64,000 nt of DNA from Streptomyces macrolidinus (GTDB lineage Bacteria; Actinomycetota; Actinomycetes; Streptomycetales; Streptomycetaceae). How positions within the stretch are numbered: the first letter of the stretch is position 1; each line of letters opens with the position of its first letter. The notes beneath the pieces are model-generated. The model saw only the letters and a program-made list of their open reading frames with translations, had not been told where the DNA came from and did no database searches. Shown here one piece after another: positions 1 through 64,000 of the stretch. Position numbers and translations under genes: made by a program. The stretch is from assembly GCF_023887685.1 (NCBI RefSeq), contig NZ_JAMWMR010000027.1:1-64000 (forward strand), written 5' to 3'.

Positions 1-6
1 TGGGTC

Positions 7-423
7 ATGAGCGAGATGCAGGAGATCAGAACTGGTCGGCACTGCGCTTTCGTGATGCATGTGCACTTGGTCTTCGTGACCAGGTTCCGGCGCAAGGTGT
101 CCACCGATGCCCACTTGAGGCGGATGGAGGAGATCATGCGGTCGGTGTGTACGGACTTCGAGTGCGACCTGGTGGAGTTCAACGGCGAGGGCAACCACGT
201 CCACCTGCTGGTGAACTTCCCGCCCAAGGTCGCCGTGACCAAGCTGGTCAGCTCCCTCAAGGGCGTCTCCTCCCGCCGCCTCCGACAGGAGTTTCCCGAC
301 CTGGTGCGCCACTACTGGCGGGCCAACAAGCTCTGGTCCGGGTCCTACTTCGCCAAAACCATCGGCGGCGCCCCGCTCTCCGTGGTCAGGCAGTACATCG
401 AACAGCAGAACCGGCCGGCGTGA
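7..423 (+). CDS. tnpA: IS200/IS605-family transposase TnpA
   Basis: This is a 138-residue single-domain HUH (Y1) transposase, the usual size for the family. It cuts and rejoins single-stranded DNA at the hairpin ends of the element. The HUH motif HVHLL is near residues 64-68 and the catalytic tyrosine sits in QYIEQQ near residue 130, the normal spacing. The N-terminal segment HLVFVTRFRR is also typical. The ATG at 7 is the first start seen; any promoter lies outside the window. The catalytic residues look intact, so the enzyme may still be active. Its end, TGA at 421-423, overlaps a GTG at 420 that opens a very short frame where tnpB would be expected. Confidence 0.93.
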   Translation: MSEMQEIRTGRHCAFVMHVHLVFVTRFRRKVSTDAHLRRMEEIMRSVCTDFECDLVEFNGEGNHVHLLVNFPPKVAVTKLVSSLKGVSSRRLRQEFPDLVRHYWRANKLWSGSYFAKTIGGAPLSVVRQYIEQQNRPA

Positions 424-540
424 GCAGCACCCGGCTCCGCCGCGAGAAGCCCTCACGGCGCTCCGCGCCGCAGGCGAAGAACCGCGGTGTCCGGCACCGC
501 CGGACCTGAGTCTGCGACGCTCCACGTCGCCACTGTCAGA

Positions 541-579
541 TTCGCTTCACCACCGGCCTGAAGGCCGATGCACTGCGAA
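541..579 (+). repeat. IS200-like right-end stem-loop
   Basis: A nested inverted repeat lies at the end of the element. The outer arms are TTCGC (541-545) and GCGAA (575-579). The inner hairpin is CGGCCT-GA-AGGCCG (554-567). IS200/IS605 elements are recognised through such imperfect subterminal hairpins and lack terminal inverted repeats. In elements that carry tnpB, this segment would also be the 3' part of the guide (omega) RNA; no tnpB survives here. Confidence 0.6.
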
Positions 580-584
580 TGAAC

Positions 585-840
585 TCCGGTAGCAGGCTGG
601 GAGCCGGGTTCGGCGGCGGCGTCGGCGGCGAGCCCGGTGTAGAGGTAGTGGTCGAAGAGGCGGCGCAGGCCCTCGGGGTCGGCCTCCGGGGCGAGATGAC
701 GCACGTAGAGGCGCACCAGGTCGTGTGGTGTCCAGCGGCCCGGTACGGCCTCGGTGAGCAGATGCGCGGCGGCCAGCCGGTCCAGGTCGGCGGTGGCCTG
801 CGCGGGCGGCAGACGGTGCAGCGGAATGGCGGCGACTCCG
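585..840 (-). pseudogene. Fragment of NB-ARC/TPR (AfsR-like) regulator
   Basis: Read on the minus strand, this stretch encodes a run that includes ADLDRLAAAHLLTEAVPGRW, then TPHDLVRLYVRHL and LRRLFDHYLYTGLAADAA. This is the winged-helix to first-helix part that follows the NB-ARC ATPase in SARP/AfsR-type Streptomyces regulators. Nothing that could encode the N-terminal DNA-binding and ATPase parts lies upstream (a TetR gene ends at 915), and the downstream TPR part is cut off at the right end of the IS200-like element. The fragment has no credible start. It is a decayed remnant, plausibly broken by the IS insertion plus a second deletion at the 840-915 side. Confidence 0.7.
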
Positions 841-860
841 CTGTCACCAGTGGTGACAGC
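840..860. promoter_or_regulatory. 21-bp perfect palindrome, candidate operator
   Basis: The arms GCTGTCACCA (840-849) and TGGTGACAGC (851-860) flank a central G and match perfectly. A dyad of this length and central symmetry is typical of operators for dimeric regulators such as TetR, MarR or GntR types. It sits at the broken edge of the regulator fragment and 55 bases beyond the stop of the TetR gene. It could be an orphaned operator or a rearrangement scar. No protein can be assigned from sequence alone. Confidence 0.45.
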
Positions 861-914
861 ACGACCGGACCACGATACAGCGCGGAGCCCTGGCCGCCGT
901 TCGAGATGGCTGCC

Positions 915-1535
915 CTACGTCAACACCCTGCCCAGATAGCCGTGCAGCAGCGTGCGGGTCTCCTCGATGACCTTCGGGTCGCCCTCGGGGTCCATTCGGA
1001 AGGCCAGATGGACCAGGGTGTCGGCGGTCTCCACCGCGATCAGGAACATGCGGCGCAGGTCGTCGTCGGGTGTGCCGTCGAGGTAGGCGGAGAGGAGGTC
1101 CGTCAGCCGGTCGGTGACGCGGCGGTTGGGTTCGGCGCGGGCGCCGACCGGGATCTGGTTGCCGAAGTCGACCAGACCGAAGCCGGGTGCCGTGCGTCTC
1201 ATGTCCACGTACTCGTCCAGGACCGCGTCCATGGCGGCGCGCCAGCCGCCCTCGCCGTCCGTCCGGGCCAGGCGGCGGGTGACGCGCTCGGTGTAGCGCT
1301 CCAGGTTGCGTTCGGCGAGGGCGTCGACCATCGCCCGCTTGTTGTCGAAGAAGCGGTACACGGAGCCGATCGGCACTCCGGCGCGCAGGGCCACGGCACG
1401 GGTGCTCAAGGTGTCATAGCCGCCTTCGTCGAGGAGGTCGGCGCAGGCGTCGAGGATCCTGGACAGCCGTTCGGCGCTTCGGCGTTGGACGGGTGGGCGG
1501 CGCAGCGAGCTCGCTTGGGGCACGAGCCTCATCAT
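915..1535 (-). CDS. TetR/AcrR-family transcriptional regulator
   Basis: This 206-residue protein has an N-terminal TetR helix-turn-helix at about residues 18-65 (ILDACADLLDEGGYDTLSTR, then AVALRAGVPIGSVYRFFDNK). The helical ligand-binding domain occupies the remainder, with the family's usual length. The ATG at 1533-1535 overlaps the TGA of the upstream lipoprotein gene in an ATGA arrangement, so the two are probably translationally coupled. A second ATG follows directly. It probably represses a promoter in this neighbourhood; the ligand and target are unknown. The perfect 21-bp dyad at 840-860 lies downstream of the gene and is one possible, unproven, binding site. Confidence 0.9.
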   Translation of the reverse strand: MMRLVPQASSLRRPPVQRRSAERLSRILDACADLLDEGGYDTLSTRAVALRAGVPIGSVYRFFDNKRAMVDALAERNLERYTERVTRRLARTDGEGGWRAAMDAVLDEYVDMRRTAPGFGLVDFGNQIPVGARAEPNRRVTDRLTDLLSAYLDGTPDDDLRRMFLIAVETADTLVHLAFRMDPEGDPKVIEETRTLLHGYLGRVLT

Positions 1536-2083
1536 GCCGTTCCGCGGGGGAGCGGTGAACCTCGCCCCCGTGTTCGCGCGCCGGGCGGGGACGCCGTGAT
1601 GTCGGCCGTGCTCTCGATCGCCGTGCCACGTACCGCCCAGACGGTCAGGTCGTCCGCGTAGAGCCGGGCCGTGAGCTGGTGGGTGCCGCGGGGGACCAGC
1701 CGGCCGGAGAGGTGGTGGTCGCCGGTGCGCAGTCGGGCGAGGCAGTGGCCGTCCAGGTAGAGCAGGGCGACGCCGTGCCCGGCGGTGGCCAGCGGGCGCG
1801 TCTTCGGGGGCGAGAAGCGGAAGTTGCGGACGGTCAGGCGCACGTCCCAGCCGTCGCCCTCGTCCGGCTGGACCTCGACGGTCACCTCGGGCGCGCCGTC
1901 CTTGCCTATGTCCCGGTAGTGCCGCCCCTGCTCGTCGGTGTGGTCGAGCACCTTGCCCACCGGCGAGACCGTCACCTCGCCCTCCCGCTCCCGCTCGGGC
2001 CCGTCGCCCGAGCCGCAGCCCGCCGCGCCACCGAGCAGGGCGGCCATCGCAAGCACGGCGAGCGGTCCACGCGTCCACGACAT
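1532..2083 (-). CDS. Putative secreted lipoprotein
   Basis: This 183-residue protein begins with a lipoprotein-like signal (MSWTRGPLAVLAMAALLGG followed by AAGC), with the probable lipidated cysteine near residue 23. The mature part has no domain I recognise. It looks beta-rich, with segments such as VTVEVQPDEGDGWDVRLTVR and GHGVALLYLDGHCLARL, which suggests an extracytoplasmic ligand- or protein-binding domain. The stop overlaps the start of the TetR gene, implying a two-gene operon. The gene is divergent from hmgA, with about 200 bases between the starts. The lipobox is slightly atypical because Ala rather than Leu stands at -3. Confidence 0.75.
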   Translation of the reverse strand: MSWTRGPLAVLAMAALLGGAAGCGSGDGPEREREGEVTVSPVGKVLDHTDEQGRHYRDIGKDGAPEVTVEVQPDEGDGWDVRLTVRNFRFSPPKTRPLATAGHGVALLYLDGHCLARLRTGDHHLSGRLVPRGTHQLTARLYADDLTVWAVRGTAIESTADITASPPGARTRGRGSPLPRGTA

Positions 2084-2242
2084 ACCGGGGAGGGTAGGGC
2101 ACCCATCGCGCAGGCGGATCCCCCTGCGGGCGGGGTTCTCGCGCGCGAGGGCGCATTCGGCCGTACGGGGTGGTCCGGCGCATCCGGGCGGATCTGACGG
2201 GCTCTCATCCGCTCCTTCGCGCCTCTTGCGCGCCGGACCCTC

Positions 2243-2268
2243 GAATCCTACGGTGTGGCATAGGAATC
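2243..2268. promoter_or_regulatory. Inverted repeat upstream of hmgA, candidate operator
   Basis: The half-sites GAATCCTA (2243-2250) and TAGGAATC (2261-2268) are complementary at 7 of 8 positions across a 10-base spacer. The repeat ends 18 bases before the hmgA ATG and only just upstream of its ribosome site, so a bound protein would block transcription or its start. A regulator of tyrosine or homogentisate catabolism is the natural candidate, possibly the GntR protein encoded downstream at 3631. That assignment is an inference. Confidence 0.45.
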
Positions 2269-2286
2269 AGCGACGAGGGAGTGGCG

Positions 2287-3603
2287 ATGAACGGGGACGC
2301 GAGGAAGATCGCGGAGGGGCTGTCCTATCTCTCCGGGTTCGGCAACGAGCACAGTTCCGAGGCGGTGCCGGGCGCCCTGCCCGAGGGGCGCAACGCCCCG
2401 CAGCGCGCGCCGCTCGGGCTGTACGCGGAGCAGTTGAGCGGCTCGGCGTTCACGGAACCCCGGGCGCACAACCGCCGTTCGTGGCTGTACCGCATCCGCC
2501 CCTCGGCAGCGCACCCGACGTTCACGCGCACGGACAACGGCGCGCTGCGCTCGGGGCCGTTCACGGAGACCGTGCCGGATCCGAACCGGCTGCGCTGGAA
2601 CCCGCTGCCGGAGCCCGCGGCGGGCACGGACTTCCTGGCGGGCCTGTGGACCCTCGGCGGCAACGGCGACGTCACACAGCGCGCGGGCATGGCCGTGCAT
2701 CTGTACCACGCGAACGCGTCCATGGACCGGGTGTTCAGCGACGCCGACGGTGAGCTGCTGATCGTCCCGGAGCGCGGCGGGCTGCTGCTGCGCACGGAGT
2801 TCGGGTTGCTGCGCGCGGAGCCCGGCCATGTGGCGCTGATCCCGCGCGGGGTGCGCTTCCGGGTGGAGCTGCTGGACGACGACGCCCGCGGGTATGTGTG
2901 CGAGAACTACGGCGCGCCGTTCCGGCTGCCCGACCTCGGCCCGATCGGCGCCAACGGCCTGGCCAACGCACGGGACTTCCGCGCCCCGGTGGCCGCGTAC
3001 GAGGACGTCGAGGGCCCGGTCGAGGTGGTGAACAAGTTCTGCGGCAACCTCTGGACGGCCCGCTACGACCACTCGCCGCTCGACGTCGTCGCCTGGCACG
3101 GCAATCACGTGCCGTACGTGTACGACCTGCACCGGTTCAACGTGATCGGCAGCATCAGCTACGACCACCCGGACCCGTCGATCTTCACGGTGCTGACCTC
3201 GCCGAGCGACACCCCGGGCCTCGCGGGCGTCGACTTCGTCGTCTTCGCGCCGCGCTGGCTGGTCGGCGAGGACACGTTCCGGCCGCCGTACTTCCACCGG
3301 AACGTGATGAGCGAGTACATGGGCCTGATCGAGGGCGCGTACGACGCCAAGGCGGAGGGCTTCGTGCCGGGCGGTGGCTCGCTGCACAACATGATGTCGG
3401 CGCACGGCCCGGACCGGGAGACGTTCGAGAAGGCCAGCGCCGCCGAGCTGAAGCCGCAGAAGGTCGACGACGGGCTGGCGTTCATGTTCGAGACCCGCTG
3501 GCCGCTGACCCTGACCCCGCACGCGGCAGCGGCGGAGCATCTGCAACCCGCGTACGACGACGTGTGGCAGGGCCTCGAACGCCACTTCCGCCCGTTGCGC
3601 TGA
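2287..3603 (+). CDS. hmgA: Homogentisate 1,2-dioxygenase
   Basis: HmgA opens the ring of homogentisate with O2 to give maleylacetoacetate in tyrosine and phenylalanine catabolism, using Fe(II) in the cytoplasm. The 438-residue length fits the family. The N-terminus shows the signature [12 protein letters not shown]. The iron-site region [14 protein letters not shown] (around residues 333-346) and [12 protein letters not shown] (around 365-376) supplies the His, Glu and His ligands. The ATG at 2287 is chosen because GAGGGAG lies 7 bases before it; a GTG at 2281 would be too close to that site. A near-perfect inverted repeat at 2243-2268 is a candidate operator. The GntR gene follows 27 bases downstream. 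No hpd or fumarylacetoacetase gene is in the window. Confidence 0.97.
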
Positions 3604-3630
3604 GCGCCGCCGACCGGTACGCATAGCTCC

Positions 3631-4380
3631 GTGTCCTCCTTCGCCCCCGACTCGATCGTCCTGAACCGCAAGCTGCCGCTCTGGTACCAGGTGTCGCAGT
3701 CGCTCCGTGCCTCGATACTCGGCCGCTCGCCCGGTGACCCGCTGCGCCTGCCCACGGAGGAGCAGTTGGCGGGGCACTACGGGGTGAGCGTGCTGACCAT
3801 GCGGCAGGCGCTGAAGGAGCTGGAGGGCGAGGGGCTGATCAGCCGCCATCGGCGGCGCGGCACGTTCATCGAGCCCAGTGCGCGGCGGGGCGCCCCGGTG
3901 CGGCTGCTGGGCTCGGTGGACGCGATCGTGGCCCAGCAGTCCGGGATGACGAGCGAACTGCTGGAGCACGGCCGGGTGCCGGTGCCGGTCGGTCTCGTCG
4001 AGTACTTCCCGGATCTCACGGAGGTGGCCGCGTACCACCGGCTGCGCAGCGACGAGAAGACCGGCGAGCCGACCAACCACGCCCGCAACTACGTCCGTCC
4101 CGAACTGGCCCCGTACATCGACCGCGAGGATCTCGCGCGGTGGCCGATGACCAAGGTGCTGCGGGACGTCGTGGGCGCGGAGATCAGCCGGATCACGGAC
4201 ACCGTGGAGGCCCGGCTGGCCGACCCGGAGACGGCGCGGCTGCTCCAAGTGCCGCTGCTCAGCCCGATCCTGCACTACACGGGCATCACGTACGACGCCG
4301 ACGGCAGGCCGCTCGACGTGGCGGTGATCCACTATCGCGGGGACCGTTTCTCGTTCACGGTCACCCTCGAGGCCACCTGA
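3631..4380 (+). CDS. GntR-family regulator with UTRA domain
   Basis: This 249-residue regulator has an N-terminal GntR winged helix (about residues 12-78, with LPTEEQLAGHYGVSVLTMRQ) and a C-terminal UTRA ligand domain (about 95-245) ending in HYRGDRFSFTVTLE. HutC/FarR-type GntR proteins of this build sense small metabolites and usually repress neighbouring genes. It lies 27 bases behind hmgA in the same direction, so aromatic amino-acid catabolism is a plausible target. The GTG at 3631 has no clear ribosome site but has an AT-richer TACGCATAG just upstream, so translation may be coupled or leaderless. The ligand is unknown. Confidence 0.9.
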   Translation: MSSFAPDSIVLNRKLPLWYQVSQSLRASILGRSPGDPLRLPTEEQLAGHYGVSVLTMRQALKELEGEGLISRHRRRGTFIEPSARRGAPVRLLGSVDAIVAQQSGMTSELLEHGRVPVPVGLVEYFPDLTEVAAYHRLRSDEKTGEPTNHARNYVRPELAPYIDREDLARWPMTKVLRDVVGAEISRITDTVEARLADPETARLLQVPLLSPILHYTGITYDADGRPLDVAVIHYRGDRFSFTVTLEAT

Positions 4381-4396
4381 CCGTACGATGCCGGGC

Positions 4397-5557
4397 GTGC
4401 CGTACGACGACGCTCCGCTGCTCGCGGATCTCCTGCCGTGGTCCGTCGCATCCGTGCGGCCGGGCCGTGCCTGGCCGTGCGCACCCGACGCGGAGGCGCT
4501 CAGCGCCCGTTGGGACGCTCTGCTGCGGGCCGAGGGGCCCGCGCGGGAGGCGCTGTTCGAGCCCACGCGTGCGCGCACGCTGCGTACGTCGGTCGGCCAG
4601 TTGCCGGGACGGACCGGGGGCACGGGGCGGCTGCTGCGCGCCTCGGGCCCCTGTGCGCGGCCCGTCCGGGTGCTGCACGGGCCGTTCGACGAGCAGTGGT
4701 TGATCCCGGACGCCCGGCTGATCGACGCCGCGCGCCCGGAGCTGTGGCGGGTGGCGGACGCGCACCAGATCTTCGCCGTGGAGACGGCAGCCGGTGCTCC
4801 GGGCCCGTGCCTGCTGGTGACGTCGCTGCTGCCGACACTCAGGAGCGGCCGGGTCCGCCCGCTGTACCGGCGCCCCGTCGGCGCGGAACCGAACCTGGCG
4901 CCGGGCCTGTTGACGTATCTGGCGGCCCGGCTCGGGCAGCGTCCCGAGCCGGTGGACGTCCTCGCCTGGAGCGTGGCGACCGTACGATCCGGACCCGGTG
5001 GCCTCGTCGTCCCGCTCACCGCCGACGGTGAACTGTGGGCGCAGGGCGTCGAGTTGGGGCGTCGGATGCTGTGGCTGATGCGCCGGGACGGTGAGCGTCC
5101 CAAGCTGCCCGGCGGCCGTCGCCCCTACGTGCGCGCGCCGTTGCCCGCACGCCCCGTGACGCTCCACTACGACCGGGACGAGGAGGTGCTCCATCTCGAC
5201 GGGGGCCGTATCTCCCCGGTGCCGCGGCGGGCCTGGGACTTCGAGGCGGGTGGGGTCCGGGTGCTGGAGGAGTGGCTCGCGGCCCGGACCGCCGAGCCGG
5301 AGCCCGGCACGCTGGCGGCGATCCGCCCTGCCGCCTGGCCGCAGACCTGGACGTCCGAACTGCTGGAACTGATCACGGTCCTGGCACTGCTGGCGGAACT
5401 CGCGCCACAGCAAGTCGAGTTGGAGTCGACAGCCCTCGTCACGGCCGAGGAGCTGCGCACGGCGGGTGTGCTCCCGGTACCGGAGTGGTCGCGCCGCCCG
5501 GCCTCGGTGCTGGACCACCACGAGGAGGGACCCGAGGGGCAGTTCGCGTTGCTCTAG
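4397..5557 (+). CDS. Orphan type-ISP restriction enzyme C-terminal-like protein
   Basis: The protein is 386 residues and resembles the C-terminal target-recognition part of type ISP restriction-modification enzymes. Stand-alone Streptomyces proteins of this size usually carry that name. I see no methyltransferase motifs (no NPPY-type motif, no FxGxG) and no helicase or nuclease motifs, so it cannot be a complete restriction enzyme. Segments such as HGPFDEQWLIPDARLIDAAR and VTLHYDRDEEVLHLDGG look like the conserved family blocks. The start is the in-frame GTG at 4397: a -10-like TACGAT at 4384-4389 ends 7 bases before it, which would make a leaderless mRNA and would rule out the ATG at 4388. 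It follows the GntR gene. Its real function is unknown. Confidence 0.65.
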   Translation: MPYDDAPLLADLLPWSVASVRPGRAWPCAPDAEALSARWDALLRAEGPAREALFEPTRARTLRTSVGQLPGRTGGTGRLLRASGPCARPVRVLHGPFDEQWLIPDARLIDAARPELWRVADAHQIFAVETAAGAPGPCLLVTSLLPTLRSGRVRPLYRRPVGAEPNLAPGLLTYLAARLGQRPEPVDVLAWSVATVRSGPGGLVVPLTADGELWAQGVELGRRMLWLMRRDGERPKLPGGRRPYVRAPLPARPVTLHYDRDEEVLHLDGGRISPVPRRAWDFEAGGVRVLEEWLAARTAEPEPGTLAAIRPAAWPQTWTSELLELITVLALLAELAPQQVELESTALVTAEELRTAGVLPVPEWSRRPASVLDHHEEGPEGQFALL

Positions 5558-5785
5558 TGCCGTGTCAGGCGCTGGCGCCTCGGCAGGCACCAGCAGAGCG
5601 CGGGGTATCGCTGCTGAAGGGGCGGGAGTTGTGCCCGCGCCCGGGACTCACACCGAGGCGCTGCGGCGTGCCGTGGGGATGACGGACGACGAGATCGCAG
5701 CGCGGTGCCGGGACGGTGTGACGGCCTGGGCGCGGGCCCTTGCGGGATGCCGCCTCGCGGGCGGCGGGAGGAACGCCGGTGTCGC

Positions 5786-6055
5786 TCAGCGTCCGCCGAA
5801 CAGCGAACGCCGCAGGCGGCGCAGCGGCGCGAAGAGCGAGACGCCTCTCACGCGCGCACCCCTGCCGGAGTGGTCGTACGCGGTGCTCCGCGCGGTCAGT
5901 TCACGCATCAGCAAGGTCGCCTCGGCCGTCTCGCGCTGCGGGAGCGCGGGGCCCGCCAGCACCGAGAGATGGCGGTCCAGGCGCGAGCTGGTCGCACTGC
6001 TCCCGCAGACGATGGCAGGGACCCTTGCCCTGCTGCGCACTGTTATCTGTTCCAT
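5786..6055 (-). CDS. Small Arg-rich hypothetical protein
   Basis: This 89-residue protein starts MEQITVRSRARVPAIVCG and ends in a basic tail (LFAPLRRLRRSLFGGR). The ATG at 6053-6055 is preceded by GGGGAG at a good distance, and the codon usage looks like that of a real gene. No known domain, signal peptide or transmembrane segment is visible. The basic, hydrophobic C-terminus could form an amphipathic membrane- or nucleic-acid-binding helix. It lies between the type-ISP-like gene and the Ser/Thr kinase, divergent from the kinase. The 228 bases between 5558 and 5785 hold no convincing gene. Confidence 0.6.
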   Translation of the reverse strand: MEQITVRSRARVPAIVCGSSATSSRLDRHLSVLAGPALPQRETAEATLLMRELTARSTAYDHSGRGARVRGVSLFAPLRRLRRSLFGGR

Positions 6056-6398
6056 GTCACTCCCCACCCGCTACGACTCCGCCCGGCCCCGGGCAGAGTA
6101 ACCCTATCGCCCCCTGGCGGCACTCGTGTATCGCGGGCCCATGATTCACCTTCTCCGTAAGGGGATTGACGGCCACTGTGCGAATACGGCTCGGTGCAGG
6201 GCGAGTTGACGGGCCAATCGGCTGGTGGCGGCGGGCGGGAGCGGCGGAGCGGACCGCCGCCTGATCGTCGTCGTGGTCCTTGCGCACCGACCGGCACCGG
6301 ACTGGTGTTCAAGGGGGCGGCAATCGCACTGCCTTGAGCTACTTTGGGGGAGAAATCACGCGGAGTGGATACATCGCGCGGATGCGAAGGGGACGCCC
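6056..6398. other. Divergent intergenic region
   Basis: These 343 bases separate the minus-strand small protein from the plus-strand kinase, so two promoters should lie here. Base composition falls in places (for example GTTATCTG near 6043 and GAATACGG near 6181), consistent with promoter DNA. Short frames on both strands look non-coding. I see no strong inverted repeat. Confidence 0.5.
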
Positions 6399-8018
6399 GT
6401 GTCCGAAGAGTCCGGTCGAGAGCGTGTGATCGCGGAGCGCTACCGCCTGTTGTCCCGCCTCGGCGAGGGCGGTATGGGCACGGTGTGGCGGGCCCGTGAC
6501 GAGGTCCTGCACCGGGAGGTGGCGGTCAAGGAGGTCCGGGCCCCGGCCGGGTTCGGGGCGGCGGAGGTCGAGCGGCTGTACGCGCGGCTGGAGCGCGAGG
6601 CCTGGGCCGCGGCCCGGGTGGCGAACCGGAACGTGGTGACGGTCTATGACGTGGCCCATGAGGACGGCCGCCCCTGGATCGTGATGGAGCTGGTCCGCGG
6701 CATCTCCTTGGCGGATCTGCTGGACGCGGAGGGTCCGCTCACTCCGCCGCGGGCCGCCGCCATCGGCGCCGAGGTGCTCTCCGCCCTGCGTGCGGCGCAT
6801 GCGGCCGGAGTGCTGCACCGCGACGTCAAGCCGAGCAACGTCCTGCTGGCGAGCGACGGCCGGGTGGTGCTCACGGACTTCGGCATCGCCCGGGTCGAGG
6901 GCAGCGCCGCGCTGACGATGACCGGCGAGGTCGTCGGCTCGCCGGAGTTCCTCGCGCCCGAGCTGGCGCTGGGGCACGCGCCGGGGCCCGAGGCCGATCT
7001 GTGGTCGCTCGGTGTGCTGCTGTACGCGGCGGTCGAGGGCTGGTCGCCCTTCCGGCAGGACACTCCGCTCGGCACGCTGCGGGCGGTCGTGGACGAGGAG
7101 TTGCCGCCGCCCCTGCGGGCGGGCCCGTTGGCCGGGGTGATCCAGGGGCTGCTGCGCAAGAACCCGGCCGAGCGCGTCCCGGCCGCGCAGGCCGAGCGGG
7201 ACCTGCGGATCATCGGCGCGGGCGGTGCGCCGCACACGGGCGGCGGGACCGCGTACGCACCGACGGTGCGGGTCTCCCCGGACGGGCCCATGGGTCCTCA
7301 CCGGCCCGTCCCCGGGCCCGACGCCGCGCCGGGGCCCGCCGCTCGGACGCCGCCCGAGCCCGAGCCGCGCAACGGCCGTGCCGTCGCCGTCCTGGTGGCG
7401 AGCCTGGCCGTGCTCGTGCTGGCCGTGGCGGGACTGACGTACGCGCTGGTGAACCGCGACAGCGGCGGCGACGGGCGGACAGGCGACGGGGGCACGCACA
7501 GCACCGGCGCGGGCGGCGACGGTGCGTCGGGGAGCACCACCCGGAGCAGCACGCCGGAGACGAAGGATGCGAGCCCCTCCCCCACGCGCACCCCCTCCTC
7601 TCCCCGTACGAGCGACAGCCCTCGGACCACCAGTCCACCCACCCCCTCGGTGTCGGTGCGGGTCACGGGGTCGCACACCGGCTACTCGGGCGTCTGCTGG
7701 TCACCGGACGCGAAGGCACCGACGTTCACGGCGACGTTCACCGTGGGCGGTGTCCCGGCCGAGGTGTCCTATCGCTGGGTCACGAGCGCGGGGCAGATCT
7801 CGGCCCCGGGGTGGACGACGCTGTCGTTCCCCGAGGGCGGCGGGAGGACGGCGCAGCGGCAGATCGCGGTCACCACCGACGACACGGGCGGGACCGTGCG
7901 CGGTGAGGTCCGGGTGGAGGTGCGCGGGCCGGTGAAGGCCACCTCCGGTTCGGTGCCGTTCTCCATCACGTGCGAAGCGGAGACCCCTACGGGCGGGGCC
8001 TCCGCTTCCGATGAGTGA
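6399..8018 (+). CDS. Membrane Ser/Thr protein kinase (PknB-type)
   Basis: This 539-residue eukaryotic-like kinase has its catalytic domain at about residues 12-275. The Gly-rich loop is LGEGGMGTV, the ATP lysine is in VAVKEV, the catalytic loop is HRDVKPSN (about 139-146), and DFG is near residue 160. A Pro-rich cytoplasmic linker follows, then one transmembrane helix (VAVLVASLAVLVLAVAGLTY, about 328-350). The exported tail starts with a Gly/Ser/Thr-rich stalk and ends in a beta-rich domain of about 110 residues with two cysteines (VCWSP and FSITCE) that may form a disulfide. There are no PASTA repeats, so the sensor is of a different type. The GTG at 6399 follows AAGGGGA at the right spacing. 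Confidence 0.93.
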   Translation: MSEESGRERVIAERYRLLSRLGEGGMGTVWRARDEVLHREVAVKEVRAPAGFGAAEVERLYARLEREAWAAARVANRNVVTVYDVAHEDGRPWIVMELVRGISLADLLDAEGPLTPPRAAAIGAEVLSALRAAHAAGVLHRDVKPSNVLLASDGRVVLTDFGIARVEGSAALTMTGEVVGSPEFLAPELALGHAPGPEADLWSLGVLLYAAVEGWSPFRQDTPLGTLRAVVDEELPPPLRAGPLAGVIQGLLRKNPAERVPAAQAERDLRIIGAGGAPHTGGGTAYAPTVRVSPDGPMGPHRPVPGPDAAPGPAARTPPEPEPRNGRAVAVLVASLAVLVLAVAGLTYALVNRDSGGDGRTGDGGTHSTGAGGDGASGSTTRSSTPETKDASPSPTRTPSSPRTSDSPRTTSPPTPSVSVRVTGSHTGYSGVCWSPDAKAPTFTATFTVGGVPAEVSYRWVTSAGQISAPGWTTLSFPEGGGRTAQRQIAVTTDDTGGTVRGEVRVEVRGPVKATSGSVPFSITCEAETPTGGASASDE

Positions 8019-8023
8019 CCGGT

Positions 8024-8050
8024 GAACGACCGTCGGGTGACGGTCGGTTC
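8024..8050. terminator. Terminator between convergent kinase and SGNH genes
   Basis: GACCGTC (8028-8034) pairs with GACGGTC (8039-8045) around a GGGT loop, and partial pairing extends outwards. It lies just after the kinase stop and just before the minus-strand hydrolase stop, so it can serve both genes. Confidence 0.55.
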
Positions 8051-8055
8051 GGCCG

Positions 8056-8853
8056 TCAGGCCAGGCTGTTGAGCACCGGCAGGTAGCCGCCGGACTGGCC
8101 GGCCGCGGTCGGGTGGTACGACTCGCCGATGTTCAGCCAGTCGACGCTGTGCAGCCAGGAGTCGCTGGAGCAGATCTCGTGGCCGCTGAAGGTGGAGCGG
8201 ACGTCACCGAAGACGAAGCCGTGATTGGCGGCGCGCTTGGAGATGGCGGCGTCGATGTAGTCGACGGCACCGTTGATGGCCGCGCGCTTCGTCTCGGACA
8301 GCCCGAGGCACAGGGTCGTGTTGAGCTTGTAGAAGCGGGGGTAGCCCATGACGACGACGCGGGCCGAGGGGGCCTTGGCCCGGATCTGGTTGTAGACGGC
8401 GTCGAGGCGGCCGGGCAGCGTCGAGTCGACGTACGCCTTGGCCGTCGCGATCTTCGACAGACAGCCGCTGTCGGAGCTGATCACACAGTTCGTCATGACG
8501 TCGGCGAAGCCGGCGTCGTTGCCGCCGATGCTGATGGAGACGAGGCTCGTGGACGAGTTGAGGGCACCGAGCTGGTTGTTGATGACATCGGTGGTGACGG
8601 CGCCCGAGCAGGCCATGAAGCTGTACGAGGACGGGGCGTGGGACGACTGCCACAGGTACGAGTAGGCCTTGGTGCTGCGCTTGCAGTCGCCGCTGGAGCT
8701 GATGTAGCTGCCGGATCCGACACCGGATGAGTAGGAGTCACCGAGGGCCACATAGGCGCCGGTCGAGGCCTGGGCCGAGGCCGCCCCGGTGAGGGCGATG
8801 CCGATGGCGAGGAAGAGCGAAGTCACGTACGCCACAAGGCGGGGACGTCTCAC
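8056..8853 (-). CDS. Secreted SGNH/GDSL hydrolase (lipase/esterase)
   Basis: This 265-residue secreted hydrolase has a signal peptide of about 32 residues ending ASAQAS. The SGNH blocks are clear: ALGDSYSSG (nucleophile Ser), the block II Gly in SGAVTTDV, SIGGNDAGF (Gly and Asn), and ESYHPTAAGQ (catalytic His). The usual Asp three residues before the His is Glu here, so the site may work with Glu or as the Ser-His dyad known from some streptomycete SGNH esterases. Six cysteines in the mature part suggest three disulfides. The size and motifs match secreted Streptomyces lipase/phospholipase-type enzymes. The GTG at 8853 follows AAAGGAG. A longer upstream frame is rejected because the signal peptide begins here. 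Confidence 0.92.
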   Translation of the reverse strand: MRRPRLVAYVTSLFLAIGIALTGAASAQASTGAYVALGDSYSSGVGSGSYISSSGDCKRSTKAYSYLWQSSHAPSSYSFMACSGAVTTDVINNQLGALNSSTSLVSISIGGNDAGFADVMTNCVISSDSGCLSKIATAKAYVDSTLPGRLDAVYNQIRAKAPSARVVVMGYPRFYKLNTTLCLGLSETKRAAINGAVDYIDAAISKRAANHGFVFGDVRSTFSGHEICSSDSWLHSVDWLNIGESYHPTAAGQSGGYLPVLNSLA

Positions 8854-9224
8854 GGGAATCTCCTTTTGGCAGGAACGGTGCGCAACTGATGTACCAGCTA
8901 CGCGCGTTGACCGGAAGTGTCCATGCCAAAGATTTCGGCGCCCCGCCCGATCTGTTACTCCCGCGTCCACCACTCGTTCGATTCAGCCGCAGAGGTGTGC
9001 TCCAACCCCTTGAATTCCTGGTCAGGTTGGATCACTCTTCTTCTCAGCCCTGAGCGGAAGACCGCGCTCCGGGCCTCTTGGCATTGACCCTCGACACACT
9101 CCCGGGAGCCCATGGCAAGACCAAGCCAAGAACACGTAAGTGCGACATCTGTGTCTTGACGGACCCCTGTCGCCTGCGCGACATTGAAGCCCGGCATCCG
9201 GCGCTTCGGGGGGCAAAGTCGCCC
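8854..9224. other. Divergent intergenic region
   Basis: The 371 bases between the SGNH hydrolase and the small membrane protein should hold both promoters. Overlapping frames on both strands look non-coding. A TTGACG near 9158 is a possible -35 element for the rightward gene, but I see no convincing matching -10. Confidence 0.45.
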
Positions 9225-9647
9225 ATGCAGACCTTACGGATCAAGCCATCTTCACCAGGTGAGGACGGGCGGCCGGGACAGGGTTCGGGGAGGGACCTGT
9301 TACCGCTGCTCATGGGCGCGGCCGTGGCGGTCGCGGCGGTCGGCGCGCTCCTCGCGCTCGGCGACCGACACACGCCGCTGCGGGGCCCGTTCACCTTGTT
9401 CTTCCTGCTCGCCGCGCCGGCGACGGCGATCGGAGCCGCGCTGCGGGGCCTGGATCCCCTCGCCCGCGCGGTGGTGTCCGTCGCGGGGGCGCTCGCGGTC
9501 GATCTGCTCGTCGCCCAGGGGATGTTGGCCGTGCACCGCTGGTCGGTGCGGGGCGGCGTCGTCGCGGTGACCGTGCTCAGCTCCCTCGTTCTCCTGCTGG
9601 TACTGGTACGGCACCGGCGCGGCCGTACGGCGAGAAGACGGGCCTGA
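9225..9647 (+). CDS. Small integral membrane protein
   Basis: This 140-residue protein has about 35 hydrophilic N-terminal residues followed by four hydrophobic segments (for example LLPLLMGAAVAVAAVGALLA, FTLFFLLAAPATAIGAAL, VVSVAGALAVDLLVAQGML and VVAVTVLSSLVLLLVLVRHR) and a basic tail that should be cytoplasmic. No family is recognised. The ATG at 9225 is the first reasonable start, with a G-rich stretch about 13 bases before it; an upstream in-frame ATG at 9078 gives a non-domain-like extension. It ends 4 bases before the acyltransferase gene, so it is the first gene of the polysaccharide operon and may be a membrane partner of the enzymes that follow. Confidence 0.7.
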   Translation: MQTLRIKPSSPGEDGRPGQGSGRDLLPLLMGAAVAVAAVGALLALGDRHTPLRGPFTLFFLLAAPATAIGAALRGLDPLARAVVSVAGALAVDLLVAQGMLAVHRWSVRGGVVAVTVLSSLVLLLVLVRHRRGRTARRRA

Positions 9648-9651
9648 CAAC

Positions 9652-10746
9652 GTGGACATCAGGGTGTTCCGTCCCGGCGACCTCAGCTTTGCCGACCGGG
9701 CGGCGTGGACGGCCTTGCAGGCGAAGGCCCACCTTCATGGTTCGCCCGAACTGGCGAACCCCTTCCTGGCCCCCGAGTTCACGCTCGCCGTGGGCCGGGC
9801 CAGACGCGGGACCCGGATCGCGGTCGTCCACGAGGGCGGTGAGCCCGCCGCGTTCTTCCCGTTCCAGAGAACCGCCACCGGGGTCGGCCGGGCCGTCGGC
9901 CTCGGGGTCTCCGACTGCCAAGGCCTCGTGCACCGCCCCGGCTTCACCTGGGACGCCCAGGAACTGCTGCGCGCCTGCGGCCTCGCCGTCTGGGAGTTCG
10001 ACCATCTCGCGGAAGGCCAGCGGCCGTTCGAGGCGTCGGCCTCCGGCACCTTCCCGTCCCCGGTCATGGACGTCGACCAGGGCTACGACACCTATCTGCG
10101 TCACCTCCGCGAACGCTCCCCGAAGTTCACCCGCACCACCCTCGCCAAGGAGCGGAAATTAGGGCGGGACATCGGCGAAGTCCGCTACGTCCACGACGAG
10201 CGCGACCAGACCGCCCTGCACACGCTGATGGCCTGGAAGTCCGCGCAGTACCGCAGGACCGGGCGCAGCGACCGCTTCGCGCACCCCTGGATCAACGAGC
10301 TGACGCACCAGCTCTTCCACACCCGCTCCGAGCCGTTCGCGGGCATCCTCTCGGTGCTCTACGCGGGCGACCGGCCGATCGCCGCGCACTTCGGACTGCG
10401 CACCGAGCGGGTGCTCGCCTGCTGGTTCCCCGCGTACGACACGGAGTTCGCGAAGTACTCCCCCGGCCTTGTCCTGCATCTGCGCATGGCCGAGGCGGCT
10501 GCCGCCGACGGCATCGCGTATCTGGACCTCGGACGGGGCCAGAAGGAATACAAGGACTCCCTGAAGACACGGGAGATCACCGTGTCCGAGGGATGGGTGA
10601 CCCGCCGTCACCCGGTGGCGTACGGCCACCGGGCGCGGCGCGCCCCGGTCCGGGCGCTGCGCAACGCGGTGCTGGCGCGACCGGAGCTGTTCGAACCGGC
10701 CGATCGGCTGCTCAAACGGATGGGGCGAATCCGCTCCAGGGGTTGA
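9652..10746 (+). CDS. GNAT acyltransferase, BioF2/CelD-like
   Basis: This 364-residue enzyme belongs to the BioF2-like acetyltransferase family (CelD/BcsL-type), which is common in polysaccharide loci. The C-terminal GNAT core spans about residues 160-320 and includes AAHFGLRTERVLACWFPAYD and AYLDLGRGQKEYKDSLK, the conserved family block. The GTG at 9652 starts 4 bases after the membrane-protein stop without its own clear ribosome site, which suggests translational coupling. It probably acylates a sugar nucleotide or a lipid-linked glycan in the cytoplasm. The substrate cannot be read from sequence. Confidence 0.88.
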   Translation: MDIRVFRPGDLSFADRAAWTALQAKAHLHGSPELANPFLAPEFTLAVGRARRGTRIAVVHEGGEPAAFFPFQRTATGVGRAVGLGVSDCQGLVHRPGFTWDAQELLRACGLAVWEFDHLAEGQRPFEASASGTFPSPVMDVDQGYDTYLRHLRERSPKFTRTTLAKERKLGRDIGEVRYVHDERDQTALHTLMAWKSAQYRRTGRSDRFAHPWINELTHQLFHTRSEPFAGILSVLYAGDRPIAAHFGLRTERVLACWFPAYDTEFAKYSPGLVLHLRMAEAAAADGIAYLDLGRGQKEYKDSLKTREITVSEGWVTRRHPVAYGHRARRAPVRALRNAVLARPELFEPADRLLKRMGRIRSRG

Positions 10747-11112
10747 GTTACGGCCAAATCCACGAAACCGAGGGAGACGTCTCAGGGCTTGCCATAAAGA
10801 CTCAACCGTCAATACCGTCATACTTCTACTCGCATCGGTCCACCCTCGTGCGGCTCCAGGGGAGGGCTCAGGGACCGCGGTGATCCGGTGCGGAGCGCGG
10901 TAGGGGGGTGCCGTGCTCGGTGGACGACTTCTGTCCTGCCGGGCCGTGCCGCGCGACCGGCTGCCGAACTCCTGGCGGACGGACAGCGATTCCAGCTCAT
11001 CCGGCATGCCCGCAGACCACGGCAGGCCCGGATGAGAACCCCCCTTTCGAACCGGACACACAGCCGGACCGCCCAGGGGCGGGCGGTCCACCGGACGAGA
11101 GGGACCAGACTC
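10747..11112. other. Intergenic region inside polysaccharide locus
   Basis: These 366 bases separate the acyltransferase from the first glycosyltransferase. The first third (about 10745-10840) is much AT-richer than its surroundings and probably holds a promoter for the downstream operon. The rest is GC-rich with short non-coding frames. The length leaves room for a structured leader RNA, but I recognise no riboswitch class. Confidence 0.45.
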
Positions 11113-11931
11113 ATGAGTTCTGCTCTGCACTCGGCTGTATCCGCACACGATCCGCTCATACCGGGGAAGTACCGGCCCGTCTCCTCGCACCTGGCCATCG
11201 CACCGCCGGTGAGCGTGGTGATCCCCGCCATGAACGAGGCGGAGAACCTTCCCTACGTCTTCAAGACGCTGCCCGACTGGATCCACGAAGTGGTGCTGGT
11301 CGACGGCAACTCCACCGACGACACCGTCGAGGTCGCCCGCGGGCTGTGGCCGGGGGTGAAGGTCGTCGAGCAGCGCGGCAGGGGCAAGGGCGACGCCCTG
11401 ATCACCGGCTTCGAGGCCTGCACCGGGGACATCATCGTGATGGTCGACGCGGACGGCTCGGCGGACGGCCAGGAGATCGTCAGCTATGTCTCCGCGCTGG
11501 TGTCGGGCGCCGACTTCGCGAAGGGCTCACGGTTCGCGAACGGCGGCGGCACCTCCGACATGACACCGATCCGCAAGCTCGGCAACCGTGTGCTGTGCGG
11601 ACTGGTCAACGCCAAGTTCGGCGCCCGCTACACCGATCTGTGCTACGGCTACAACGCGTTCTGGCGGAAGTGCCTGGACGAGATCGACCTCGACTGCACG
11701 GGCTTCGAGGTCGAGACGCTCATGAACATCCGGGTGGTCAAGGCCGGGCTCAAGGTGCAGGAGATACCGAGCCACGAGTATCTGCGCATCCACGGCACGA
11801 GCAATCTGCGCGCGGTGCACGACGGGTTCAGGGTGCTCAAGGTGATCCTCCAGGAGCGCTCCAACCGGCGTGCGCTGCGCCGCCGTCCGCACACGGTGGC
11901 GCTCGACTCCGCGCGAGGAGAGGCGTCTTGA
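11113..11931 (+). CDS. Glycosyltransferase family 2 (DPM1-like)
   Basis: This 272-residue GT2 enzyme has a GT-A fold. The nucleotide-binding start VSVVIPAMNEAENLPYVFKT is at about residues 35-54, the DXD-type metal site is VDADGS near 118, and VDGNSTDDT near 67 follows the family pattern. It resembles dolichyl- or polyprenyl-phosphate hexosyltransferases, which load a sugar onto a lipid carrier at the inner face of the membrane. No transmembrane helix is present. The ATG at 11113 has GAGGGA 10 bases upstream; frames reaching further upstream are not domain-like. It overlaps the next gene by 4 bases (TTGA). Likely role: making lipid-linked sugar donors for the membrane protein at 13716. Confidence 0.92.
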   Translation: MSSALHSAVSAHDPLIPGKYRPVSSHLAIAPPVSVVIPAMNEAENLPYVFKTLPDWIHEVVLVDGNSTDDTVEVARGLWPGVKVVEQRGRGKGDALITGFEACTGDIIVMVDADGSADGQEIVSYVSALVSGADFAKGSRFANGGGTSDMTPIRKLGNRVLCGLVNAKFGARYTDLCYGYNAFWRKCLDEIDLDCTGFEVETLMNIRVVKAGLKVQEIPSHEYLRIHGTSNLRAVHDGFRVLKVILQERSNRRALRRRPHTVALDSARGEAS

Positions 11932-12926
11932 GCATCCCGGACATCTCCGTGGTGATCTGCGTGTACACCGAGGACCGCTGGGAGGACATCCTCGCGGCGG
12001 TCGCCTCGGTACGGGCGCAGTCCCGCCCGGCGCTGGAGACGCTGCTGGTCGTGGACCACAACGAGGCCCTGCTGGAACGGCTGAGCGCACAGTACAAGGA
12101 GGCGGCCGACCAGGTCCGGGTGCTCGCCAACGCGGGCCCCCGCGGCCTGTCGGCGGGCCGCAACACCGGGATCGCCGCCTCGTACGGGGAGATCATCGCG
12201 TTCCTCGACGACGACGCCGTGGCCGAGCGGGACTGGCTGCAGCACTTCGCGGCCGGGTACGCGGACCCCCGGGTGATGGCCGTCGGCGGCCGTACGGAGC
12301 CGGTCTGGGCGTCGGGCCGCCGCCCGGCCTGGTTCCCGGAGGAGTTCGACTGGGTGGTGGGCTGCACCTACAAGGGGCTGCCGCCCGGCCGGGTCCGGGT
12401 GCGCAACGTCCTCGGCGGCAACGCCTCCTTCCGCCGCGACGCCTTCGAGGCGGCGGGCGGCTTCGCCACCGGCATCGGACGCGACGGCGACAAGCGCCCG
12501 CTGGGCGGCGAGGAGACGGAGCTGTGCATCCGCCTCACCCGGGCCCGGCCCGACGCGATCCTGCTCATCGACGACCGCGCGGTGATCCACCACCGGGTGC
12601 CGGCGCCGCGCGAGCACTTCGCGTACTTCCGTACCCGCACCTATGCCGAGGGGCTCTCCAAGGCCCGCGTGGCCCGGAGCGTCGGCTCCGGCAAGGGGCT
12701 CGAGTCGGAGCGCCGCTACACCACCCGGGTCCTGCCGGCCGGGGTCGCCCGCGGGCTGCGCGACGCCCTGCTGGCCCGCCCCGGCGGAGCGGGCCGGGCG
12801 GGCGCGATCGTCGCCGGGGTGCTCTCGGCGGCGGGCGGCTACCTGGCCGGAAGCCTCCGCACCCGCCCACGCGGTGCCTCGTTCACGGTGGTGGAGATCC
12901 CGGACCGCGAGGAGGGCGCCGTATGA
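11928..12926 (+). CDS. Glycosyltransferase family 2
   Basis: This 332-residue GT2 enzyme begins with ISVVICVYTEDRWEDILAAV and has FLDDDA as its metal site near residue 88, followed by GGNASFRRDAFEAAGGF and GGEETELCIRL, the acceptor-side ED-type block. A C-terminal helical segment (about 265-310) may touch the membrane. It probably adds sugars to the repeat unit in the cytoplasm. The TTG at 11928-11930 is chosen because AGGAGAGG lies directly upstream and the TTG overlaps the previous stop. The stop overlaps the deacetylase ATG (ATGA). The three genes are therefore tightly coupled. Confidence 0.92.
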   Translation: MSIPDISVVICVYTEDRWEDILAAVASVRAQSRPALETLLVVDHNEALLERLSAQYKEAADQVRVLANAGPRGLSAGRNTGIAASYGEIIAFLDDDAVAERDWLQHFAAGYADPRVMAVGGRTEPVWASGRRPAWFPEEFDWVVGCTYKGLPPGRVRVRNVLGGNASFRRDAFEAAGGFATGIGRDGDKRPLGGEETELCIRLTRARPDAILLIDDRAVIHHRVPAPREHFAYFRTRTYAEGLSKARVARSVGSGKGLESERRYTTRVLPAGVARGLRDALLARPGGAGRAGAIVAGVLSAAGGYLAGSLRTRPRGASFTVVEIPDREEGAV

Positions 12927-13723
12927 ACGACCCGGCGGTGCCCATCCTCATGTACCACTCGGTGGCGACGGACCCCACCCCGGCGACCCGCGCCCTGTCG
13001 GTGACACCCGAGGCCTTCGCGGCGCAGGTGGCGCTGCTCGCGGTCCTGGGGTGCACGCCCGTCACCACCGCGACACTGGCGCGTAGTTGGCGGGAGGGTG
13101 CCGCGCTGCCCGAGCGGCCCGTCCTCATCACCTTCGACGACGGCTACGAGGGCGTGCACCGCCACGCCCTGCCCGCGCTCGCCCGGCACTCCTTCGCCGC
13201 CACCCTGTTCGTGTCCACGGGATGGATCAGGGGCGACCACGACACCGGTGGCGGCCTGGACACCATGCTCGACTGGGACCAGATCCGCGAACTGGCCGCG
13301 TCCGGCGTCGAGATCGGCGGACACAGCCACACCCATCCGCAGCTCGACCAACTCACCGACGACGCGCTCGCGGACGAGCTGCGCCACTGCACGGAGATCA
13401 TCACCGACGAACTGGGCACCCGCCCGGTCTCGTTCGCCTACCCCTACGGCTACTCCAACCGCCGGGTGCGACAGTCGGTGCGCCAGGCGGGCTACCACCA
13501 GTCGCTCGCCGTCGGCAACGCGCTCGCGCACCGCCGCCAGGGCCCCTACGCGCTGCGCCGGGTCACCGTGCGCCGCACCACCGGGCTCGCGGAGTTCGAA
13601 CGGCTCGTCCAGGGCCGGGCGATCGCCCGCGCCTTCGCCAGGGACCGCGTCCTGACCAAGGGGTACGCCATGGTCCGAAGAGCACGACAGGTTCGCCGGA
13701 AGGCCATCGCTTCCCGTGTCTGA
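12923..13723 (+). CDS. Polysaccharide deacetylase (NodB/CE4)
   Basis: This 266-residue enzyme has a NodB homology domain. The catalytic base motif ITFDDGYEGV is near residue 72, the metal-binding HSHTHPQLD near 135, and FAYPYGYSN near 173. CE4 enzymes remove N-acetyl groups from GlcNAc-type polymers. The N-terminus (MNDPAVPILMYHSVATDPTP) is the usual opening of the PgaB-type deacetylase domain. I see no signal peptide, so it may act inside the cell or be exported by another route. It overlaps the GT2 gene by 4 bases and the flippase gene by 8. Its presence suggests that the polymer contains N-acetylated amino sugars. Confidence 0.92.
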   Translation: MNDPAVPILMYHSVATDPTPATRALSVTPEAFAAQVALLAVLGCTPVTTATLARSWREGAALPERPVLITFDDGYEGVHRHALPALARHSFAATLFVSTGWIRGDHDTGGGLDTMLDWDQIRELAASGVEIGGHSHTHPQLDQLTDDALADELRHCTEIITDELGTRPVSFAYPYGYSNRRVRQSVRQAGYHQSLAVGNALAHRRQGPYALRRVTVRRTTGLAEFERLVQGRAIARAFARDRVLTKGYAMVRRARQVRRKAIASRV

Positions 13724-16700
13724 CACGACCACAGCCCAGGCCGCGTCCTCCACGACCGCGGCACCCGAGCGGCCCGGCCGCCGGTTGCGCCTGCCCGGCC
13801 TGGGCGGGAGCGGCGGCGGCAGCCCGCTCTTCCGCAACGCCTACGCGCTGATGCTCAACACCGGCGTCTCGGCGGTGCTCGGCCTCGGCTACTGGCTGGT
13901 CGCGGCCCGCTACTACTCCGCCGACGCGGTGGGCCAGGGCTCGGCGGCGATCGCCGCGATGAAGTTCCTCGCCGGACTCACCGCGGTGACACTGACCGGG
14001 GCCCTGGCCCGCTTCATCCCGGTCTCGGGGCGCGCCACCGGACGCCTCATCTCCCGTACGTACGCGGTCAGTTCGCTGGTCGTGGCGGTCGGCGCGGGCG
14101 TCTTCCTGGTGACGCTGGACCACTGGGGGCCGTCGTACCGGTTCCTGCACGGCACGGTCAACGGGCTCGGCTTCGTCGTGGCCGTCATCGCCTGGAACCT
14201 GCTCACGCTCCAGGACGGGGTGCTGACCGGGCTGCGCAGCGCGCTGTGGGTCCCGGTCGGCAACACCGTCTTCTCCGGGGTGAAGCTGGCGCTGCTCGTC
14301 GGGCTCGCTGTGGCCATCCCGACGACCGGTGTCTTCGTCTCCTGGGTCGCGGCCATCGCGACGTCCGTCCTGCCGCTCGGCTGGCTGGTGTTCCGGCGGC
14401 TGGTCCCCCGGCACGTCAAGGCGACCGAGCGGCACGCGAGGCCGCCGTCGCTGAAGGAGATCGGCCGGTTCCTGGCCGGTGACTGCACCGGCTCGCTGTT
14501 CTCGCTCGCCGTGGTCTACCTGGTCCCGGTGATCGTGGCCGCGCAGGTCAGCGCCGCGGACAACGCCTACTTCTACATCGCCACCACCATCGGCGGCACG
14601 GTCGACCTGCTGGCCATCAACATGGGCGCCTCGCTCACCGTCGAGGGCGCGCACGACCCGACACAACTGGCCGCCAACACACGGGCCGCGCTCAAGCGCA
14701 TGGCCCGGATCATGCTCCCGGTGTGCGCGGTGCTGTTCCTCGGCGCACCGTTCATCCTGCATGTCTTCGGCGCGGGTTACGCGCACGCGGCGACCCCGCT
14801 GCTGCGCTGGTTCGCGGTCGGCGCGCTGCTGCGGGTCGTCATCGAGACGTACTTCGCGGTGCTGCGCGCCCAGAGCCGTACCTCCGGACTCGCCTGGCTG
14901 CAGGGCCTGTTGTGCGTCCTGGTGCTCGGGCTGACCCTGCTGCTGCTCCCCCGCATAGGACTGACCGGCGCGGGCGTCGCGGAGGTCGCGAGCCTCGCGG
15001 TGATCGCGTCGATCGCCGCGCCGAGGCTGTTCAGGGTCGTACGCGGCGCCCCACCGCGCGCGCTGCCCGAGAACATGGCACCGGACGGAGACCTGGCCGA
15101 CCTGGGGACGCGCGAGGTCCCCGTACCGAGGCACGTCCCGTCCTGGGCCGAGGGCACGAGCGACGCGTACGGCAAGGGCGACACGGACAACGCGTACGGC
15201 AAGAGCGACACGGACGACGCAGAGGACACAGGCGACACGGGCGATACGGGCGATACGGGCGACACGGGTGACACGCGCGCCGAACCGGTGCGTCCCCCGC
15301 GCTCCTCCGGCCGTCGCGGTGTCGTGCTTCTCGCCTGTCTGCTCGTCACCGCCCTGCTCCTCTACTGGGTGCCCGCGCTCGCGCTGAACGACAGTTCCCT
15401 CGACCGGATGGGCGGCCTCGGGCTGATCTCGGTGCTGCCGCCGCCGACCCTCGTCGGGGCCGCGCTGCTGATCGTGGTCTTCGCGGCGCTGCTGTGGCGC
15501 GTCCACGAGCACAAGGGGCTGCTGCTGGTCACCCTGCTCGCCACCGTCGTGTCGCTGCACGCGCTGCCCGCGGTGATCGAGACCGAGCCGCGGTTCGCGA
15601 CGGCCTGGCAGCACCTGGGCTTCCTCGACTACATCGACCGCACCGGGGCGGCCGTACCGGACCTGGACGCCCGCTGGAGCTGGCCGGGCTTCTTCGCGGC
15701 GGCGGCGTTCGTCGCGAAGGCCTGCGGGGTGAGCGACCTCACCGAGGTCATCCGCTGGTGGCCGCTGACCATGCAACTGCTCTATCTGGCACCGATGTTC
15801 CTGCTGCTGCGCTCGCTGCGGGCGGGCTGGCGGGCCAAGTGGACCGGCCTGTGGCTCTTCGTGCTCAGCGGCTGGGTCGGCCAGGACTACTTCTCCCCGC
15901 AGGGGTTCACGTATCTGTTCTATCTGGTCTTCGTGGCGATCCTGCTGGTGTGGTTCCGTGCCCCGCACCTGATCTGGACGAAGGCCCGCCCCGGCGAGGC
16001 GGAACCGGAGCAGGCCGGAAGCGGTCAACGGGCCGTCCTGCTGGCGCTGTTGATCGCCCTGTACGCGGCGAGCGTGCCGGCCCACCAGCTCACCCCGTTC
16101 GTGATGCTGGGCGTGCTCGCGGCGCTCGTGCTGATCCGCCGCTGCGAACTGCGCGGCCTGCCCGTCCTGTTCGCGGTGCTGGTCGCGTTCTGGCTCGGCT
16201 TCATGGCCGAGCCGTACTGGTCAGGGCACTTCGACGAACTCTTCGGCGGCGTCGGCGGGGTGGGCAGCAATGTGTCGACCTCGGTCTCCGGGCGCATCCA
16301 GGGCGGCGACTCCACCCACAAGCTCGTGCTCTACGCGCGGGTGCTGCTCGCCGGGACGGTCATGGCGCTCGCCTGCTGGGGCTGGTGGCGGCGGCGCGAC
16401 CACCGGTACCGCGAACGCTCGCTGCTCGTGCTCACCTTCGTGCCGTTCCTGGGCTTCGGGATGCAGTCGTACGGCGGCGAAATGGCCCTGCGGGTCTTCA
16501 TGTTCGCGCTGCCGGGCGCGGCCCTGCTCGCCGCGCTCGCCCTCTTCCCGCGGACCGGCGTCACGGCGAAGGAGCGGGACAAGGACCGGGTGAGCCTCGC
16601 CCCGGTCGCGGCCCTCCTGGCGGGCCTGGTGCTGATGGGCGGCTTCCTGGTGGTCCGCTGGGGCAACGAGCCGTTCGAACGGATCCGTCCGGGCGAGGTC

Positions 16701-17324
16701 ACGGCCATGGACTACGTGTACGCGCACGACGATCCGACCGTGCGGCTGCTGTGGCTGAGCAACGACCCGGCCACCAATGTGACGCCGGCGATGCCCTGGG
16801 GCGCGAAGGACATGGAGAAGGTGCAGTACGTACCGACCCTCGCGCCCCCCGATCCGGTCCTGGTGTCGGACCTGGTCGCCTCGCTCGAGGACGCGGGCCC
16901 CCACTCCTACCTCATGGTCAACCGCAGCCAGGTGACGTATCTCCAGATGGACGTCGGCTACTCGGCGACCTGGCGGACCCGTCTCCTGCGGAACCTGGAC
17001 GCCCGTCCGGAGCTGAAGAAGGTCTTCGCCAACGACGACGCGACCCTGTACACGCTGCGCGAGCCGCCGAGCGGCGCGGTCCCGCAGCCGCGTCCGGGTC
17101 CGATCGGACCGCGGGTGACCTGGACGCCGTGGTCGGTCGCCGGGGGGCTCGCTGCCGTGGCGCTGGTCCTGATCCTCACCACGCGCGAGATCGTACGGGT
17201 CGCGGTGCGCCCGAGCGCGCGGCATCTGCGGTGGCTGCGGGGGAGCTTCTGGTTCTCGCTGCCGCTGCTGGCGGTGCTGCTGGCCTCGCTGGTGCAGCGG
17301 TTCCTGACGATGGGCAAGGGCTGA
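13716..17324 (+). CDS. Fused Wzx-type flippase and polytopic GT-C-like protein
   Basis: This very large membrane protein has 1202 residues in two halves. Residues 1-470 resemble polysaccharide exporters of the MOP superfamily (Wzx-like) with about 12 membrane segments, such as AYALMLNTGVSAVLGLGYWL and LLAINMGASLTVEGAHDP. A soluble Asp/Gly/Thr-rich linker at about 470-530 carries nine-residue and DTG repeats. Residues 535-1202 form a second polytopic half with at least ten further helices and a C-terminal soluble loop, resembling GT-C glycosyltransferases or polymerases. The normal Wzx length is 400-500 residues, so this is a fusion. The GTG at 13716 overlaps the deacetylase stop. I infer that it flips and extends or polymerises the lipid-linked unit made by the upstream genes. 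Confidence 0.82.
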   Translation: MSDTTTAQAASSTTAAPERPGRRLRLPGLGGSGGGSPLFRNAYALMLNTGVSAVLGLGYWLVAARYYSADAVGQGSAAIAAMKFLAGLTAVTLTGALARFIPVSGRATGRLISRTYAVSSLVVAVGAGVFLVTLDHWGPSYRFLHGTVNGLGFVVAVIAWNLLTLQDGVLTGLRSALWVPVGNTVFSGVKLALLVGLAVAIPTTGVFVSWVAAIATSVLPLGWLVFRRLVPRHVKATERHARPPSLKEIGRFLAGDCTGSLFSLAVVYLVPVIVAAQVSAADNAYFYIATTIGGTVDLLAINMGASLTVEGAHDPTQLAANTRAALKRMARIMLPVCAVLFLGAPFILHVFGAGYAHAATPLLRWFAVGALLRVVIETYFAVLRAQSRTSGLAWLQGLLCVLVLGLTLLLLPRIGLTGAGVAEVASLAVIASIAAPRLFRVVRGAPPRALPENMAPDGDLADLGTREVPVPRHVPSWAEGTSDAYGKGDTDNAYGKSDTDDAEDTGDTGDTGDTGDTGDTRAEPVRPPRSSGRRGVVLLACLLVTALLLYWVPALALNDSSLDRMGGLGLISVLPPPTLVGAALLIVVFAALLWRVHEHKGLLLVTLLATVVSLHALPAVIETEPRFATAWQHLGFLDYIDRTGAAVPDLDARWSWPGFFAAAAFVAKACGVSDLTEVIRWWPLTMQLLYLAPMFLLLRSLRAGWRAKWTGLWLFVLSGWVGQDYFSPQGFTYLFYLVFVAILLVWFRAPHLIWTKARPGEAEPEQAGSGQRAVLLALLIALYAASVPAHQLTPFVMLGVLAALVLIRRCELRGLPVLFAVLVAFWLGFMAEPYWSGHFDELFGGVGGVGSNVSTSVSGRIQGGDSTHKLVLYARVLLAGTVMALACWGWWRRRDHRYRERSLLVLTFVPFLGFGMQSYGGEMALRVFMFALPGAALLAALALFPRTGVTAKERDKDRVSLAPVAALLAGLVLMGGFLVVRWGNEPFERIRPGEVTAMDYVYAHDDPTVRLLWLSNDPATNVTPAMPWGAKDMEKVQYVPTLAPPDPVLVSDLVASLEDAGPHSYLMVNRSQVTYLQMDVGYSATWRTRLLRNLDARPELKKVFANDDATLYTLREPPSGAVPQPRPGPIGPRVTWTPWSVAGGLAAVALVLILTTREIVRVAVRPSARHLRWLRGSFWFSLPLLAVLLASLVQRFLTMGKG
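15166..15275 (+). repeat. In-frame minisatellites in the fusion linker
   Basis: Two kinds of tandem repeat lie side by side. At 15166-15219 a 27-bp unit occurs twice, encoding the nine-residue repeats DAYGKGDTD and NAYGKSDTD. At 15225-15275 a 9-bp unit of the form GAYACGGGY occurs about 5.7 times, encoding DTG repeats. Both unit lengths are multiples of three, so copy-number change would alter linker length without breaking the frame. Confidence 0.85.
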
Positions 17325-17399
17325 CCCGCGCACGACGGGCGCGACGGGCGTACGGATATACGAATGCCGGGGCGTACGGGCGTACGGGCGTGAAGTGGC

Positions 17400-18827
17400 T
17401 CAGCGCGTCAGCCACTTCACCTCGTACGCCTTCATGGCGAACCGCTTGCCGTCGATCCGCGCGCTGATCGGCCGGTCGAGGGTGTTCACCACGAGGACCG
17501 TCCTGTCGGTGGCGAGGACCCGTACGTTGGGGACGTCGTCCTCGGCGACGGACACGGTCCGGTACGTGCTGCCGGGCGGGAACTCCTTGCCGAAGCGGGA
17601 GATCAGGTCGTACAGGGGCAGCGCCCGGCCGCCGTCGGCGCTGTCGGTCGAGGTCCACAGACAGCCGGGGCAGTCGGGGCCCTCGCGTTCCTCCGGGTTC
17701 CAGTAGAAGCCGGAGGAGGCGCCGCCCTCGACCATGGCGATCATCCCGGTGGCCTGCACGGCGACGCGGTGGTTCTCGCTCCAGCCCTTGCGGTCGTCGT
17801 TGTCGTCGGCGGGCTCGACGTAGTACTCGGCCCACCACAGCGGCAGGTCACCGATCCGCTTCCGTACCCACGCGCCGACGTCGGTGAGCTTGTCGGTGGC
17901 CGTGAACTCGTCGGGCAGCAGCTCGTCGTCCTTGGTGTAGCTGGAGCCGTCCACGACCACGAAGTCGGCACCCGCCTTGTGCCGGTTCCAGTAGTCGAAG
18001 GCGTCGAGGACCCGCTGGTCCATGGCGCCCCAGGGACCGCGCGGGCGCGCCGCGGCGTTCTGCTCCCCCGGGCCGACGCTGTCCATGACGAGGTACGGCC
18101 CGCCGACCATGATCTTGTCGTCGACCTGTTTCAGCGCCTTGTACACAAGGTTGTACAACCGGGTGTACCCCTCGTAGTCCCAGCGGCCCTCGGCGTTGTT
18201 CCAGAAGCCCTTGAACTCGTTCCAGACGACGAAGTGGCGTACGTCCGGATAGCGCCTGGCCACCGTCGCGGCGAGGGCGGCGTAGTCCTTGTAGTGGTCG
18301 GGGGTGGGGGCGGTCTCCAGGGCGGACTGGCTCCAGTCGGTGTTCGCGTCGCCCGGCGTGCCGCCCTTCATCCAGTCGGGGGCGCAGCACAAGGTCACGA
18401 CGGGGGTGCCGCCGGACGCCCGGACGAAGTCGATCCGGCGGTCCATCTCCTCGAAGTCGTAACGGCCCTTGACCGGTTCGGGGTTGCCCGCGCCCCAGCC
18501 CATGATGTGCTGGTTCTGCGGCAGCCCCGCCCGCGAGAGCAGCCCTTCCACCCGTGCGACGGCCTTCGAGCTGCCCTGGTCGGCGCTGTACTGGGTGTGG
18601 GTGAAGCCCCAGCCGACATCCGGGGTCGGTGCCCCGCGCGGGGTGGCGGGCGTGCCGTGCACCCGGCCGCCGTCGCGGGTGGTGCCCGCGTCACCGGAGC
18701 CGCTGTCCGGCAGGGTGTTCATCAAGGTCGCGAGCAGGGCCAGTACGGCCGCGGTCGCACCGAGCAGTGCGGTGAGAGGCCACCGCCGTGCCCGCCGCGC
18801 CTCTGAATTCCCCCCATGACGTCGCAT
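17400..18827 (-). CDS. Membrane-anchored GH39-like glycoside hydrolase
   Basis: This 475-residue protein starts with a basic stretch and one hydrophobic helix (WPLTALLGATAAVLALLATL, about residues 16-36), a signal anchor or uncleaved signal. The rest is a TIM-barrel hydrolase of GH39/clan GH-A type. FVVWNEFKGFWN near residue 205 supplies the acid/base Glu and LWWAEYYVEP near 335 the likely nucleophile Glu. A small beta domain closes the protein (VPNVRVLATDRTVLVVNTLD). It converges on the flippase fusion with only 75 bases between the stops, so it probably trims or recycles the same extracellular polymer. The ATG at 18827 is chosen to start just before the signal anchor; no strong ribosome site is seen. 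Confidence 0.85.
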   Translation of the reverse strand: MRRHGGNSEARRARRWPLTALLGATAAVLALLATLMNTLPDSGSGDAGTTRDGGRVHGTPATPRGAPTPDVGWGFTHTQYSADQGSSKAVARVEGLLSRAGLPQNQHIMGWGAGNPEPVKGRYDFEEMDRRIDFVRASGGTPVVTLCCAPDWMKGGTPGDANTDWSQSALETAPTPDHYKDYAALAATVARRYPDVRHFVVWNEFKGFWNNAEGRWDYEGYTRLYNLVYKALKQVDDKIMVGGPYLVMDSVGPGEQNAAARPRGPWGAMDQRVLDAFDYWNRHKAGADFVVVDGSSYTKDDELLPDEFTATDKLTDVGAWVRKRIGDLPLWWAEYYVEPADDNDDRKGWSENHRVAVQATGMIAMVEGGASSGFYWNPEEREGPDCPGCLWTSTDSADGGRALPLYDLISRFGKEFPPGSTYRTVSVAEDDVPNVRVLATDRTVLVVNTLDRPISARIDGKRFAMKAYEVKWLTR

Positions 18828-18998
18828 CAAGGACAACAGTATCGGCCGGAATCCGCCCGCGACAGATTCCGTCACCCGCCGACCGGACCACACGCGAGGC
18901 GCTTCCGGACGCAGCCCCACCCGTACGCCGTGCGCGGGATCGGGGACAGGCCGTGGAAATCCGGTGCGCGGGACGCCTGAGTGACAGATCATGGCGGC

Positions 18999-20093
18999 AT
19001 GTCCGCGAACCCACACGACGCTCTGCCGATCCGGCTCACCGTCGACGACAGCGACTCGCCGTCCGACGTCGTCGACGCGCTGTTCCTCGGCCGCTTCGCG
19101 AAGGGAGAGCAGCCGTACTCGCACGCTGCGAACATCGACCGCGTACGCCCCGGGGCCACGCTCCTGCCGCCCGACGCCCGGCTGCTGCGCTGCGCCCGCG
19201 ACGACGACCGCAGCGCGACCCTCGCCGAGGGGGACGGCTGGACGCTGCTGGTCTCCCGCTGGAACCGCGGCGCGGACGTCACGGTCACGGCGACCAGTGC
19301 CGACCTGGCCGAACAGGTGCTGAAGCAGGCCACGGACGGCGCGGCGGACGAACCGGAGCCGCAGCCGGAGAACGTGACGATGGGGTTCTGGTACGTGTCC
19401 CCGAGGCGCGGCCCGCACCGCACGACGCGGCAGATCTCGGCGGGCACGTGGGAGGAGATCCGCCCGAACTACACGGCGCCGGTCGCGGACGCCATGGACC
19501 GGCTGATGAAGACGACCCCGCAGGACATCGCGGGCCGTCTGCTGCTGTTGCACGGCCCGCCGGGCACGGGCAAGACGTCGGCGCTGCGCACGCTCGCCCG
19601 CTCGTGGCGGGACTGGTGCCAGGTGGACTGCGTCCTGGACCCCGAGCGGCTGTTCTCGGACGTCGGCTATCTCATGGACATCGCGATCGGCGAGGAGGAC
19701 GCGGCGGGCAAGGGCCGCTGGCGGCTGCTCCTGCTGGAGGACTGCGACGAACTGATCCGCGGCGAGGCCAAGCACACCGCGGGCCAGGCCCTGTCGCGGC
19801 TGCTGAACCTGACGGACGGCCTGCTCGGCCAGGGCAGGAACGTTCTGGTGGGCGTGACGACCAACGAGGACCTGGAGCGTCTCCACCCGGCCGTCGTCCG
19901 CCCCGGCCGCTGTCTGGCCCGGATCGAGGTCGGTCCGCTGACCCGCCCGGAGGCGGTGGGCTGGCTGGGCCGCGAGGAGGGCGTGGGCCGCGACGGCGCG
20001 ACCCTGGCCGAGCTGTACGCGCTGCGCCGGGGGACGACACCCGCCTCGGTGCCGGACCAGCGGCCGGGGGCGGACGCGGGGCTGTATCTGTAA
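18999..20093 (+). CDS. AAA-family ATPase with DUF5925-type N-terminus
   Basis: This 364-residue protein has an N-terminal region of about 150 residues (the DUF5925 type found in actinomycetes) and a C-terminal AAA module. Walker A is GPPGTGKTSAL near residue 190, Walker B LLLLEDCDEL near 242, sensor-1 VGVTTNEDL, and an arginine pair PAVVRPGR follows. All key residues are present, so ATP hydrolysis is likely. The substrate is unknown. The ATG at 18999 follows CAGATC at a distance that suits a leaderless start; a GTG at 18981 is the alternative. It is divergent from the GH39-like gene and precedes the DUF72 gene by 23 bases. Confidence 0.85.
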   Translation: MSANPHDALPIRLTVDDSDSPSDVVDALFLGRFAKGEQPYSHAANIDRVRPGATLLPPDARLLRCARDDDRSATLAEGDGWTLLVSRWNRGADVTVTATSADLAEQVLKQATDGAADEPEPQPENVTMGFWYVSPRRGPHRTTRQISAGTWEEIRPNYTAPVADAMDRLMKTTPQDIAGRLLLLHGPPGTGKTSALRTLARSWRDWCQVDCVLDPERLFSDVGYLMDIAIGEEDAAGKGRWRLLLLEDCDELIRGEAKHTAGQALSRLLNLTDGLLGQGRNVLVGVTTNEDLERLHPAVVRPGRCLARIEVGPLTRPEAVGWLGREEGVGRDGATLAELYALRRGTTPASVPDQRPGADAGLYL

Positions 20094-20116
20094 GCACCTG
20101 GGTGTTTGATGGACGT

Positions 20117-20902
20117 ATGACCCTGTTGGTCGGCACCTCGGGGTGGCAGTACCGGGACTGGCGGGACGTCCTGTACCCGGCCGGTGTGCCCATGCGGCTG
20201 TGGCTGGAGGAGTACGCGACCCGGTTCGCCACGGTCGAGATCAACAACGCGTTCTACCGGCTGCCGTCGCGGGAGACCTTCGAGAGCTGGCGGGAGCGGG
20301 TGCCGCGGGACTTCGTGGTCGCGGTGAAGGCGAGCCGGTATCTGACGCACATCAAGCGCCTGCGGGATCCCGCGGAGCCGGTGCGCCGCCTGATGACCCA
20401 TGCCGCGGGCCTCGATGACCGGTTGGGTCCGGTCCTGCTGCAACTGCCGCCGACGCTCCGCGCGGACCCGGTCCTTCTCGACGAGAGTCTCGCCTGCTTC
20501 CCCTCCGGCACGCGGGTCGCGGTCGAACCGCGCCATGACTCGTGGTGGACGCCTCGGGTGCGCGGGGTGCTGGAGGCCCGGGGCGCGGCGCTGTGCTGGG
20601 CGGACGTGCTGTCCCGCCCGGTCACCCCGCTGTGGCGGACCGCCGGGTGGGGGTACGTCCGCTTCCACGCGGGCCGCGCCCGACCGTGGCCGCGCTACGG
20701 CCGCCGGTCCCTGACGACCTGGGTCCAGCGCGTCGCCGAGGCGTGGCCCGAGGGCTCGGACGTCTACGCCTACTTCAACAACGACCTGCACGCGGCGGCG
20801 GTCCTGGACGCGACGGCGTTCGCCCACGCGGCCACGACGGCGGGCCTGCCGGTGACCCGCACACCGTCTCACCTGCCGATCCCGGCGGACACGACACGAT
20901 GA
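20117..20902 (+). CDS. DUF72 family protein (YecE-like)
   Basis: This 261-residue DUF72 protein adopts a TIM-barrel fold in known structures, but the biochemical role of the family is not established. The diagnostic blocks are present: LVGTSGWQYRDW at the N-terminus, TVEINNAFYRLPSRETFESW near residue 35, VAVKASRYLTHIKRL near 75, LGPVLLQLPPTL near 103, and DVYAYFNNDLHAAAVLDA at the end. The last block is the conserved YFNN signature. The ATG at 20117 has TTTGAT about 10 bases upstream and no clear ribosome site. It follows the ATPase gene in the same direction. Confidence 0.92.
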   Translation: MTLLVGTSGWQYRDWRDVLYPAGVPMRLWLEEYATRFATVEINNAFYRLPSRETFESWRERVPRDFVVAVKASRYLTHIKRLRDPAEPVRRLMTHAAGLDDRLGPVLLQLPPTLRADPVLLDESLACFPSGTRVAVEPRHDSWWTPRVRGVLEARGAALCWADVLSRPVTPLWRTAGWGYVRFHAGRARPWPRYGRRSLTTWVQRVAEAWPEGSDVYAYFNNDLHAAAVLDATAFAHAATTAGLPVTRTPSHLPIPADTTR

Positions 20903-20930
20903 CGGCGGTTGTGACGCGATGACGACTCTT

Positions 20931-20982
20931 GTCCAGTCCGCGCATGTTCAGTCCGCGCCTGCTCAGTCCTGTTCAGTCCGCG
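20931..20982. repeat. Short direct repeats at the GntR gene end
   Basis: Four imperfect copies of a 10-12-base unit (GTTCAGTCCGCG or close variants) occur at 20931, 20946, 20961 and 20971. The last copy contains the stop codon of the minus-strand GntR gene at 20973, so slippage here could add or remove stop-adjacent sequence. Confidence 0.7.
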
Positions 20983-21341
20983 TACGCCGCCCGCAGGGCA
21001 TCCCGTACCGCGGCCAACGCACCGGCCTCGTCCAGCCCGAGGCGCCTGGCTCGCTCCGCATAGGCCTGCGCGGCGGCTGCCGCCTCCCGCTGCGCGGCCG
21101 GACCCGCGGCGGCGACGAACGTGCCGTTGCGCCCCCGCGTCTCGATCACCCCGTCCGCCTCCAGCGCCTTGTACGCCTTGGCGACCGTGTTGGCCGCGAG
21201 GCCGAGGGACTCGGCGAGCCCGCGCACGGTCGGCAGCCGGTATCCCACCGGCAGCACCCCCGACCGGGCCTGGTCGGAGATCTGCATCCGCACCTGCTCG
21301 TAGGGCGGCGCGCTCCCGTCGATGTGGATCTTCAAAGTCAC
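20973..21341 (-). CDS. Small GntR-family (YtrA-type) regulator
   Basis: At 122 residues this is the compact YtrA subgroup: a winged helix (about residues 10-75, with LPTVRGLAESLGLAANTVAK then AYKALEADGVIETRGRNGTF) and a short helical dimerisation tail. YtrA-type regulators often control transporter genes. The GTG at 21341 has a -10-like GACAAT six bases before it on the minus strand (21348-21353), which suggests a leaderless mRNA. The stop lies inside a short tandem repeat. It is divergent from the GNAT/DUF402 pair, which may be its targets. That is a guess from position only. Confidence 0.9.
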   Translation of the reverse strand: MTLKIHIDGSAPPYEQVRMQISDQARSGVLPVGYRLPTVRGLAESLGLAANTVAKAYKALEADGVIETRGRNGTFVAAAGPAAQREAAAAAQAYAERARRLGLDEAGALAAVRDALRAAYAD

Positions 21342-21347
21342 GGGGCG

Positions 21348-21353
21348 ATTGTC
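21348..21353 (-). promoter_or_regulatory. -10-like box for the GntR gene
   Basis: On the minus strand this reads GACAAT and ends six bases before the GTG start at 21341. The spacing fits transcription beginning at or next to the start codon. Confidence 0.4.
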
Positions 21354-21413
21354 GCGCACTCCGCGGGAAAATGAGGGGCGGTCGGGGCCTTGTTCCGCGT
21401 AGCGTGCGCGCCC

Positions 21414-22343
21414 ATGACTGTGATCGTGCGCGACCTCACGCCCGAAGTGCCCGCCGACGTCGAGGACTTCGCCCGCGTCCGCCATCTCGCTCTGCCGTAC
21501 ATGCTGTGGACCCCGGACGCCGTCCGCCACCATCTCGCGCACAGCCACCCGGACGCCCATCGCCGCTACCTCCTCGCGGAGGAGGACGGCGAGGTGATCG
21601 GCACGGCCCAGGTCGGCCTCCTCCACGAGAGCCCGGAGCCGGGCCAGGCCCACCTCAACGCCTATGTCCACCCCGGCCGGACCCGGCGCGGCGCAGGCGA
21701 CCTCCTCGTGCGCGCGGCGGAGGAGTATCTGGCCTCCCTGGGCGCGACCAGGCTGTTCGCCTGGGTCCTGGACGAGCCGGGGAACCGTGCCTTCGCCGAG
21801 CGGCACGGCTACCGGGGCAGCCGCCCCGCCCACTTCCTGCGCCTGGACCTGGCGCAGACCGCGCTTCCGCCGCTCGGCACCCCTCCCCCGGGTGTCGAAC
21901 TGCGTACCGGCGCCGACTTCGCGGACGATCCGCGCCCGCTGTTCGAACTGGACGCGGAGACGGCGCAGGACGAACCGGGCGACATCGTCACCGAGTTCAC
22001 GGACTACGAGGCCTGGGTCGAGGAGCACTGGAAGCATCCGCTCCTGAACCTCGAACTGACCTCGGTCGCGGTGGTGGACGGCCGTCCCGCCTCCTTCAGC
22101 GTGGCCTACACGGACGACACGGGCCGCTACGCCACCGCGATGACCGGCACCGCGCGCGCCCACCGCGGCCGGGGCCTCGCCAAGCTCGCCAAGAACGACT
22201 CGCTGCACCGGGCCCGCGCCGCCGGATCCACCGAGGCGTTCACGGGCAACGACGTGGGCAACGGCCCGATGATCGCCATCAACAAGTGGTTCGGGTACGA
22301 GATCTGCGCGACGGAGGTTCGGTATGTCCGTGAACTCGGCTGA
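21414..22343 (+). CDS. GNAT acetyltransferase with two GNAT domains
   Basis: This 309-residue protein has tandem GNAT folds. The first (about residues 5-150) has the acetyl-CoA motif region HPGRTRRGAGDLLVRAAEEY. The second (about 165-305) has TGTARAHRGRGLAKLAKNDS and ends NKWFGYEICATEVRYVREL. The two-domain build resembles MshD-like mycothiol synthase relatives, but the substrate is unknown. The ATG at 21414 follows TAGCGT at 21400-21405 with an 8-base gap, another probable leaderless start. It overlaps the DUF402 gene by 20 bases, implying co-translation. Confidence 0.88.
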   Translation: MTVIVRDLTPEVPADVEDFARVRHLALPYMLWTPDAVRHHLAHSHPDAHRRYLLAEEDGEVIGTAQVGLLHESPEPGQAHLNAYVHPGRTRRGAGDLLVRAAEEYLASLGATRLFAWVLDEPGNRAFAERHGYRGSRPAHFLRLDLAQTALPPLGTPPPGVELRTGADFADDPRPLFELDAETAQDEPGDIVTEFTDYEAWVEEHWKHPLLNLELTSVAVVDGRPASFSVAYTDDTGRYATAMTGTARAHRGRGLAKLAKNDSLHRARAAGSTEAFTGNDVGNGPMIAINKWFGYEICATEVRYVRELG

Positions 22344-22824
22344 TACTGCTGCCCAGTTGGAAGTCGTGCTCGTCAAGGCGGGCCGTACGAAGATCCGTTA
22401 TACGGCCGAGCTGCTCCATGACGACGGCACCCGGATCACCGTACGCGCCCCCTGGGCGGGCGACGGTGTCCGCGACTTCGGCTTCGTACGGTTCGAGCCC
22501 GGTGACGTCTTCACGGAGTACTACTGGCGCGACCGGTGGTACGCGGTGAAGGAAGTCCGCGACGGGCAGGGCGTGTTGAAGGGCTGGTACTGCGACATCA
22601 CCCGCCCGGCCGTCCTGCACGGCGGCGAACTCGTGGTCGAGGATCTCGACCTGGACCTGTGGCGCTCCGCCGACGGCGCGACCGTACTGCGCCTGGACGA
22701 GGACGAGTTCGAGGCGAGCGGCCTCGCGGCGACGGACCCGCGGGCGGCGGCAGCCGCCACGCAGGCCCTCGACACCCTCGAACTCCTCGCTCGTCAGGGA
22801 GGCTTCGAGACGCTGCTCACCTGA
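22324..22824 (+). CDS. DUF402 family protein (FomD-like)
   Basis: This 166-residue DUF402 protein belongs to a family that includes nucleoside tri/diphosphate phosphatases and FomD, which hydrolyses a cytidylyl intermediate in fosfomycin biosynthesis. Typical segments are DVFTEYYWRDRWYAVKEV (around residues 61-78), LKGWYCDITRPAVL near 85, and VVEDLDLDLW near 101; the Asp/Glu residues there bind metal in family members. The ATG at 22324 lies inside the end of the GNAT gene. The actual substrate here is unknown. A G/C hairpin after the stop (about 22832-22856) may terminate the pair. Confidence 0.85.
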   Translation: MSVNSADTAAQLEVVLVKAGRTKIRYTAELLHDDGTRITVRAPWAGDGVRDFGFVRFEPGDVFTEYYWRDRWYAVKEVRDGQGVLKGWYCDITRPAVLHGGELVVEDLDLDLWRSADGATVLRLDEDEFEASGLAATDPRAAAAATQALDTLELLARQGGFETLLT

Positions 22825-22935
22825 CCACACTCGGGGCCACCGAGGTTTCGGCCCCCTTCTTCCTGGCCATGTACCTGGTCATGCCACCCCAGTGACAGCC
22901 GCCGCTGACAGTCAGGTCATGACAAGGAGGCAGCA

Positions 22936-23070
22936 ATGCGCCGAGTGACCGTGCACAAGCCCCTGAAGAGGGCCGCCTCCCGCCGGGAGCGGGAGGAAGC
23001 CGACGAGCGGACCGCCGAACGCTCCGAGGTACGCAAGGACATCGCACGCGTCTGGTGGCCGGACGACTGA
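22936..23070 (+). CDS. 44-residue charged hypothetical protein
   Basis: A very small gene with a strong AAGGAGG ribosome site 6-7 bases before the ATG at 22936. It encodes 44 residues (MRRVTVHKPLKRAASRRERE followed by an acidic-basic helix and ending ARVWWPDD). More than half the residues are charged, and a single amphipathic helix with a WW end is likely. There is no signal peptide or cysteine pattern. The near-perfect ribosome site and dense charged codons make a real gene likely. It converges on the lipase gene, 28 bases from its stop. Function is unknown. Confidence 0.6.
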   Translation: MRRVTVHKPLKRAASRREREEADERTAERSEVRKDIARVWWPDD

Positions 23071-23098
23071 ACCTCCTTGACGCGTACGGCACTTGGGA

Positions 23099-23968
23099 TC
23101 AGTCGAACACCGAGGTGCAGGTGGTCGCGGTGGCGTGGGCCGGGTCCAGGGCGTTGGCCACCTCATGGAAGGCGATCCGGTCGGTCAGCCCTATCGCCAG
23201 GTGCTCGGAGAGGTCGACGGGGCACAGGTTCTGCACCAGGACGTTGCGGACGTCCGAGCCGCCGAGGAACTGCGAGCGGTACGGCGTGACGACCTCGTCG
23301 TACTGAGTGGCGATGACCGTGTAGTGGACACCGGGCACGGTGTCGCCGCCCGCGTTGAGCTTGGTCAGGAACGCCGAACCCGCCATCTGGTCGGCGACGC
23401 CGGGTACAGCCAGGGAGAGCAGGTCCTCGGCGCCGGGGAAGTACGGCAGCAGGTGGGTGAGCCCGTTCAGGGTGGTGCCGTGGTTGTCGGGCGCGATGCC
23501 GACGAGGGAGTTCACCTTGGCCGCGCCACCGAGGAACTTGAGGTAGTAGCGCGGCATCATGCCGCCCTGTGAATGGCCGACGAGATCGGCCTTGGCCGCG
23601 CCGGTCGCGGTGAGCACCCGGTCGACGAAGACCTGGAGTTGCCCGGCGGAGTCGGCGATGGGGGCCAGCCCGTGGAAGACGGGGACGCCGGGCAACTGGC
23701 CGTAGTCGAGCGAGAAGACGCAGTAGCCGCGGTTCACCAAGTAGGGCGCGAGAGCCAGCCAGTTGTCGACGGAGTTCCCGAACGTGCCGTGCACGAGGAC
23801 GACGGGGCGGGGGTGGGCGGCGGACGGCTTGCAGGAGTAGTCGTTCCACCCCTGGTGCGACGCGGCGGGCTCGGCGGCGGCCTCGGCGGTGGCGACGGGG
23901 ACGAGGCCGGCCGCGACGGTCAGCAGCAGCGCGGCCAGCGGTCTGAGCAGGCGTTTCCACGGCAGCAT
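23099..23968 (-). CDS. Secreted triacylglycerol lipase
   Basis: This 289-residue alpha/beta-hydrolase has a signal peptide of about 30 residues (RLLRPLAALLLTVAAGLVPV then ATAEA). The oxyanion-hole motif is VVLVHGTFGNSVDNW near residue 56, and the nucleophile elbow is LVGHSQGGMMPRYY near 128. A catalytic Asp is likely in TQYDEVVTPY and the His in SEHLAIGLTD. This is the Streptomyces-type extracellular lipase family (alpha/beta hydrolase fold, GHSQGG). The ATG at 23968 follows CAAGGAGAT at the right spacing. It is divergent from dnaE2; the intergenic SOS-like box is nearer to dnaE2. Confidence 0.93.
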   Translation of the reverse strand: MLPWKRLLRPLAALLLTVAAGLVPVATAEAAAEPAASHQGWNDYSCKPSAAHPRPVVLVHGTFGNSVDNWLALAPYLVNRGYCVFSLDYGQLPGVPVFHGLAPIADSAGQLQVFVDRVLTATGAAKADLVGHSQGGMMPRYYLKFLGGAAKVNSLVGIAPDNHGTTLNGLTHLLPYFPGAEDLLSLAVPGVADQMAGSAFLTKLNAGGDTVPGVHYTVIATQYDEVVTPYRSQFLGGSDVRNVLVQNLCPVDLSEHLAIGLTDRIAFHEVANALDPAHATATTCTSVFD

Positions 23969-24137
23969 CGGGTGATCTCCTTGCGACTCACGGACGGGTG
24001 CGACGGTCGGTCGTCCTGTGATCCGGATCACGAGGATGCTGTTCTCTCGCCAAGTTACGAACGCGTAGCGCAGACGGGAAGTTACGCGTCGGTAAAACTT
24101 CCCCACTTCTCCGCCCTCCTCGATGGAGTTAAAGTAA

Positions 24138-24153
24138 TCGAACGAACGTACGA
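24138..24153. promoter_or_regulatory. SOS box (LexA site) upstream of dnaE2
   Basis: The sequence TCGAAC-GAAC-GTACGA matches the actinobacterial LexA consensus TCGAAC-N4-GTTCGA with one mismatch. It lies 52 bases before the dnaE2 start, where LexA would block its promoter. A second small dyad, CGACA-GATA-TGTCG, follows at 24151-24164. The match to the consensus is seen directly; LexA control is inferred from known dnaE2 regulation in actinobacteria. Confidence 0.7.
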
Positions 24154-24205
24154 CAGATATGTCGGGCGAATGGTCGAAAATGGGGTGGAGTAGTGGAGGT
24201 GCGGC

Positions 24206-27200
24206 ATGGCGGGCTTCGCTCATCTGCATGTCGCGTCCGGTTACTCCGCCCGGTACGGCGGCGCCCATCCCGAGCACCTCGTCCGGCGGGCGGCCGAGCG
24301 CGGCATGAGCGCGCTCGCGCTCACCGACCGGGACACCGTCACCGGCGTCGTACGGTTCGCCGAGGCCTGCGCCAGGGACGGGATCCGGCCGCTGTTCGGG
24401 GTCGACCTCGCGGTGGAGGCCCTCGCGCCCCCTCCCCCGGCCCCGCGCCGCCGCACCCCGGCGCGCGGTGGCGCGCATGTGGTCGAGCCACCGCTGCGGA
24501 TCGTGCTGCTCGCCCAGGACCGGGCGGGCTGGGCCCGGCTCTGCCGCATCACCTCGGCCGCCCACGCCGATGCCCTGGACGGCAGGGCACCAGTGGTGCC
24601 CTGGCAGGCGCTGCGTGAGTACGGCGGCCCCGGCCTGATCGTCCTGCTCGGACCGCTCGCGGAGCCGGTACGGGCCCTGGCGGCGGGCCGGGAGGACGTC
24701 GCGGTGAAGCTGCTGGCGCCCTGGCGGGAGATCTTCGGGACCGGGGTCCGGCTGGAAGCCGTGGCCCATCACCAGTACGGCACCGGGCCCGGCTCGCTCC
24801 GGCTGGCCGCCCGCACCCTGGCGCTGGCCGACCGCACCGGCACCACCGCCGTGCTCTCCAACGCCGTGCGCTACGCCGACCCCGACCAGCACCGCCTCGC
24901 CGATGTCCTGGACGCCGCGCGGCTGTTGCGGCCCATCGACCGGCGCCGCCTGGACAGCGGGCAGCGCTGGCTCAAGGACGAGGCCCGGATGGCGGACCTC
25001 GCGCGGCTGATCGCGGACTGCGCCGGAGCGGACGCCCGGCGGGCGAGCCGCCTGCTCGCGGACACCGCCGCCACGGCCGCCGCGTGCACGCTCGACCCCG
25101 TGGCGGACCTCGGCCTCGGCACCTCGCATCTGCCGGAGCCGGAGGTGTTCGGCGCCGACCCCGGTGCGGGCGGCGCGGCGCGGCTGCTGCGGCAGCGGTG
25201 CGCGGAGGGTCTGGCCCGGCGCGGCCTGGACCGGGACCGGGCCGCGCTCGACCGGCTGACCGAGGAACTCGCCGTGATCTCCCGGCTGGGCTACGACGCG
25301 TACTTCCTCGCCGTCGGCCAGGTCGTCGCCGACATCCGCGCGAAGGGCATCCGGGTCGCGGCCCGCGGCTCGGGCGCCGGGTCGATGGTGTGCCACGCGC
25401 TGGGCATCGCCACCGCCAACCCGCTCGACCACCGGCTGCTGTTCGAACGCTTCCTGAGTGTGCGCCGGGCCTCACTGCCCGACATCGACATCGACGTGGA
25501 GTCCGCCCGGCGGCTCGAGTGCTACGACGCGATCTTCGAGCGGTTCGGGAAGGAACGGGTGGCGGTCACCGCGATGCCCGAGACCTACCGGGCCCGCCGC
25601 GCCCTGCGGGACACCGGTCTCGCCCTCGGGATCGCGCCCGCGGAGGTCGACCGGATCGCCAAGAGCTTCCCGCATCTACGGGCCGCGGACATCACCGGCG
25701 CGCTCGCCGAACTGCCCGAACTGCGGCAACTCGCGGCCGAGGCGGACCGGTTCGGGCCGCTGTGGGAGCTGGCCGAAGGGCTCGACTCCCTGATCCACGG
25801 CATGGCCATGCACCCCTGCGGAGTGGTCATCAGCGACGCGACGCTCCTGGACCGGCTGCCGGTGCAGCCGACCCCCCAGGGCCGGTACCCGATGGCGATG
25901 GCGGCGAAGGAGGAGACCGAGGCGCTGGGCAACATCAAGCTGGACGTCCTGGGCGTACGGATGCAGTCCGCGATGGCCCATGCCGTCGCGGAGATCGAGC
26001 GGACGACCGGCAACCGGATCGACCTGGACGACCCGCGGCAGGTGCCGCTCGACGACGTCTTCGCGTTCAAGCTCATCCAGGACAGCCAGACCCTCGGCCT
26101 GTTCCAGTTGGAGTCCCCCGGCCAGCAGGACCTGCTCTCCCGGCTGCAGCCCCGCGATCCGCAGGACGTCATCGCCGACATCAGCCTGTTCCGTCCCGGA
26201 CCGGTCGCCGGGGGCATGCCCGAGCGGTACATCGCCGCACGCCACGGCGACGCGCCCGCCTACGCCCACCCGGACCTGGAGCCGGTGCTCGCCGACACCT
26301 ACGGCGTGACCATCTGGCACGAGCAGATCATCGAGACGCTGTCGGTGCTGACGGGCTGCGACCTCGCCCTGGCCGAGGTCGCCCGGCGGGCGCTCGGCGA
26401 CAAGGCGCGGCTGCCCGGGGTCAGGGACTGGTTCCATCGCGAGGCGCGCGCCCGCGGGTACGCCCCTGAGGTCCTGGACGAGGTCTGGAAGACCGTCGAG
26501 GCCTTCGGCTCCTACGGCTTCTGCCGGGCGCACGCGGTCGCCTTCGCCGTACCGGCCCTGCAGAGCGCCTGGCTCAAGGCGCACTACCCGGCGTTCCTGC
26601 TGGCCGGTCTCCTCGAACACGACCCCGGTATGTGGCCGAAGCGCGTCCTCGTCGCGGACGCCCGTCGCCGCGGTGTGCCGGTCCTGCCCGTCGACATCAA
26701 CCGCTCCGGGGCGCGGCACAGCGTGGAGCGGACCGACGAGGGGCGGTGGGGTGTGCGGCTCGCGCTGTCCGCGGTGCGCGGCATCAGCGACGCCGAGTGC
26801 GCGCGGATCGAGGAGGGTCGGCCGTACGGATCGCTGTCGGACTTCTGGCAGCGGGCCCACCCGAGCAGGCCCGTCGCCGAACGCCTCGCGGAGATAGGCG
26901 CGTTGACCCCCCTGCACGACGGGCGTCTGACGCGGCGCGATCTGCTGCTGCAGATCTCCGAGGTGCACCGGCAGTCCCGTACCCGGGCCGCGGGGACGGG
27001 CCAACTGCCCCTGGACGCGGGCGCGGTCGGTGGTTCGGAGCCGAGCGGTCTGCCGGAGCTGACCGGACGCGAGACCCTGAGCGCGGAGCTGAGCAGCCTC
27101 GGTATCGATGTCTCCCGGCATCTGATGGAGCATCACCACCGGCTGCTGCGGGAGATCGGCGCGACCGACGCGGCGCATCTGGCCGGGGTGCGCCCGGGGC

Positions 27201-27658
27201 GGCAGGTCCTCGTCGCCGGGGTGCGGGCGGCGACCCAGACCCCGCCGATCCCCAGCGGCAGGCGGATCATCTTCGTCACCCTGGAGGACGGCTCCGGCCT
27301 GGTCGATCTGGCGTTCTTCGAGGACTCGCACCCGGCCTGCGCGCACACCGTCTTCCACAGCGGACTGCTGCTGGTACGCGGCACGGTCCAGGTGCGCGGC
27401 ACGCGCCGTACGGTCGTCGGCACCATGGCCTGGGACCTGGAGCAGATCGCCGCCGCCCGCCGCGACCACGGCCCCGAGGCCGCCCTCGCCCTGCTCGGCG
27501 CCGACCGCCCGCACCCGACCCCCGCCCAGCCGCAGCGCACCCTGGCCAACGGCACGACGGGCGCCCGCCTGCACCCGTACGCCGACCTGCTCCCGGCCGG
27601 CGACCGCTCGGCCGACCTGCGGAAGCTCGGCTACACGAGCCCCGGTGCGGCGGGCTGA
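24206..27658 (+). CDS. dnaE2: Error-prone DNA polymerase III alpha subunit (DnaE2/ImuC)
   Basis: This 1150-residue C-family polymerase does translesion synthesis in the DNA-damage response. The N-terminal PHP domain starts HLHVASGYSARYGGAHPEHL and has LALTDRDTV. The catalytic aspartates are in LPDIDIDVES near residues 425-432, after RGSGAGSMVCHALGI. The PHP/palm/finger blocks HGMAMHPCGVVIS and YGFCRAHAVAFAVPALQSAW are typical of DnaE2. An OB fold closes the protein (IIFVTLEDGSGLVDLAFFED). The length and the lack of a long C-terminal tail separate it from replicative DnaE1. The ATG at 24206 has GGAGG in front. An SOS-like box at 24138-24153 indicates LexA control. The ImuB-like partner is at 28706. 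Confidence 0.96.
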   Translation: MAGFAHLHVASGYSARYGGAHPEHLVRRAAERGMSALALTDRDTVTGVVRFAEACARDGIRPLFGVDLAVEALAPPPPAPRRRTPARGGAHVVEPPLRIVLLAQDRAGWARLCRITSAAHADALDGRAPVVPWQALREYGGPGLIVLLGPLAEPVRALAAGREDVAVKLLAPWREIFGTGVRLEAVAHHQYGTGPGSLRLAARTLALADRTGTTAVLSNAVRYADPDQHRLADVLDAARLLRPIDRRRLDSGQRWLKDEARMADLARLIADCAGADARRASRLLADTAATAAACTLDPVADLGLGTSHLPEPEVFGADPGAGGAARLLRQRCAEGLARRGLDRDRAALDRLTEELAVISRLGYDAYFLAVGQVVADIRAKGIRVAARGSGAGSMVCHALGIATANPLDHRLLFERFLSVRRASLPDIDIDVESARRLECYDAIFERFGKERVAVTAMPETYRARRALRDTGLALGIAPAEVDRIAKSFPHLRAADITGALAELPELRQLAAEADRFGPLWELAEGLDSLIHGMAMHPCGVVISDATLLDRLPVQPTPQGRYPMAMAAKEETEALGNIKLDVLGVRMQSAMAHAVAEIERTTGNRIDLDDPRQVPLDDVFAFKLIQDSQTLGLFQLESPGQQDLLSRLQPRDPQDVIADISLFRPGPVAGGMPERYIAARHGDAPAYAHPDLEPVLADTYGVTIWHEQIIETLSVLTGCDLALAEVARRALGDKARLPGVRDWFHREARARGYAPEVLDEVWKTVEAFGSYGFCRAHAVAFAVPALQSAWLKAHYPAFLLAGLLEHDPGMWPKRVLVADARRRGVPVLPVDINRSGARHSVERTDEGRWGVRLALSAVRGISDAECARIEEGRPYGSLSDFWQRAHPSRPVAERLAEIGALTPLHDGRLTRRDLLLQISEVHRQSRTRAAGTGQLPLDAGAVGGSEPSGLPELTGRETLSAELSSLGIDVSRHLMEHHHRLLREIGATDAAHLAGVRPGRQVLVAGVRAATQTPPIPSGRRIIFVTLEDGSGLVDLAFFEDSHPACAHTVFHSGLLLVRGTVQVRGTRRTVVGTMAWDLEQIAAARRDHGPEAALALLGADRPHPTPAQPQRTLANGTTGARLHPYADLLPAGDRSADLRKLGYTSPGAAG

Positions 27659-27662
27659 CGTG

Positions 27663-28475
27663 TCACGCGGGCGGCGGTCCCGCCAGCGCCTTCTCGTGCT
27701 GCATCCGCGTCAGCCCCAGCACGACGGCGATGGCGAGCACCGCGGCCACGCTGTCGACGACATCGGCGAACAGTGCCATGACGGACGCATCGTTCAGTTC
27801 CGAAGCGGTCTCGGCGCGGAGGGACGACTTGAAGGCGACCTGGTCGGCGAGGAGCGAGAAGAGCCACAGCGCCCACCAGGTGTTGATCAGCCCGTGCGAG
27901 CGGCGCGCACCCCAGGGGGTACTGGCGTCCCAGATGTCGGCAGCGATCCGGCGCGGGAACCAGAGGCCCACGACGGGGGTGAACCAGCCGCCGATCGCCC
28001 AGCCCCGCGCCTTGCTGTGCGCGGACCGGTCGAACACCTCGGCGTTGACCCGGACCCGGTAGAACCAGCAGAGATACAGGACGACGCTGATCGCCATCGT
28101 GGTGAGCTGGACGAAGCCCGACACGGCGGACATGCGGTCGGCGTGGGCGGCGCGCCGGGTCACGTCGTCGCCGTGGCCGCCGTCCGCGATGACGCCCGTG
28201 ATGTCGATCTCCAGGAAGTCCGCCCAGACGGCGAACAGGTCCGCGGCGATGACGAGTCCGAGCGCGATGGCGGCGGCCCGGCCGAGTCCGACCGGTGACC
28301 GCAGCCAGGGACCGGGGGCACCTGTGTACACCGGGGCGGGGGCACCCCCGTACGCCTGGCCGGGGACACCCGCGGGCGTCGGACCGGGTGGCGGCGGCGC
28401 GACGATCGCGGCGCACTGGGCGCACAAGGTGCCGCCGGACACGGCGGCGACGTGGCGGCAATGGGCACAGAGCAT
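27663..28475 (-). CDS. DUF4328 membrane protein with N-terminal Zn ribbon
   Basis: This 270-residue protein begins with a CxxC...CxxC pair (MLCAHCRHVAAVSGGTLCAQCA), a zinc-ribbon-like motif. A Pro/Gly-rich linker to about residue 60 follows, then a six-helix DUF4328 membrane domain. The conserved block WAIGGWFTPVVGLWFPRRIA near residue 160 and a following DIW are family hallmarks. The ATG at 28475 has GGGGGGA upstream. Its stop lies 4 bases from the dnaE2 stop, and the gene is divergent from the ImuB-like gene. Function is unknown. Its position between two mutagenesis genes may be accidental. Confidence 0.85.
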   Translation of the reverse strand: MLCAHCRHVAAVSGGTLCAQCAAIVAPPPPGPTPAGVPGQAYGGAPAPVYTGAPGPWLRSPVGLGRAAAIALGLVIAADLFAVWADFLEIDITGVIADGGHGDDVTRRAAHADRMSAVSGFVQLTTMAISVVLYLCWFYRVRVNAEVFDRSAHSKARGWAIGGWFTPVVGLWFPRRIAADIWDASTPWGARRSHGLINTWWALWLFSLLADQVAFKSSLRAETASELNDASVMALFADVVDSVAAVLAIAVVLGLTRMQHEKALAGPPPA

Positions 28476-28705
28476 GGAGGTCCCCCCAGGAAGGCGCATG
28501 AGACAAGCGCAGACGTGGACATGCCGTGCACGGCTCTCCCCGAGGCGCACACAGCATCCGGAAGATACGTTTCCGCTACCCTCCGTGTCCACCTCGATTC
28601 ACATCCAGGTGGTCAAGTCGCACAAATATTCGAACAAGGGCTACGGTGGAGGCGAGGAAGCGCCCGTGACCCATGGGGCGCCCGAGGGACCCCGGGAGGT
28701 GCGGA

Positions 28706-29716
28706 ATGGCCACGCGGCAGCGGCACATCGCCCACCTCCATCTGCACGCCGCGCTGACGGAGGACGTGTACGAGGACATTCTCGAACTGATGTCCGGCCT
28801 CACGCCGCATGTCCAGGCCGTCCCGCCGCACGCCGTTCAGCTCGATCTGACCTCGGCGCTCCGGTACTTCCAGCAGTCCCCCTACGACATGGTCCAGATG
28901 GCGATGCTCCGGCTGAAGGCCCTCTACGGCATCGAGTCCAGCGCCGGGCTCGCGGGCAACCGCATGCTGGCCGTCATGGCGGCCGACGCGTCGGCACCGG
29001 GAGACACCACCTGGGTCCCCGCCGAGCACGCCGCCGCATGGCTGCGCCCCCGCCCGCTCATCGCGCTGCCGGGGATCGGCCGCGTCACCGCGACCACCCT
29101 CCACCGGTACGGTCTGCACACCATCGGCCAGATCGCCGACCTGCCCCCAGCGACCCTGCAACGCCTCCTCGGTGTCCGCCAGGCCCGGCTGCTGTCCGAG
29201 CGCGCCCGCGGCCATGACCCCCGCCCGGTCGCCCCGCTGGACCCGGCGGCGCATCTGACCGCCGATCTCGTCTTCGACCGGGACTGTCTCGACCCCGCGG
29301 AGCACCACCGGGCCGTCCTCGGCCTCGCCGAGCAGATCGGCACCCGCCTGCGCGGCGAGGGCCAGGTCACGGCCCGTATCACCCTCACCGTGCGCTACGC
29401 CGACCGCAGTTCGACCACCCGGACGCGCAAGCCGGCCGAAGCCACCGACCACTCGCCCGCCCTCGCCACCGCCGCCCTCGGCCTGTTGGCCGGTCTGGGA
29501 CTGCAGCGGGCGCGGGTACGTGCCGTCGCGCTCCGCGCCGACGATCTGCTGCCGGCCGGTGCCGCGCACCACCAGCTCTCCCTGGACCCCGGTGACGACC
29601 GCGCCCGCGCCGCCGAAGCCGCCGCGGACAAGGCCCGCCGCCGCTTCGGCTCGGGGGCCGTGCACCCCGCCACGCTGGCCGACGGCCGTCGGGGGCCTGC
29701 GTCGGCCATGCGATAG
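28706..29716 (+). CDS. Catalytically inactive Y-family polymerase (ImuB-like)
   Basis: This 336-residue protein aligns by eye with Y-family polymerases from motif III onward. LAGNRMLAVMAADASAP corresponds to the GIGxNKxLAKIAS block, LPGIGRVTATTLHRYGLHTI and the following IADLP form the helix-hairpin-helix thumb, and the remainder is the little finger. The N-terminal palm with the first catalytic Asp is missing. The usual SIDEAFLD stretch reads PHAVQLDLTSALRYF, so the DE pair is gone too. It cannot polymerise and is best seen as an ImuB-like adaptor that connects DnaE2 to the clamp. I see no obvious QxxLxLF clamp motif at the C-terminus. The ATG at 28706 has GGGAGG upstream. A full SOS box is not visible; only a TTCGAAC half-site at about 28628-28634. 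Confidence 0.8.
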   Translation: MATRQRHIAHLHLHAALTEDVYEDILELMSGLTPHVQAVPPHAVQLDLTSALRYFQQSPYDMVQMAMLRLKALYGIESSAGLAGNRMLAVMAADASAPGDTTWVPAEHAAAWLRPRPLIALPGIGRVTATTLHRYGLHTIGQIADLPPATLQRLLGVRQARLLSERARGHDPRPVAPLDPAAHLTADLVFDRDCLDPAEHHRAVLGLAEQIGTRLRGEGQVTARITLTVRYADRSSTTRTRKPAEATDHSPALATAALGLLAGLGLQRARVRAVALRADDLLPAGAAHHQLSLDPGDDRARAAEAAADKARRRFGSGAVHPATLADGRRGPASAMR

Positions 29717-29735
29717 ACGGCGGGCGGACAGGCGA

Positions 29736-29769
29736 AGGTCCCGCCCCCGAAGTACGCGGGGCGGGACCT
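29736..29769. terminator. Bidirectional terminator
   Basis: Twelve-base arms AGGTCCCGCCCC (29736-29747) and GGGGCGGGACCT (29758-29769) pair perfectly across a 10-base loop. It lies between the convergent ImuB-like gene and the first protease. Confidence 0.8.
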
Positions 29770-29787
29770 CACTTGGTGCGGGAAGGG

Positions 29788-30867
29788 TCAGCCGATCTCG
29801 GCGCCGACGGCCGACAGCGCCGTGGTGACGGGCTGGAAGAAGGTCTCGCCGCCCGAGGTGCAGTCGCCGCTGCCGCCGGAGGTGAGGCCGATCGCGCTCT
29901 CACCGTCGAAGAGCGCGCCCCCGCTGTCACCGGGCTCGGCGCAGACATCGGTCTGGATGAGGCCGTTGACCGTGCCCTCCGCGTAGTTCACGGTCGCGTC
30001 CAGGCCCGTGACGGTGCCGGAGTGCACCTGGGTCGTGGAGCCGCTGCGGCTCACCTTCTCGCCGACCGTCGCCTCGGCCGCCTTGGTGATGGTCTGCGTG
30101 GAGCCGTTGTAGAGGTCGACCGCGCTCGGGTGGTCCACGTCCGCCGTGTACTTGACCAGCCCGTAGTCGGTGCCCGGGAAGCTGGACTCCGCGTTCTCGC
30201 CGATCTCGGTGCCGTCGGAGTCCGACCAGGTGGAGATCGCCTCGGTGCAGTGCCCGGCGGTGAGGAAGTACGGCTCGCCGTCCTTGACCACGTTGAAGCC
30301 GAGCGAGCAGCGCCCGCCGGACCCGGTGATCGCGTCACCGCCCGCGATGAACGCCTTGTACTCGGCCTTGGTCCTGCGCAGTTCGGCCCGTCCGCCCAGA
30401 GCGTCGACGACCTTGCCGAGCTTCGCCCACTCGGCCTTCGAGACGGTCTTGTCGGCCGTGACGACGACCTTGTTGCTGCGGGGGTCGGTCGCCCATGAGG
30501 TGCCGGGGATGGTGGCGTCCTTGGTGAGCTTGGTGCGCGCGCTCGCCAGGTCGGTCAGGGAGTTCTCGACGATTCTGGCCTGGGCCCCGGCCGCCCGGAC
30601 GGTCTGCGCGGCCTTCGCGTCGACCACGTTGACGACGAGGTGCTTCGTCTTCGCGTCGTAATACGTTCCGGCCGCGTCGGCGCCCAGGTCCTTCCCGAGC
30701 GTCGAGGCGAGCTTTCCGGCCGCGCCGGCCGAGAGAGTGTGGGGCACCTCGGTCTTCGGGGCCTCGCTCGCGTTCGCGTTCTGGAAGGTGACAGCCGCGA
30801 CGATCAGTGCGGTGACACCCGCGCCGGCCAGCGCCGCGCGCCGCTTGGGTATGTGTCGGTGCTTCAA
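29788..30867 (-). CDS. Secreted streptogrisin-like serine protease (S1E)
   Basis: This 359-residue preproprotease is chymotrypsin-like. A signal peptide of about 33 residues ends NANAS. A propeptide (about 34-170) acts as intramolecular chaperone and inhibitor. The mature enzyme starts near [20 protein letters not shown]. The catalytic triad is His in FLTAGHC, Asp in GTDYGLVKY and Ser in [10 protein letters not shown]. Cysteines flank the His and close the C-terminus (DCTSGG), the normal disulfides. The TTG at 30867 is chosen because a perfect AGGAGG lies 7 bases upstream and the signal peptide begins there. It is a paralogue of the protease at 31332 with a longer propeptide. Confidence 0.93.
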
Positions 30868-31331
30868 CTCACGTCCTCCTGTGGGGGGTCCGGCCGCGCG
30901 GGGAATGTGGGGACCGTCGCGACCGGAAGGCGTACGGGAACGGAGGCGGCGCAACTGCTGGGGCCACGTCCGAACCCGCCGTGCGGCGCCCACTATTCCG
31001 AGGCCGACAGGGCGCACACAAGGTCGACTTCAGGACGTGTGTACGTCAACGAACCTACGGTTCCGAAGGGTTGAGCCTCGCCTGGTCGTCGCCGCGCTGT
31101 TCCCATTGCAAACACTGACGGTCGACCGTCCGTGCGCGGCCTGCGAGGTCTAGTCCTGTCCGGATCTCATCGTCTCGGGGCCCGGGGCCACGCGGGTAAT
31201 GGGGTGCGGGAGTTGCTTCTGCATCGATTGCTCGGCGGCACCCGAAGGGGTGCGGACACGTACGAGCCCCCGTGCGTCGTCGACGCACGGGGGCTCGGGT
31301 GCCGCCGACTGCGGAACGGCGGCCGGGCGGG
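30868..31331. other. Intergenic region between tandem proteases
   Basis: These 464 bases should contain the promoter of the first protease (right of 30868) and the terminator of the second (31264-31296). Short frames look non-coding. The stretch 31080-31150 is AT-richer and could be promoter DNA. Confidence 0.45.
31264..31296 (-). terminator. Strong terminator after the second protease
   Basis: Arms of 16 bases (31264-31279 and 31281-31296) match perfectly around a single central T, forming a very stable hairpin with a core of GAGCCCCCGTGCG. It lies 35 bases beyond the stop of the minus-strand protease gene. No U-tract follows, as is usual in Streptomyces. Confidence 0.8.
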
Positions 31332-32231
31332 TCAGCCGATGCTCACGCCGAAGTGGCTGAGGGCCGCGGTGACCGGCTGGAAGAAGGTCGTGCCGCCGGA
31401 GGTGCAGTTGCCACTGCCGCCGGAGGTCAGGCCGTAGGCCACCGAACCACCGTAGAGGGGACCGCCGCTGTCGCCACCCTCGGCGCAGACCGAGGTCTGG
31501 ATCATGCCGTAGACGATGCCGTCACTGCCGTAGTTGACGGTGGCGTTCAGCGCGGTGACCTTGCCGCTGTGCGTGCCCGTGGTGGAGCCGCGCCGGTAGA
31601 CGGTCGTACCGACGCTCGGGGTGGCGGCGCTGGAGATGGTCTGGCTGCCGACCGTACTCGGGTGCGAGATCGAGGAGTTGGTGTACTTCACCAACGCGTA
31701 GTCGCTGCCCGGGAAGGTGTAACCGGAGTTCGTGCCGAGCACCGTGCCGTGACCGGAGTCGGAGTACCACGTGGAGGCGACCGCCCCGCAGTGTCCGGCG
31801 GTCAGGAAGTAGTACGTGCTTCCGCTGTGCACGTTGAAGCCGAGCGAGCAGCGGTAGTTGCCGCCGTAGATGGCGTCACCACCGGAGATCAGCTTGCTGA
31901 ACCTGCCCGGCGTGTGCTTGATGGTGAGGGCGCCGGCGTTGCTGCCCGCCGCCTCCTTGATCTTCGCGATGTCGGCGTCGGAGACCCTGCTGTCGACGGT
32001 GACGACGACGCGGTGCGTCGCGGGGTCGACGGCCCAGGCGGTGCCCGCGACATCGGACTTGAGCACCGAGTCGCTCACACTGCTGAGCTGCTGCGCACTG
32101 AAGGTCGGTGCGTCACTCGCGTTCGCGGTGGGGACGGCGAACGCCGCCGCGGCCAGGAATCCGGAGGCCACGGCGATCAGCCGGGTCCATCTGGTGGCGG
32201 TGCGTGTGGGGGTGGTGCGCTTGATCCTCAC
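31332..32231 (-). CDS. Secreted streptogrisin A/B-like serine protease
   Basis: This 299-residue preproprotease closely resembles streptogrisin A/B. The signal peptide ends TANAS after about 39 residues, followed by a propeptide of about 75 residues. The mature start is [20 protein letters not shown], almost the textbook streptogrisin N-terminus. The catalytic His is in FLTAGHCG, Asp in [10 protein letters not shown], and Ser in [10 protein letters not shown]. The mature enzyme is about 185 residues, as expected. The GTG at 32231 follows GGAGGG by 8 bases. It is secreted and matures by autocatalysis. It is a tandem paralogue of the gene at 29788, transcribed the same way but with its own terminator. 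Confidence 0.94.
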
Positions 32232-32461
32232 TTGTCGTTCCCTCCAAGGGAATTCGGGGGCCCGCGCTGTGGGGTGGGGGCCCGTGAGGCGCAGCCAGGA
32301 GCGGTATGCCCGGATTGCGAACATGCCGTGCCCCTGACAAGCACTACGGGGAGTATTCGGGCGTACGGCCGAACGACGCAAGGGTGCCTTTCGGCCGTAG
32401 CTCCCTCGACTCCCCGTGGGGCGCGGCGCGTTACCGTCCAGCGACCCCACGGGACGGTGGC

Positions 32462-33727
32462 TCAGCAGTCGCAGCCGCAGTCGCACCCGTCACAACTGCA
32501 GCAGTTGTTGCAACAGTTGCAGCAGTCACAGGCATCGCCGCAGCCGTCACAGCAGTCGCAGCAGTCACCGCAGTCACGGCACCAGCCCTCGCGCCGCCGC
32601 CGCGACCAGGCCCCCTCGTACTGATCGGCGCAGCACACCTTGCACGAGCAGCACAGCCCGACGGCGACCGCGCACCCGGCCAGGAAGCCACGGCCGGGGC
32701 GCGGCGGCTCACCGCCGGGGTGGCCGCCGCCCGGCGGACCGTCCGGGTCGTACGGGTGCCGGGGCGGCGCGTAGGGGCCCTGCGGGGCCTGCGGGCCACC
32801 CGGCGGCGGACCGAACGCGCCCTCGGCGCCGTGCGAGCAGGACTCGGTGCCGAAGGCCCGGTCCACCGAGCGCCGCAGTTCGTGCACGAGCAGCACATGC
32901 GCGAGCCGCCGGCCGGTGTCCTCGCCCTCCGCGCACCCCCCGGACCCCCACTCCACCTCGCGCAGCGCGAGCCGGATCCCGTACAGGGCGTCATTGGCCA
33001 GGCGGCGGGCCTCCGTCAGCGAGGTCCCGGTGTGGGTGAGCGGATTCCAGGCACCCGACGCCGCGTCGGCCTCCTGGTCCTCCACGGCGTCCAGCAGATG
33101 CGCGAGCCGTCCGAAGAGCCGCCCGGCCTCGGCCAGCGGCGCGGCGTTGCCGGGGCGCCCGGCCAGCACCGCCGTGTGCGCGAAGGCGGCGGCGGTGGCG
33201 GTCTCGGTCGGCTCGGTGACGGTCAGGAGGGAGGTGCCGGGCCCGGCGAGCGCCTCGATGCCGACCTGGCGGTCCACGGCGTCCACGAGCACGGCGGTGT
33301 CGAAGCCGACGGCCGAGCCGCCCCGCGCCCCGGCCCTGCCCCAGCTCGCGGCGACCCGGCGCGCGGCGACCGCCACCGGCTTGCGCGCCAACAGCCCGTC
33401 CCCGTCGGCCGCGTGGTCGCGCACCTTGGCGGAGGCGAGCACCAGCGAGACGGCGGCGGCGAGCCGCGCCCCCTCACCCCGCGCGACGGAGGCGGTGCGC
33501 ATCCCGCGCAGCGGACAGGGGCCCGCGGTGCGCCGACCGCCGTCGGCCCACTCCACCTGAGCCTCCGTCAGCACGGAGATGAGCAGCCCGTCGTAGTTCG
33601 TCACCACCCGGGCCAACTGTCCGTGGTCCTCGCGCAGTGCGAGACACAGCCCGCACAGATGCGCCATCCACTGGGCACTGAGGCCCTCCCCCAGCCGGTG
33701 ACGGCAGGGCCGCACGATGCCGAACAC
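32462..33727 (-). CDS. DUF5685 protein with extreme Cys-rich C-terminal tail
   Basis: This 421-residue protein has an N-terminal domain starting [20 protein letters not shown] then [16 protein letters not shown], whose CxH and HxCxxC pattern could bind metal. A mainly alpha-helical region runs to about residue 300, followed by a Pro/Gly-rich linker (about 300-345) and a short hydrophobic stretch with six cysteines ([20 protein letters not shown]). The final 39 residues hold 19 cysteines in CDCC, NCC and DGC patterns. No signal peptide is seen. The tail is unlike zinc fingers and resembles metallothionein density. The GTG at 33727 has GGGGGAG upstream. The gene is divergent from sflA. Function is unknown; metal or cluster binding is an inference. 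Confidence 0.8.
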
Positions 33728-34017
33728 GACACTCCCCCATGGTCCGTACGACGTTGAGCGGCGGCATCGTATCTGCCCCCTCGTTCACCCGTACGCACCG
33801 ACCGTCACCCATCCGCCGCCGTAGATCATATTTCACTCACAGTCAGCAGCCGTACGCCCCAAGCCCCTTGCGGGAAGCGGGCCCTCGACGGACGCGTTGT
33901 GCACCAGTACCGTCACGAAACCCCCGCGCGGCGCCTATCCCCTTGGCGCCGCATCCGCATCATGAACGACCATGGGATGGCGCAGGGCGTGAAAGACCGC
34001 TGTGAGAGGAGGCGTCC

Positions 34018-34455
34018 ATGGGATCGGTGCGCAAGGCGAGTGCCTGGCTTGGCCTCGTCGACGACAACGATGACGAGCGTTACTACGAAGACGACTACGC
34101 CGAGGGCCAGGAGCAGGGCGAGGCCTGGGTGACCGACCCCCGTGTGCAGGTCGCGTCCGACACGGCGGCGGACAAGGGCCGGCGGATCGGCACGGTGACC
34201 CCGGACAGCTTCCGGGACGCCCGGATCATCGGCGAGATGTTCCGGGACGGCGTCCCGGTCATCATGAACCTCACGAGCATGGAGGGCGCCGACGCCAAGC
34301 GCGTCGTGGACTTCGCGGCGGGCCTGATCTTCGGCCTGCACGGCTCGATCGAGCGTGTCTCCACCCGGGTCTTCCTGCTGACCCCCGCGCACACGGAGAT
34401 CGTCAGCGGCGAGGCCGGGAGCCGGCGGGACAAGGGCTTCTTCAACCAGAGCTGA
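34018..34455 (+). CDS. sflA: SepF-like cell-division protein (SflA-type)
   Basis: This 145-residue protein has the SepF/DUF552 fold at about residues 55-135. [20 protein letters not shown] is the N-terminal membrane-targeting helix and acidic linker. [20 protein letters not shown] and [20 protein letters not shown] are the core. SepF binds FtsZ and the membrane; streptomycetes have extra SepF-like proteins (SflA, SflB) that act at sporulation septa and in polar growth. The gene stands alone, away from the ftsZ cluster, which marks it as the paralogue rather than SepF itself. The choice between SflA and SflB rests on remembered neighbourhood. The ATG at 34018 has AGAGGAGG upstream. A terminator follows directly. 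Confidence 0.88.
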
Positions 34456-34480
34456 GGCAGGGCCGCTCACCGGCCCTGCC
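34456..34480. terminator. Terminator after sflA
   Basis: Ten-base arms GGCAGGGCCG (34456-34465) and CGGCCCTGCC (34471-34480) with a 5-base loop begin directly after the sflA stop codon. Confidence 0.85.
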
Positions 34481-34486
34481 CGCTCG

Positions 34487-34550
34487 GGGATCCGTACTCC
34501 GGGATCCGTACTGCGGGATCCGTACTGCGGGATCCGTACTGCGGGATCCG
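34487..34550. repeat. 14-bp tandem repeat (GGGATCCGTACTGC)
   Basis: There are about 4.6 copies of a 14-bp unit, starting at 34487, 34501, 34515, 34529 and 34543 (partial). The first copy has one change (CC for GC at its end); the others are identical. The array fills the gap between the sflA terminator and the stop codon (34551-34553) of the acyl-CoA dehydrogenase gene. Identical copies suggest recent expansion by slippage. Confidence 0.92.
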
Positions 34551-35741
34551 TCAGCGGAAGGCGTCGAGCCCGGTGAGTGCCTTGCCCAGCACGAGCTGGT
34601 GCATCTCGACGGTGCCCTCATAGGTGAGCACCGACTCCAGATTGGTGGCGTGCCGCATCACGGGGTACTCCAGCGAGATCCCGTTGGCGCCGAGGACGGT
34701 GCGCGCGGTGCGGCAGATCTCGATGGCCTCGCGGACGTTGTTGAGCTTGCCGAAGCTGACCTGTTCGGGGCGCAGCCGTCCCGCGTCCATGCGCCGCCCC
34801 AGATGGTGGGCGAGCAGGATCCCCTTGTGCAGTTCGACCGCCATGTCGGCGAGCTTGGCCTGGGTGAGCTGGAAGCCGCCGATGGGCCTGCCGAACTGCT
34901 CCCTGGTCTTCGCGTACTCGACGGCGGTCTCGAAGCAGGTGCGGGCGGCGCCCATGGCCCCCCACACGATCCCGTACCGGGCGTGGGAGAGACAGCCGAG
35001 CGGCCCCTTGAGTCCGACGACGCCGGGCAGGACGGCGTCGGCGGGCAGCCGTACCTCGTCGAGGACCAGCTCGCTGGTGACGGACGCCCGCAGGGACCAC
35101 TTGTGCTTGATCTCGGGGGCGGCGAAGCCGGGACGGTCGGTGGGGACGACGAACCCGCGGATCCCGTCGTCGGTACGCGCCCAGACGACGGCGACTCCCG
35201 CGACGGACCCGTTGGTGATCCACATCTTGCGGCCGCTGAGCACCCAGTCGGACCCGTCGCGCTTGGCGTAGGTGCGCAGGGCGCCCGGGTCGGAGCCGTA
35301 ATCGGGCTCGGTGAGCCCGAAGCAGCCGATGACCTCACCAGCGGCCATCCGGGGCAGCCACTCCCGCTTCTGCTCCTCGCTGCCGAACCGGTGGATCGCG
35401 TACATCGCGAGCGATCCCTGCACGGACACCAGGGAGCGGATCCCGGAGTCGGCGGCCTCCAGCTCCAGGCAGGCGAGCCCGTACTGCACGGCACCGGCCC
35501 CGGCGCAGCCGTACCCGGTCAGGGACATCCCGAGGGCGCCGATGCGGCCCAGCTCACGGGCCAGTTCCCGGATCTCGGGCAGTTCGCCGCGCTCGTACCA
35601 GTCGGCGATGTGCGGCAGCACGCGCTCGGCCGCCCAGCTCCGCACGGTGTCCCGGATGGCGAGATCCTCGGCGTCCAGCAGGTCGTCGAGCCCGAGCGGA
35701 TCGGTGGGGTCGAAGGACGGCATCGTCGGGGACGCGGACAT
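34551..35741 (-). CDS. Acyl-CoA dehydrogenase (glutaryl-CoA dehydrogenase-like)
   Basis: This 396-residue FAD flavoenzyme has the four-domain acyl-CoA dehydrogenase build. The signatures are IGCFGLTEPDYGSDPGALRT near residue 135 and WVLSGRKMWITNGSVAGVAV near 160. The C-terminal block YEGTVEMHQLVLGKALTG includes the catalytic Glu position of the glutaryl-CoA type (TYEGT). It oxidises short acyl-CoAs such as glutaryl-CoA in lysine or tryptophan breakdown. Of two candidate starts, the ATG at 35741 has GGAGG 8 bases upstream and is preferred over 35759. A tandem repeat abuts its stop codon. Confidence 0.9.
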   Translation of the reverse strand: MSASPTMPSFDPTDPLGLDDLLDAEDLAIRDTVRSWAAERVLPHIADWYERGELPEIRELARELGRIGALGMSLTGYGCAGAGAVQYGLACLELEAADSGIRSLVSVQGSLAMYAIHRFGSEEQKREWLPRMAAGEVIGCFGLTEPDYGSDPGALRTYAKRDGSDWVLSGRKMWITNGSVAGVAVVWARTDDGIRGFVVPTDRPGFAAPEIKHKWSLRASVTSELVLDEVRLPADAVLPGVVGLKGPLGCLSHARYGIVWGAMGAARTCFETAVEYAKTREQFGRPIGGFQLTQAKLADMAVELHKGILLAHHLGRRMDAGRLRPEQVSFGKLNNVREAIEICRTARTVLGANGISLEYPVMRHATNLESVLTYEGTVEMHQLVLGKALTGLDAFR

Positions 35742-35850
35742 GGGCAGCCTCCGTGACACTGAAAACTAGCAGCGCTAACACGGTGACGTTACGGGGCGGT
35801 CGCGCGGTGCGTCCACTCCCGGGGCCCGGTGACGGTGCGGCGCGCCGCGG

Positions 35851-37506
35851 TCACGCGGAGATGCGGGTGTTCCTGGCGTCGTGGCGGGCCTTGCGGGGGG
35901 CCGGGACCGCGCTCGCCGGGGTGTCCGGGGCGGGCGGCGGCGTCGGGGTGTCCTCCGGGGCGGGCGGGTCGCAGGTCATGACCCGCGGCAGCCGCAGGGC
36001 CATGACCGCGCCGAGCAGCAGCAGGCCCACGCTGACGAACAGCGTCACATGCAGGCCGTGCACGAAGGACTCCCGGGCGGCGTGGCGCAGGGCCGCGCCG
36101 CGCGTGCCGCCGAGGCGGTCGGCGACCTCGTACGCCTCGCCCAGCGAGTGCGCGGCGGACGTGGAGGCGGACGCGGGAACGCCGGGCACCGAGGACAGGC
36201 CGGGCGCGTAGGCCGCGTTCATCACACTGCCCAGCAGCGCGATCCCGATGCCCGCGCCGAGCTGGTACGACGTCTCGCCGACCGCCGCCGCCCCGCCCGC
36301 CTGGGTCTGCGGTGCCTCGCTCAGCATGGACTCGTACGCCCCGAAGAGCGTCGTCTCCAGGCCGAAGCCGAGCAGGACGAAGCCGGACAGCAGCAGAGTC
36401 GAGTCGTCCTTCGTGCCCATCGCGGTCAGCAGGGTCACCGCCGCGGCCGTGACGCAGAAGCCGGAGACGACCATGCGGCGCGGGCCGAAGCGCTGGAGCA
36501 CGCTGCGGCCGGCCAGGCCCGCCGCCATCGCCGCGAAGGTCAGCGGCAGCAACCGCAGCCCGGTCTGGAGCGGGGAGAGGTGCAGCACCAGTTGCAGATA
36601 CTGCGCGGCGATCAGTTCGAGACCGACCAGCGCGAGCATCGCCAGCACGATGCACCCCACCGAGGTACTGAAGGCGGGCCGGGCGAAGGTCCGCAGATCG
36701 ATCAGCGGGTGGGTACGGCGGCGCTGACGGCGCACGAACGCGGTCAGCAGGCCCCCGCCGGCCAGCAGGAACAACAGGGTCCACAGGCCGAACGGCGCCT
36801 CGCCGCCGAGCCGCTTCACGCCGAGGACGAGGAGGAAGAGACCGGCCGCCGCCATCAACGCGCCGACCACGTCCCAGGGACCGTCCCGGTCGCCCTTCGA
36901 CTCCGGCAGCAGCATCCGTCCGACGGGCAGGCTGACCAGCATCAGCGGGATGTTGATGAGGAAGACCGACCCCCACCAGAAGTGCTCCAGCAGGAAGCCG
37001 CCGAGCAGCGGCCCGATCGCCGCGCCCACCGCGGCCACCGCGCTCCAGATGCCGATCGCCAGCGCCCGCTCCCGGCGGTCGGGGAAGACATGCCGCAGGA
37101 TGGACAGGGTCGCGGGCATGATCATCGCGCCGCCCACGCCGAGCAGCGCCCGTGCCGCGATCAGTACTTGGGCGTCATGGGCGAGGGCCGCCACACCGGA
37201 GGCGACGCCGAAGAGGGCGTATCCGGCGAGCAGGACCCGTCTGCGTCCGACCCGGTCGCCCAGCGTGCCGAAGAGGATCAGCAGGGAGGCGCACACCAGC
37301 GGATAGGCGTCGACGATCCAGAGCAGCTCCATCGCGCCCGGCTTGAGGTCCTCGCTGACGGCGGGCACCGCGACATGCAGCACGGTGGCGTCGACGGCGA
37401 CGAGCAGCAGGCTGACGCAGAGCACGACGAGGACGACCCAGCGGCGCGCACCGTCCCCGGTCTCCCGACGGCGCGATGCGGCGGCGGCCGTGGTCGTCCC
37501 GGACAT
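35851..37506 (-). CDS. MFS multidrug exporter (DHA2/EmrB type)
   Basis: This 551-residue proton-driven exporter has 14 predicted helices. Motif A appears as LFGTLGDRVGRRRVLLAGYA near residue 80, and motif C-like Gly/Pro patterns in AIGIWSAVAAVGAAIGPLLG near 150 mark the drug/H+ antiporters. TM1 contains VAVDATVLHVAVPAVSEDL. The C-terminus is a cytoplasmic Pro-rich tail. The ATG at 37506 follows GGGAGG. It is divergent from the membrane protein at 37775. No local regulator is obvious. The substrate is unknown; antibiotics or dyes are usual for the family. Confidence 0.93.
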   Translation of the reverse strand: MSGTTTAAAASRRRETGDGARRWVVLVVLCVSLLLVAVDATVLHVAVPAVSEDLKPGAMELLWIVDAYPLVCASLLILFGTLGDRVGRRRVLLAGYALFGVASGVAALAHDAQVLIAARALLGVGGAMIMPATLSILRHVFPDRRERALAIGIWSAVAAVGAAIGPLLGGFLLEHFWWGSVFLINIPLMLVSLPVGRMLLPESKGDRDGPWDVVGALMAAAGLFLLVLGVKRLGGEAPFGLWTLLFLLAGGGLLTAFVRRQRRRTHPLIDLRTFARPAFSTSVGCIVLAMLALVGLELIAAQYLQLVLHLSPLQTGLRLLPLTFAAMAAGLAGRSVLQRFGPRRMVVSGFCVTAAAVTLLTAMGTKDDSTLLLSGFVLLGFGLETTLFGAYESMLSEAPQTQAGGAAAVGETSYQLGAGIGIALLGSVMNAAYAPGLSSVPGVPASASTSAAHSLGEAYEVADRLGGTRGAALRHAARESFVHGLHVTLFVSVGLLLLGAVMALRLPRVMTCDPPAPEDTPTPPPAPDTPASAVPAPRKARHDARNTRISA

Positions 37507-37758
37507 GTACGTACCTCCCAGATGATCCCTCGCTTCGGCGGATCCACGGGAGGGGGACGACCCCGCGGCTGCGGCCGGGAGGAGCGGTACTCCCTGTACT
37601 CCACGGCCCACGCAACGATGCGAGTGAGTCGCCAGACTACGCGAGTTCCGACAGCCGTCGCGTGGCGGACCTCTCATGTTCCACGGGAAGCGGGTGTGGC
37701 ATGCACCACGCCTCCCCGGAACCGCCACATCCGCGGGGCGTCTCCGGGCCCCCGCGAC

Positions 37759-37771
37759 CTCGATAATCGAG
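37759..37771 (+). promoter_or_regulatory. Palindromic -10 region of leaderless gene
   Basis: CTCGA-TAA-TCGAG is a perfect 13-bp palindrome that contains GATAAT (37762-37767), five of six bases of a -10 box. It ends three bases before the GTG at 37775. This suggests a leaderless transcript and a possible operator over the -10. Confidence 0.45.
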
Positions 37772-37774
37772 CGC

Positions 37775-38938
37775 GTGACCGATCTTGAAACGCGCCCGGC
37801 GCCGCCGCCCCGCGTCGGTGCCGTGCGCCGGGCCGCCCCCGCCCTGGCGGGGTACGCGGCGGTCCGTGCCGTGGGCCTCGTCGTGCTCGCGCTGTGGAGT
37901 GCGGCGCGGGGCACGAGCGCGCACACGCTGCTGACCGCGCGCTGGGACGCGCTCTGGTACACCCGGGTCGCCGAACTCGGCTACGGCTACGAGGTCCGCC
38001 TCCCGAACGGCGACGTGCACGCCGACCTCGCGTTCTTCCCGCTGCTGCCCTGGCTGGAGCGGGCGGGCGCGGCGCTGACCCCGCTGTCGTACGCCGACGC
38101 GGGGCTCCTCGTCACCACGCTCGCCTCCCTGGCCGCGGCCTGGGGGATCTTCGCCGTTGCCGAACATGTGTACGACCGCCGGGTGGGCGTCTGCGCGGTA
38201 CTGGTGTGGGCGGCGCTGCCCGTCGGGGTCGTGCAGTCGATGGCGTACAGCGAGTCCTTGTTCACGGCGCTGGCCGCCTGGGCGCTGTACGCGGTGCTGA
38301 CCGGCCGCCTGGTCACGGCGGGGCTGCTCGCCGCGCCGGCGGGGCTGACCCGGCCGGTGGGGGCCGCGGTGGTCGCGGCCGTGTGGGCCGCCGCGCTCAC
38401 CTCGTACGTCCGAGACCGGCGCACGCGCGGGGGCGCGCTGTCCATACGCCCCGCCGTCGGCATGCTTCTCGCGCCCCTCGGCGCCGCCGGGTACGTCCTG
38501 TGGGTCGGCAGGCGCACCGGCCAGGGTCTCCTCGGCTATCTGGACGTCCAGGCGGGCTGGCGCAACGGCTTCGACGGCGGCTACGCCTTCGCGCGCTTCA
38601 TCGCGGGCAAGTTCACCTCCTTCCCCGCCGCACTGGCCGGTGTCGGGCTGATCGCCGGGGTCGTCCTGGTCCTCTGGCTGTACGGGGTGGGCGTACGGCA
38701 GCGTCAGCCGCTGCCGCTGCTGGTGTACACGGGGGTGGTCACCGCGCTCGCACTGTGCGCGTCCAGCTACTTCGGCTCGAAACCCCGCCTTCTGCTGCCC
38801 GCCTTCCCTCTGTTGCTGCCCCTGGCCCGAGCCCTCGCCCGGATACGTCTTCCCAGGTCGGCCGCGATCCTCGGCACCGCCACGGCCGTCTCGGCCCTCT
38901 ACGGCGCGTTCTGGCTGAACGGATCGGGGCCGCCATGA
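37775..38938 (+). CDS. Polytopic membrane protein, GT-C/PIG-V mannosyltransferase-like
   Basis: This 387-residue membrane protein has about nine helices and a large first external loop with RWDALWYTRVAELGYGYEV, the RWDxxWY motif of PIG-V and related GT-C glycosyltransferases. SMAYSESLFTALAAWALYAV and GLTRPVGAAVVAAVWAAALT are further family-like segments. GT-C enzymes use lipid-phosphate sugars on the outer face of the membrane. The GTG at 37775 lies 7 bases after a GATAAT element without a ribosome site, suggesting a leaderless mRNA. It is divergent from the MFS exporter. The sugar and acceptor are unknown. Confidence 0.8.
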   Translation: MTDLETRPAPPPRVGAVRRAAPALAGYAAVRAVGLVVLALWSAARGTSAHTLLTARWDALWYTRVAELGYGYEVRLPNGDVHADLAFFPLLPWLERAGAALTPLSYADAGLLVTTLASLAAAWGIFAVAEHVYDRRVGVCAVLVWAALPVGVVQSMAYSESLFTALAAWALYAVLTGRLVTAGLLAAPAGLTRPVGAAVVAAVWAAALTSYVRDRRTRGGALSIRPAVGMLLAPLGAAGYVLWVGRRTGQGLLGYLDVQAGWRNGFDGGYAFARFIAGKFTSFPAALAGVGLIAGVVLVLWLYGVGVRQRQPLPLLVYTGVVTALALCASSYFGSKPRLLLPAFPLLLPLARALARIRLPRSAAILGTATAVSALYGAFWLNGSGPP

Positions 38939-39037
38939 TCCATTTCGCCGGAACGGGCGGAACGGGCGAGCGGTGAGCGAATTCCCGCTCCCGCTATTCG
39001 ACGAACGAATAGGTACGGAGCCTGAACGGGAGTTGTC

Positions 39038-39118
39038 ATGGAAGTTGCCGCGGCGAAGGAAATGGAGGACCTGTGCCGCCCTCCATTGCCGAATTCACGG
39101 AAATCGACTTGCTCTTGA
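39038..39118 (+). CDS. Possible 26-residue small ORF
   Basis: An ATG at 39038 with GGGAG 5-6 bases upstream opens a 26-residue frame (MEVAAAKEMEDLCRPPLPNS then RKSTCS). It lies in the gap before the PAP2 gene, in the same direction. Short length, weak context and lack of family recognition make it doubtful. It could be a leader peptide or a small secreted-peptide precursor (two cysteines near the end), or chance. Confidence 0.25.
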   Translation: MEVAAAKEMEDLCRPPLPNSRKSTCS

Positions 39119-39199
39119 GAGCAATCCCACATCACATCGTCATTACAAATCCGGTGAATCGACCGGGCGGGCTGCTCACGCGCTGTAACGTCGATTGAC

Positions 39200-40225
39200 G
39201 TGCGTACCGAAACCAAGCTGAGCCGTCTGGACCGGGTCTTCGCCCGGTTGGACCGTGAGCCGGAACGACCGGCCCACATCGACGTGCCCAGGATGAGCCG
39301 GCACCGGGTGGTCCTCTTCTCGGCCACCCTGGCCTTCTACGCGGCGATCGTGTGGGCGGTGGTCATCTCCTCCTGGCTCGTCCGGCTCGACTGGCAGGTC
39401 ATGTTCTTCCGGCCGTACCAGCAGTGGCCGCAGGTCCACGCGTTCCTCGACTACTACGTGGTGCTGGGCCAGCGCGGCCCGACCGCCGTGATGGTCGCGG
39501 CCTGGCTGGGCTGGCGCTCCTGGCGGCAGCACACCCTGCGCCCGCTGCTCTCGCTGGGCACGGCGCTGCTGCTGCTGAACGCCACGGTGGGCGCCGCCAA
39601 GTACGGCATGGGCCGCCTCGGGCCGCACTACGCGACGGTCATCGGCTCGAACGAGATGTGGCAGGGCGGCGATATATTCCCTTCCGGCCACACCGCCAAC
39701 GCCGTCGTGACCTGGGGCATCCTGGCCTATCTGGCGTCCACCCCGCGGGCCAGGCGCTGGCTGTCCGCGCTCTCCGCGGTGATCTCCCTCGGCGTCGGCC
39801 TGACCACCGTCTACCTCGGTACGCACTGGCTGAGCGATGTGCTCCTCGGCTGGGCCGCCGGGCTGCTCGTCCTGCTGGCGCTGCCCTGGTTCGAGCCGCT
39901 GACCGCCCGCGCCGAGATGGGCATCTTCTCGCTGCGGGACCGTCTGCGCAGCCGCCGTGCCGCCACGGCGCCGGTCGCGATCCCCGTCGGTGCACCCGCG
40001 ACGGTGGTCCCGCCGCGCGTGGCGGGAGCCATGGACCAGGAGACACCGTCCCAGAAGCCGGCCGCCGCCGCCCGTACGTCCCGGTCCCACGGCTATCTGA
40101 CCCCCGGGCCGCACACCCCTCGCCCGGAGCGCACTCCGCTGACACCGGTGGGCAGCCGCCGACCGCCGCACACGGAACGGGTCCCGCGCGGCGCCGCCTC
40201 CGCCCGGCCCGTGGCGGGCGGCTGA
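39200..40225 (+). CDS. PAP2-family membrane phosphatase
   Basis: This 341-residue protein has six helices and the PAP2 catalytic motifs: KYGMGRLGP near residue 135 in place of Kx6RP, PSGHTANA near 157 (catalytic His), and GTHWLSDVLLG near 210 (second His and Asp). The C-terminal 100 residues are a Pro/Arg/Ala-rich cytoplasmic tail. PAP2 enzymes remove phosphate from undecaprenyl pyrophosphate, phosphatidic acid or similar lipids. Motif 1 lacks the final Arg-Pro pair and reads RLGP. The GTG at 39200 has no ribosome site but TAACGT lies 8 bases upstream (39186-39191), again leaderless-like; an ACGTC-GATT-GACGT dyad covers the start. Confidence 0.88.
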   Translation: MRTETKLSRLDRVFARLDREPERPAHIDVPRMSRHRVVLFSATLAFYAAIVWAVVISSWLVRLDWQVMFFRPYQQWPQVHAFLDYYVVLGQRGPTAVMVAAWLGWRSWRQHTLRPLLSLGTALLLLNATVGAAKYGMGRLGPHYATVIGSNEMWQGGDIFPSGHTANAVVTWGILAYLASTPRARRWLSALSAVISLGVGLTTVYLGTHWLSDVLLGWAAGLLVLLALPWFEPLTARAEMGIFSLRDRLRSRRAATAPVAIPVGAPATVVPPRVAGAMDQETPSQKPAAAARTSRSHGYLTPGPHTPRPERTPLTPVGSRRPPHTERVPRGAASARPVAGG

Positions 40226-40264
40226 GCAGTCCCCCCGCGGGCTCCGGTACGCGCCCGCTCGTCG

Positions 40265-40294
40265 AAGGCCCCGGCTCGGGTGAGCCGGGGCCTT
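40265..40294. terminator. Bidirectional terminator
   Basis: Thirteen-base arms AAGGCCCCGGCTC (40265-40277) and GAGCCGGGGCCTT (40282-40294) pair around a GGGT loop, with a short T-rich stretch after the right arm. It separates the convergent PAP2 and I78-like genes. Confidence 0.9.
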
Positions 40295-40320
40295 CTTCAC
40301 GGTCCGTCACCGATGGCCGG

Positions 40321-40536
40321 TCAGCCCTTCCAGCATCGTTTGACCCGGCCGTTCTCGACCTCGAAGTTCAGCCGCCCGTAGCGGTATTCCAGGGTGATGA
40401 TCGCGCCCGGCGGCAACGAGCGGACCGTGGTCCAGCCGCGCTCACGGGCGAGCCGCTCGGCGGCCGGGGCCGCCAGGCCGACATACGCCTCCGGCGGGTC
40501 CTCGGGGTCTGCGCCAGGGGTGGGAATGGGTGCCAT
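40321..40536 (-). CDS. I78-family peptidase inhibitor-like small protein
   Basis: This 71-residue protein shows the pattern of the I78 inhibitor family: a helix (AAERLARERGWTTVRSLPPG), then ITLEYRYGRLNFEVENGRVK followed by RCW. The PG-x-ITxEYRxxRLN block is the family core. It has no signal peptide, so unlike most secreted inhibitors it would stay inside the cell unless exported otherwise. The ATG at 40536 opens the frame. The two S1E proteases lie about 8-10 kb away; a link is possible but not shown. Confidence 0.75.
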   Translation of the reverse strand: MAPIPTPGADPEDPPEAYVGLAAPAAERLARERGWTTVRSLPPGAIITLEYRYGRLNFEVENGRVKRCWKG

Positions 40537-41317
40537 GCGGCCACGTTAGGCCTCTGGCCCCGGCCACGGAAGTCGAGACCGGCCGTCCCGGCCGCACCTC
40601 CCCCTCCGGTCACGCTTCTGTCACAGAACCACGACACCCGTATCGCCTCAACGGCGTCACACGTACGAGGGGTTCCCGACGTGTCGCACACTTCCCCATA
40701 CTCAATTCGGGGCCGGGTCGGGGAGCGGCGGGCGATGCGTCGCATTACCCGGCGGAAATACCCGCGCCGGGGCCGTGTCGGCCCTTTCCCTTCGGATTCC
40801 GGAATACCCGTCGCGCCGCCTGATTGCGTCCGCGAAACATGCGTCTTCGGTACGGGAATCCATGGAGGTCCGGACGGCTACGGGTGCGATGCGCGCGGGG
40901 GCGACGCCGGGCGGAGGCGTCCGGGACGGCCGAGCGGGACAACCGGCCGGGCTCGGGCGGCGACCGGCAACACCTCGTCCGTCCGCGTCAGTTCACGTCA
41001 GCCCACCGTCACCCACGAGTCGGCGTCTTCCAGCCACCCGTTCATTCGCTGATTTCCGGATATATCGATCAGCGACCCTGGTGACACGTGACCCTCGACA
41101 TGGGTCAACTGCCCTTCCGTCAGGGGTAGTTGATGCCCGGGAACCCAACTCCCGCCCGACCTCCGCCTCCGCTCCGGATGCCGCGACTCCGATCTCTTTC
41201 GGGCGTGACTTGGGCCATAGATCGCCCGTTGTCATCTGCATGAGCCGGGGACCCCCCGGGCTCATGGGCCGGGAGCCGCCCGGCACTGTCACGCACCGCA
41301 TCCCGAGGGAGCCACCC
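40537..41317. other. Long intergenic region, 781 bp
   Basis: No convincing gene lies here. Frames on both strands give low-complexity, Arg/Pro/Ser-rich translations. The region is less GC-rich than its surroundings in places, for example 41035-41080 with GGATATATCGATCAGC. A hairpin with arms ATGAGCC and GGCTCAT (about 41240-41265) stands 50 bases before the next gene and could be a regulatory or attenuating structure. Divergent promoters for the I78-like and 41318 genes must lie here. The length is enough for a non-coding RNA, but I cannot name one. Confidence 0.5.
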
Positions 41318-42094
41318 GTGCCGCGCATGCTCGACGTCAGCGACGCCGTACGCGCCGAGATCGGCGACGAAGAAGCCGACCGGCTGCTCGCCGGAGTCAA
41401 CGCCCCGGGCAGTTACGACTGCACTTCCTGCCGCACCCCGGGCGACTCCGAGCAGGAGCGCACCAGCACCGTCCTGTTCGTCGGCGAGGAGACCGCCGTT
41501 CTCGCCTTCGCCCACTCCACCTGTCTGCCCTCCCAGGTCGTCCAGGTCACCGAGGAGCAACTCCAGGGCGCCGTACGCTCCATCACCGCCGACGAGGGGG
41601 TCGCCACCAGAGATGTCCCCGAGCAGGCGGTGCTGGGCGTCACGAGCGGACTCGTCCTGATCGCCGGGGAGTTGCACCCCGCGCTCGTCGTGGAGCCGAC
41701 CGCGCCCATCGTGCGGCCGGGCACGGTCGGCGTCGGCGACGACTTCCTGCCCCTGCTCATCGAGCAGGGCTTCATGCCGCTGACCACGATCGAGTCGATG
41801 CCGCCCGTCCTGCACGGCTGGTCCGTCCTGCTCGCGGTGGGCCAGTTGCACGCCGTGCTGCAGCCGAGCACCACCGGCGGCCAGCCGGTGGCCTGGTGGC
41901 AGGCGCACCAGCCGCTCCAGGTCACCGACGGCTGGCGCGCGGCGGCCAACAAGCACCAGCAGGTGCTGATGTTCGCGGCGCCGGTGGGCTCGATCGGCCG
42001 CCAGCCGCGCGAGGACCTGCTGCGCGGGGCGCTGGACCAGGCGGCGGTGAACGGTCAACTGGTCGCCGCCGCCCTGCCGCTGGCGGGCACCTGA
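41318..42094 (+). CDS. Conserved hypothetical protein
   Basis: This 258-residue protein has an N-terminal part with SYDCTSCRTPGDSEQERTST, where the CTSC pair could bind a metal, and an alternating beta/alpha pattern after it (TVLFVGEETAVLAFAHSTCL and LLAVGQLHAVLQP). No known domain is recognised. There is no signal peptide or membrane segment, so it is probably cytoplasmic. The GTG at 41318 follows GAGGGAG by 7 bases; the long frame extending upstream to 40775 is not domain-like. It precedes the small gene at 42172 and may form an operon with it. Function is unknown. Confidence 0.7.
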   Translation: MPRMLDVSDAVRAEIGDEEADRLLAGVNAPGSYDCTSCRTPGDSEQERTSTVLFVGEETAVLAFAHSTCLPSQVVQVTEEQLQGAVRSITADEGVATRDVPEQAVLGVTSGLVLIAGELHPALVVEPTAPIVRPGTVGVGDDFLPLLIEQGFMPLTTIESMPPVLHGWSVLLAVGQLHAVLQPSTTGGQPVAWWQAHQPLQVTDGWRAAANKHQQVLMFAAPVGSIGRQPREDLLRGALDQAAVNGQLVAAALPLAGT

Positions 42095-42171
42095 GCCCGT
42101 ACCGGGGCCGGTGCGAGGGCGGCGCGGGGGCGCGGGTCTGATCAGCGCATCTCAGTGATCGACCGCATCCC

Positions 42172-42582
42172 TTGGGCGGCGGGGTCGTTGGCACCTACGT
42201 GCACGCATATGACGTCCCCGCCCGCCAGTCCTACGCGCCGCTCCCCTCCGGGCGAGCGGCCCAGGACAGCGCACAGGCCACGCCGATCTACGACGCGCTC
42301 TACGCCGAGTACGTCGCTTCGTTCCGGGCGTTCCCGGGCGACCGCAGCGACGAGGAGGAGCTGGGCTTCACCGCCTTCTCCCGCTCGCCGCACGACAGAG
42401 CCTCGTACGGAGCCCGGACGTACGGGAGCGGTCACAGCGTCCCCCAGCACGCGACCGGTCCCCTGGCCTCCCCGCACGGTCAACCGGGCCCGGCGTCCTC
42501 CGTCTGGCAGCAAGTGGCCCGGCATGCCCGGGGGATGCACCACGTCCCGGCGCTGCCGCCCGCACCGCGCCAGGGACTGTGA
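42172..42582 (+). CDS. Hypothetical protein, Ala/Gly/Ser-rich C-terminus
   Basis: The reading frame spans up to 136 residues. A more ordered stretch, PIYDALYAEYVASFRAFPGD then RSDEEELGFTAF (around residues 38-70), is followed by a flexible Ser/Gly/His-rich part and a Pro-rich end (HHVPALPPAPRQGL). This looks like a small cytoplasmic adaptor protein. The start is uncertain: TTG at 42172 is the first possible codon, and a GTG inside the frame at about 42199 is an alternative. No domain or function is recognised. Confidence 0.55.
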   Translation: MGGGVVGTYVHAYDVPARQSYAPLPSGRAAQDSAQATPIYDALYAEYVASFRAFPGDRSDEEELGFTAFSRSPHDRASYGARTYGSGHSVPQHATGPLASPHGQPGPASSVWQQVARHARGMHHVPALPPAPRQGL

Positions 42583-42615
42583 GCGGCACGCACGACCGTG
42601 AGCGGCGCACTACAA

Positions 42616-42642
42616 GGGGCGGCTCCCACCGGGAGACCGCCT
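42616..42642. terminator. Probable terminator
   Basis: GGCGG-CTCCC pairs with GGGAG-ACCGCC around ACC, with one bulged base. It lies between the convergent gene ending at 42582 and der ending at 42698. Confidence 0.45.
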
Positions 42643-42697
42643 CTCGCCCATGACTCCGTAGCGCGCTGGTTCTTCTCGCCGCTACTTCGGCTTGCCG

Positions 42698-44176
42698 CTA
42701 CTTCTTCTTGCCGCGCTTCTCGCGCACGCGCACCGAGATATGGATCGGCGCCCCTTCGAAGCCGAACTCCTCACGCAGCCGTCGCTCGATGAAGCGGCGG
42801 TAGCCCGCCTCGATGAAGCCGGAGGCGAAGAGCACGAACCGCGGGGGCTTGGTGCCCGCCTGCGTACCGAAGAGGATGCGGGGCTGCTTGCCGCCGCGGA
42901 CCGGGTGCGGGTGGGCGGCGACCAGCTCGCCGAGGAAGGCGTTGAGCCGGCCCGTCGGCACGCGCGTCTCCCAGCCCGCCAGGGCCGCCTCGATCGCCGG
43001 GACCAGCTTCTCCATGTGCCGCCCCGTGCGCGCCGAGACGTTGACCCGCGGCGCCCAGGCGACCTGGCCCAGCTCGGTCTCGATCTCCCGCTCCAGGTAG
43101 TAGCGGCGCTCCTCGTCCAGGGTGTCCCACTTGTTGATGGCGAGGACGAGCGCGCGACCCGCCTCCACGGCCATGGTGACGATCCGCTGGTCCTGGACCG
43201 AGATGGTCTCCGAGCCGTCGATCAGGACGACGGCGACCTCCGCCTTCTCGACGGCCGCCGCGGTGCGCAGCGAGGCGTAGTAGTCGGCGCCCTGCTGGAG
43301 GTGGACCCGCTTGCGGATACCGGCCGTGTCGACGAACTTCCAGGTCTTGCCGCCGAGTTCGATCAGCTCGTCGACCGGGTCGCGGGTGGTTCCGGCGAGT
43401 TCGTTGACGACGACGCGCTCCTCGCCCGCGACCTTGTTCAGCAGCGAGGACTTGCCGACGTTCGGGCGGCCGATCAGGGCGATGCGGCGCGGTCCGCCGA
43501 GGGCGGCGGCGAAGGTCTGGGCGGGCGCCTCGGGCAGCGCCTCCAGGACGGCGTCCAGCATGTCGCCGGTGCCGCGGCCGTGGAGGGCGGAGACCGGGTG
43601 GGGCTCGCCGAGGCCGAGGTTCCACAGGTAGGCCGCGTCGGCCTCGCCGCTCGGGCCGTCGACCTTGTTGGCGCACAGCACGACGGGCTTGCCCGCCTTG
43701 CGCAGCAGTCGTACGACGGCCTCGTCGGTGTCGGTGGCGCCGACCTTGGCGTCCACGACGAAGACGACCGCGTCGGCCGCCTCGATCGCGTACTCGGCCT
43801 GCGCGGCCACCGAGGCGTCGATGCCGAGGACGTCCTGCTCCCAGCCGCCGGTGTCCACGACCTTGAAGCGGCGGCCCGCCCACTCCGCCTCGTAGGTCAC
43901 GCGGTCGCGGGTGACGCCGGGCTTGTCCTCCACGACCGCCTCGCGGCGGCCGATGATCCGGTTCACCAGGGTCGACTTGCCGACGTTCGGGCGGCCGACG
44001 ACGGCGAGGACGGGCAGCGGGCCGTGGCCCGCCTCCTCGATGGCGCCCTCGACGTCCTCGAGGTCGAAGCCCTCTTCCGCGGCGAGCTCCATGAACTCCG
44101 CGTACTCGGCGTCGCCGAGCGCCCCGTGCTCGTACGCGTGCTCGGCCGAGCCGTCGGGCTGGATCTGGTCGTTCAT
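42698..44176 (-). CDS. der: Ribosome-assembly GTPase Der (EngA)
   Basis: Der is an essential double-GTPase needed for 50S ribosome assembly. The 492-residue protein has two G domains, each with GRPNVGKS in G1, DTGGW and DTAGIR in G3, and NKVD and NKWD in G4, followed by a KH-like domain. A 55-residue acidic N-terminal extension, with [17 protein letters not shown], is typical of actinobacteria. The basic tail ends REKRGKKK. The ATG at 44176 has GAGG upstream. It is the last gene of the cmk-plsC-der group on the minus strand. Confidence 0.97.
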
Positions 44177-44251
44177 GAAGTCCGTACCTCGTTCATCGTG
44201 GTGATCGGTGGCGCACCGCTCCTGCACGGTGATCCACTACTCAAGTGTCGC

Positions 44252-44899
44252 CTAGCGCCCGGTGGAGCGCCTGGCGTTTTCCAGGTGCGTGGCGAGCTGC
44301 TGCTGGATGCGCACGGTCGCCTCGTCCAGCGCCTTGCGCGTCCGCCGCCCGCTGCCGTCGCCCGCCTGGAACGGGTCGCCGAAGACGACGTCGACGCGGC
44401 TGCGCAGCGGCGGCAGCCCACGTATCAACCGTCCTTGCCTCTCGGTGCTTCCCAGCACCGCGACGGGCACGATCGGCGCCCCGCTGCGCACCGCGAAGTA
44501 CGCGAGCCCGGCGCGCAGTGCGGCGAAGTCGCCCTCGCCGCGGGTGCCCTCGGGGAAGATCCCGAGGACGCCGCCGTTCTCGAGCACGCCGAGCGCCCGG
44601 GTCACGGCCTGGCGGTCGACGCTCGCCCGGTCCACCTCGATCTGCCCGATACCGCGCAGGAAGGGGTCGAGCGGGCCGACGAACGCCTCCTTCTTGATCA
44701 GGAAGTGCGTCGGCCTCGGCGCCACGCCCATGACCATCGGACCGTCGACGATATGGGAGTGGTTGACCGCGAGGATGGCCGGGCCGGTCGCGGGGACCTT
44801 CCAGGCACCGAGCACTCGCGGCTTGAACAGCCCGTACATCAGGGGAACGCCGATGCGCCGCCCGACCTCGGCGCTCCGTATCGAGGGAGCCTCGGTCAC
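44252..44899 (-). CDS. plsC: 1-acyl-glycerol-3-phosphate acyltransferase (PlsC-like)
   Basis: This 215-residue acyltransferase makes phosphatidic acid at the membrane. The catalytic motif NHSHIVDG (NHx4D) is near residue 45 and FPEGTRGEGD near 112 is the substrate-binding motif III. IVPVAVLGSTERQGRLIRGL is the final family block. It has no clear transmembrane helix, as in other short PlsC proteins. The GTG at 44899 overlaps the cmk stop (GTGA), so translation is coupled. Cmk and PlsC next to each other both serve phospholipid supply (CDP-diacylglycerol needs CTP and phosphatidic acid), which fits the pairing. Confidence 0.93.
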   Translation of the reverse strand: MTEAPSIRSAEVGRRIGVPLMYGLFKPRVLGAWKVPATGPAILAVNHSHIVDGPMVMGVAPRPTHFLIKKEAFVGPLDPFLRGIGQIEVDRASVDRQAVTRALGVLENGGVLGIFPEGTRGEGDFAALRAGLAYFAVRSGAPIVPVAVLGSTERQGRLIRGLPPLRSRVDVVFGDPFQAGDGSGRRTRKALDEATVRIQQQLATHLENARRSTGR

Positions 44900-45591
44900 T
44901 TCGCGGCCCGCTTCTCCTCGACCAGGGTCACGACGCACTCGATGACCTGCTGGAGGGTGAGGTCGGTGGTGTCCACCTCGACCGCGTCGTCCGCCTTCGC
45001 GAGCGGGGACGTCTTGCGGGTGGAGTCGGCCGCGTCCCGCTTGATCAGCGCCTCGCGGGTGGCGTGGATGTCCACGCCCTTCAGCTCGCCGCTGCGGCGG
45101 GCGGCACGCGCCTCCGGGGAGGCGGTGAGGAAGATCTTGAGGTCGGCGTCCGGCAGGACCGTCGTACCGATGTCACGGCCCTCCACGACGATGCCGCGCT
45201 GCGCGGAGGCGGCCAGGGAGCGCTGCAGCTCGGTGATCCGCGTGCGCACCTCGGGCACCGCGCTGACCGCGCTGACCTTGGAGGTGACCTCCTGGGTGCG
45301 GATCGGGCCGGAGACGTCCGTGCCGTCCACGGTGATGGTGGGCGCGGCCGGGTCCGTACCGGAGACGATCTCCGGCTTGCCCGCGACCGCCGCGACCGCC
45401 CAGGGGTCCGCTATGTCGATGCCGTTGGTCACCATCCACCAGGTGATCGCCCGGTACTGGGCGCCGGTGTCCAGGTAGCTCAGCCCGAGCTGTGCGGCCA
45501 CGGCCTTGGAGGTGCTGGACTTGCCCGTGCCGGAGGGGCCGTCGATGGCGACAATCACTGCCGGGGCGGTCCGGGCGGCGCCGTTTTCCAC
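44896..45591 (-). CDS. cmk: Cytidylate kinase
   Basis: Cmk phosphorylates CMP and dCMP with ATP. The 231-residue length is normal. The P-loop is AIDGPSGTGKSSTSKAVA near residue 13, YLDTGAQYRAITWW near 38 binds the base, and VVEGRDIGTTVLPDADLKIF near 140 contains the conserved EGRDIGT. RRSGELKG is the lid. The GTG at 45591 follows AGGAAGG at a slightly long distance. Its stop overlaps the plsC start. Confidence 0.96.
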   Translation of the reverse strand: MENGAARTAPAVIVAIDGPSGTGKSSTSKAVAAQLGLSYLDTGAQYRAITWWMVTNGIDIADPWAVAAVAGKPEIVSGTDPAAPTITVDGTDVSGPIRTQEVTSKVSAVSAVPEVRTRITELQRSLAASAQRGIVVEGRDIGTTVLPDADLKIFLTASPEARAARRSGELKGVDIHATREALIKRDAADSTRKTSPLAKADDAVEVDTTDLTLQQVIECVVTLVEEKRAAK

Positions 45592-45767
45592 GGTGGGAAC
45601 ACCTTCCTGGTGCGGGAGTGGCGGATGCGTGCGGGACGCGAGGGCGCCCCGCACAAGGTTACTGGCTCGCCGGACCCGGTATGACTGGCGGAGTCCCGGA
45701 CCGCCCGACGTCGTACGAGCCCGACCGCCCGCGGCCCTCGCCCGGCCCGGACCGGGTGCCGGTCCGC

Positions 45768-46862
45768 TTACTGCCGGATCGCCCAGCCCCGCTCCCGCAG
45801 TGCCGTCGTCAGTACGGGCGCCGCCTGCGGCTCCACGGTGAGCTGGACCAGGCCCGCCTGCTGCCCGGTCGCGTGCTCGATGCGGACGTCCTCGATGTTG
45901 ACGCCCGCCGTGCCCGCGTCCGCGAAGATACGGGCGAGCTGGCCGGGCTGGTCGTTGATCAGCACCGTCACGGTCTCGTAGACCTGCGGGGCGCTGCCGT
46001 GCTTGCCGGGCACCCGGATCTGCCCGGCGTTGCCGCGGCGCAGCATCGTGCCGACCCCGTCGGTGCCCGCGCGTCGCTCGGCGTCGTCGGAGGACTGGAG
46101 GGCGCGCAGCGCCCGCACCGTCTCGTCGAGGTCGGCGGCGACCTCGGAGAGCAGGTCGGCGACCGGGCCCGGGTTCGCGGAGAGGATGTCGATCCACATC
46201 CGCGGGTCGGACGCCGCGATCCGCGTCACGTCCCGGATGCCCTGCCCGCACAGCCGTACGGCCGCTTCCTCCGCGTGCTCCAGACGCGCGGCGACCAGGC
46301 TGGAGACCAGGTGGGGCATGTGGGAGACCAGGGCGACGGCCCGGTCATGGGCGTCGGCGTCCATGACGACGGGCACGGCACGGCAGAACGACACCAGCTC
46401 CAGCGCGAGGTTCAGCACCTCGGTGTCCGTCTCCCGCGTCGGGGTTAGCACCCAGGGGCGCCCCTCGAAGAGGTCGCCGCTGGCCGCCAGCGGTCCGGAC
46501 TTCTCGCGGCCTGCCATGGGGTGCGTGCCGATGTAGCGCGCCAGGAGGGCCGCGTCGAGGCCGAGCGCCTCCAGTTCGCGGCGGGGGCCGCCCTTGACGC
46601 TGGCCACGTCGAGATAGCCGCGTCCGAGGCCGCGCCGCATGGCGTCGGCGAGCGCGGCGGCCACGTACGCGGGCGGGGCCGCGACGACCACCAGGTCGAC
46701 GGGTCCCTCGGGCTCCTTGTCGATGCCGGCGCCGAGCGCGGCGGCCGTGCGGGCCTGCTCGGGGTCATGGTCGGCGAGATGCACGGCGACCCCGCGCGCG
46801 GCGAGCGCCAGGGCCGCCGAGGTGCCGATCAGCCCCGTACCGATGACGAGTGCGGTCCTCAC
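45768..46862 (-). CDS. tyrA: Prephenate dehydrogenase with ACT domain
   Basis: TyrA oxidatively decarboxylates prephenate to 4-hydroxyphenylpyruvate in tyrosine biosynthesis using NAD(P). The 364-residue protein has a Rossmann motif at the N-terminus (ALVIGTGLIGTSAALALA), THPMAGREKSGP near residue 115 with the catalytic His, and a C-terminal ACT domain at about 290-360 (TVLINDQPGQLARIFADAGT) that probably mediates feedback by tyrosine. The GTG at 46862 has GAGGAG upstream. A terminator of the rluB operon separates it from that operon. Tyrosine is broken down through hmgA at the other end of the window. Confidence 0.95.
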   Translation of the reverse strand: MRTALVIGTGLIGTSAALALAARGVAVHLADHDPEQARTAAALGAGIDKEPEGPVDLVVVAAPPAYVAAALADAMRRGLGRGYLDVASVKGGPRRELEALGLDAALLARYIGTHPMAGREKSGPLAASGDLFEGRPWVLTPTRETDTEVLNLALELVSFCRAVPVVMDADAHDRAVALVSHMPHLVSSLVAARLEHAEEAAVRLCGQGIRDVTRIAASDPRMWIDILSANPGPVADLLSEVAADLDETVRALRALQSSDDAERRAGTDGVGTMLRRGNAGQIRVPGKHGSAPQVYETVTVLINDQPGQLARIFADAGTAGVNIEDVRIEHATGQQAGLVQLTVEPQAAPVLTTALRERGWAIRQ

Positions 46863-47017
46863 TGGGCGACGATGCTCCTCGCTGGTCTGCGGAATCCTCT
46901 TGGGTCTGCGGATCCCTCGTGTCCCTCTTGATCGCACCAGCCTAGTCAGCCCCGGAGGTCGGGCGACACGGCGCCCGGCAGGCGAGACGCGGGCGCGGTC
47001 CGGTCCTTCGACGCCGA

Positions 47018-47050
47018 ACGGCCGGTTCCGCCGCAGCGGGAACCGGCCGT
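47018..47050 (-). terminator. Terminator after the rluB operon
   Basis: Twelve-base arms ACGGCCGGTTCC (47018-47029) and GGAACCGGCCGT (47039-47050) pair perfectly. The structure lies 27 bases beyond the rluB stop. Confidence 0.85.
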
Positions 47051-47076
47051 CGCCGTGGAGCGCCGTCCTAGCCGTC

Positions 47077-48141
47077 CTAGAGATCGACTTCCTGCATCAG
47101 CATCCCGACCTCGGTGTTCGACAGGCGGCGCAGCCAGCCCGACTTCTGGTCGCCGAGGGTGATCGGGCCGAAGGCGGTGCGCACCAGCTTGTCGACCGGG
47201 AAGCCGGCCTCGGCGAGCATGCGGCGCACGATGTGCTTGCGGCCCTCGTGCAGCGTCACCTCGACGAGGTAGTTCTTGCCGGTCTGCTCGACCACCCGGA
47301 AGTGGTCCGCGCGCGCGTACCCGTCCTCGAGCTGGATGCCGTCCTTGAGGCGCTTGCCCAGGTCGCGCGGGATCGGGCCCACGATGTGCGCGAGGTACGT
47401 CTTGCGGACGCCGTACTTGGGGTGGGTCAGGCGGTGGGCCAGCTCACCGTGGTTGGTGAGCAGGATGACGCCCTCGGTCTCCGTGTCGAGCCGGCCGACG
47501 TGGAAGAGCCGGGTCTCGCGGTTGGTGACGTAGTCGCCGAGGCACTGGCGTCCCTCCGGGTCCTCCATGGTGGAGACGACACCGGCGGGCTTGTTCAGCG
47601 AGAAGAACTGGTACGACTGCGTGGCCACGGTCAGCCCGTCGACCTTGATCTCGGCCTTCTCGGGGTCGACCCGCAGCCCCTGCTCGGTGACGATCTCGCC
47701 GTCGACCTCGACCCTGGCCTGGTCGATCAGCTCCTCACAGGCCCGCCGGGAGCCGTAGCCCGCCCGCGCGAGCACCTTCTGGAGCCGTTCGCCCTCCTGC
47801 TCGGCGCCCGGGAAGGTCTTGGGCAGCTTGACGTCCTTCTTGCCCGCGTACCGCGCGCGGTTGCGCTCCTCGGCGCGCGCCTCGTACTCGCGCGAGCGTG
47901 CGGGCGCCGTACGGCCGCCGCGCTGCTCGGACTGGCGGGGTCCGCCCTTGGCGCCGCCGCGCGCGCTCGCGCCGCGCCCGGACTTCGGACCGCCCTGGGA
48001 GGCGCCGGGGCCCACGTCGTAGCGGCGCTCCTCGGGGCGGGGCTTGCGGGGGCGGCCCTGCCCCTGCTTCTGGTCCCTGTCGTTGCCGGCACCGCGGTAG
48101 TTACCGCGCCCGCCGCTCTTGCCGCTGCCGCTGCTTCGCAT
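47077..48141 (-). CDS. rluB: 23S rRNA pseudouridine synthase RluB-like
   Basis: This 354-residue RsuA/RluB-type pseudouridine synthase has a 115-residue Arg/Gly/Lys-rich N-terminal extension (GGRGNYRGAGNDRDQKQGQG and more) that should bind RNA. An S4 domain follows (RLQKVLARAGYGSRRACEEL, about 118-165), then the catalytic domain with the essential Asp in VGRLDTETEGVILLTN near residue 222. The ATG overlaps the scpB stop by one base (TGATG), so its translation depends on scpB. It ends the parA-scpA-scpB group; this neighbourhood is common in Gram-positives. Confidence 0.93.
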   Translation of the reverse strand: MRSSGSGKSGGRGNYRGAGNDRDQKQGQGRPRKPRPEERRYDVGPGASQGGPKSGRGASARGGAKGGPRQSEQRGGRTAPARSREYEARAEERNRARYAGKKDVKLPKTFPGAEQEGERLQKVLARAGYGSRRACEELIDQARVEVDGEIVTEQGLRVDPEKAEIKVDGLTVATQSYQFFSLNKPAGVVSTMEDPEGRQCLGDYVTNRETRLFHVGRLDTETEGVILLTNHGELAHRLTHPKYGVRKTYLAHIVGPIPRDLGKRLKDGIQLEDGYARADHFRVVEQTGKNYLVEVTLHEGRKHIVRRMLAEAGFPVDKLVRTAFGPITLGDQKSGWLRRLSNTEVGMLMQEVDL

Positions 48142-48830
48142 CAAAGTTCCGTCGTCGAGTTCGTCGTGTGATCGTCGTCTGCGTCCGGCGCATCGGGAGC
48201 GTCCGGGTCGAACGACAGTACGCCCTCCTGGGTCTCGGCCTCGATCGCCTCCGCCTCCGGGAGGAAGGGCGCGAGCTCCGGGAGTTCGTCCAGGCCGCGC
48301 AGGCCCATCCGCTCCAGGAAGTAGTTCGTCGTCCTGTACAGGATCGCACCTGTTTCGGGTTCCGTGCCCGCCTCCTCGACCAGACCGCGCTGGAGCAGGG
48401 TGCGCATGACCCCGTCGCAGTTGACTCCGCGGACCGCCGAGACGCGGCTGCGGCTGACCGGCTGGCGGTAGGCGACCACCGCGAGGGTCTCCAGGGCGGC
48501 CTGGGTGAGCCGGGCCTGCTGCCCGTCGAGGACGAAGCGCTCGACGGCGGAGGCGTACGCGGCGCGGGTGGAGAAGCGCCAGCCGCCCGCGACGAACCGC
48601 AGCTCGAACCCGCGTCGCTGCACGGTGTACTCGTCGGCGAGTTCGCGCAGGGCGTCGGCGATCCGGCGCGGGGGCCGCTCCAGGATCTTCGCGAGGTGCT
48701 CCTCGGTGACGGGCTGGTCCACGACCATGAGGACGGCCTCCAGGGCGGGCTTGAGGTCGAGGCCCGCCACGGTGCTCGGGGGGGCCTTTGGAACCTCGGT
48801 CGCCGGAACCTCGGTGGTCTCCTCGCTCAC
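48141..48830 (-). CDS. scpB: Condensin subunit ScpB
   Basis: ScpB is the kite subunit of the SMC-ScpAB condensin, which compacts and segregates chromosomes. The 229-residue protein has two winged helices: LKPALEAVLMVVDQPVTEEH near residue 26 and LTQAALETLAVVAYRQPVSR near 107, followed by VNCDGVMRTLLQRGLVEEAG. The acidic Asp-rich C-terminus is a tail typical of actinobacteria. The GTG at 48830 overlaps the scpA stop by 4 bases. Confidence 0.95.
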   Translation of the reverse strand: MSEETTEVPATEVPKAPPSTVAGLDLKPALEAVLMVVDQPVTEEHLAKILERPPRRIADALRELADEYTVQRRGFELRFVAGGWRFSTRAAYASAVERFVLDGQQARLTQAALETLAVVAYRQPVSRSRVSAVRGVNCDGVMRTLLQRGLVEEAGTEPETGAILYRTTNYFLERMGLRGLDELPELAPFLPEAEAIEAETQEGVLSFDPDAPDAPDADDDHTTNSTTEL

Positions 48831-49786
48831 GCCTTCTCCTGTGCTGTCGTGTCGTTCTCGGCGGGTTCGGGCGGCCGGTCGAACTCGTCCGTGACCGTCG
48901 GCGCCCCCTCGCCGACCCCGCCGGTCCAGCGCACCACCAGTTCACCGAGGGCGGCCTCCTGCTCCAGCGCCACGACCTTCTCGCGGTACAGCTCCAGCAG
49001 CGCGAGGAAGCGCGCGACGACCGTGAGGGTGTCGTCGGTGTCCTGGACGAGGACGCGGAAGCTGGTCTCGCCCAGCTCCCGCAGCCGGTCGACCACGATC
49101 CCCGCCTGCTCCCGCACGGACACCAGCGGGGCGTGGATGTGCTCGACGTACATCTGCGGTTCGGGCCGGGGCCGCATCGCCTTGGCGGCGAGCCGGGCGA
49201 ACCCCTCCGGGCCGATACTGATGACGACCTCGGGCAGCAGCTCGGCGTGGTGGGGTTCGAGGCCGACGGTACGGGGGTGGCGCCGGGCCTCGTCCTCGCT
49301 GCGCCGGTGGAAGATCTCCGCGATCTGCTTGTATGCCCGGTACTGCAGCAGCCGCGCGAACAGCAGGTCGCGGGCCTCCAGCAGCGCGAGGTCGGCCTCG
49401 TCCTCGACCTCGGCGGCGGGTAGCAGCCGCGCCGCCTTGAGGTCGAGCAGGGTCGCGGCGACGACGAGGAACTCGGTCGTCCGGTCGAGGTCGCCGTCCG
49501 GCCCCAGGGCCCGGATGTACGCCATGAACTCGTCGGTGACCTTGGACAGGGCGACCTCGGTGACATCGAGCTTGTGCTTCGAGATCAGTTGGAGGAGCAG
49601 GTCGAAGGGCCCCTCGAAGTTGGCGAGCCGGACCGTGAAGACTCCGTCATCGGGCCCGGCCTCGGGTCGCGGGTCCTCGGCGGGCGGGACCGGAGCAGGC
49701 TCGGGCGCGCCCCCGGGCCCGCGCCCGAGCGCACGCCGACGGCCGGCGGGGCCGGTGGCGGGGACGGAGCCGTCGTACGAGGTCAT
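48827..49786 (-). CDS. scpA: Condensin subunit ScpA (kleisin)
   Basis: ScpA is the kleisin that closes the SMC ring. The 319-residue protein has a 45-residue Pro/Ala-rich N-terminal extension, then the kleisin N-domain FTVRLANFEGPFDLLLQLIS (about 50-70), VTDEFMAYIRALGPDGDLDR, and TEFLVVAATLLDLKAARLLP. The C-terminal winged helix is TLTVVARFLALLELYREKVV then ALEQEAALGELVV (about 253-285). The ATG at 49786 lies 20 bases after the stop of the ribbon-helix-helix-like gene, in the same operon. Confidence 0.96.
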   Translation of the reverse strand: MTSYDGSVPATGPAGRRRALGRGPGGAPEPAPVPPAEDPRPEAGPDDGVFTVRLANFEGPFDLLLQLISKHKLDVTEVALSKVTDEFMAYIRALGPDGDLDRTTEFLVVAATLLDLKAARLLPAAEVEDEADLALLEARDLLFARLLQYRAYKQIAEIFHRRSEDEARRHPRTVGLEPHHAELLPEVVISIGPEGFARLAAKAMRPRPEPQMYVEHIHAPLVSVREQAGIVVDRLRELGETSFRVLVQDTDDTLTVVARFLALLELYREKVVALEQEAALGELVVRWTGGVGEGAPTVTDEFDRPPEPAENDTTAQEKA

Positions 49787-49806
49787 GGCCGTCGCAGGCT
49801 ATCCGC

Positions 49807-50364
49807 CTACCGTCCCCGGAGCCGACGTACGAGGATGCTCGCGTCCCCTCGGGACTCCAGGTCCGCCAGCACCACGGCGACCGCCTCGCGCACGATGCGC
49901 CCGCGGTCGACCGCGAGCCCGTGCTCACCGCGGAGCACGAGACGGGCGTGCTCCAGGTCCATCAGCTCTTCCGCGGACACATACACGGTGATCTTCTCGT
50001 CGTGCCGTTCCCGCCCGCTGGGCCGCCGCCCGGCCGCGCGGCCCCGCTTGCGCTGCGCGGGCGCCACGGCGGTGCCGTCCGGCGTCGTCTGACGCCGCGT
50101 GGGCCGCTCCGCGGCGGCCCGCATCCGGGACTCGCCCGCCTGAGCGGCGTCGGCCGCGACATGCTCGTCGCCCTCGCCGTCGCCGCCCTGCACGGGCACC
50201 GCCGGGGGCGCGTCCTCCGCGGCCGTCGCCTCGCTCTCACCCGCCGGAGCCGGCACCCGGGGCTCGCCGCCCGCCTGGCGCCTGGGGGTGGACGCCTGGA
50301 GCGCCGTTCCCCCGGTGGTACGGAACAGTTCGTCGGCCCCCGGCAGACTCACTCGGCGTGACAC
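49807..50364 (-). CDS. Ribbon-helix-helix-like partner of ParA
   Basis: This 185-residue protein has a long disordered Ala/Pro/Glu-rich N-terminal half. The C-terminal 60 residues begin with a beta strand (EKITVYVSAEEL) and continue as two helices (MDLEHARLVLRGEHGLAVDR, then GRIVREAVAVVLADLESRGD), the layout of a ribbon-helix-helix DNA-binding domain. The stop is at 49807-49809 and the GTG at 50364 lies 16 bases inside the parA-like gene. Its place directly after a ParA-like ATPase suggests that it is the centromere-binding partner of that ATPase. That role is an inference. Confidence 0.7.
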   Translation of the reverse strand: MSRRVSLPGADELFRTTGGTALQASTPRRQAGGEPRVPAPAGESEATAAEDAPPAVPVQGGDGEGDEHVAADAAQAGESRMRAAAERPTRRQTTPDGTAVAPAQRKRGRAAGRRPSGRERHDEKITVYVSAEELMDLEHARLVLRGEHGLAVDRGRIVREAVAVVLADLESRGDASILVRRLRGR

Positions 50365-51524
50365 CGGGCGAGCACCTCCCTGGCGAGCTGGCGGTATGCG
50401 GCGGCACCGACGGAGTTGGAGGCGTACGTGGTGATCGGCTCACCGGCGACCGTGGTCTCCGGGAAGCGCACGGTCCGGCCGATCACCGTGTGGTAGACGT
50501 GGTCGTCGAACGCCTCGACGACGCGCGCGAGGACCTCACGGCTGTGCACGGTCCGGGAGTCGTACATCGTGGCGAGGATGCCGTCCAGCTCCAGCTCGGG
50601 GTTGAGCCGCTCCTGGACCTTCTCGATGGTCTCGGTGAGCAGCGCGACCCCGCGCAGCGCGAAGAACTCGCACTCCAGCGGCACGATCACCTTGTGCGCC
50701 GCGGTGAGCGCGTTCACGGTGAGCAGGCCGAGCGAGGGCTGACAGTCGATCACGATGTAGTCGTAGTCGGGCAGCAGCGGCTTGAGGGCCCGCTGGAGCG
50801 TCGACTCGCGCGCGACCTCCGAGACGAGCTGGACCTCGGCCGCCGACAGGTCGATGTTGCTCGGCAGCAGGTCCATGTTCGGGACCGCGGTCTTCAGCAG
50901 GACCTCGTCCGCGGACATGCCCCGCTCCATGAGCAGGTTGTAGACGGTGAGGTCCAGCTCCATGGGGTTGACGCCGAGGCCCACCGACAGTGCGCCCTGC
51001 GGGTCGAAGTCGACGAGCAGCACCCGGCGCCCGTACTCGGCGAGCGCGGCGCCCAGGTTGATGGTCGACGTCGTCTTGCCGACGCCGCCCTTCTGGTTGC
51101 ACATCGCGATGATCTTCGCGGGGCCGTGGTCGGTCAGCGGTCCCGGGATGGGGAAGTACGGCAGCGGGCGGCCGGTCGGGCCGATGCGCTCACGGCGCTG
51201 GCGTGCCGCGTCGGGTGCGAGCGTGGCCGCGTACTCGGGATCGGGCTCGTATTCGGCGTCGGGGTCGTAGAAGTGCCCGTCGGGCAGCTCGTCGTAGTCG
51301 GCGAAGTTGTTGTGGACCCCGCCTCTCCCGTTGCCGGCCATGGCGTTCACGTGTGGGCCATCCATGATCTGGTGTGCTGTCGGAGCCAGGTGGGGGTGCT
51401 GGCTCTGGTGGGCTGCGAAGGTACGGACAGCGACGGAGCCGACAGCCTCGAGCCCCGTGGGGCCCGTGGCCCGCGCAGGCATTCCTGGTTGACCACCCCC
51501 GGGAGCAAATGTCGACTCATTCAC
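50349..51524 (-). CDS. ParA-like ATPase upstream of scpAB
   Basis: This 391-residue protein has a 135-residue low-complexity N-terminal extension and a ParA/Soj ATPase domain. The deviant Walker A is KGGVGKTT (residues 145-152), Walker A' RRVLLVDFDPQGALSVGLG, and Walker B DYDYIVIDCQPSLGLLTVNA. It is not the oriC-proximal ParA, which sits next to parB. Here the partner is a ribbon-helix-helix-like protein and the neighbours are condensin genes. ParA-type ATPases form dimers on DNA and position cargo. The GTG at 51524 lies 12 bases after AAGGAGG; an in-frame ATG at 51365 is an alternative with no ribosome site. I see no parS-like GTTTCACGTGAAAC nearby. Confidence 0.9.
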   Translation of the reverse strand: MNESTFAPGGGQPGMPARATGPTGLEAVGSVAVRTFAAHQSQHPHLAPTAHQIMDGPHVNAMAGNGRGGVHNNFADYDELPDGHFYDPDAEYEPDPEYAATLAPDAARQRRERIGPTGRPLPYFPIPGPLTDHGPAKIIAMCNQKGGVGKTTSTINLGAALAEYGRRVLLVDFDPQGALSVGLGVNPMELDLTVYNLLMERGMSADEVLLKTAVPNMDLLPSNIDLSAAEVQLVSEVARESTLQRALKPLLPDYDYIVIDCQPSLGLLTVNALTAAHKVIVPLECEFFALRGVALLTETIEKVQERLNPELELDGILATMYDSRTVHSREVLARVVEAFDDHVYHTVIGRTVRFPETTVAGEPITTYASNSVGAAAYRQLAREVLARCHAE

Positions 51525-51892
51525 AAGTCGTCTTACCTCCTTGGTGACCAGGAAACTTCTAGACAGGTCAGCGTGGCACCATGCCGACGGTTGGCGACTC
51601 TATGGCGTGTCGGCGGTCCGCAGCAACACAATCCGCCGGACCCGGCACGATGTGTCGGCAATGAAACATGCCGCTGTCAAGGGTGTCCGGACGTCGTTCG
51701 CCAGGTTTCACCAGTGTGCGAAACGGTGAAAGGGTTGCGTTCGAGGCGAGTTGAACGAGTGTCGCAAAGTGACCATACACACACTCGGCCGGACCTTGTC
51801 GGGCAAGGTCCGGCCGGGCAGGTCGTGTTGACGACGTGAGTTGACCAGTCGCCTTGTGGCGCGGGGCTGTTCGAACCCGCGCCGATGTGCTA
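51525..51892. other. Intergenic region between ald and the parA-like gene
   Basis: These 368 bases contain the ald terminator (51786-51816) and, left of it, the promoter of the parA-scp operon. The stretch 51600-51780 is AT-richer. No gene is seen. Confidence 0.5.
51786..51816 (-). terminator. Terminator after ald
   Basis: Thirteen-base arms CGGCCGGACCTTG (51786-51798) and CAAGGTCCGGCCG (51804-51816) pair perfectly around a 5-base loop, some 75 bases after the ald stop. Confidence 0.85.
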
Positions 51893-53017
51893 TCAGCCGA
51901 GCAGGGAGTCCAGCTCCACGTGCTCCATGCCGAGCGCCTCGGCGACGCCCTGGTAAACCACCTTGCCGTCATGGACGTTGAGGCCCTTGGCCAGCGCGGG
52001 GTCACGGCGCAGCGCCTCGACCCAGCCGCGGTTGGCCAGTTCCACGATGTAGGGCAGCGTGGCGTTGGTCAGCGCGTAGGTGGAGGTGTTGGGGACGGCG
52101 CCGGGCATGTTGGCGACGCAGTAGAACACCGAGTTGTGGACCTTGAAGGTCGGCTCGGCGTGCGTGGTCGGACGGGAGTCCTCGAAGCAGCCGCCCTGGT
52201 CGATCGCGATGTCGACAAGGACACTTCCCGCCTTCATCCGGGAGACCAGCTCGTTGGTGACCAGCTTCGGGGCCTTGGCGCCCGGGATCAGCACGGCACC
52301 GACGACGAGGTCGGCCTCGAGGCAGGCCTTCTCCAGCTCGAAGGCGTTGGAGACCACGGTCTGGATCTTCGTGCCGAAGACCTTGTCCGCTTCCTTGAGC
52401 TTGTTGATGTCCTTGTCGAGCAGGGTGACGTGGTAGCCCAGACCGATGGCGATGGTCGCGGCGTTCCAGCCGGAGACACCGGCGCCGATGACCACGGCCT
52501 TGGCGGCGAGCACACCCGGGACACCGCCGGGCAGCACGCCACGGCCGCCGGCCGCGCGCATCAGGTGGTAGGAGCCGACCTGCGGGGCCAGGCGGCCCGC
52601 GACCTCGGACATCGGGGCGAGCAGCGGGAGCGCGCGGTTCGGCAGCTCGACCGTCTCGTAGGCGATGGCGGTGGTGCCGGACTCCAGCAGCGCGTCCGTG
52701 CACTCCTTGGAGGCGGCCAGGTGCAGGTAGGTGAAGAGGATCTGGTCCTTGCGAAGGCGGTGGTACTCCTCCGCGATGGGCTCCTTGACCTTGAGCAGCA
52801 GGTCGGCGGCGGCCCAGACCTCGTCCGCGGTCTCCAGGATCTCGGCCCCGGCGGCCACGTACTCCGCGTCCGGGATCGAGGAGCCGACGCCGGCGTTCCG
52901 CTCGACGACGACCTGGTGTCCGTTGCGCACCAGCTCGTGCACGCCGGCGGGGGTGATAGCCACCCGGAACTCGTTGTTCTTGACCTCGCGGGGGATGCCG
53001 ACCTTCACGTCGATCAC
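51893..53017 (-). CDS. ald: Alanine dehydrogenase
   Basis: Ald interconverts L-alanine and pyruvate plus ammonia with NAD. The 374-residue protein has the N-terminal catalytic domain (KVGIPREVKNNEFRVAITPA) and a Rossmann domain (AVVIGAGVSGWNAATIAIGL near 175). DIAIDQGGCFEDSRPTTHAE near 270 is the family signature. The GTG at 53017 has AAGGA just upstream; a second in-frame GTG at 53008 gives the commonly annotated start three residues later. The upstream DNA (53054-53101) has repeated CCGGGGCAGT-like elements. The enzyme serves alanine use as carbon and nitrogen source. Confidence 0.96.
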   Translation of the reverse strand: MIDVKVGIPREVKNNEFRVAITPAGVHELVRNGHQVVVERNAGVGSSIPDAEYVAAGAEILETADEVWAAADLLLKVKEPIAEEYHRLRKDQILFTYLHLAASKECTDALLESGTTAIAYETVELPNRALPLLAPMSEVAGRLAPQVGSYHLMRAAGGRGVLPGGVPGVLAAKAVVIGAGVSGWNAATIAIGLGYHVTLLDKDINKLKEADKVFGTKIQTVVSNAFELEKACLEADLVVGAVLIPGAKAPKLVTNELVSRMKAGSVLVDIAIDQGGCFEDSRPTTHAEPTFKVHNSVFYCVANMPGAVPNTSTYALTNATLPYIVELANRGWVEALRRDPALAKGLNVHDGKVVYQGVAEALGMEHVELDSLLG

Positions 53018-53053
53018 GGTCCTTGACTCAGAGGGGGTTCTAGGGCTGTGCAT

Positions 53054-53101
53054 GCCGGGGCAGTGCAAGCCCGGTCAATGCTTGTCATACCCGGGCAGTA
53101 G
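53054..53101. promoter_or_regulatory. Repeated elements upstream of ald, candidate operator
   Basis: GCCGGGGCAGTG (53054-53065) and CCCGGGCAGTAG (53090-53101) form a direct repeat about 36 bases apart, with a related GCCCGGTCA between them. Three phased copies on one face of the helix are typical of Lrp/AsnC-family sites (AldR-type regulators control ald in actinobacteria). No such regulator is encoded in the window. Confidence 0.4.
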
Positions 53102-53185
53102 TGAACGTACCGGGAGACACCGCAGGAGAACCGGCGGCAACGCCAGTCTAATGAAGGATTTCGAGCTGTCTAGCCTTTCATTGCT

Positions 53186-55255
53186 TTAATCCTTATCGGC
53201 TGCACTGCGGATTTCGTAGGCGTTGGCGCCTTCGTCCCCCGCACCCGCGCTGTCCTGGGACTCTTCCTCCAGCAGATGCCCGGCCGCCTCCCGGTGGGAC
53301 AGGGCGCCCGCCGGGTCACCGAGGTGCTCCAGGGCGTCGGCGGCCCGCAGCCGCAGCGCGGCCTGAAGCCGTACGTCCTCCGCGCGGCGCGCCCACTCGA
53401 TCGCCTCCTGGCAGGTACGCAACGACTCCGTGGGGCGGCCCAGGAGGTCCTGGACGCGGGCCAGTTCACCCAACGCCCTTGCGTGGGCGGCCACATCGCC
53501 CGTTCTGCGGTGTCCCGCCGCCGCCGCGCGCCAGTTGCGCAGGGCCTCCTCGTGGTGCCCCGCGTGCGTGAGGGCGGCGGCGATACGGCCGTAGAGCCGG
53601 GCGGCGTCCGCGCGCTCGTCGCGGGCCAGGCGCTGGGCCAGGGCCCTGCCGTACCAGTCGGCGGCCCGGTCGTAGTCCCCCAGCTCCTGGTGGGCGCCGC
53701 CTACGGATTCCATCGCGCGGCCCGTCGCATACGGATCGTCGGCCTCCCGCCCGGCGTCCAGCGCGGCCCGGTAGCGGGCCAGTGCCGTCGCGGTCCGGCC
53801 GCTGCGCGCGTCCAGGTCGGCGAGGTTCAGCAGGGCCGCCGCCTTCTCGCGAGGCAGGTCGGCGCGGTCGGCGACGTCGAGGACGAGCCGGTGGATGCCG
53901 TACAGCTCGGGCGCTGCCGCGCGGGTGCCGAAGTGGGCGACCAGGGCCCGCACCAGCGCGGCCATCAGGCGGCGGGCCAGGGTGTCCAACGTGCCGTCGG
54001 CGACGGCGAGTCGGGCCGCGGCCAGCAGCGCGGGCTGTCGGGTGCGCAGCCAGTCCTCGGCGGCCCTCGGGTCCGGGAAGCGCAGGGCCGAGGGCAGGCC
54101 GTGGAGCTTCTCGCGGGCCTGCGGGCTGTCGGTCTCGGTGATCGCGCGGCAGGAGTGCAGCAGCCGCACGGTCCGCTCCAGCATGCGCGCGCGGGCGAGT
54201 TGCAGCTCGGCCGGGCGGTCCTCGTCCTCGGCCGCGGCGCGCAGCAGGGGCAGCACACAGCCGGGGATCTCGTAGTGCGCGCGGTCGGTGTCCACGCGCC
54301 GCAGGAAGCCGAGGGCCGTGAAGTCCTCGAGGGCGCCACGGGCGTCGGCGGGCGAGCAGCCCGCCAGCGCGGAGGCGGTGTGCGGGTCGAGCAGTCCGGC
54401 GGGGGCCAGGGAGAACAGCCGCAGGGTGCGGCGGGCCGTGGGCGCCAGCCCCTCGTACGCGAGCCGGGAGACCCGGACCGGGGGCGGTCCCTCGTCGGCC
54501 CCGGCCCGCAACTGCTGGGCGAGGTCGGCGACGGCGGCCTCGGGTCGGGCGGCCAGCCAGCCGCCCGCGAGGACCAGCGAGGCGGGGTGACCGGCGCACT
54601 CCTCCACGAGCCGCTCGGCGGCGCGCGGGTCGACGGTGATGCGGACGGAGCCGGTGCGCCGGGTGAGCAGGGCCAGCGCGGACCGGGTGTCCAACCCGCC
54701 CAGGGTGCAGGGCCGTACGTCCGTGATGCCGGTCAACGGGCCCGTGGAGACGGCGACGACCAGACAGCCGGGGGTCTCGGGCAGCACCGCGTCGACCTGG
54801 TCGGCGGTGACCGCGTCGTCGAGCAGGAGCACCATGCGCCGGGTCACGAGGGCGGCGCGCACCGCCTCGCTCAGCTCGTCCTCGGCGGCTCCGGGCTGGG
54901 CGGGCAGGCCGAGGGCGGTGAGCAGTTCGCGGGCGGTGCGTTCGGTGGGTACGGGGGTGCCGTCGGGCTCGCTGAGGCGGGCGCGCAGCACGCCGTCCGC
55001 GTACCGGTCCGCGACCTGGCGGACCAGTTCCTCGGCGAGTGCGGTGCGGCCGGAGCCGGGGCGGCCCGCGATGAGCAGGACCCGGGCGCGGGGGGCCTTG
55101 CGACCGGTGAGGGTGTCCAGGCCCGCGCGCTCGATGTCGGCCTGAAGCTCCTTCAACTCCCTTGCGCGGCCGAGGAATCGAGGAGTCGTGGCGGCGGGAC
55201 GCCGGTCGCTTCGAGAGAGCCGGCCGTCGGCTGCCGCCACCGCCTGATCCGTCAC
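53186..55255 (-). CDS. NB-ARC-like NTPase with C-terminal TPR repeats
   Basis: This 689-residue protein has a P-loop NTPase at about residues 25-300 and TPR-like helical repeats at about 430-670 (for example YDRAADWYGRALAQRLARDE then AALTHAGHHEEALRNWRAAA). Walker A reads GRPGSGRTAL (64-73), with Arg in place of the usual Lys. Walker B is MVLLLDDA. AfsR/STAND-type proteins of this build act as molecular switches, but no DNA-binding domain is visible. The GTG at 55255 has GGGAG 8 bases upstream; an ATG at 55366 would add 37 residues and is less well supported. It lies between the NUDIX gene and ald. Confidence 0.8.
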   Translation of the reverse strand: MTDQAVAAADGRLSRSDRRPAATTPRFLGRARELKELQADIERAGLDTLTGRKAPRARVLLIAGRPGSGRTALAEELVRQVADRYADGVLRARLSEPDGTPVPTERTARELLTALGLPAQPGAAEDELSEAVRAALVTRRMVLLLDDAVTADQVDAVLPETPGCLVVAVSTGPLTGITDVRPCTLGGLDTRSALALLTRRTGSVRITVDPRAAERLVEECAGHPASLVLAGGWLAARPEAAVADLAQQLRAGADEGPPPVRVSRLAYEGLAPTARRTLRLFSLAPAGLLDPHTASALAGCSPADARGALEDFTALGFLRRVDTDRAHYEIPGCVLPLLRAAAEDEDRPAELQLARARMLERTVRLLHSCRAITETDSPQAREKLHGLPSALRFPDPRAAEDWLRTRQPALLAAARLAVADGTLDTLARRLMAALVRALVAHFGTRAAAPELYGIHRLVLDVADRADLPREKAAALLNLADLDARSGRTATALARYRAALDAGREADDPYATGRAMESVGGAHQELGDYDRAADWYGRALAQRLARDERADAARLYGRIAAALTHAGHHEEALRNWRAAAAGHRRTGDVAAHARALGELARVQDLLGRPTESLRTCQEAIEWARRAEDVRLQAALRLRAADALEHLGDPAGALSHREAAGHLLEEESQDSAGAGDEGANAYEIRSAADKD

Positions 55256-55411
55256 GGGCCACGCTCCCGTCCCACTGCGCACACCGGCCCGCCGGGCCTT
55301 GAGCGGGTCGTCTGCAGAGCCTAGTTCACGCTCTGCGACAGACCAGCAGGAGCACCGCTCACTCATCCCTCGATCGGATCAAGCGATCGTACGACCGGCG
55401 GGGGCAGGTCC

Positions 55412-56038
55412 TCAGGCCTCGAAGGGGCGCGCGGGCCAGGGCGCCTCGGCCGGGCGCAGCGCGTCCAGGCCGTCGCCGTCGCGGGCGGCGATCAGGGAGA
55501 GGACGCCGACGACGAGGCAGTTGTTGTGCAGCTCACCGGCCAGCACCCCGCGGACGAGGTCCTCGACGGGGACGCGGGCCAGCTCCATGTCGGCCTCCTC
55601 GTCCTCGACCTCGAAGCGCTGCCCGTCCGCCTCGGACAGGTCGCGGGCGAGGAAGATGCGCACGGCCTCGTCGCAGCCGCCGGGCGTGGTGTACACGTCC
55701 GTCAGCACGCGCCAGTCCTCGGCCTTGACGTACGCCTCCTCGTACAGCTCGCGCTGGGCGGCGTGCAGGGGGTTCTCGCCGGGGACGTCGAGGAGACCGG
55801 CCGGGATCTCCCAGAGCTTGTGGCGCACGGGGTGGCGGTACTGCCGTATGACCAGGACCCGGCCCTGGTCGTCGAGGGCGAGGACGGCGACGGAGCCGGG
55901 GTGCACCTGGTAGTCGCGGCGGGCGACCGCGCCGCCGGGCATGACCACGTCGTCCGTGCGGACGGAGGTCTTGTTGCCGACGAACGGGGTGTCGCTCGCC
56001 CTGACCTCCCACTCCTCGGGGGTGTCCTTGATCGCCAT
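55412..56038 (-). CDS. NUDIX hydrolase (ADP-ribose pyrophosphatase-like)
   Basis: This 208-residue NUDIX enzyme has its box at about residues 82-105: GLLDVPGENPLHAAQRELYE then EAYVK, fitting Gx5Ex7REUxEExGU. The preceding VLVIRQYRHPVRHKLWEIPA and the late TPGGCDEAVRIFLARDL are typical of ADP-ribose pyrophosphatases, which hydrolyse ADP-ribose to AMP and ribose 5-phosphate. The ATG at 56038 follows GGGAGGAA. It lies 87 bases after pyrG in the same direction and is probably in one operon with it. Confidence 0.93.
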   Translation of the reverse strand: MAIKDTPEEWEVRASDTPFVGNKTSVRTDDVVMPGGAVARRDYQVHPGSVAVLALDDQGRVLVIRQYRHPVRHKLWEIPAGLLDVPGENPLHAAQRELYEEAYVKAEDWRVLTDVYTTPGGCDEAVRIFLARDLSEADGQRFEVEDEEADMELARVPVEDLVRGVLAGELHNNCLVVGVLSLIAARDGDGLDALRPAEAPWPARPFEA

Positions 56039-56125
56039 CTGGTTCTGTTCCTCCCACACGCACTACGACAACCGGGGTACGTGTCCACGCGGGACACGCA
56101 CCCCGGCCACCGTACAACTCTTGTG

Positions 56126-57775
<1,650 letters not shown>

Positions 57776-58255
57776 GGCCAAGAGGGGGCTCCCGTGGTCG
57801 CGGTCTGGGGTGCGATACGGCGTACTCCTCCGAACGATCTTCGGGGGCTGCCGTCGCTGCGGTTCGGGGGTTTCGTTCCCACCGGTCCACGGGCTACCAG
57901 GGTATCAGCGCGAAAGAGGGCCTGCTCCCGGCCACGCTCCGCGTCCGTACGGGTACCCATGCGCGACGCTCTCGCGCCGCTCACCTCCGCCTCACCCGTT
58001 CGGGGCACTTCCCTTGTCCGAAGCGGCAAGCGGATCATCGACGTACGTCATATCCTGCTCGGACACTCGCTGCCGAGCACTCCCGGTCAACGGCACCACC
58101 CCCGCCCGTCCACCGGAACCACAAGGGCTCGTCAGTTCGTTGACCATCGACTGCTTCACCGACACACGGGTCGATGAGCGACGACCTCTCACCGACCCCC
58201 TGACCGCAACAGCAACCGCCCCTCGGGGCGACGTGGCCGTTCGACTGGAGTTGCA
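57776..58255. other. Divergent intergenic region, pyrG/GH15
   Basis: These 480 bases should hold both promoters. A perfect 10-bp palindrome GACGTACGTC (58040-58049) and a hairpin GCTCGG...CCGAGC (58057-58062 with 58073-58078) lie toward the GH15 gene. In many bacteria pyrG is controlled by attenuation in its leader; I see no run of G residues or terminator here that would support that. No gene is seen. Confidence 0.45.
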
Positions 58256-60058
58256 TTGGCCGGGCGCATCGAAGACTACGCACTCATCGGAGACATGCAG
58301 ACCGCCGCGCTGGTCTGCCGGGACGGCACAGTGGACTGGTTGTGCCTGCCCCGCTTCGACTCCCATGCCGTCTTCGCGGGGCTGCTCGGCACAGAGGATC
58401 ACGGCTTCTGGCGGCTGGGTCCCGCCCATGCGGCGGACATCGAGCCGCCCGCGGCGACCCGGCGTTCGTACCGCGGCGAGTCCCTGATCCTGGAGTCCGA
58501 GTGGGACACCCCGCGGGGCACCGTCCGAGTGATCGACTTCATGCCGCCGCGTGACGGCGCCCCCCAGTTGATCCGCATCGTGGAGGGCGTCACGGGCCGG
58601 GTGCCGATGCGCTCGATGCTGCGTATGCGGTTCTCCTACGGACGGGTGGTGCCCTGGGTCCACAAGTACGAGGGGCGCACGGTGGCCGTGGCCGGACCGG
58701 ACTCGGTGTGGTTCGACACCCAGGCCGAGACCTATGGCAAGGCGCTGACCACCTACGCGGACTTCACGGTCGCGCCGGGCGACCGGGTCGCGTTCACGAT
58801 CTCGTGGCAGCCCTCGCACAAGGAGCAGCCGCCGATGCCGGAGCCCGAGCAGTCGCTGGAGGCGGCCGAGGACTTCTGGCGGGAGTGGGTGGGGCACTGT
58901 ACGTACCACGGCCCCTACCGCGAGGCCGTCATCCGCTCCCTGATCACGCTGAAGGCCCTCACCTACGCGCCGACGGGCGGCATCGTGGCCGCGCCCACGA
59001 CCTCGCTGCCGGAGGAGATCGGCGGCGTGCGCAACTGGGACTACCGCTACACCTGGCTGCGCGACGCGGCGATCACCCTGTCCTCCCTGCTGCGCACGGG
59101 CTACCGCGACGAGGCCCGCGCCTGGCGCGAATGGCTGCTGCGGGCCGTCGCGGGCGACCCCGAGAACCTGCAGATCATGTACGGCATCGCGGGTGAACGG
59201 GAGCTGGGCGAGGCCGAGTTGGACTGGCTGCCCGGCTATGAGAACTCCGCGCCGGTCCGGGTCGGCAACGGCGCCGCGCACCAGCTCCAGCTCGATGTGT
59301 ACGGCGAGGTCACCGAGGCCCTGCACCTGGCCCATATGACGGGCCTGGCCCGCAACGACTACGCCTCGCTGCTCCAGCTCAAGCTCATCCGCTACCTCGA
59401 GCAGCACTGGCACGAGCCGGACGAGGGCATCTGGGAGGTGCGCGGCCCGCGCCGCCACTTCGTGCACTCCAAGGTGATGGCGTGGGTCGCGGTGGACCGC
59501 ACGATCAAGCTGATCGAGTCCGGTGACGCGGACGGCCCGCTGGAGAAGTGGCGCGAGCTGCGCGATGTGATCCACCGCGATGTGTGCGAGAAGGGCTACG
59601 ACAAGGAGCGCAACACCTTCACCCAGTCCTACGGCTCCAAGGAGCTGGACGCCTCGCTGCTGCTGATCCCGCAGATGGGCTTCCTGCCGCCGGACGACAA
59701 GCGGGTGATCGGCACGATCGAGGCCATCCAGCGCGAGCTGTCCACGTCGGACGGGTTCATCCTGCGCTATCCGACCCTCGGCGGCAGCGAGGGCGTGGAC
59801 GGGCTGCCGGGTGACGAGGGCGCGTTCCTCGCCTGCTCGTTCTGGATGGCGGACGACCTGGCGATGATCGGCCGGGTGGACGAGGCCCGCAAGCTGTTCG
59901 AGAAGCTGCTGGCCCTGCGCAACGATCTGGGCCTGCTCGCCGAGGAGTGGGACTCCCGGCTGCAACGCCAGGTCGGCAACTTCCCGCAGGCGTTCAGCCA
60001 TGTCCCCCTCATCGACACGGCACTGCGGCTGACGGCGTCCGGGGCGTACGGGGGCTGA
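58256..60058 (+). CDS. Glycoside hydrolase family 15 (glucoamylase/trehalase-like)
   Basis: This 600-residue GH15 enzyme has an N-terminal beta-sandwich (about residues 5-215, with LIGDMQTAALVCRDGTVDWL then CLPRFDS) and an (alpha/alpha)6 barrel. The barrel shows GGVRNWDYRYTWLRDAAITL near residue 258 and YEVRGPRR-like EVRGPRRHF near 395. There is no signal peptide, so it acts in the cytoplasm. Similar actinobacterial proteins hydrolyse trehalose or alpha-glucans; the substrate here is not decided by sequence. The TTG at 58256 follows GGAG by 6 bases. It is divergent from pyrG. Confidence 0.93.
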   Translation: MAGRIEDYALIGDMQTAALVCRDGTVDWLCLPRFDSHAVFAGLLGTEDHGFWRLGPAHAADIEPPAATRRSYRGESLILESEWDTPRGTVRVIDFMPPRDGAPQLIRIVEGVTGRVPMRSMLRMRFSYGRVVPWVHKYEGRTVAVAGPDSVWFDTQAETYGKALTTYADFTVAPGDRVAFTISWQPSHKEQPPMPEPEQSLEAAEDFWREWVGHCTYHGPYREAVIRSLITLKALTYAPTGGIVAAPTTSLPEEIGGVRNWDYRYTWLRDAAITLSSLLRTGYRDEARAWREWLLRAVAGDPENLQIMYGIAGERELGEAELDWLPGYENSAPVRVGNGAAHQLQLDVYGEVTEALHLAHMTGLARNDYASLLQLKLIRYLEQHWHEPDEGIWEVRGPRRHFVHSKVMAWVAVDRTIKLIESGDADGPLEKWRELRDVIHRDVCEKGYDKERNTFTQSYGSKELDASLLLIPQMGFLPPDDKRVIGTIEAIQRELSTSDGFILRYPTLGGSEGVDGLPGDEGAFLACSFWMADDLAMIGRVDEARKLFEKLLALRNDLGLLAEEWDSRLQRQVGNFPQAFSHVPLIDTALRLTASGAYGG

Positions 60059-60132
60059 GGCCGACGGCGGGGCCGCTTACGCTGAGAGCAGTCCTGTCCC
60101 CCGTATCGAGGTATCGGAAGGGGGCGGCCACC

Positions 60133-61503
60133 ATGCCCCCCTTCGCCACGGCGCGTACGGCGCTGGCCGCGCTGCGCGCGGATCTGGCCGGTGAGGTCCT
60201 CGCCCCCGGTGACGCGGGCTACGACGCGGCCCGGCGCGTGTGCAACGCGCGGATCGACCGTCGGCCCGCCGTGATCGCGCGGTGCGCGGGGCCGGACGAC
60301 GTGGTGCGGGCTGTGTGCTTCGCCCGCGAGCTGGATCTGCGGGTCGCCGTGCGCGGCGGCGGTCACAGCGTCGCGGGGATGGGGGTCAACGACAACGGCG
60401 TGGTCATCGATCTGCGCCGGATGCGCCAGGTCACGGTCCACCCCGGCGCCGCCGCGGTCCGGGTGGAGGGCGGCGCCCTGACGCGTGACCTCGACCGCGC
60501 CACCCGGCCGTACGGCCTCGCGACCACCGGCGGCCGGGACTCCGCGTCCGGGGTCGCGGGCTTCGTCCTCGGCGGCGGCAGCGGCCGACTGGAGCGGGCC
60601 TTCGGCCCCGCCGTCGACCAGTTGCTCGGCGCCGAGCTGGTGACCGCGGACGGCACCGCGGTCCGGGCGACCTCCGAGGAACACCCCGAGCTGTTCTGGG
60701 CGCTGCACGGCGGCGGCGGGAACTTCGGCGTGGCCACCGCGCTGACGCTCCGGCTGTACGAGCTGCCCGAGTTCTCCGTCGCCCTGCTCGGCTTCCGGCC
60801 CGAGGCGGGCCCCGCAGCGATCCGCGCCTTCCGCGAGGTCGTCGCCACCGGCCCGCCGGAGGTCAGCGGCACCGTGCTGTATCTGACCGCGCGGCCCGAG
60901 CCGTTCGTCCCCGGGCATCTGGTCGGCACCCTGCTGTGCCTGGTGGTGGTCACGTACGTCGGCGGCGCGGACCGGCTGCGCGGGTTCGTCCGGCCGCTGC
61001 TGGAGCTGCCGCACGTCTCGGAGGTCCTCGCCGCGCTGCCGTACGCCGACGTCCAGGGCATGTTCGACACCCCGTGCGGGCTGCGGCACCACGGGACGAC
61101 CGAGTATCTGACCGCGCTGCCCGACGAACTGGTCGATGTCTTCTGCGCCCGTGCCCGCGCCCTGCCCATCCCCGGCGGCTGCCGGTACACGCTGTGGCCG
61201 CTGGCCGCCGCGCCCGCCGCGTACCCGGACCCCCGCGCGGACGCGACCTGGGCCGTGTGCCCCCGCGGGGTCTGGGCCGATCCGGCGGACGACGCACGGG
61301 TGCCGGTCTGGGTCGAGGAGGCGCGCGCCGACGTACGGCCTTGGCGCACGGGCGCGGTTCATGTGCGCCTCGTCGGGGACGCGGGCAGGGACCGGGTGGT
61401 GGCCGGGCTCGCCGCCGCGCACCTCGACCGGCTGGCGCGGGTGAAGCGGCGGTACGACCCGGACAACATGTTCAGGTTCAACCACAACATCCGGCCTGTT
61501 TGA
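60133..61503 (+). CDS. FAD-linked oxidoreductase (PCMH/BBE type)
   Basis: This 456-residue enzyme has a PCMH-type FAD-binding domain. The covalent FAD His is in VAVRGGGHSVAGMGVND near residue 80, and GGGSGRLERAFGPAVDQLLG near 153 is the second FAD contact. The C-terminal berberine-bridge-like segment ends VKRRYDPDNMFRFNHNIRPV, a clear family signature. Such enzymes oxidise sugars, alkaloids or other small alcohols. There is no signal peptide. The ATG at 60133 has GGAAGGGGG upstream. The second covalent Cys of bicovalent members is not evident. It lies between the GH15 and PucR genes, all in one direction. Confidence 0.9.
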   Translation: MPPFATARTALAALRADLAGEVLAPGDAGYDAARRVCNARIDRRPAVIARCAGPDDVVRAVCFARELDLRVAVRGGGHSVAGMGVNDNGVVIDLRRMRQVTVHPGAAAVRVEGGALTRDLDRATRPYGLATTGGRDSASGVAGFVLGGGSGRLERAFGPAVDQLLGAELVTADGTAVRATSEEHPELFWALHGGGGNFGVATALTLRLYELPEFSVALLGFRPEAGPAAIRAFREVVATGPPEVSGTVLYLTARPEPFVPGHLVGTLLCLVVVTYVGGADRLRGFVRPLLELPHVSEVLAALPYADVQGMFDTPCGLRHHGTTEYLTALPDELVDVFCARARALPIPGGCRYTLWPLAAAPAAYPDPRADATWAVCPRGVWADPADDARVPVWVEEARADVRPWRTGAVHVRLVGDAGRDRVVAGLAAAHLDRLARVKRRYDPDNMFRFNHNIRPV

Positions 61504-61540
61504 GCGGGGACCGACGGTGCGGCCGGGGCGTCCGCGCAGG

Positions 61541-61546
61541 TAGCGT
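61541..61546 (+). promoter_or_regulatory. -10-like box for the pucR-type gene
   Basis: TAGCGT fits TANNNT and ends six bases before the ATG at 61553. It is the same hexamer and nearly the same spacing as at 21400-21405 before the double-GNAT gene, suggesting leaderless transcription. Confidence 0.4.
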
Positions 61547-61552
61547 CACCGC

Positions 61553-63193
61553 ATGGACAGCCGTTTCGACTCCTCCGGCACCCAGGGCGCCGGGATCACC
61601 GTGCAGCGGGCGCTGGAGCTGCCCGGACTGCGCAGCGGGCTCCCGGAGGTGCTGGCCGGCGCCGACCGGTTGCAGCGCGCGGTGCGCTGGGTGCACGCGG
61701 GCGAGGTCCCGAACATCGCGTCGCTGCTCAAGGGCGGCGAGCTGCTGCTGACCACGGGCTACGGGCTCGGCACCCGGCCCGCCGACCAGCGCGCGTTCGT
61801 CCGCACCCTGGCGGAGCGGGGCATCGCGGCCCTGGTCGTGGAGCTGGGCCCGCGCTTCACCCGGCTGCCCGCCGCCCTGGTCGAGACGGCCCGCGCCGCC
61901 GGGCTGCCGCTCGTCCAGTTGCACCGCGAGGTGCCGTTCGTGACGGTCACCGAGGAGATCCACACCGAGATCGTCAACGGCCACTACGCGCTGCTCCAGC
62001 GGGCCGAGGAGGTGCACCGCCGCTGCACCGTGGCGCTGCTCGGCGGCGGCGGAGTGCCCCAGGTGCTGCGGATCCTCGCCGACTTCAGCGGCAACCCGGT
62101 GTTCCTGGAGACCGCCGAGGGGCAACTGCTGTACGCCGCCGGGGCCGGTCCGGCGGACACGGACCCGCTCCAGGTGTGGGAGGGGCTGCGCGGCCAGCAC
62201 AAGGACGAGCCGCCCGCCGGGACGGTCCTCGTGGACGTACCGGGCGGCGGTCCCGGCACGGGTTCCGTACGGGCCCGGCTGGTGCTGCTGCCGGTCAGTA
62301 CGGCGGTGGCGCCGGTGCACCGGATCGCCGCCGAACGGGCCGCGGACGTGCTCGCCGTGGTACTGATACAGGCCCGGCAGGAGGAGGAGCTGGCCGCGCG
62401 CGGGCGCGGTGACTTCCTCAGCGACCTCGCCGCGGGCCGGATCGCCGCCGAGGACGCGCCCGCGCAGGCCCGGGTGCTGGGGTTCAAGCCGGGTGACAGC
62501 CCGCTGCTGCCGGTGGTGATGCGGCTCGCGGACGGTCTGTCGCCGGGCGGCGGGGCCTGGGCGGTGCTGGCGCGGGCGGTCGCGGAGAAGCTGGCGTCGG
62601 TGGGCGTGCCGGTCCTGCTCGGCGTCCGGCCGGTGGAGGGCCGGGTCCCGCTGCTGCTGGGACTGCGCTCGGAGGCGGAACGCTCGGCGGTCGCCGACCG
62701 GGTGGCCGCGGCGCTGCGGGCGGGGGTGGAGCGGGCCGGGATGCGGCGGCCGGGCGCGCCTCCGCCGGTCGTGGTGGTCGGTGTCGCGGGGAGCTGGGCG
62801 GCGGCGTCGGCGGGGCTGCGGCACGCGGCGGAGGCGGCGACGGCGGCCCAGGGGCTGCCGGAGCTGCCGTGGTACGACGCGCGTCGCCTCGACATCGATC
62901 TGCTGCTGTGGCGGCTGCGCGACCATCCGGATCTCGCGGCCTTCGTGGAGCGCGCGATCGGCCCGCTGCGCGACCACGACCGCCGTTCCCGGCCGCCGCT
63001 GCTGCCGACGCTTCAGACGTATCTGGCGCATGCGGGCCGTAAGGCGGAGACGGCCCGCGAGCTGCATCTGAACCGGCAGACGCTCTACAACCGGCTTGCT
63101 CGTATAGGGGAGTTGCTGGGGACGGACCTCGACGACCCGCAGACGGTCCTGGCCCTCGGCCTGGCCCTGCGCGCCCGCCGCCACGTGGGGTAG
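61553..63193 (+). CDS. PucR-family transcriptional regulator
   Basis: This 546-residue regulator has the N-terminal PucR domain (about residues 15-145, TVQRALELPGLRSGLPEVLA then LTTGYGLG). A middle GGDEF-like sensory domain follows. The C-terminal helix-turn-helix is TARELHLNRQTLYNRLARIG near residue 508. PucR-type proteins activate purine, allantoin or other catabolic genes. Neighbouring genes give no clear target, though the FAD oxidoreductase upstream is a candidate. The ATG at 61553 has no ribosome site but TAGCGT sits six bases upstream, suggesting a leaderless mRNA. It converges on the next gene with 13 bases between stops. Confidence 0.93.
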   Translation: MDSRFDSSGTQGAGITVQRALELPGLRSGLPEVLAGADRLQRAVRWVHAGEVPNIASLLKGGELLLTTGYGLGTRPADQRAFVRTLAERGIAALVVELGPRFTRLPAALVETARAAGLPLVQLHREVPFVTVTEEIHTEIVNGHYALLQRAEEVHRRCTVALLGGGGVPQVLRILADFSGNPVFLETAEGQLLYAAGAGPADTDPLQVWEGLRGQHKDEPPAGTVLVDVPGGGPGTGSVRARLVLLPVSTAVAPVHRIAAERAADVLAVVLIQARQEEELAARGRGDFLSDLAAGRIAAEDAPAQARVLGFKPGDSPLLPVVMRLADGLSPGGGAWAVLARAVAEKLASVGVPVLLGVRPVEGRVPLLLGLRSEAERSAVADRVAAALRAGVERAGMRRPGAPPPVVVVGVAGSWAAASAGLRHAAEAATAAQGLPELPWYDARRLDIDLLLWRLRDHPDLAAFVERAIGPLRDHDRRSRPPLLPTLQTYLAHAGRKAETARELHLNRQTLYNRLARIGELLGTDLDDPQTVLALGLALRARRHVG

Positions 63194-63206
63194 CCCAGGC
63201 GGTGGA

Positions 63207-64000
63207 TCAGGCCTGGCCGAACGGCCACATCTGGGTCAACTCGTCGTAGACGCTGAGGACTTGGGTCACGGTGTCGTCCTCCGTCGGCCAGGTCGCGGCC
63301 TGTTGCTCGCCTCTGTCCTTCAACCGCTCCTGGCGTACGGGGTCGTCGAGGAGGCGGACGACGGCGGCGGCCAGGGCGTCCGCGTCGCCGTACGGGACCA
63401 GTTCGGCCGCGTCGCCGACCAGTTCGCGCATGCCGCCGACGGCGGTGGCGACGAGCGGCACGCGCGCGTGGAGGGCCTCCTGGGCGAGGACGGAGCGGGA
63501 CTCCCAGCGGCTCGGGACCAGCGCGAGGTCGGCGGCGGTGAGCAGTTCGCGGACGTCGTCGCGCCGCCCGAGCAGCCGTACGGGCAGGTCCTCGGCCTCG
63601 ATACGCCGTCCGATCTCCGCGCGCAACGGCCCCTCCCCCGCGATCACGAGCAGCGGGACCGGGTCGTAGTGGCGCAGCGCGCGGCAGGCGTCGAGCAGCA
63701 CGTCGTAGCCGCGGTGGTGCTCCAGGGCGCCGACGGCCATGAGTAACGGCCGGTCCACGGCGCCGAGTTCGGCGCGCAGCTTGGGGCGCCGCAGGTCGGG
63801 GTCGTCGCGGTCGACGGCCTTGCGGGGTGCGGGCAGGGCGATGGCGGCGAGCCGCGCGTCGCGGGCGCCGTGCCGACGGGCCCGGTCGACCAGGTCGGAC
63901 GAGGTCCCGAGGACGACGGACGCGGCCTTGGCGACCCGGCGTTCGAGCACCCGCAGCAGCCGGGCGCGGGCGCCTTCGGCATGGCCGCGGATGTGCCAGG
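63207..64000 (-). CDS. Glycosyltransferase family 4, 5' end outside window
   Basis: At least 264 residues of a GT-B enzyme run off the right edge. The first visible residues read HIRGHAEGARARLLRVLERR. LLMAVGALEHHRGYDVLLDA is the start of the C-terminal Rossmann half, and VPSRWESRSVLAQEALHARV near the end is the EX7E donor-binding region. The true start is beyond 64000; an internal GTG at 63950 is only a track artefact. Such enzymes transfer a sugar from a nucleotide donor in the cytoplasm. The acceptor is unknown. Confidence 0.88.
   Translation of the reverse strand, partial: WHIRGHAEGARARLLRVLERRVAKAASVVLGTSSDLVDRARRHGARDARLAAIALPAPRKAVDRDDPDLRRPKLRAELGAVDRPLLMAVGALEHHRGYDVLLDACRALRHYDPVPLLVIAGEGPLRAEIGRRIEAEDLPVRLLGRRDDVRELLTAADLALVPSRWESRSVLAQEALHARVPLVATAVGGMRELVGDAAELVPYGDADALAAAVVRLLDDPVRQERLKDRGEQQAATWPTEDDTVTQVLSVYDELTQMWPFGQA

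Follow-up and report, generated by a model that had tools for sequence, protein, structure and literature searches.

We have analysed a window of 64,000 nucleotides of Streptomyces macrolidinus DNA, in which a compact set of genes (here A to G) lies at positions 9225–18827. On the forward strand these are an open reading frame for a small membrane protein of 140 aa (A, 9225–9647), an Acetyltransf_6/BioF2-like acyltransferase (B, 9652–10746), a GT2 enzyme related to the DPMS/AglJ-like polyprenyl-phosphate sugar synthases (C, 11113–11931), a second, AglG-like GT2 (D, 11925–12926), a CE4 polysaccharide deacetylase (E, 12923–13723) and a two-part membrane protein of 1202 aa (F, 13716–17324). A GH39-like glycoside hydrolase (G, 17400–18827) is encoded on the reverse strand, convergent to A–F. 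All the genes claimed in a preliminary description of this DNA were found at the coordinates it gave, and the overlaps of 4–8 bases that it reported for the central genes measured 7 (C/D), 4 (D/E) and 8 bases (E/F) by the coordinates of the reading frames. Its view that the set combines synthesis, modification, export and trimming is supported by the predicted families, and as it had stated, no phosphoglycosyltransferase, Wzz/Wzc or cellulose/PNAG-type synthase was detected among A–G (family models, curated cut-offs). The lipase, kinase, AAA and DUF72 genes that flank the locus in Streptomyces were rejected as parts of the system, being unmatched beside the Streptosporangiaceae loci, with the exception of a weak kinase match near some of these.

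The two GT2 enzymes resemble those that begin lipid-linked sugar assembly in archaea. C matches dolichol-P-mannose synthase 5mlz (E 6.6e-20) and the AglJ model TIGR04182 (E 9e-43), which also matches all 20 of the C relatives tested; its DxD motif (DAD) is conserved, with D112 and D114 invariant. D matches the AglG model NF041394 (E 1.6e-65), as do 19 of 19 D relatives, and the two assignments are borne out in Actinomycetota and Chloroflexota alike. The two score below the curated cut-offs (146.7 bits against 325 for AglJ, 221.4 against 440 for AglG), so that the identities of the sugars cannot be read from them. By homology, C is likely a DPMS/AglJ-like polyprenyl-monophosphate sugar synthase and hence the lipid-carrier initiator, and the earlier reading of the absent phosphoglycosyltransferase as a lack of any initiator does not stand. 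D would likely add a second sugar onto the lipid-linked first one. Since C is DPMS/AglJ-like and D AglG-like, assembly probably starts on polyprenyl monophosphate.

Among the remaining enzymes, E is a clear PF01522 member (E 3.1e-30; 105 bits against a cut-off of 23.1) with relatives of the PgaB/IcaB type. Its residues D72, D73, H134 and H138 are at least 95% conserved, in agreement with the D-H-H metal site of CE4 enzymes. No signal peptide is evident in E, which is probably cytoplasmic, and its presence hints at an N-acetylated sugar, the amino-sugar glycan of the preliminary description being a possible product. B is a BioF2/FemAB-like GNAT acyltransferase (PF13480, E 4.7e-42). It is missing in five close relatives, one of which (L112) retains a 3' remnant; it is a variable decoration gene, and acylation is not essential to the pathway because some close relatives have deleted it. 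G passes the PF01229 cut-off (29.3 bits against 26), conserves both GH39 catalytic glutamates (E204 and E334) and carries an N-terminal membrane anchor or signal. A has four hydrophobic segments by hydropathy, relatives in 45 loci and no Pfam family match; it is possibly an accessory subunit.

The most unusual member of the set is F. Its first half (aa 1–460, 13716–15096) is, by its structure model (pLDDT 88.6), a flippase with the MOP fold across the whole domain, aligning with WzxE (Z 31.4 over 390 residues) and MurJ (Z 30.8 over 386). Polysacc_synt (PF01943) matches 40 of 60 relatives of this half (best 3.2e-10), and the window sequence itself gives no PF01943 match at 0.1 or better. A low-complexity linker with GDT repeats in translation (about aa 461–526, 15097–15293) leads to the second half (aa 527–1202, 15294–17324), for which sequence comparison with Pfam, NCBIfam and the PDB gave no match; a PDB sequence search with profiles of both halves also found nothing. 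The confident model of this second half (pLDDT 92.2) is that of a GT-C glycosyltransferase, nearest in fold to the oligosaccharyltransferases STT3 (Z 19.4) and AglB (18.0). ArnT follows (15.6), and no unrelated fold scores higher than 7.0. The top 40 structure matches listed were all GT-C proteins or complexes containing them (Z 19.4–10.5), the next being at 7.0. As modelled, this half is not a transporter and cannot be recognised as a Wzy, and no Wzy-family match was obtained for the window sequence or its relatives. The oligosaccharyltransferase (OST) WWD motif occurs in 0 of 81 relatives, so that the class of acceptor cannot be read from the sequence. The preliminary description, which saw transport and polymerisation in one polypeptide, was thus right about a genuine flippase fusion; the second half turns out to be an OST-like GT-C enzyme, and polymerisation is just one of its possible activities, others being the transfer of the glycan to a wall polymer or to a protein. 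The unrelated transporter that would have undone that description is ruled out by the GT-C fold.

The fusion itself is not an artefact of assembly or a frameshift, as the fused gene recurs in more than 20 loci. It is stable in Streptomycetaceae and some other actinomycetes, and in most Streptosporangiaceae the two halves are adjacent separate genes. Most of the 53 Streptomyces genomes that carry orthologues have F as one open frame over both halves; S. himastatinicus (L089) has a frame break in it.

There are also two conserved non-coding features, both on the forward strand. Upstream of A, a promoter/leader block (9155–9224; CTTGAC ... ACATTGAAGCCCGGCATCCGGCGC ... AAAGTCGCC) is near-invariant across 10 Streptomyces loci, and its core motif has no other exact copy in the genome. 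The leader of C holds a conserved RNA hairpin (11042–11103; z -3.5) in which the ribosome-binding site of C, GAGAGGG (11097–11103), is paired with CCCUUUCG. In an alignment of 46 distinct sequences 99.0% of cells are paired, and six of the eight inner pairs show compensatory changes (0 of 500 shuffles). Rfam gave no family match for this RNA, only a single chance-level hit on the opposite strand (E 0.18, below the gathering score). The half-motif of the leader recurs elsewhere in the genome, but the best of these copies is without the pairing second half and was taken as chance. The hairpin probably gates translation from C onward.

We looked for the set in other genomes, class-wide relatives being sought by single-sequence search. 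The order A-B-C-D-E-F with the convergent GH39 gene is kept in Streptomycetaceae and Streptosporangiaceae, and 31 of 33 complete loci have the one-strand order B<C<E<Fc with a convergent GH39 gene. Orthologues of F and G are present in the identical 53 of 150 Streptomyces genomes (Fisher p ~4e-40, a value that is overstated because these genomes share descent and their kinship is ignored). Kept order and co-occurrence rule out a chance neighbourhood, and the co-occurrence in other genomes on which the preliminary description depended does exist. In other Streptomyces the same site holds C-D-E only, with the flippase and a GT-C relative located elsewhere in the genome. The identity of this unlinked flippase is ~46–58% and that of the GT-C relative only ~33%, and the latter may differ in function. 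Fused or unlinked, the flippase is always found together with C in a sample of 61 Streptomyces genomes, exactly 31 of which have C, the RNA element and the flippase in common. In Chloroflexota, C is present in seven, D in six and a flippase in five of eight loci near a GT-C gene. We found no published description of the locus in the literature covered on Streptomyces, GH39, GT-C and OST, which is weak evidence since that literature included few subscription papers; the proposal of an undescribed surface-glycan locus is upheld to the extent that the set is real and co-conserved, and apparently undescribed in Streptomyces and related bacteria.

On balance, we think it probable that these genes specify a pathway in which an envelope glycan is assembled with polyprenyl monophosphate as its carrier, with steps in the order C, D, E/B, F and G. 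C would load the first sugar on undecaprenyl phosphate and D would add the second. In the cytoplasm, E would take acetyl groups off the lipid-linked intermediate, which B would acylate in many strains. The flippase half of F would then move the lipid-linked oligosaccharide outside, where the GT-C half would take the glycan off its lipid phosphate and join it to an acceptor; the likeliest acceptors are a surface polysaccharide in the course of growth and a wall polymer. The anchored G would trim or release the product. The hairpin over the ribosome-binding site would control translation from C on. What the computation shows is the conserved gene set, the homologies, the two predicted folds, the fusion and the covariation in the RNA; the order of the steps, the carrier, the cytoplasmic location of E, the part played by B, the acceptor and the function of the hairpin are inferred. 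For this reading speak the homologies of C and D, the folds of F, the linkage in Chloroflexota, the co-occurrence of F with G and of C with the RNA element and a flippase, and the two glutamates of G; in addition, a DPMS-like GT2 supplies an exopolysaccharide in Haloarcula (PMC9943897). Against it stand the sub-threshold scores of C and D, the missing WWD motif, the inflation of the co-occurrence p-value by shared descent and the low identity of the unlinked GT-C relative.

Among the closest known systems is the haloarchaeal Agl N-glycosylation pathway (AglJ, AglG, Agl15/AglR, AglB). There, too, an AglJ-like GT2 is followed by an AglG-like one, and both a flippase and a GT-C transferase take part, the latter being AglB, to which (with STT3) our GT-C half is nearest in fold. 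In Haloferax, AglJ and AglG put the first sugars on dolichol phosphate, and the product is flipped and then used by AglB (PMC3871713). The locus described here differs in being bacterial, in the fusion of flippase and GT-C, in the absence of the WWD motif, in the added deacetylase, acyltransferase and GH39 and in the sub-threshold scores of C and D. One alternative would be that it is a bacterial parallel of Agl in function too, the OST-like half moving a lipid-linked glycan en bloc to secreted proteins. The nearest folds (STT3 and AglB) and the kinship of C and D to AglJ and AglG speak for this. However, the missing WWD motif, the lack of a candidate acceptor protein encoded within the locus and the dedicated GH39 hydrolase, which suits a polysaccharide better, make it unlikely, if still the best of the alternatives.

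We give less credence to a classical Wzx/Wzy exopolysaccharide cluster, with the second half of F as a Wzy-type polymerase and a phosphoglycosyltransferase initiator provided from elsewhere. The first half of F is Wzx-like, a trimming hydrolase is in the locus and other actinomycete Wzx clusters, e.g., the imp cluster of Actinoplanes missouriensis, are without a nearby Wzz (PMC12691653). But the second half is a GT-C protein nearest to OST/ArnT with no match to a polymerase family, a DPMS-like initiator C is in every complete locus and A–G include no phosphoglycosyltransferase. The imp cluster, with the GimA/GimB hydrolases, resembles ours by description in its Wzx-like protein, its Alg6/Alg8-like membrane protein (ImpE) and the adjoining glycoside hydrolase, and differs in having GT4 enzymes with one GT2, a GH5 and not a GH39, and no deacetylase among the products listed (PMC12691653). 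The idea that a single sugar is added outside the cell, in the GtrA/GT-C style, to a wall polymer such as teichoic acid, and that D, E and B all work on one donor, follows the known three-part logic of DPMS-like donor enzyme, flippase and GT-C transferase shared with GtrA/GtrB systems (PMC13390465). It is highly improbable given the second GT2 in all complete loci, the presence of a hydrolase and a flippase of MOP type in place of GtrA; the locus also differs from GtrA/GtrB systems in its extra modification genes.

Returning to the envelope-glycan pathway, other known glycans invite comparison. Psl exopolysaccharide also has a GH39 hydrolase, PslG, tied to the making of its likely substrate; the likeness of G to PslG is weak (E 0.015) and no other gene of the locus was matched to Psl. 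MatAB, which makes poly-N-acetylglucosamine in Streptomyces (PMC5972031), and CslA/GlxA likewise produce Streptomyces surface glycans, but these are synthase-type systems at another locus, and no synthase family scored above cut-off here. More tentatively, and with less confidence than in the pathway as a whole, we suggest that F couples, in one polypeptide, the translocation of a polyprenyl-monophosphate-linked oligosaccharide to its transfer by the OST-like GT-C half. This could represent one more route of bacterial glycan assembly, next to those of the Wzx/Wzy, ABC and synthase kinds and parallel to archaeal Agl glycosylation; its defining feature would be a GT-C family as yet undescribed, and in Streptomycetaceae an RNA switch of its own would control it.

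The GT-C half of F marks a widespread family without a curated model, the natural flippase-transferase fusion offers a handle on the physical coupling of flipping and transfer, and the RNA in the leader of C is a concrete candidate regulatory element. If the proposed pathway is true, many filamentous actinomycetes, antibiotic producers included, would gain an apparently undescribed surface glycan, the assembly route of which would resemble archaeal glycosylation.

The seven genes lie where the preliminary description had placed them, as reading frames and starts bear out. On the forward strand they are A, a small membrane protein (9225-9647), B, a BioF2/FemAB-like acyltransferase (9652-10746; Pfam Acetyltransf_6, E 4.7e-42), the two GT2 enzymes C (11113-11931) and D (11925-12926), both matching Pfam Glycos_transf_2, E, a CE4 deacetylase (12923-13723; Pfam Polysacc_deac_1, E 3.1e-30), and F, the two-part membrane protein (13716-17324); the GH39-like hydrolase G is convergent, on the reverse strand (17400-18827; Pfam Glyco_hydro_39, 29.3 bits, cut-off 26). 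Overlaps are 7 bases for C/D, 4 for D/E and 8 for E/F. A and F had no Pfam match at 0.1 or better. Upstream of A there is a near-invariant promoter/leader block (9155-9224; CTTGAC ... ACATTGAAGCCCGGCATCCGG), with a -10 unlike the usual consensus and a core whose sole exact copy in the genome is this one.

Structure prediction of both halves of F, proposed in the preliminary description, gave a flippase followed by a GT-C enzyme. The first half (aligned with 59 relatives, pLDDT 88.6) came closest in fold to WzxE, which flips lipid III (Z 31.4, rmsd 3.6 over 390), and next to the lipid II flippase MurJ (Z 30.8, rmsd 2.9 over 386), and Polysacc_synt was matched in 40 of 60 of its relatives. For the second half, modelled from an alignment with 80 relatives (pLDDT 92.2), the best matches were without exception GT-C enzymes, namely yeast STT3 (Z 19.4, rmsd 5.8 over 429), AglB (Z 18.0, rmsd 4.9 over 434), ArnT (Z 15.6), PMT (15.1), PglB (14.9), and then ALG12, AftA and Emb; the first unrelated row was at Z 7.0. 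A PDB sequence search matched neither half, no Pfam or NCBIfam model matched the second-half family (sample of 11 members), and the OST WWD motif is missing from 81 of its 81 sequences. The invariant polar residues, numbered as in F, are Q723, D724, Y725, Q729, H790, Y919, E922 and R926, from the motifs W-G-QDYF-SPQ, HQLTP and YGGE. In one actinomycete the GT-C protein (L041:10742-12667) has at its N-terminus a multi-helix extension that by eye looks like A, a hint that A may be the partner of the GT-C protein.

The fused form occurs in Streptomycetaceae, Herbidospora and Microtetraspora, and in single loci of Frankiales, Pseudonocardiaceae and Thermomonosporaceae; most Streptosporangiaceae have flippase and GT-C as two adjacent genes. 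On the GT-C tree, where the nearest named relatives of the window are Streptomyces, the fused state needs two changes, which fits equally an early fusion split once and two fusions.

As the preliminary description had expected of a genuine system, the gene set recurs in other genomes. Among 150 Streptomyces genomes, 53 have an F orthologue (about 60% identity or more), and a G orthologue (at 55% or above) is present in those very 53, by a hand count of the result tables (Fisher p 4e-40, overstated, the genomes being related), and the two are adjoining and convergent wherever one contig holds both. One genome (G380) has both as fragments only, and another (G408) lacks F but has a G relative of lower identity (49%). 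In named genomes 80 such loci were found, 59 of them with nearly full flanks (18 Streptomycetaceae and 26 Streptosporangiaceae among these). Of the 33 holding all eight components, 31 have B, C, E and the GT-C half in this order on the same strand and the GH39 gene convergent. Ranking was by similarity to the query, so that counts of loci are not unbiased frequencies. Near the GT-C gene, Chloroflexota loci (n=8) hold C in 7, D in 6 and the flippase in 5, and A and B in none. The core is accordingly made up of C, D, flippase and GT-C, the remaining four (A, B, E, G) being additions or specialisations of actinomycetes.

Aligning the region upstream of C revealed an almost invariant block, a conserved structured leader RNA (11038-11121, forward strand) whose hairpin, formed as CCCUUUCG pairs with CGAGAGGG, covers the ribosome-binding site of C. 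The hairpin has z -3.5, with 0 of 200 shuffles as stable. Pairing holds in 99.0% of cells over 46 distinct sequences and 6 of 8 inner pairs have changes on both sides, values that no shuffle equals and that come from an alignment fitted to the model; slid controls drop to 42-57%. The same structure came out of an independent alignment of 19 rows, in which three pairs are changed on both sides. The outer helix is almost unvarying and is supported by conservation and energy, not covariation. Rfam had no match for this RNA, which is limited to Streptomycetaceae among the loci searched. A covariance model found a single strong copy in each of 31 Streptomyces genomes out of 61, and exactly these 31 have a C orthologue, directly downstream. 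We consider it a candidate translational switch or thermosensor.

Of these 31 genomes, 22 have F and nine lack it. The six sites inspected in the nine (L174-L179) have C-D-E plus the leader RNA, with no A, B, F or G, flanked by the same lipase (and kinase, where in range) and AAA neighbours as the loci with F. All nine encode elsewhere a flippase about 46-58% identical, found in 0 of 30 other genomes (Fisher p 4e-18, kinship of genomes ignored); the sole other match was weak (G336). At the three second loci examined (L180-L182, in G304, G309 and G328), distant from the C-D-E site, the flippase is found with a GT-C relative, a second CE4 deacetylase, a GT2 and an acyltransferase. Genomes with F (53) and with the split arrangement (21) do not overlap among the 150 (hypergeometric 4e-5), which supports one pathway in which flippase and transferase may be encoded in cis or in trans. 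One genome with the fused system (G356) also carries a second, unfused set (L183), in which a GH39 gene of its own adjoins relatives of E, D, the flippase and the GT-C protein; such a strain may make glycans in parallel.

The preliminary description saw no phosphoglycosyltransferase initiator, a negative that holds for this class of enzyme only. Among solved structures C is nearest to dolichol-phosphate-mannose synthase (E 6.6e-20) and among curated families to AglJ (E 9e-43), and D is nearest to AglG (E 1.6e-65). In Actinomycetota and Chloroflexota alike, all the relatives tested (20 of C, 19 of D) matched AglJ and AglG respectively, and no other family gave a better E-value; scores of C and D fall below the equivalog cut-offs, and they are therefore relatives, not members, of these families. 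In Haloferax, AglJ and AglG put the first sugars on dolichol phosphate, which is then flipped and used by AglB (PMC3871713), and a DPMS-like GT2 serves exopolysaccharide in Haloarcula (PMC9943897).

The metal-binding and base residues of CE4 enzymes (D72, D73, H134, H138) are retained in E, which probably acts before flipping, because it has no evident signal peptide by a crude hydropathy test. Five closely related Streptomyces loci (L107, L109, L112, L114, L125) have no B, and in L112, the nearest relative, a short remnant of the B 3' end is still readable (L112:5120-5260), so B would add a strain-variable decoration, the remnant pointing to recent deletion and strain-to-strain glycan variation. 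G retains both GH39 glutamates (E204 and E334) and resembles GH39 xylosidases, and PslG weakly. In Streptosporangiaceae (L054:14579-16893, L091:19585-21812) the gene set extends further, to another FemAB-like acyltransferase and a protein that, as named by eye, is DegT/aminotransferase-like and could be the maker of an amino sugar. A similar protein adjoins the flippase at the second loci of Streptomyces.

The computational observations cover the genes, how they are conserved, their homologies and folds, the fusion and the pairing of the RNA, and in our preferred reading, a lipid-linked glycan, we infer the carrier, order of steps, compartment, acceptor and regulation. As frameworks, archaeal Agl glycosylation, the GtrA/GT-C glycosylation of wall polymers (PMC13390465) and the Actinoplanes imp cluster (PMC12691653) come nearest. 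The individual parts are of known kinds; the novelty lies in how they are combined, in the fusion, in a GT-C family that has no name, and in the leader RNA.
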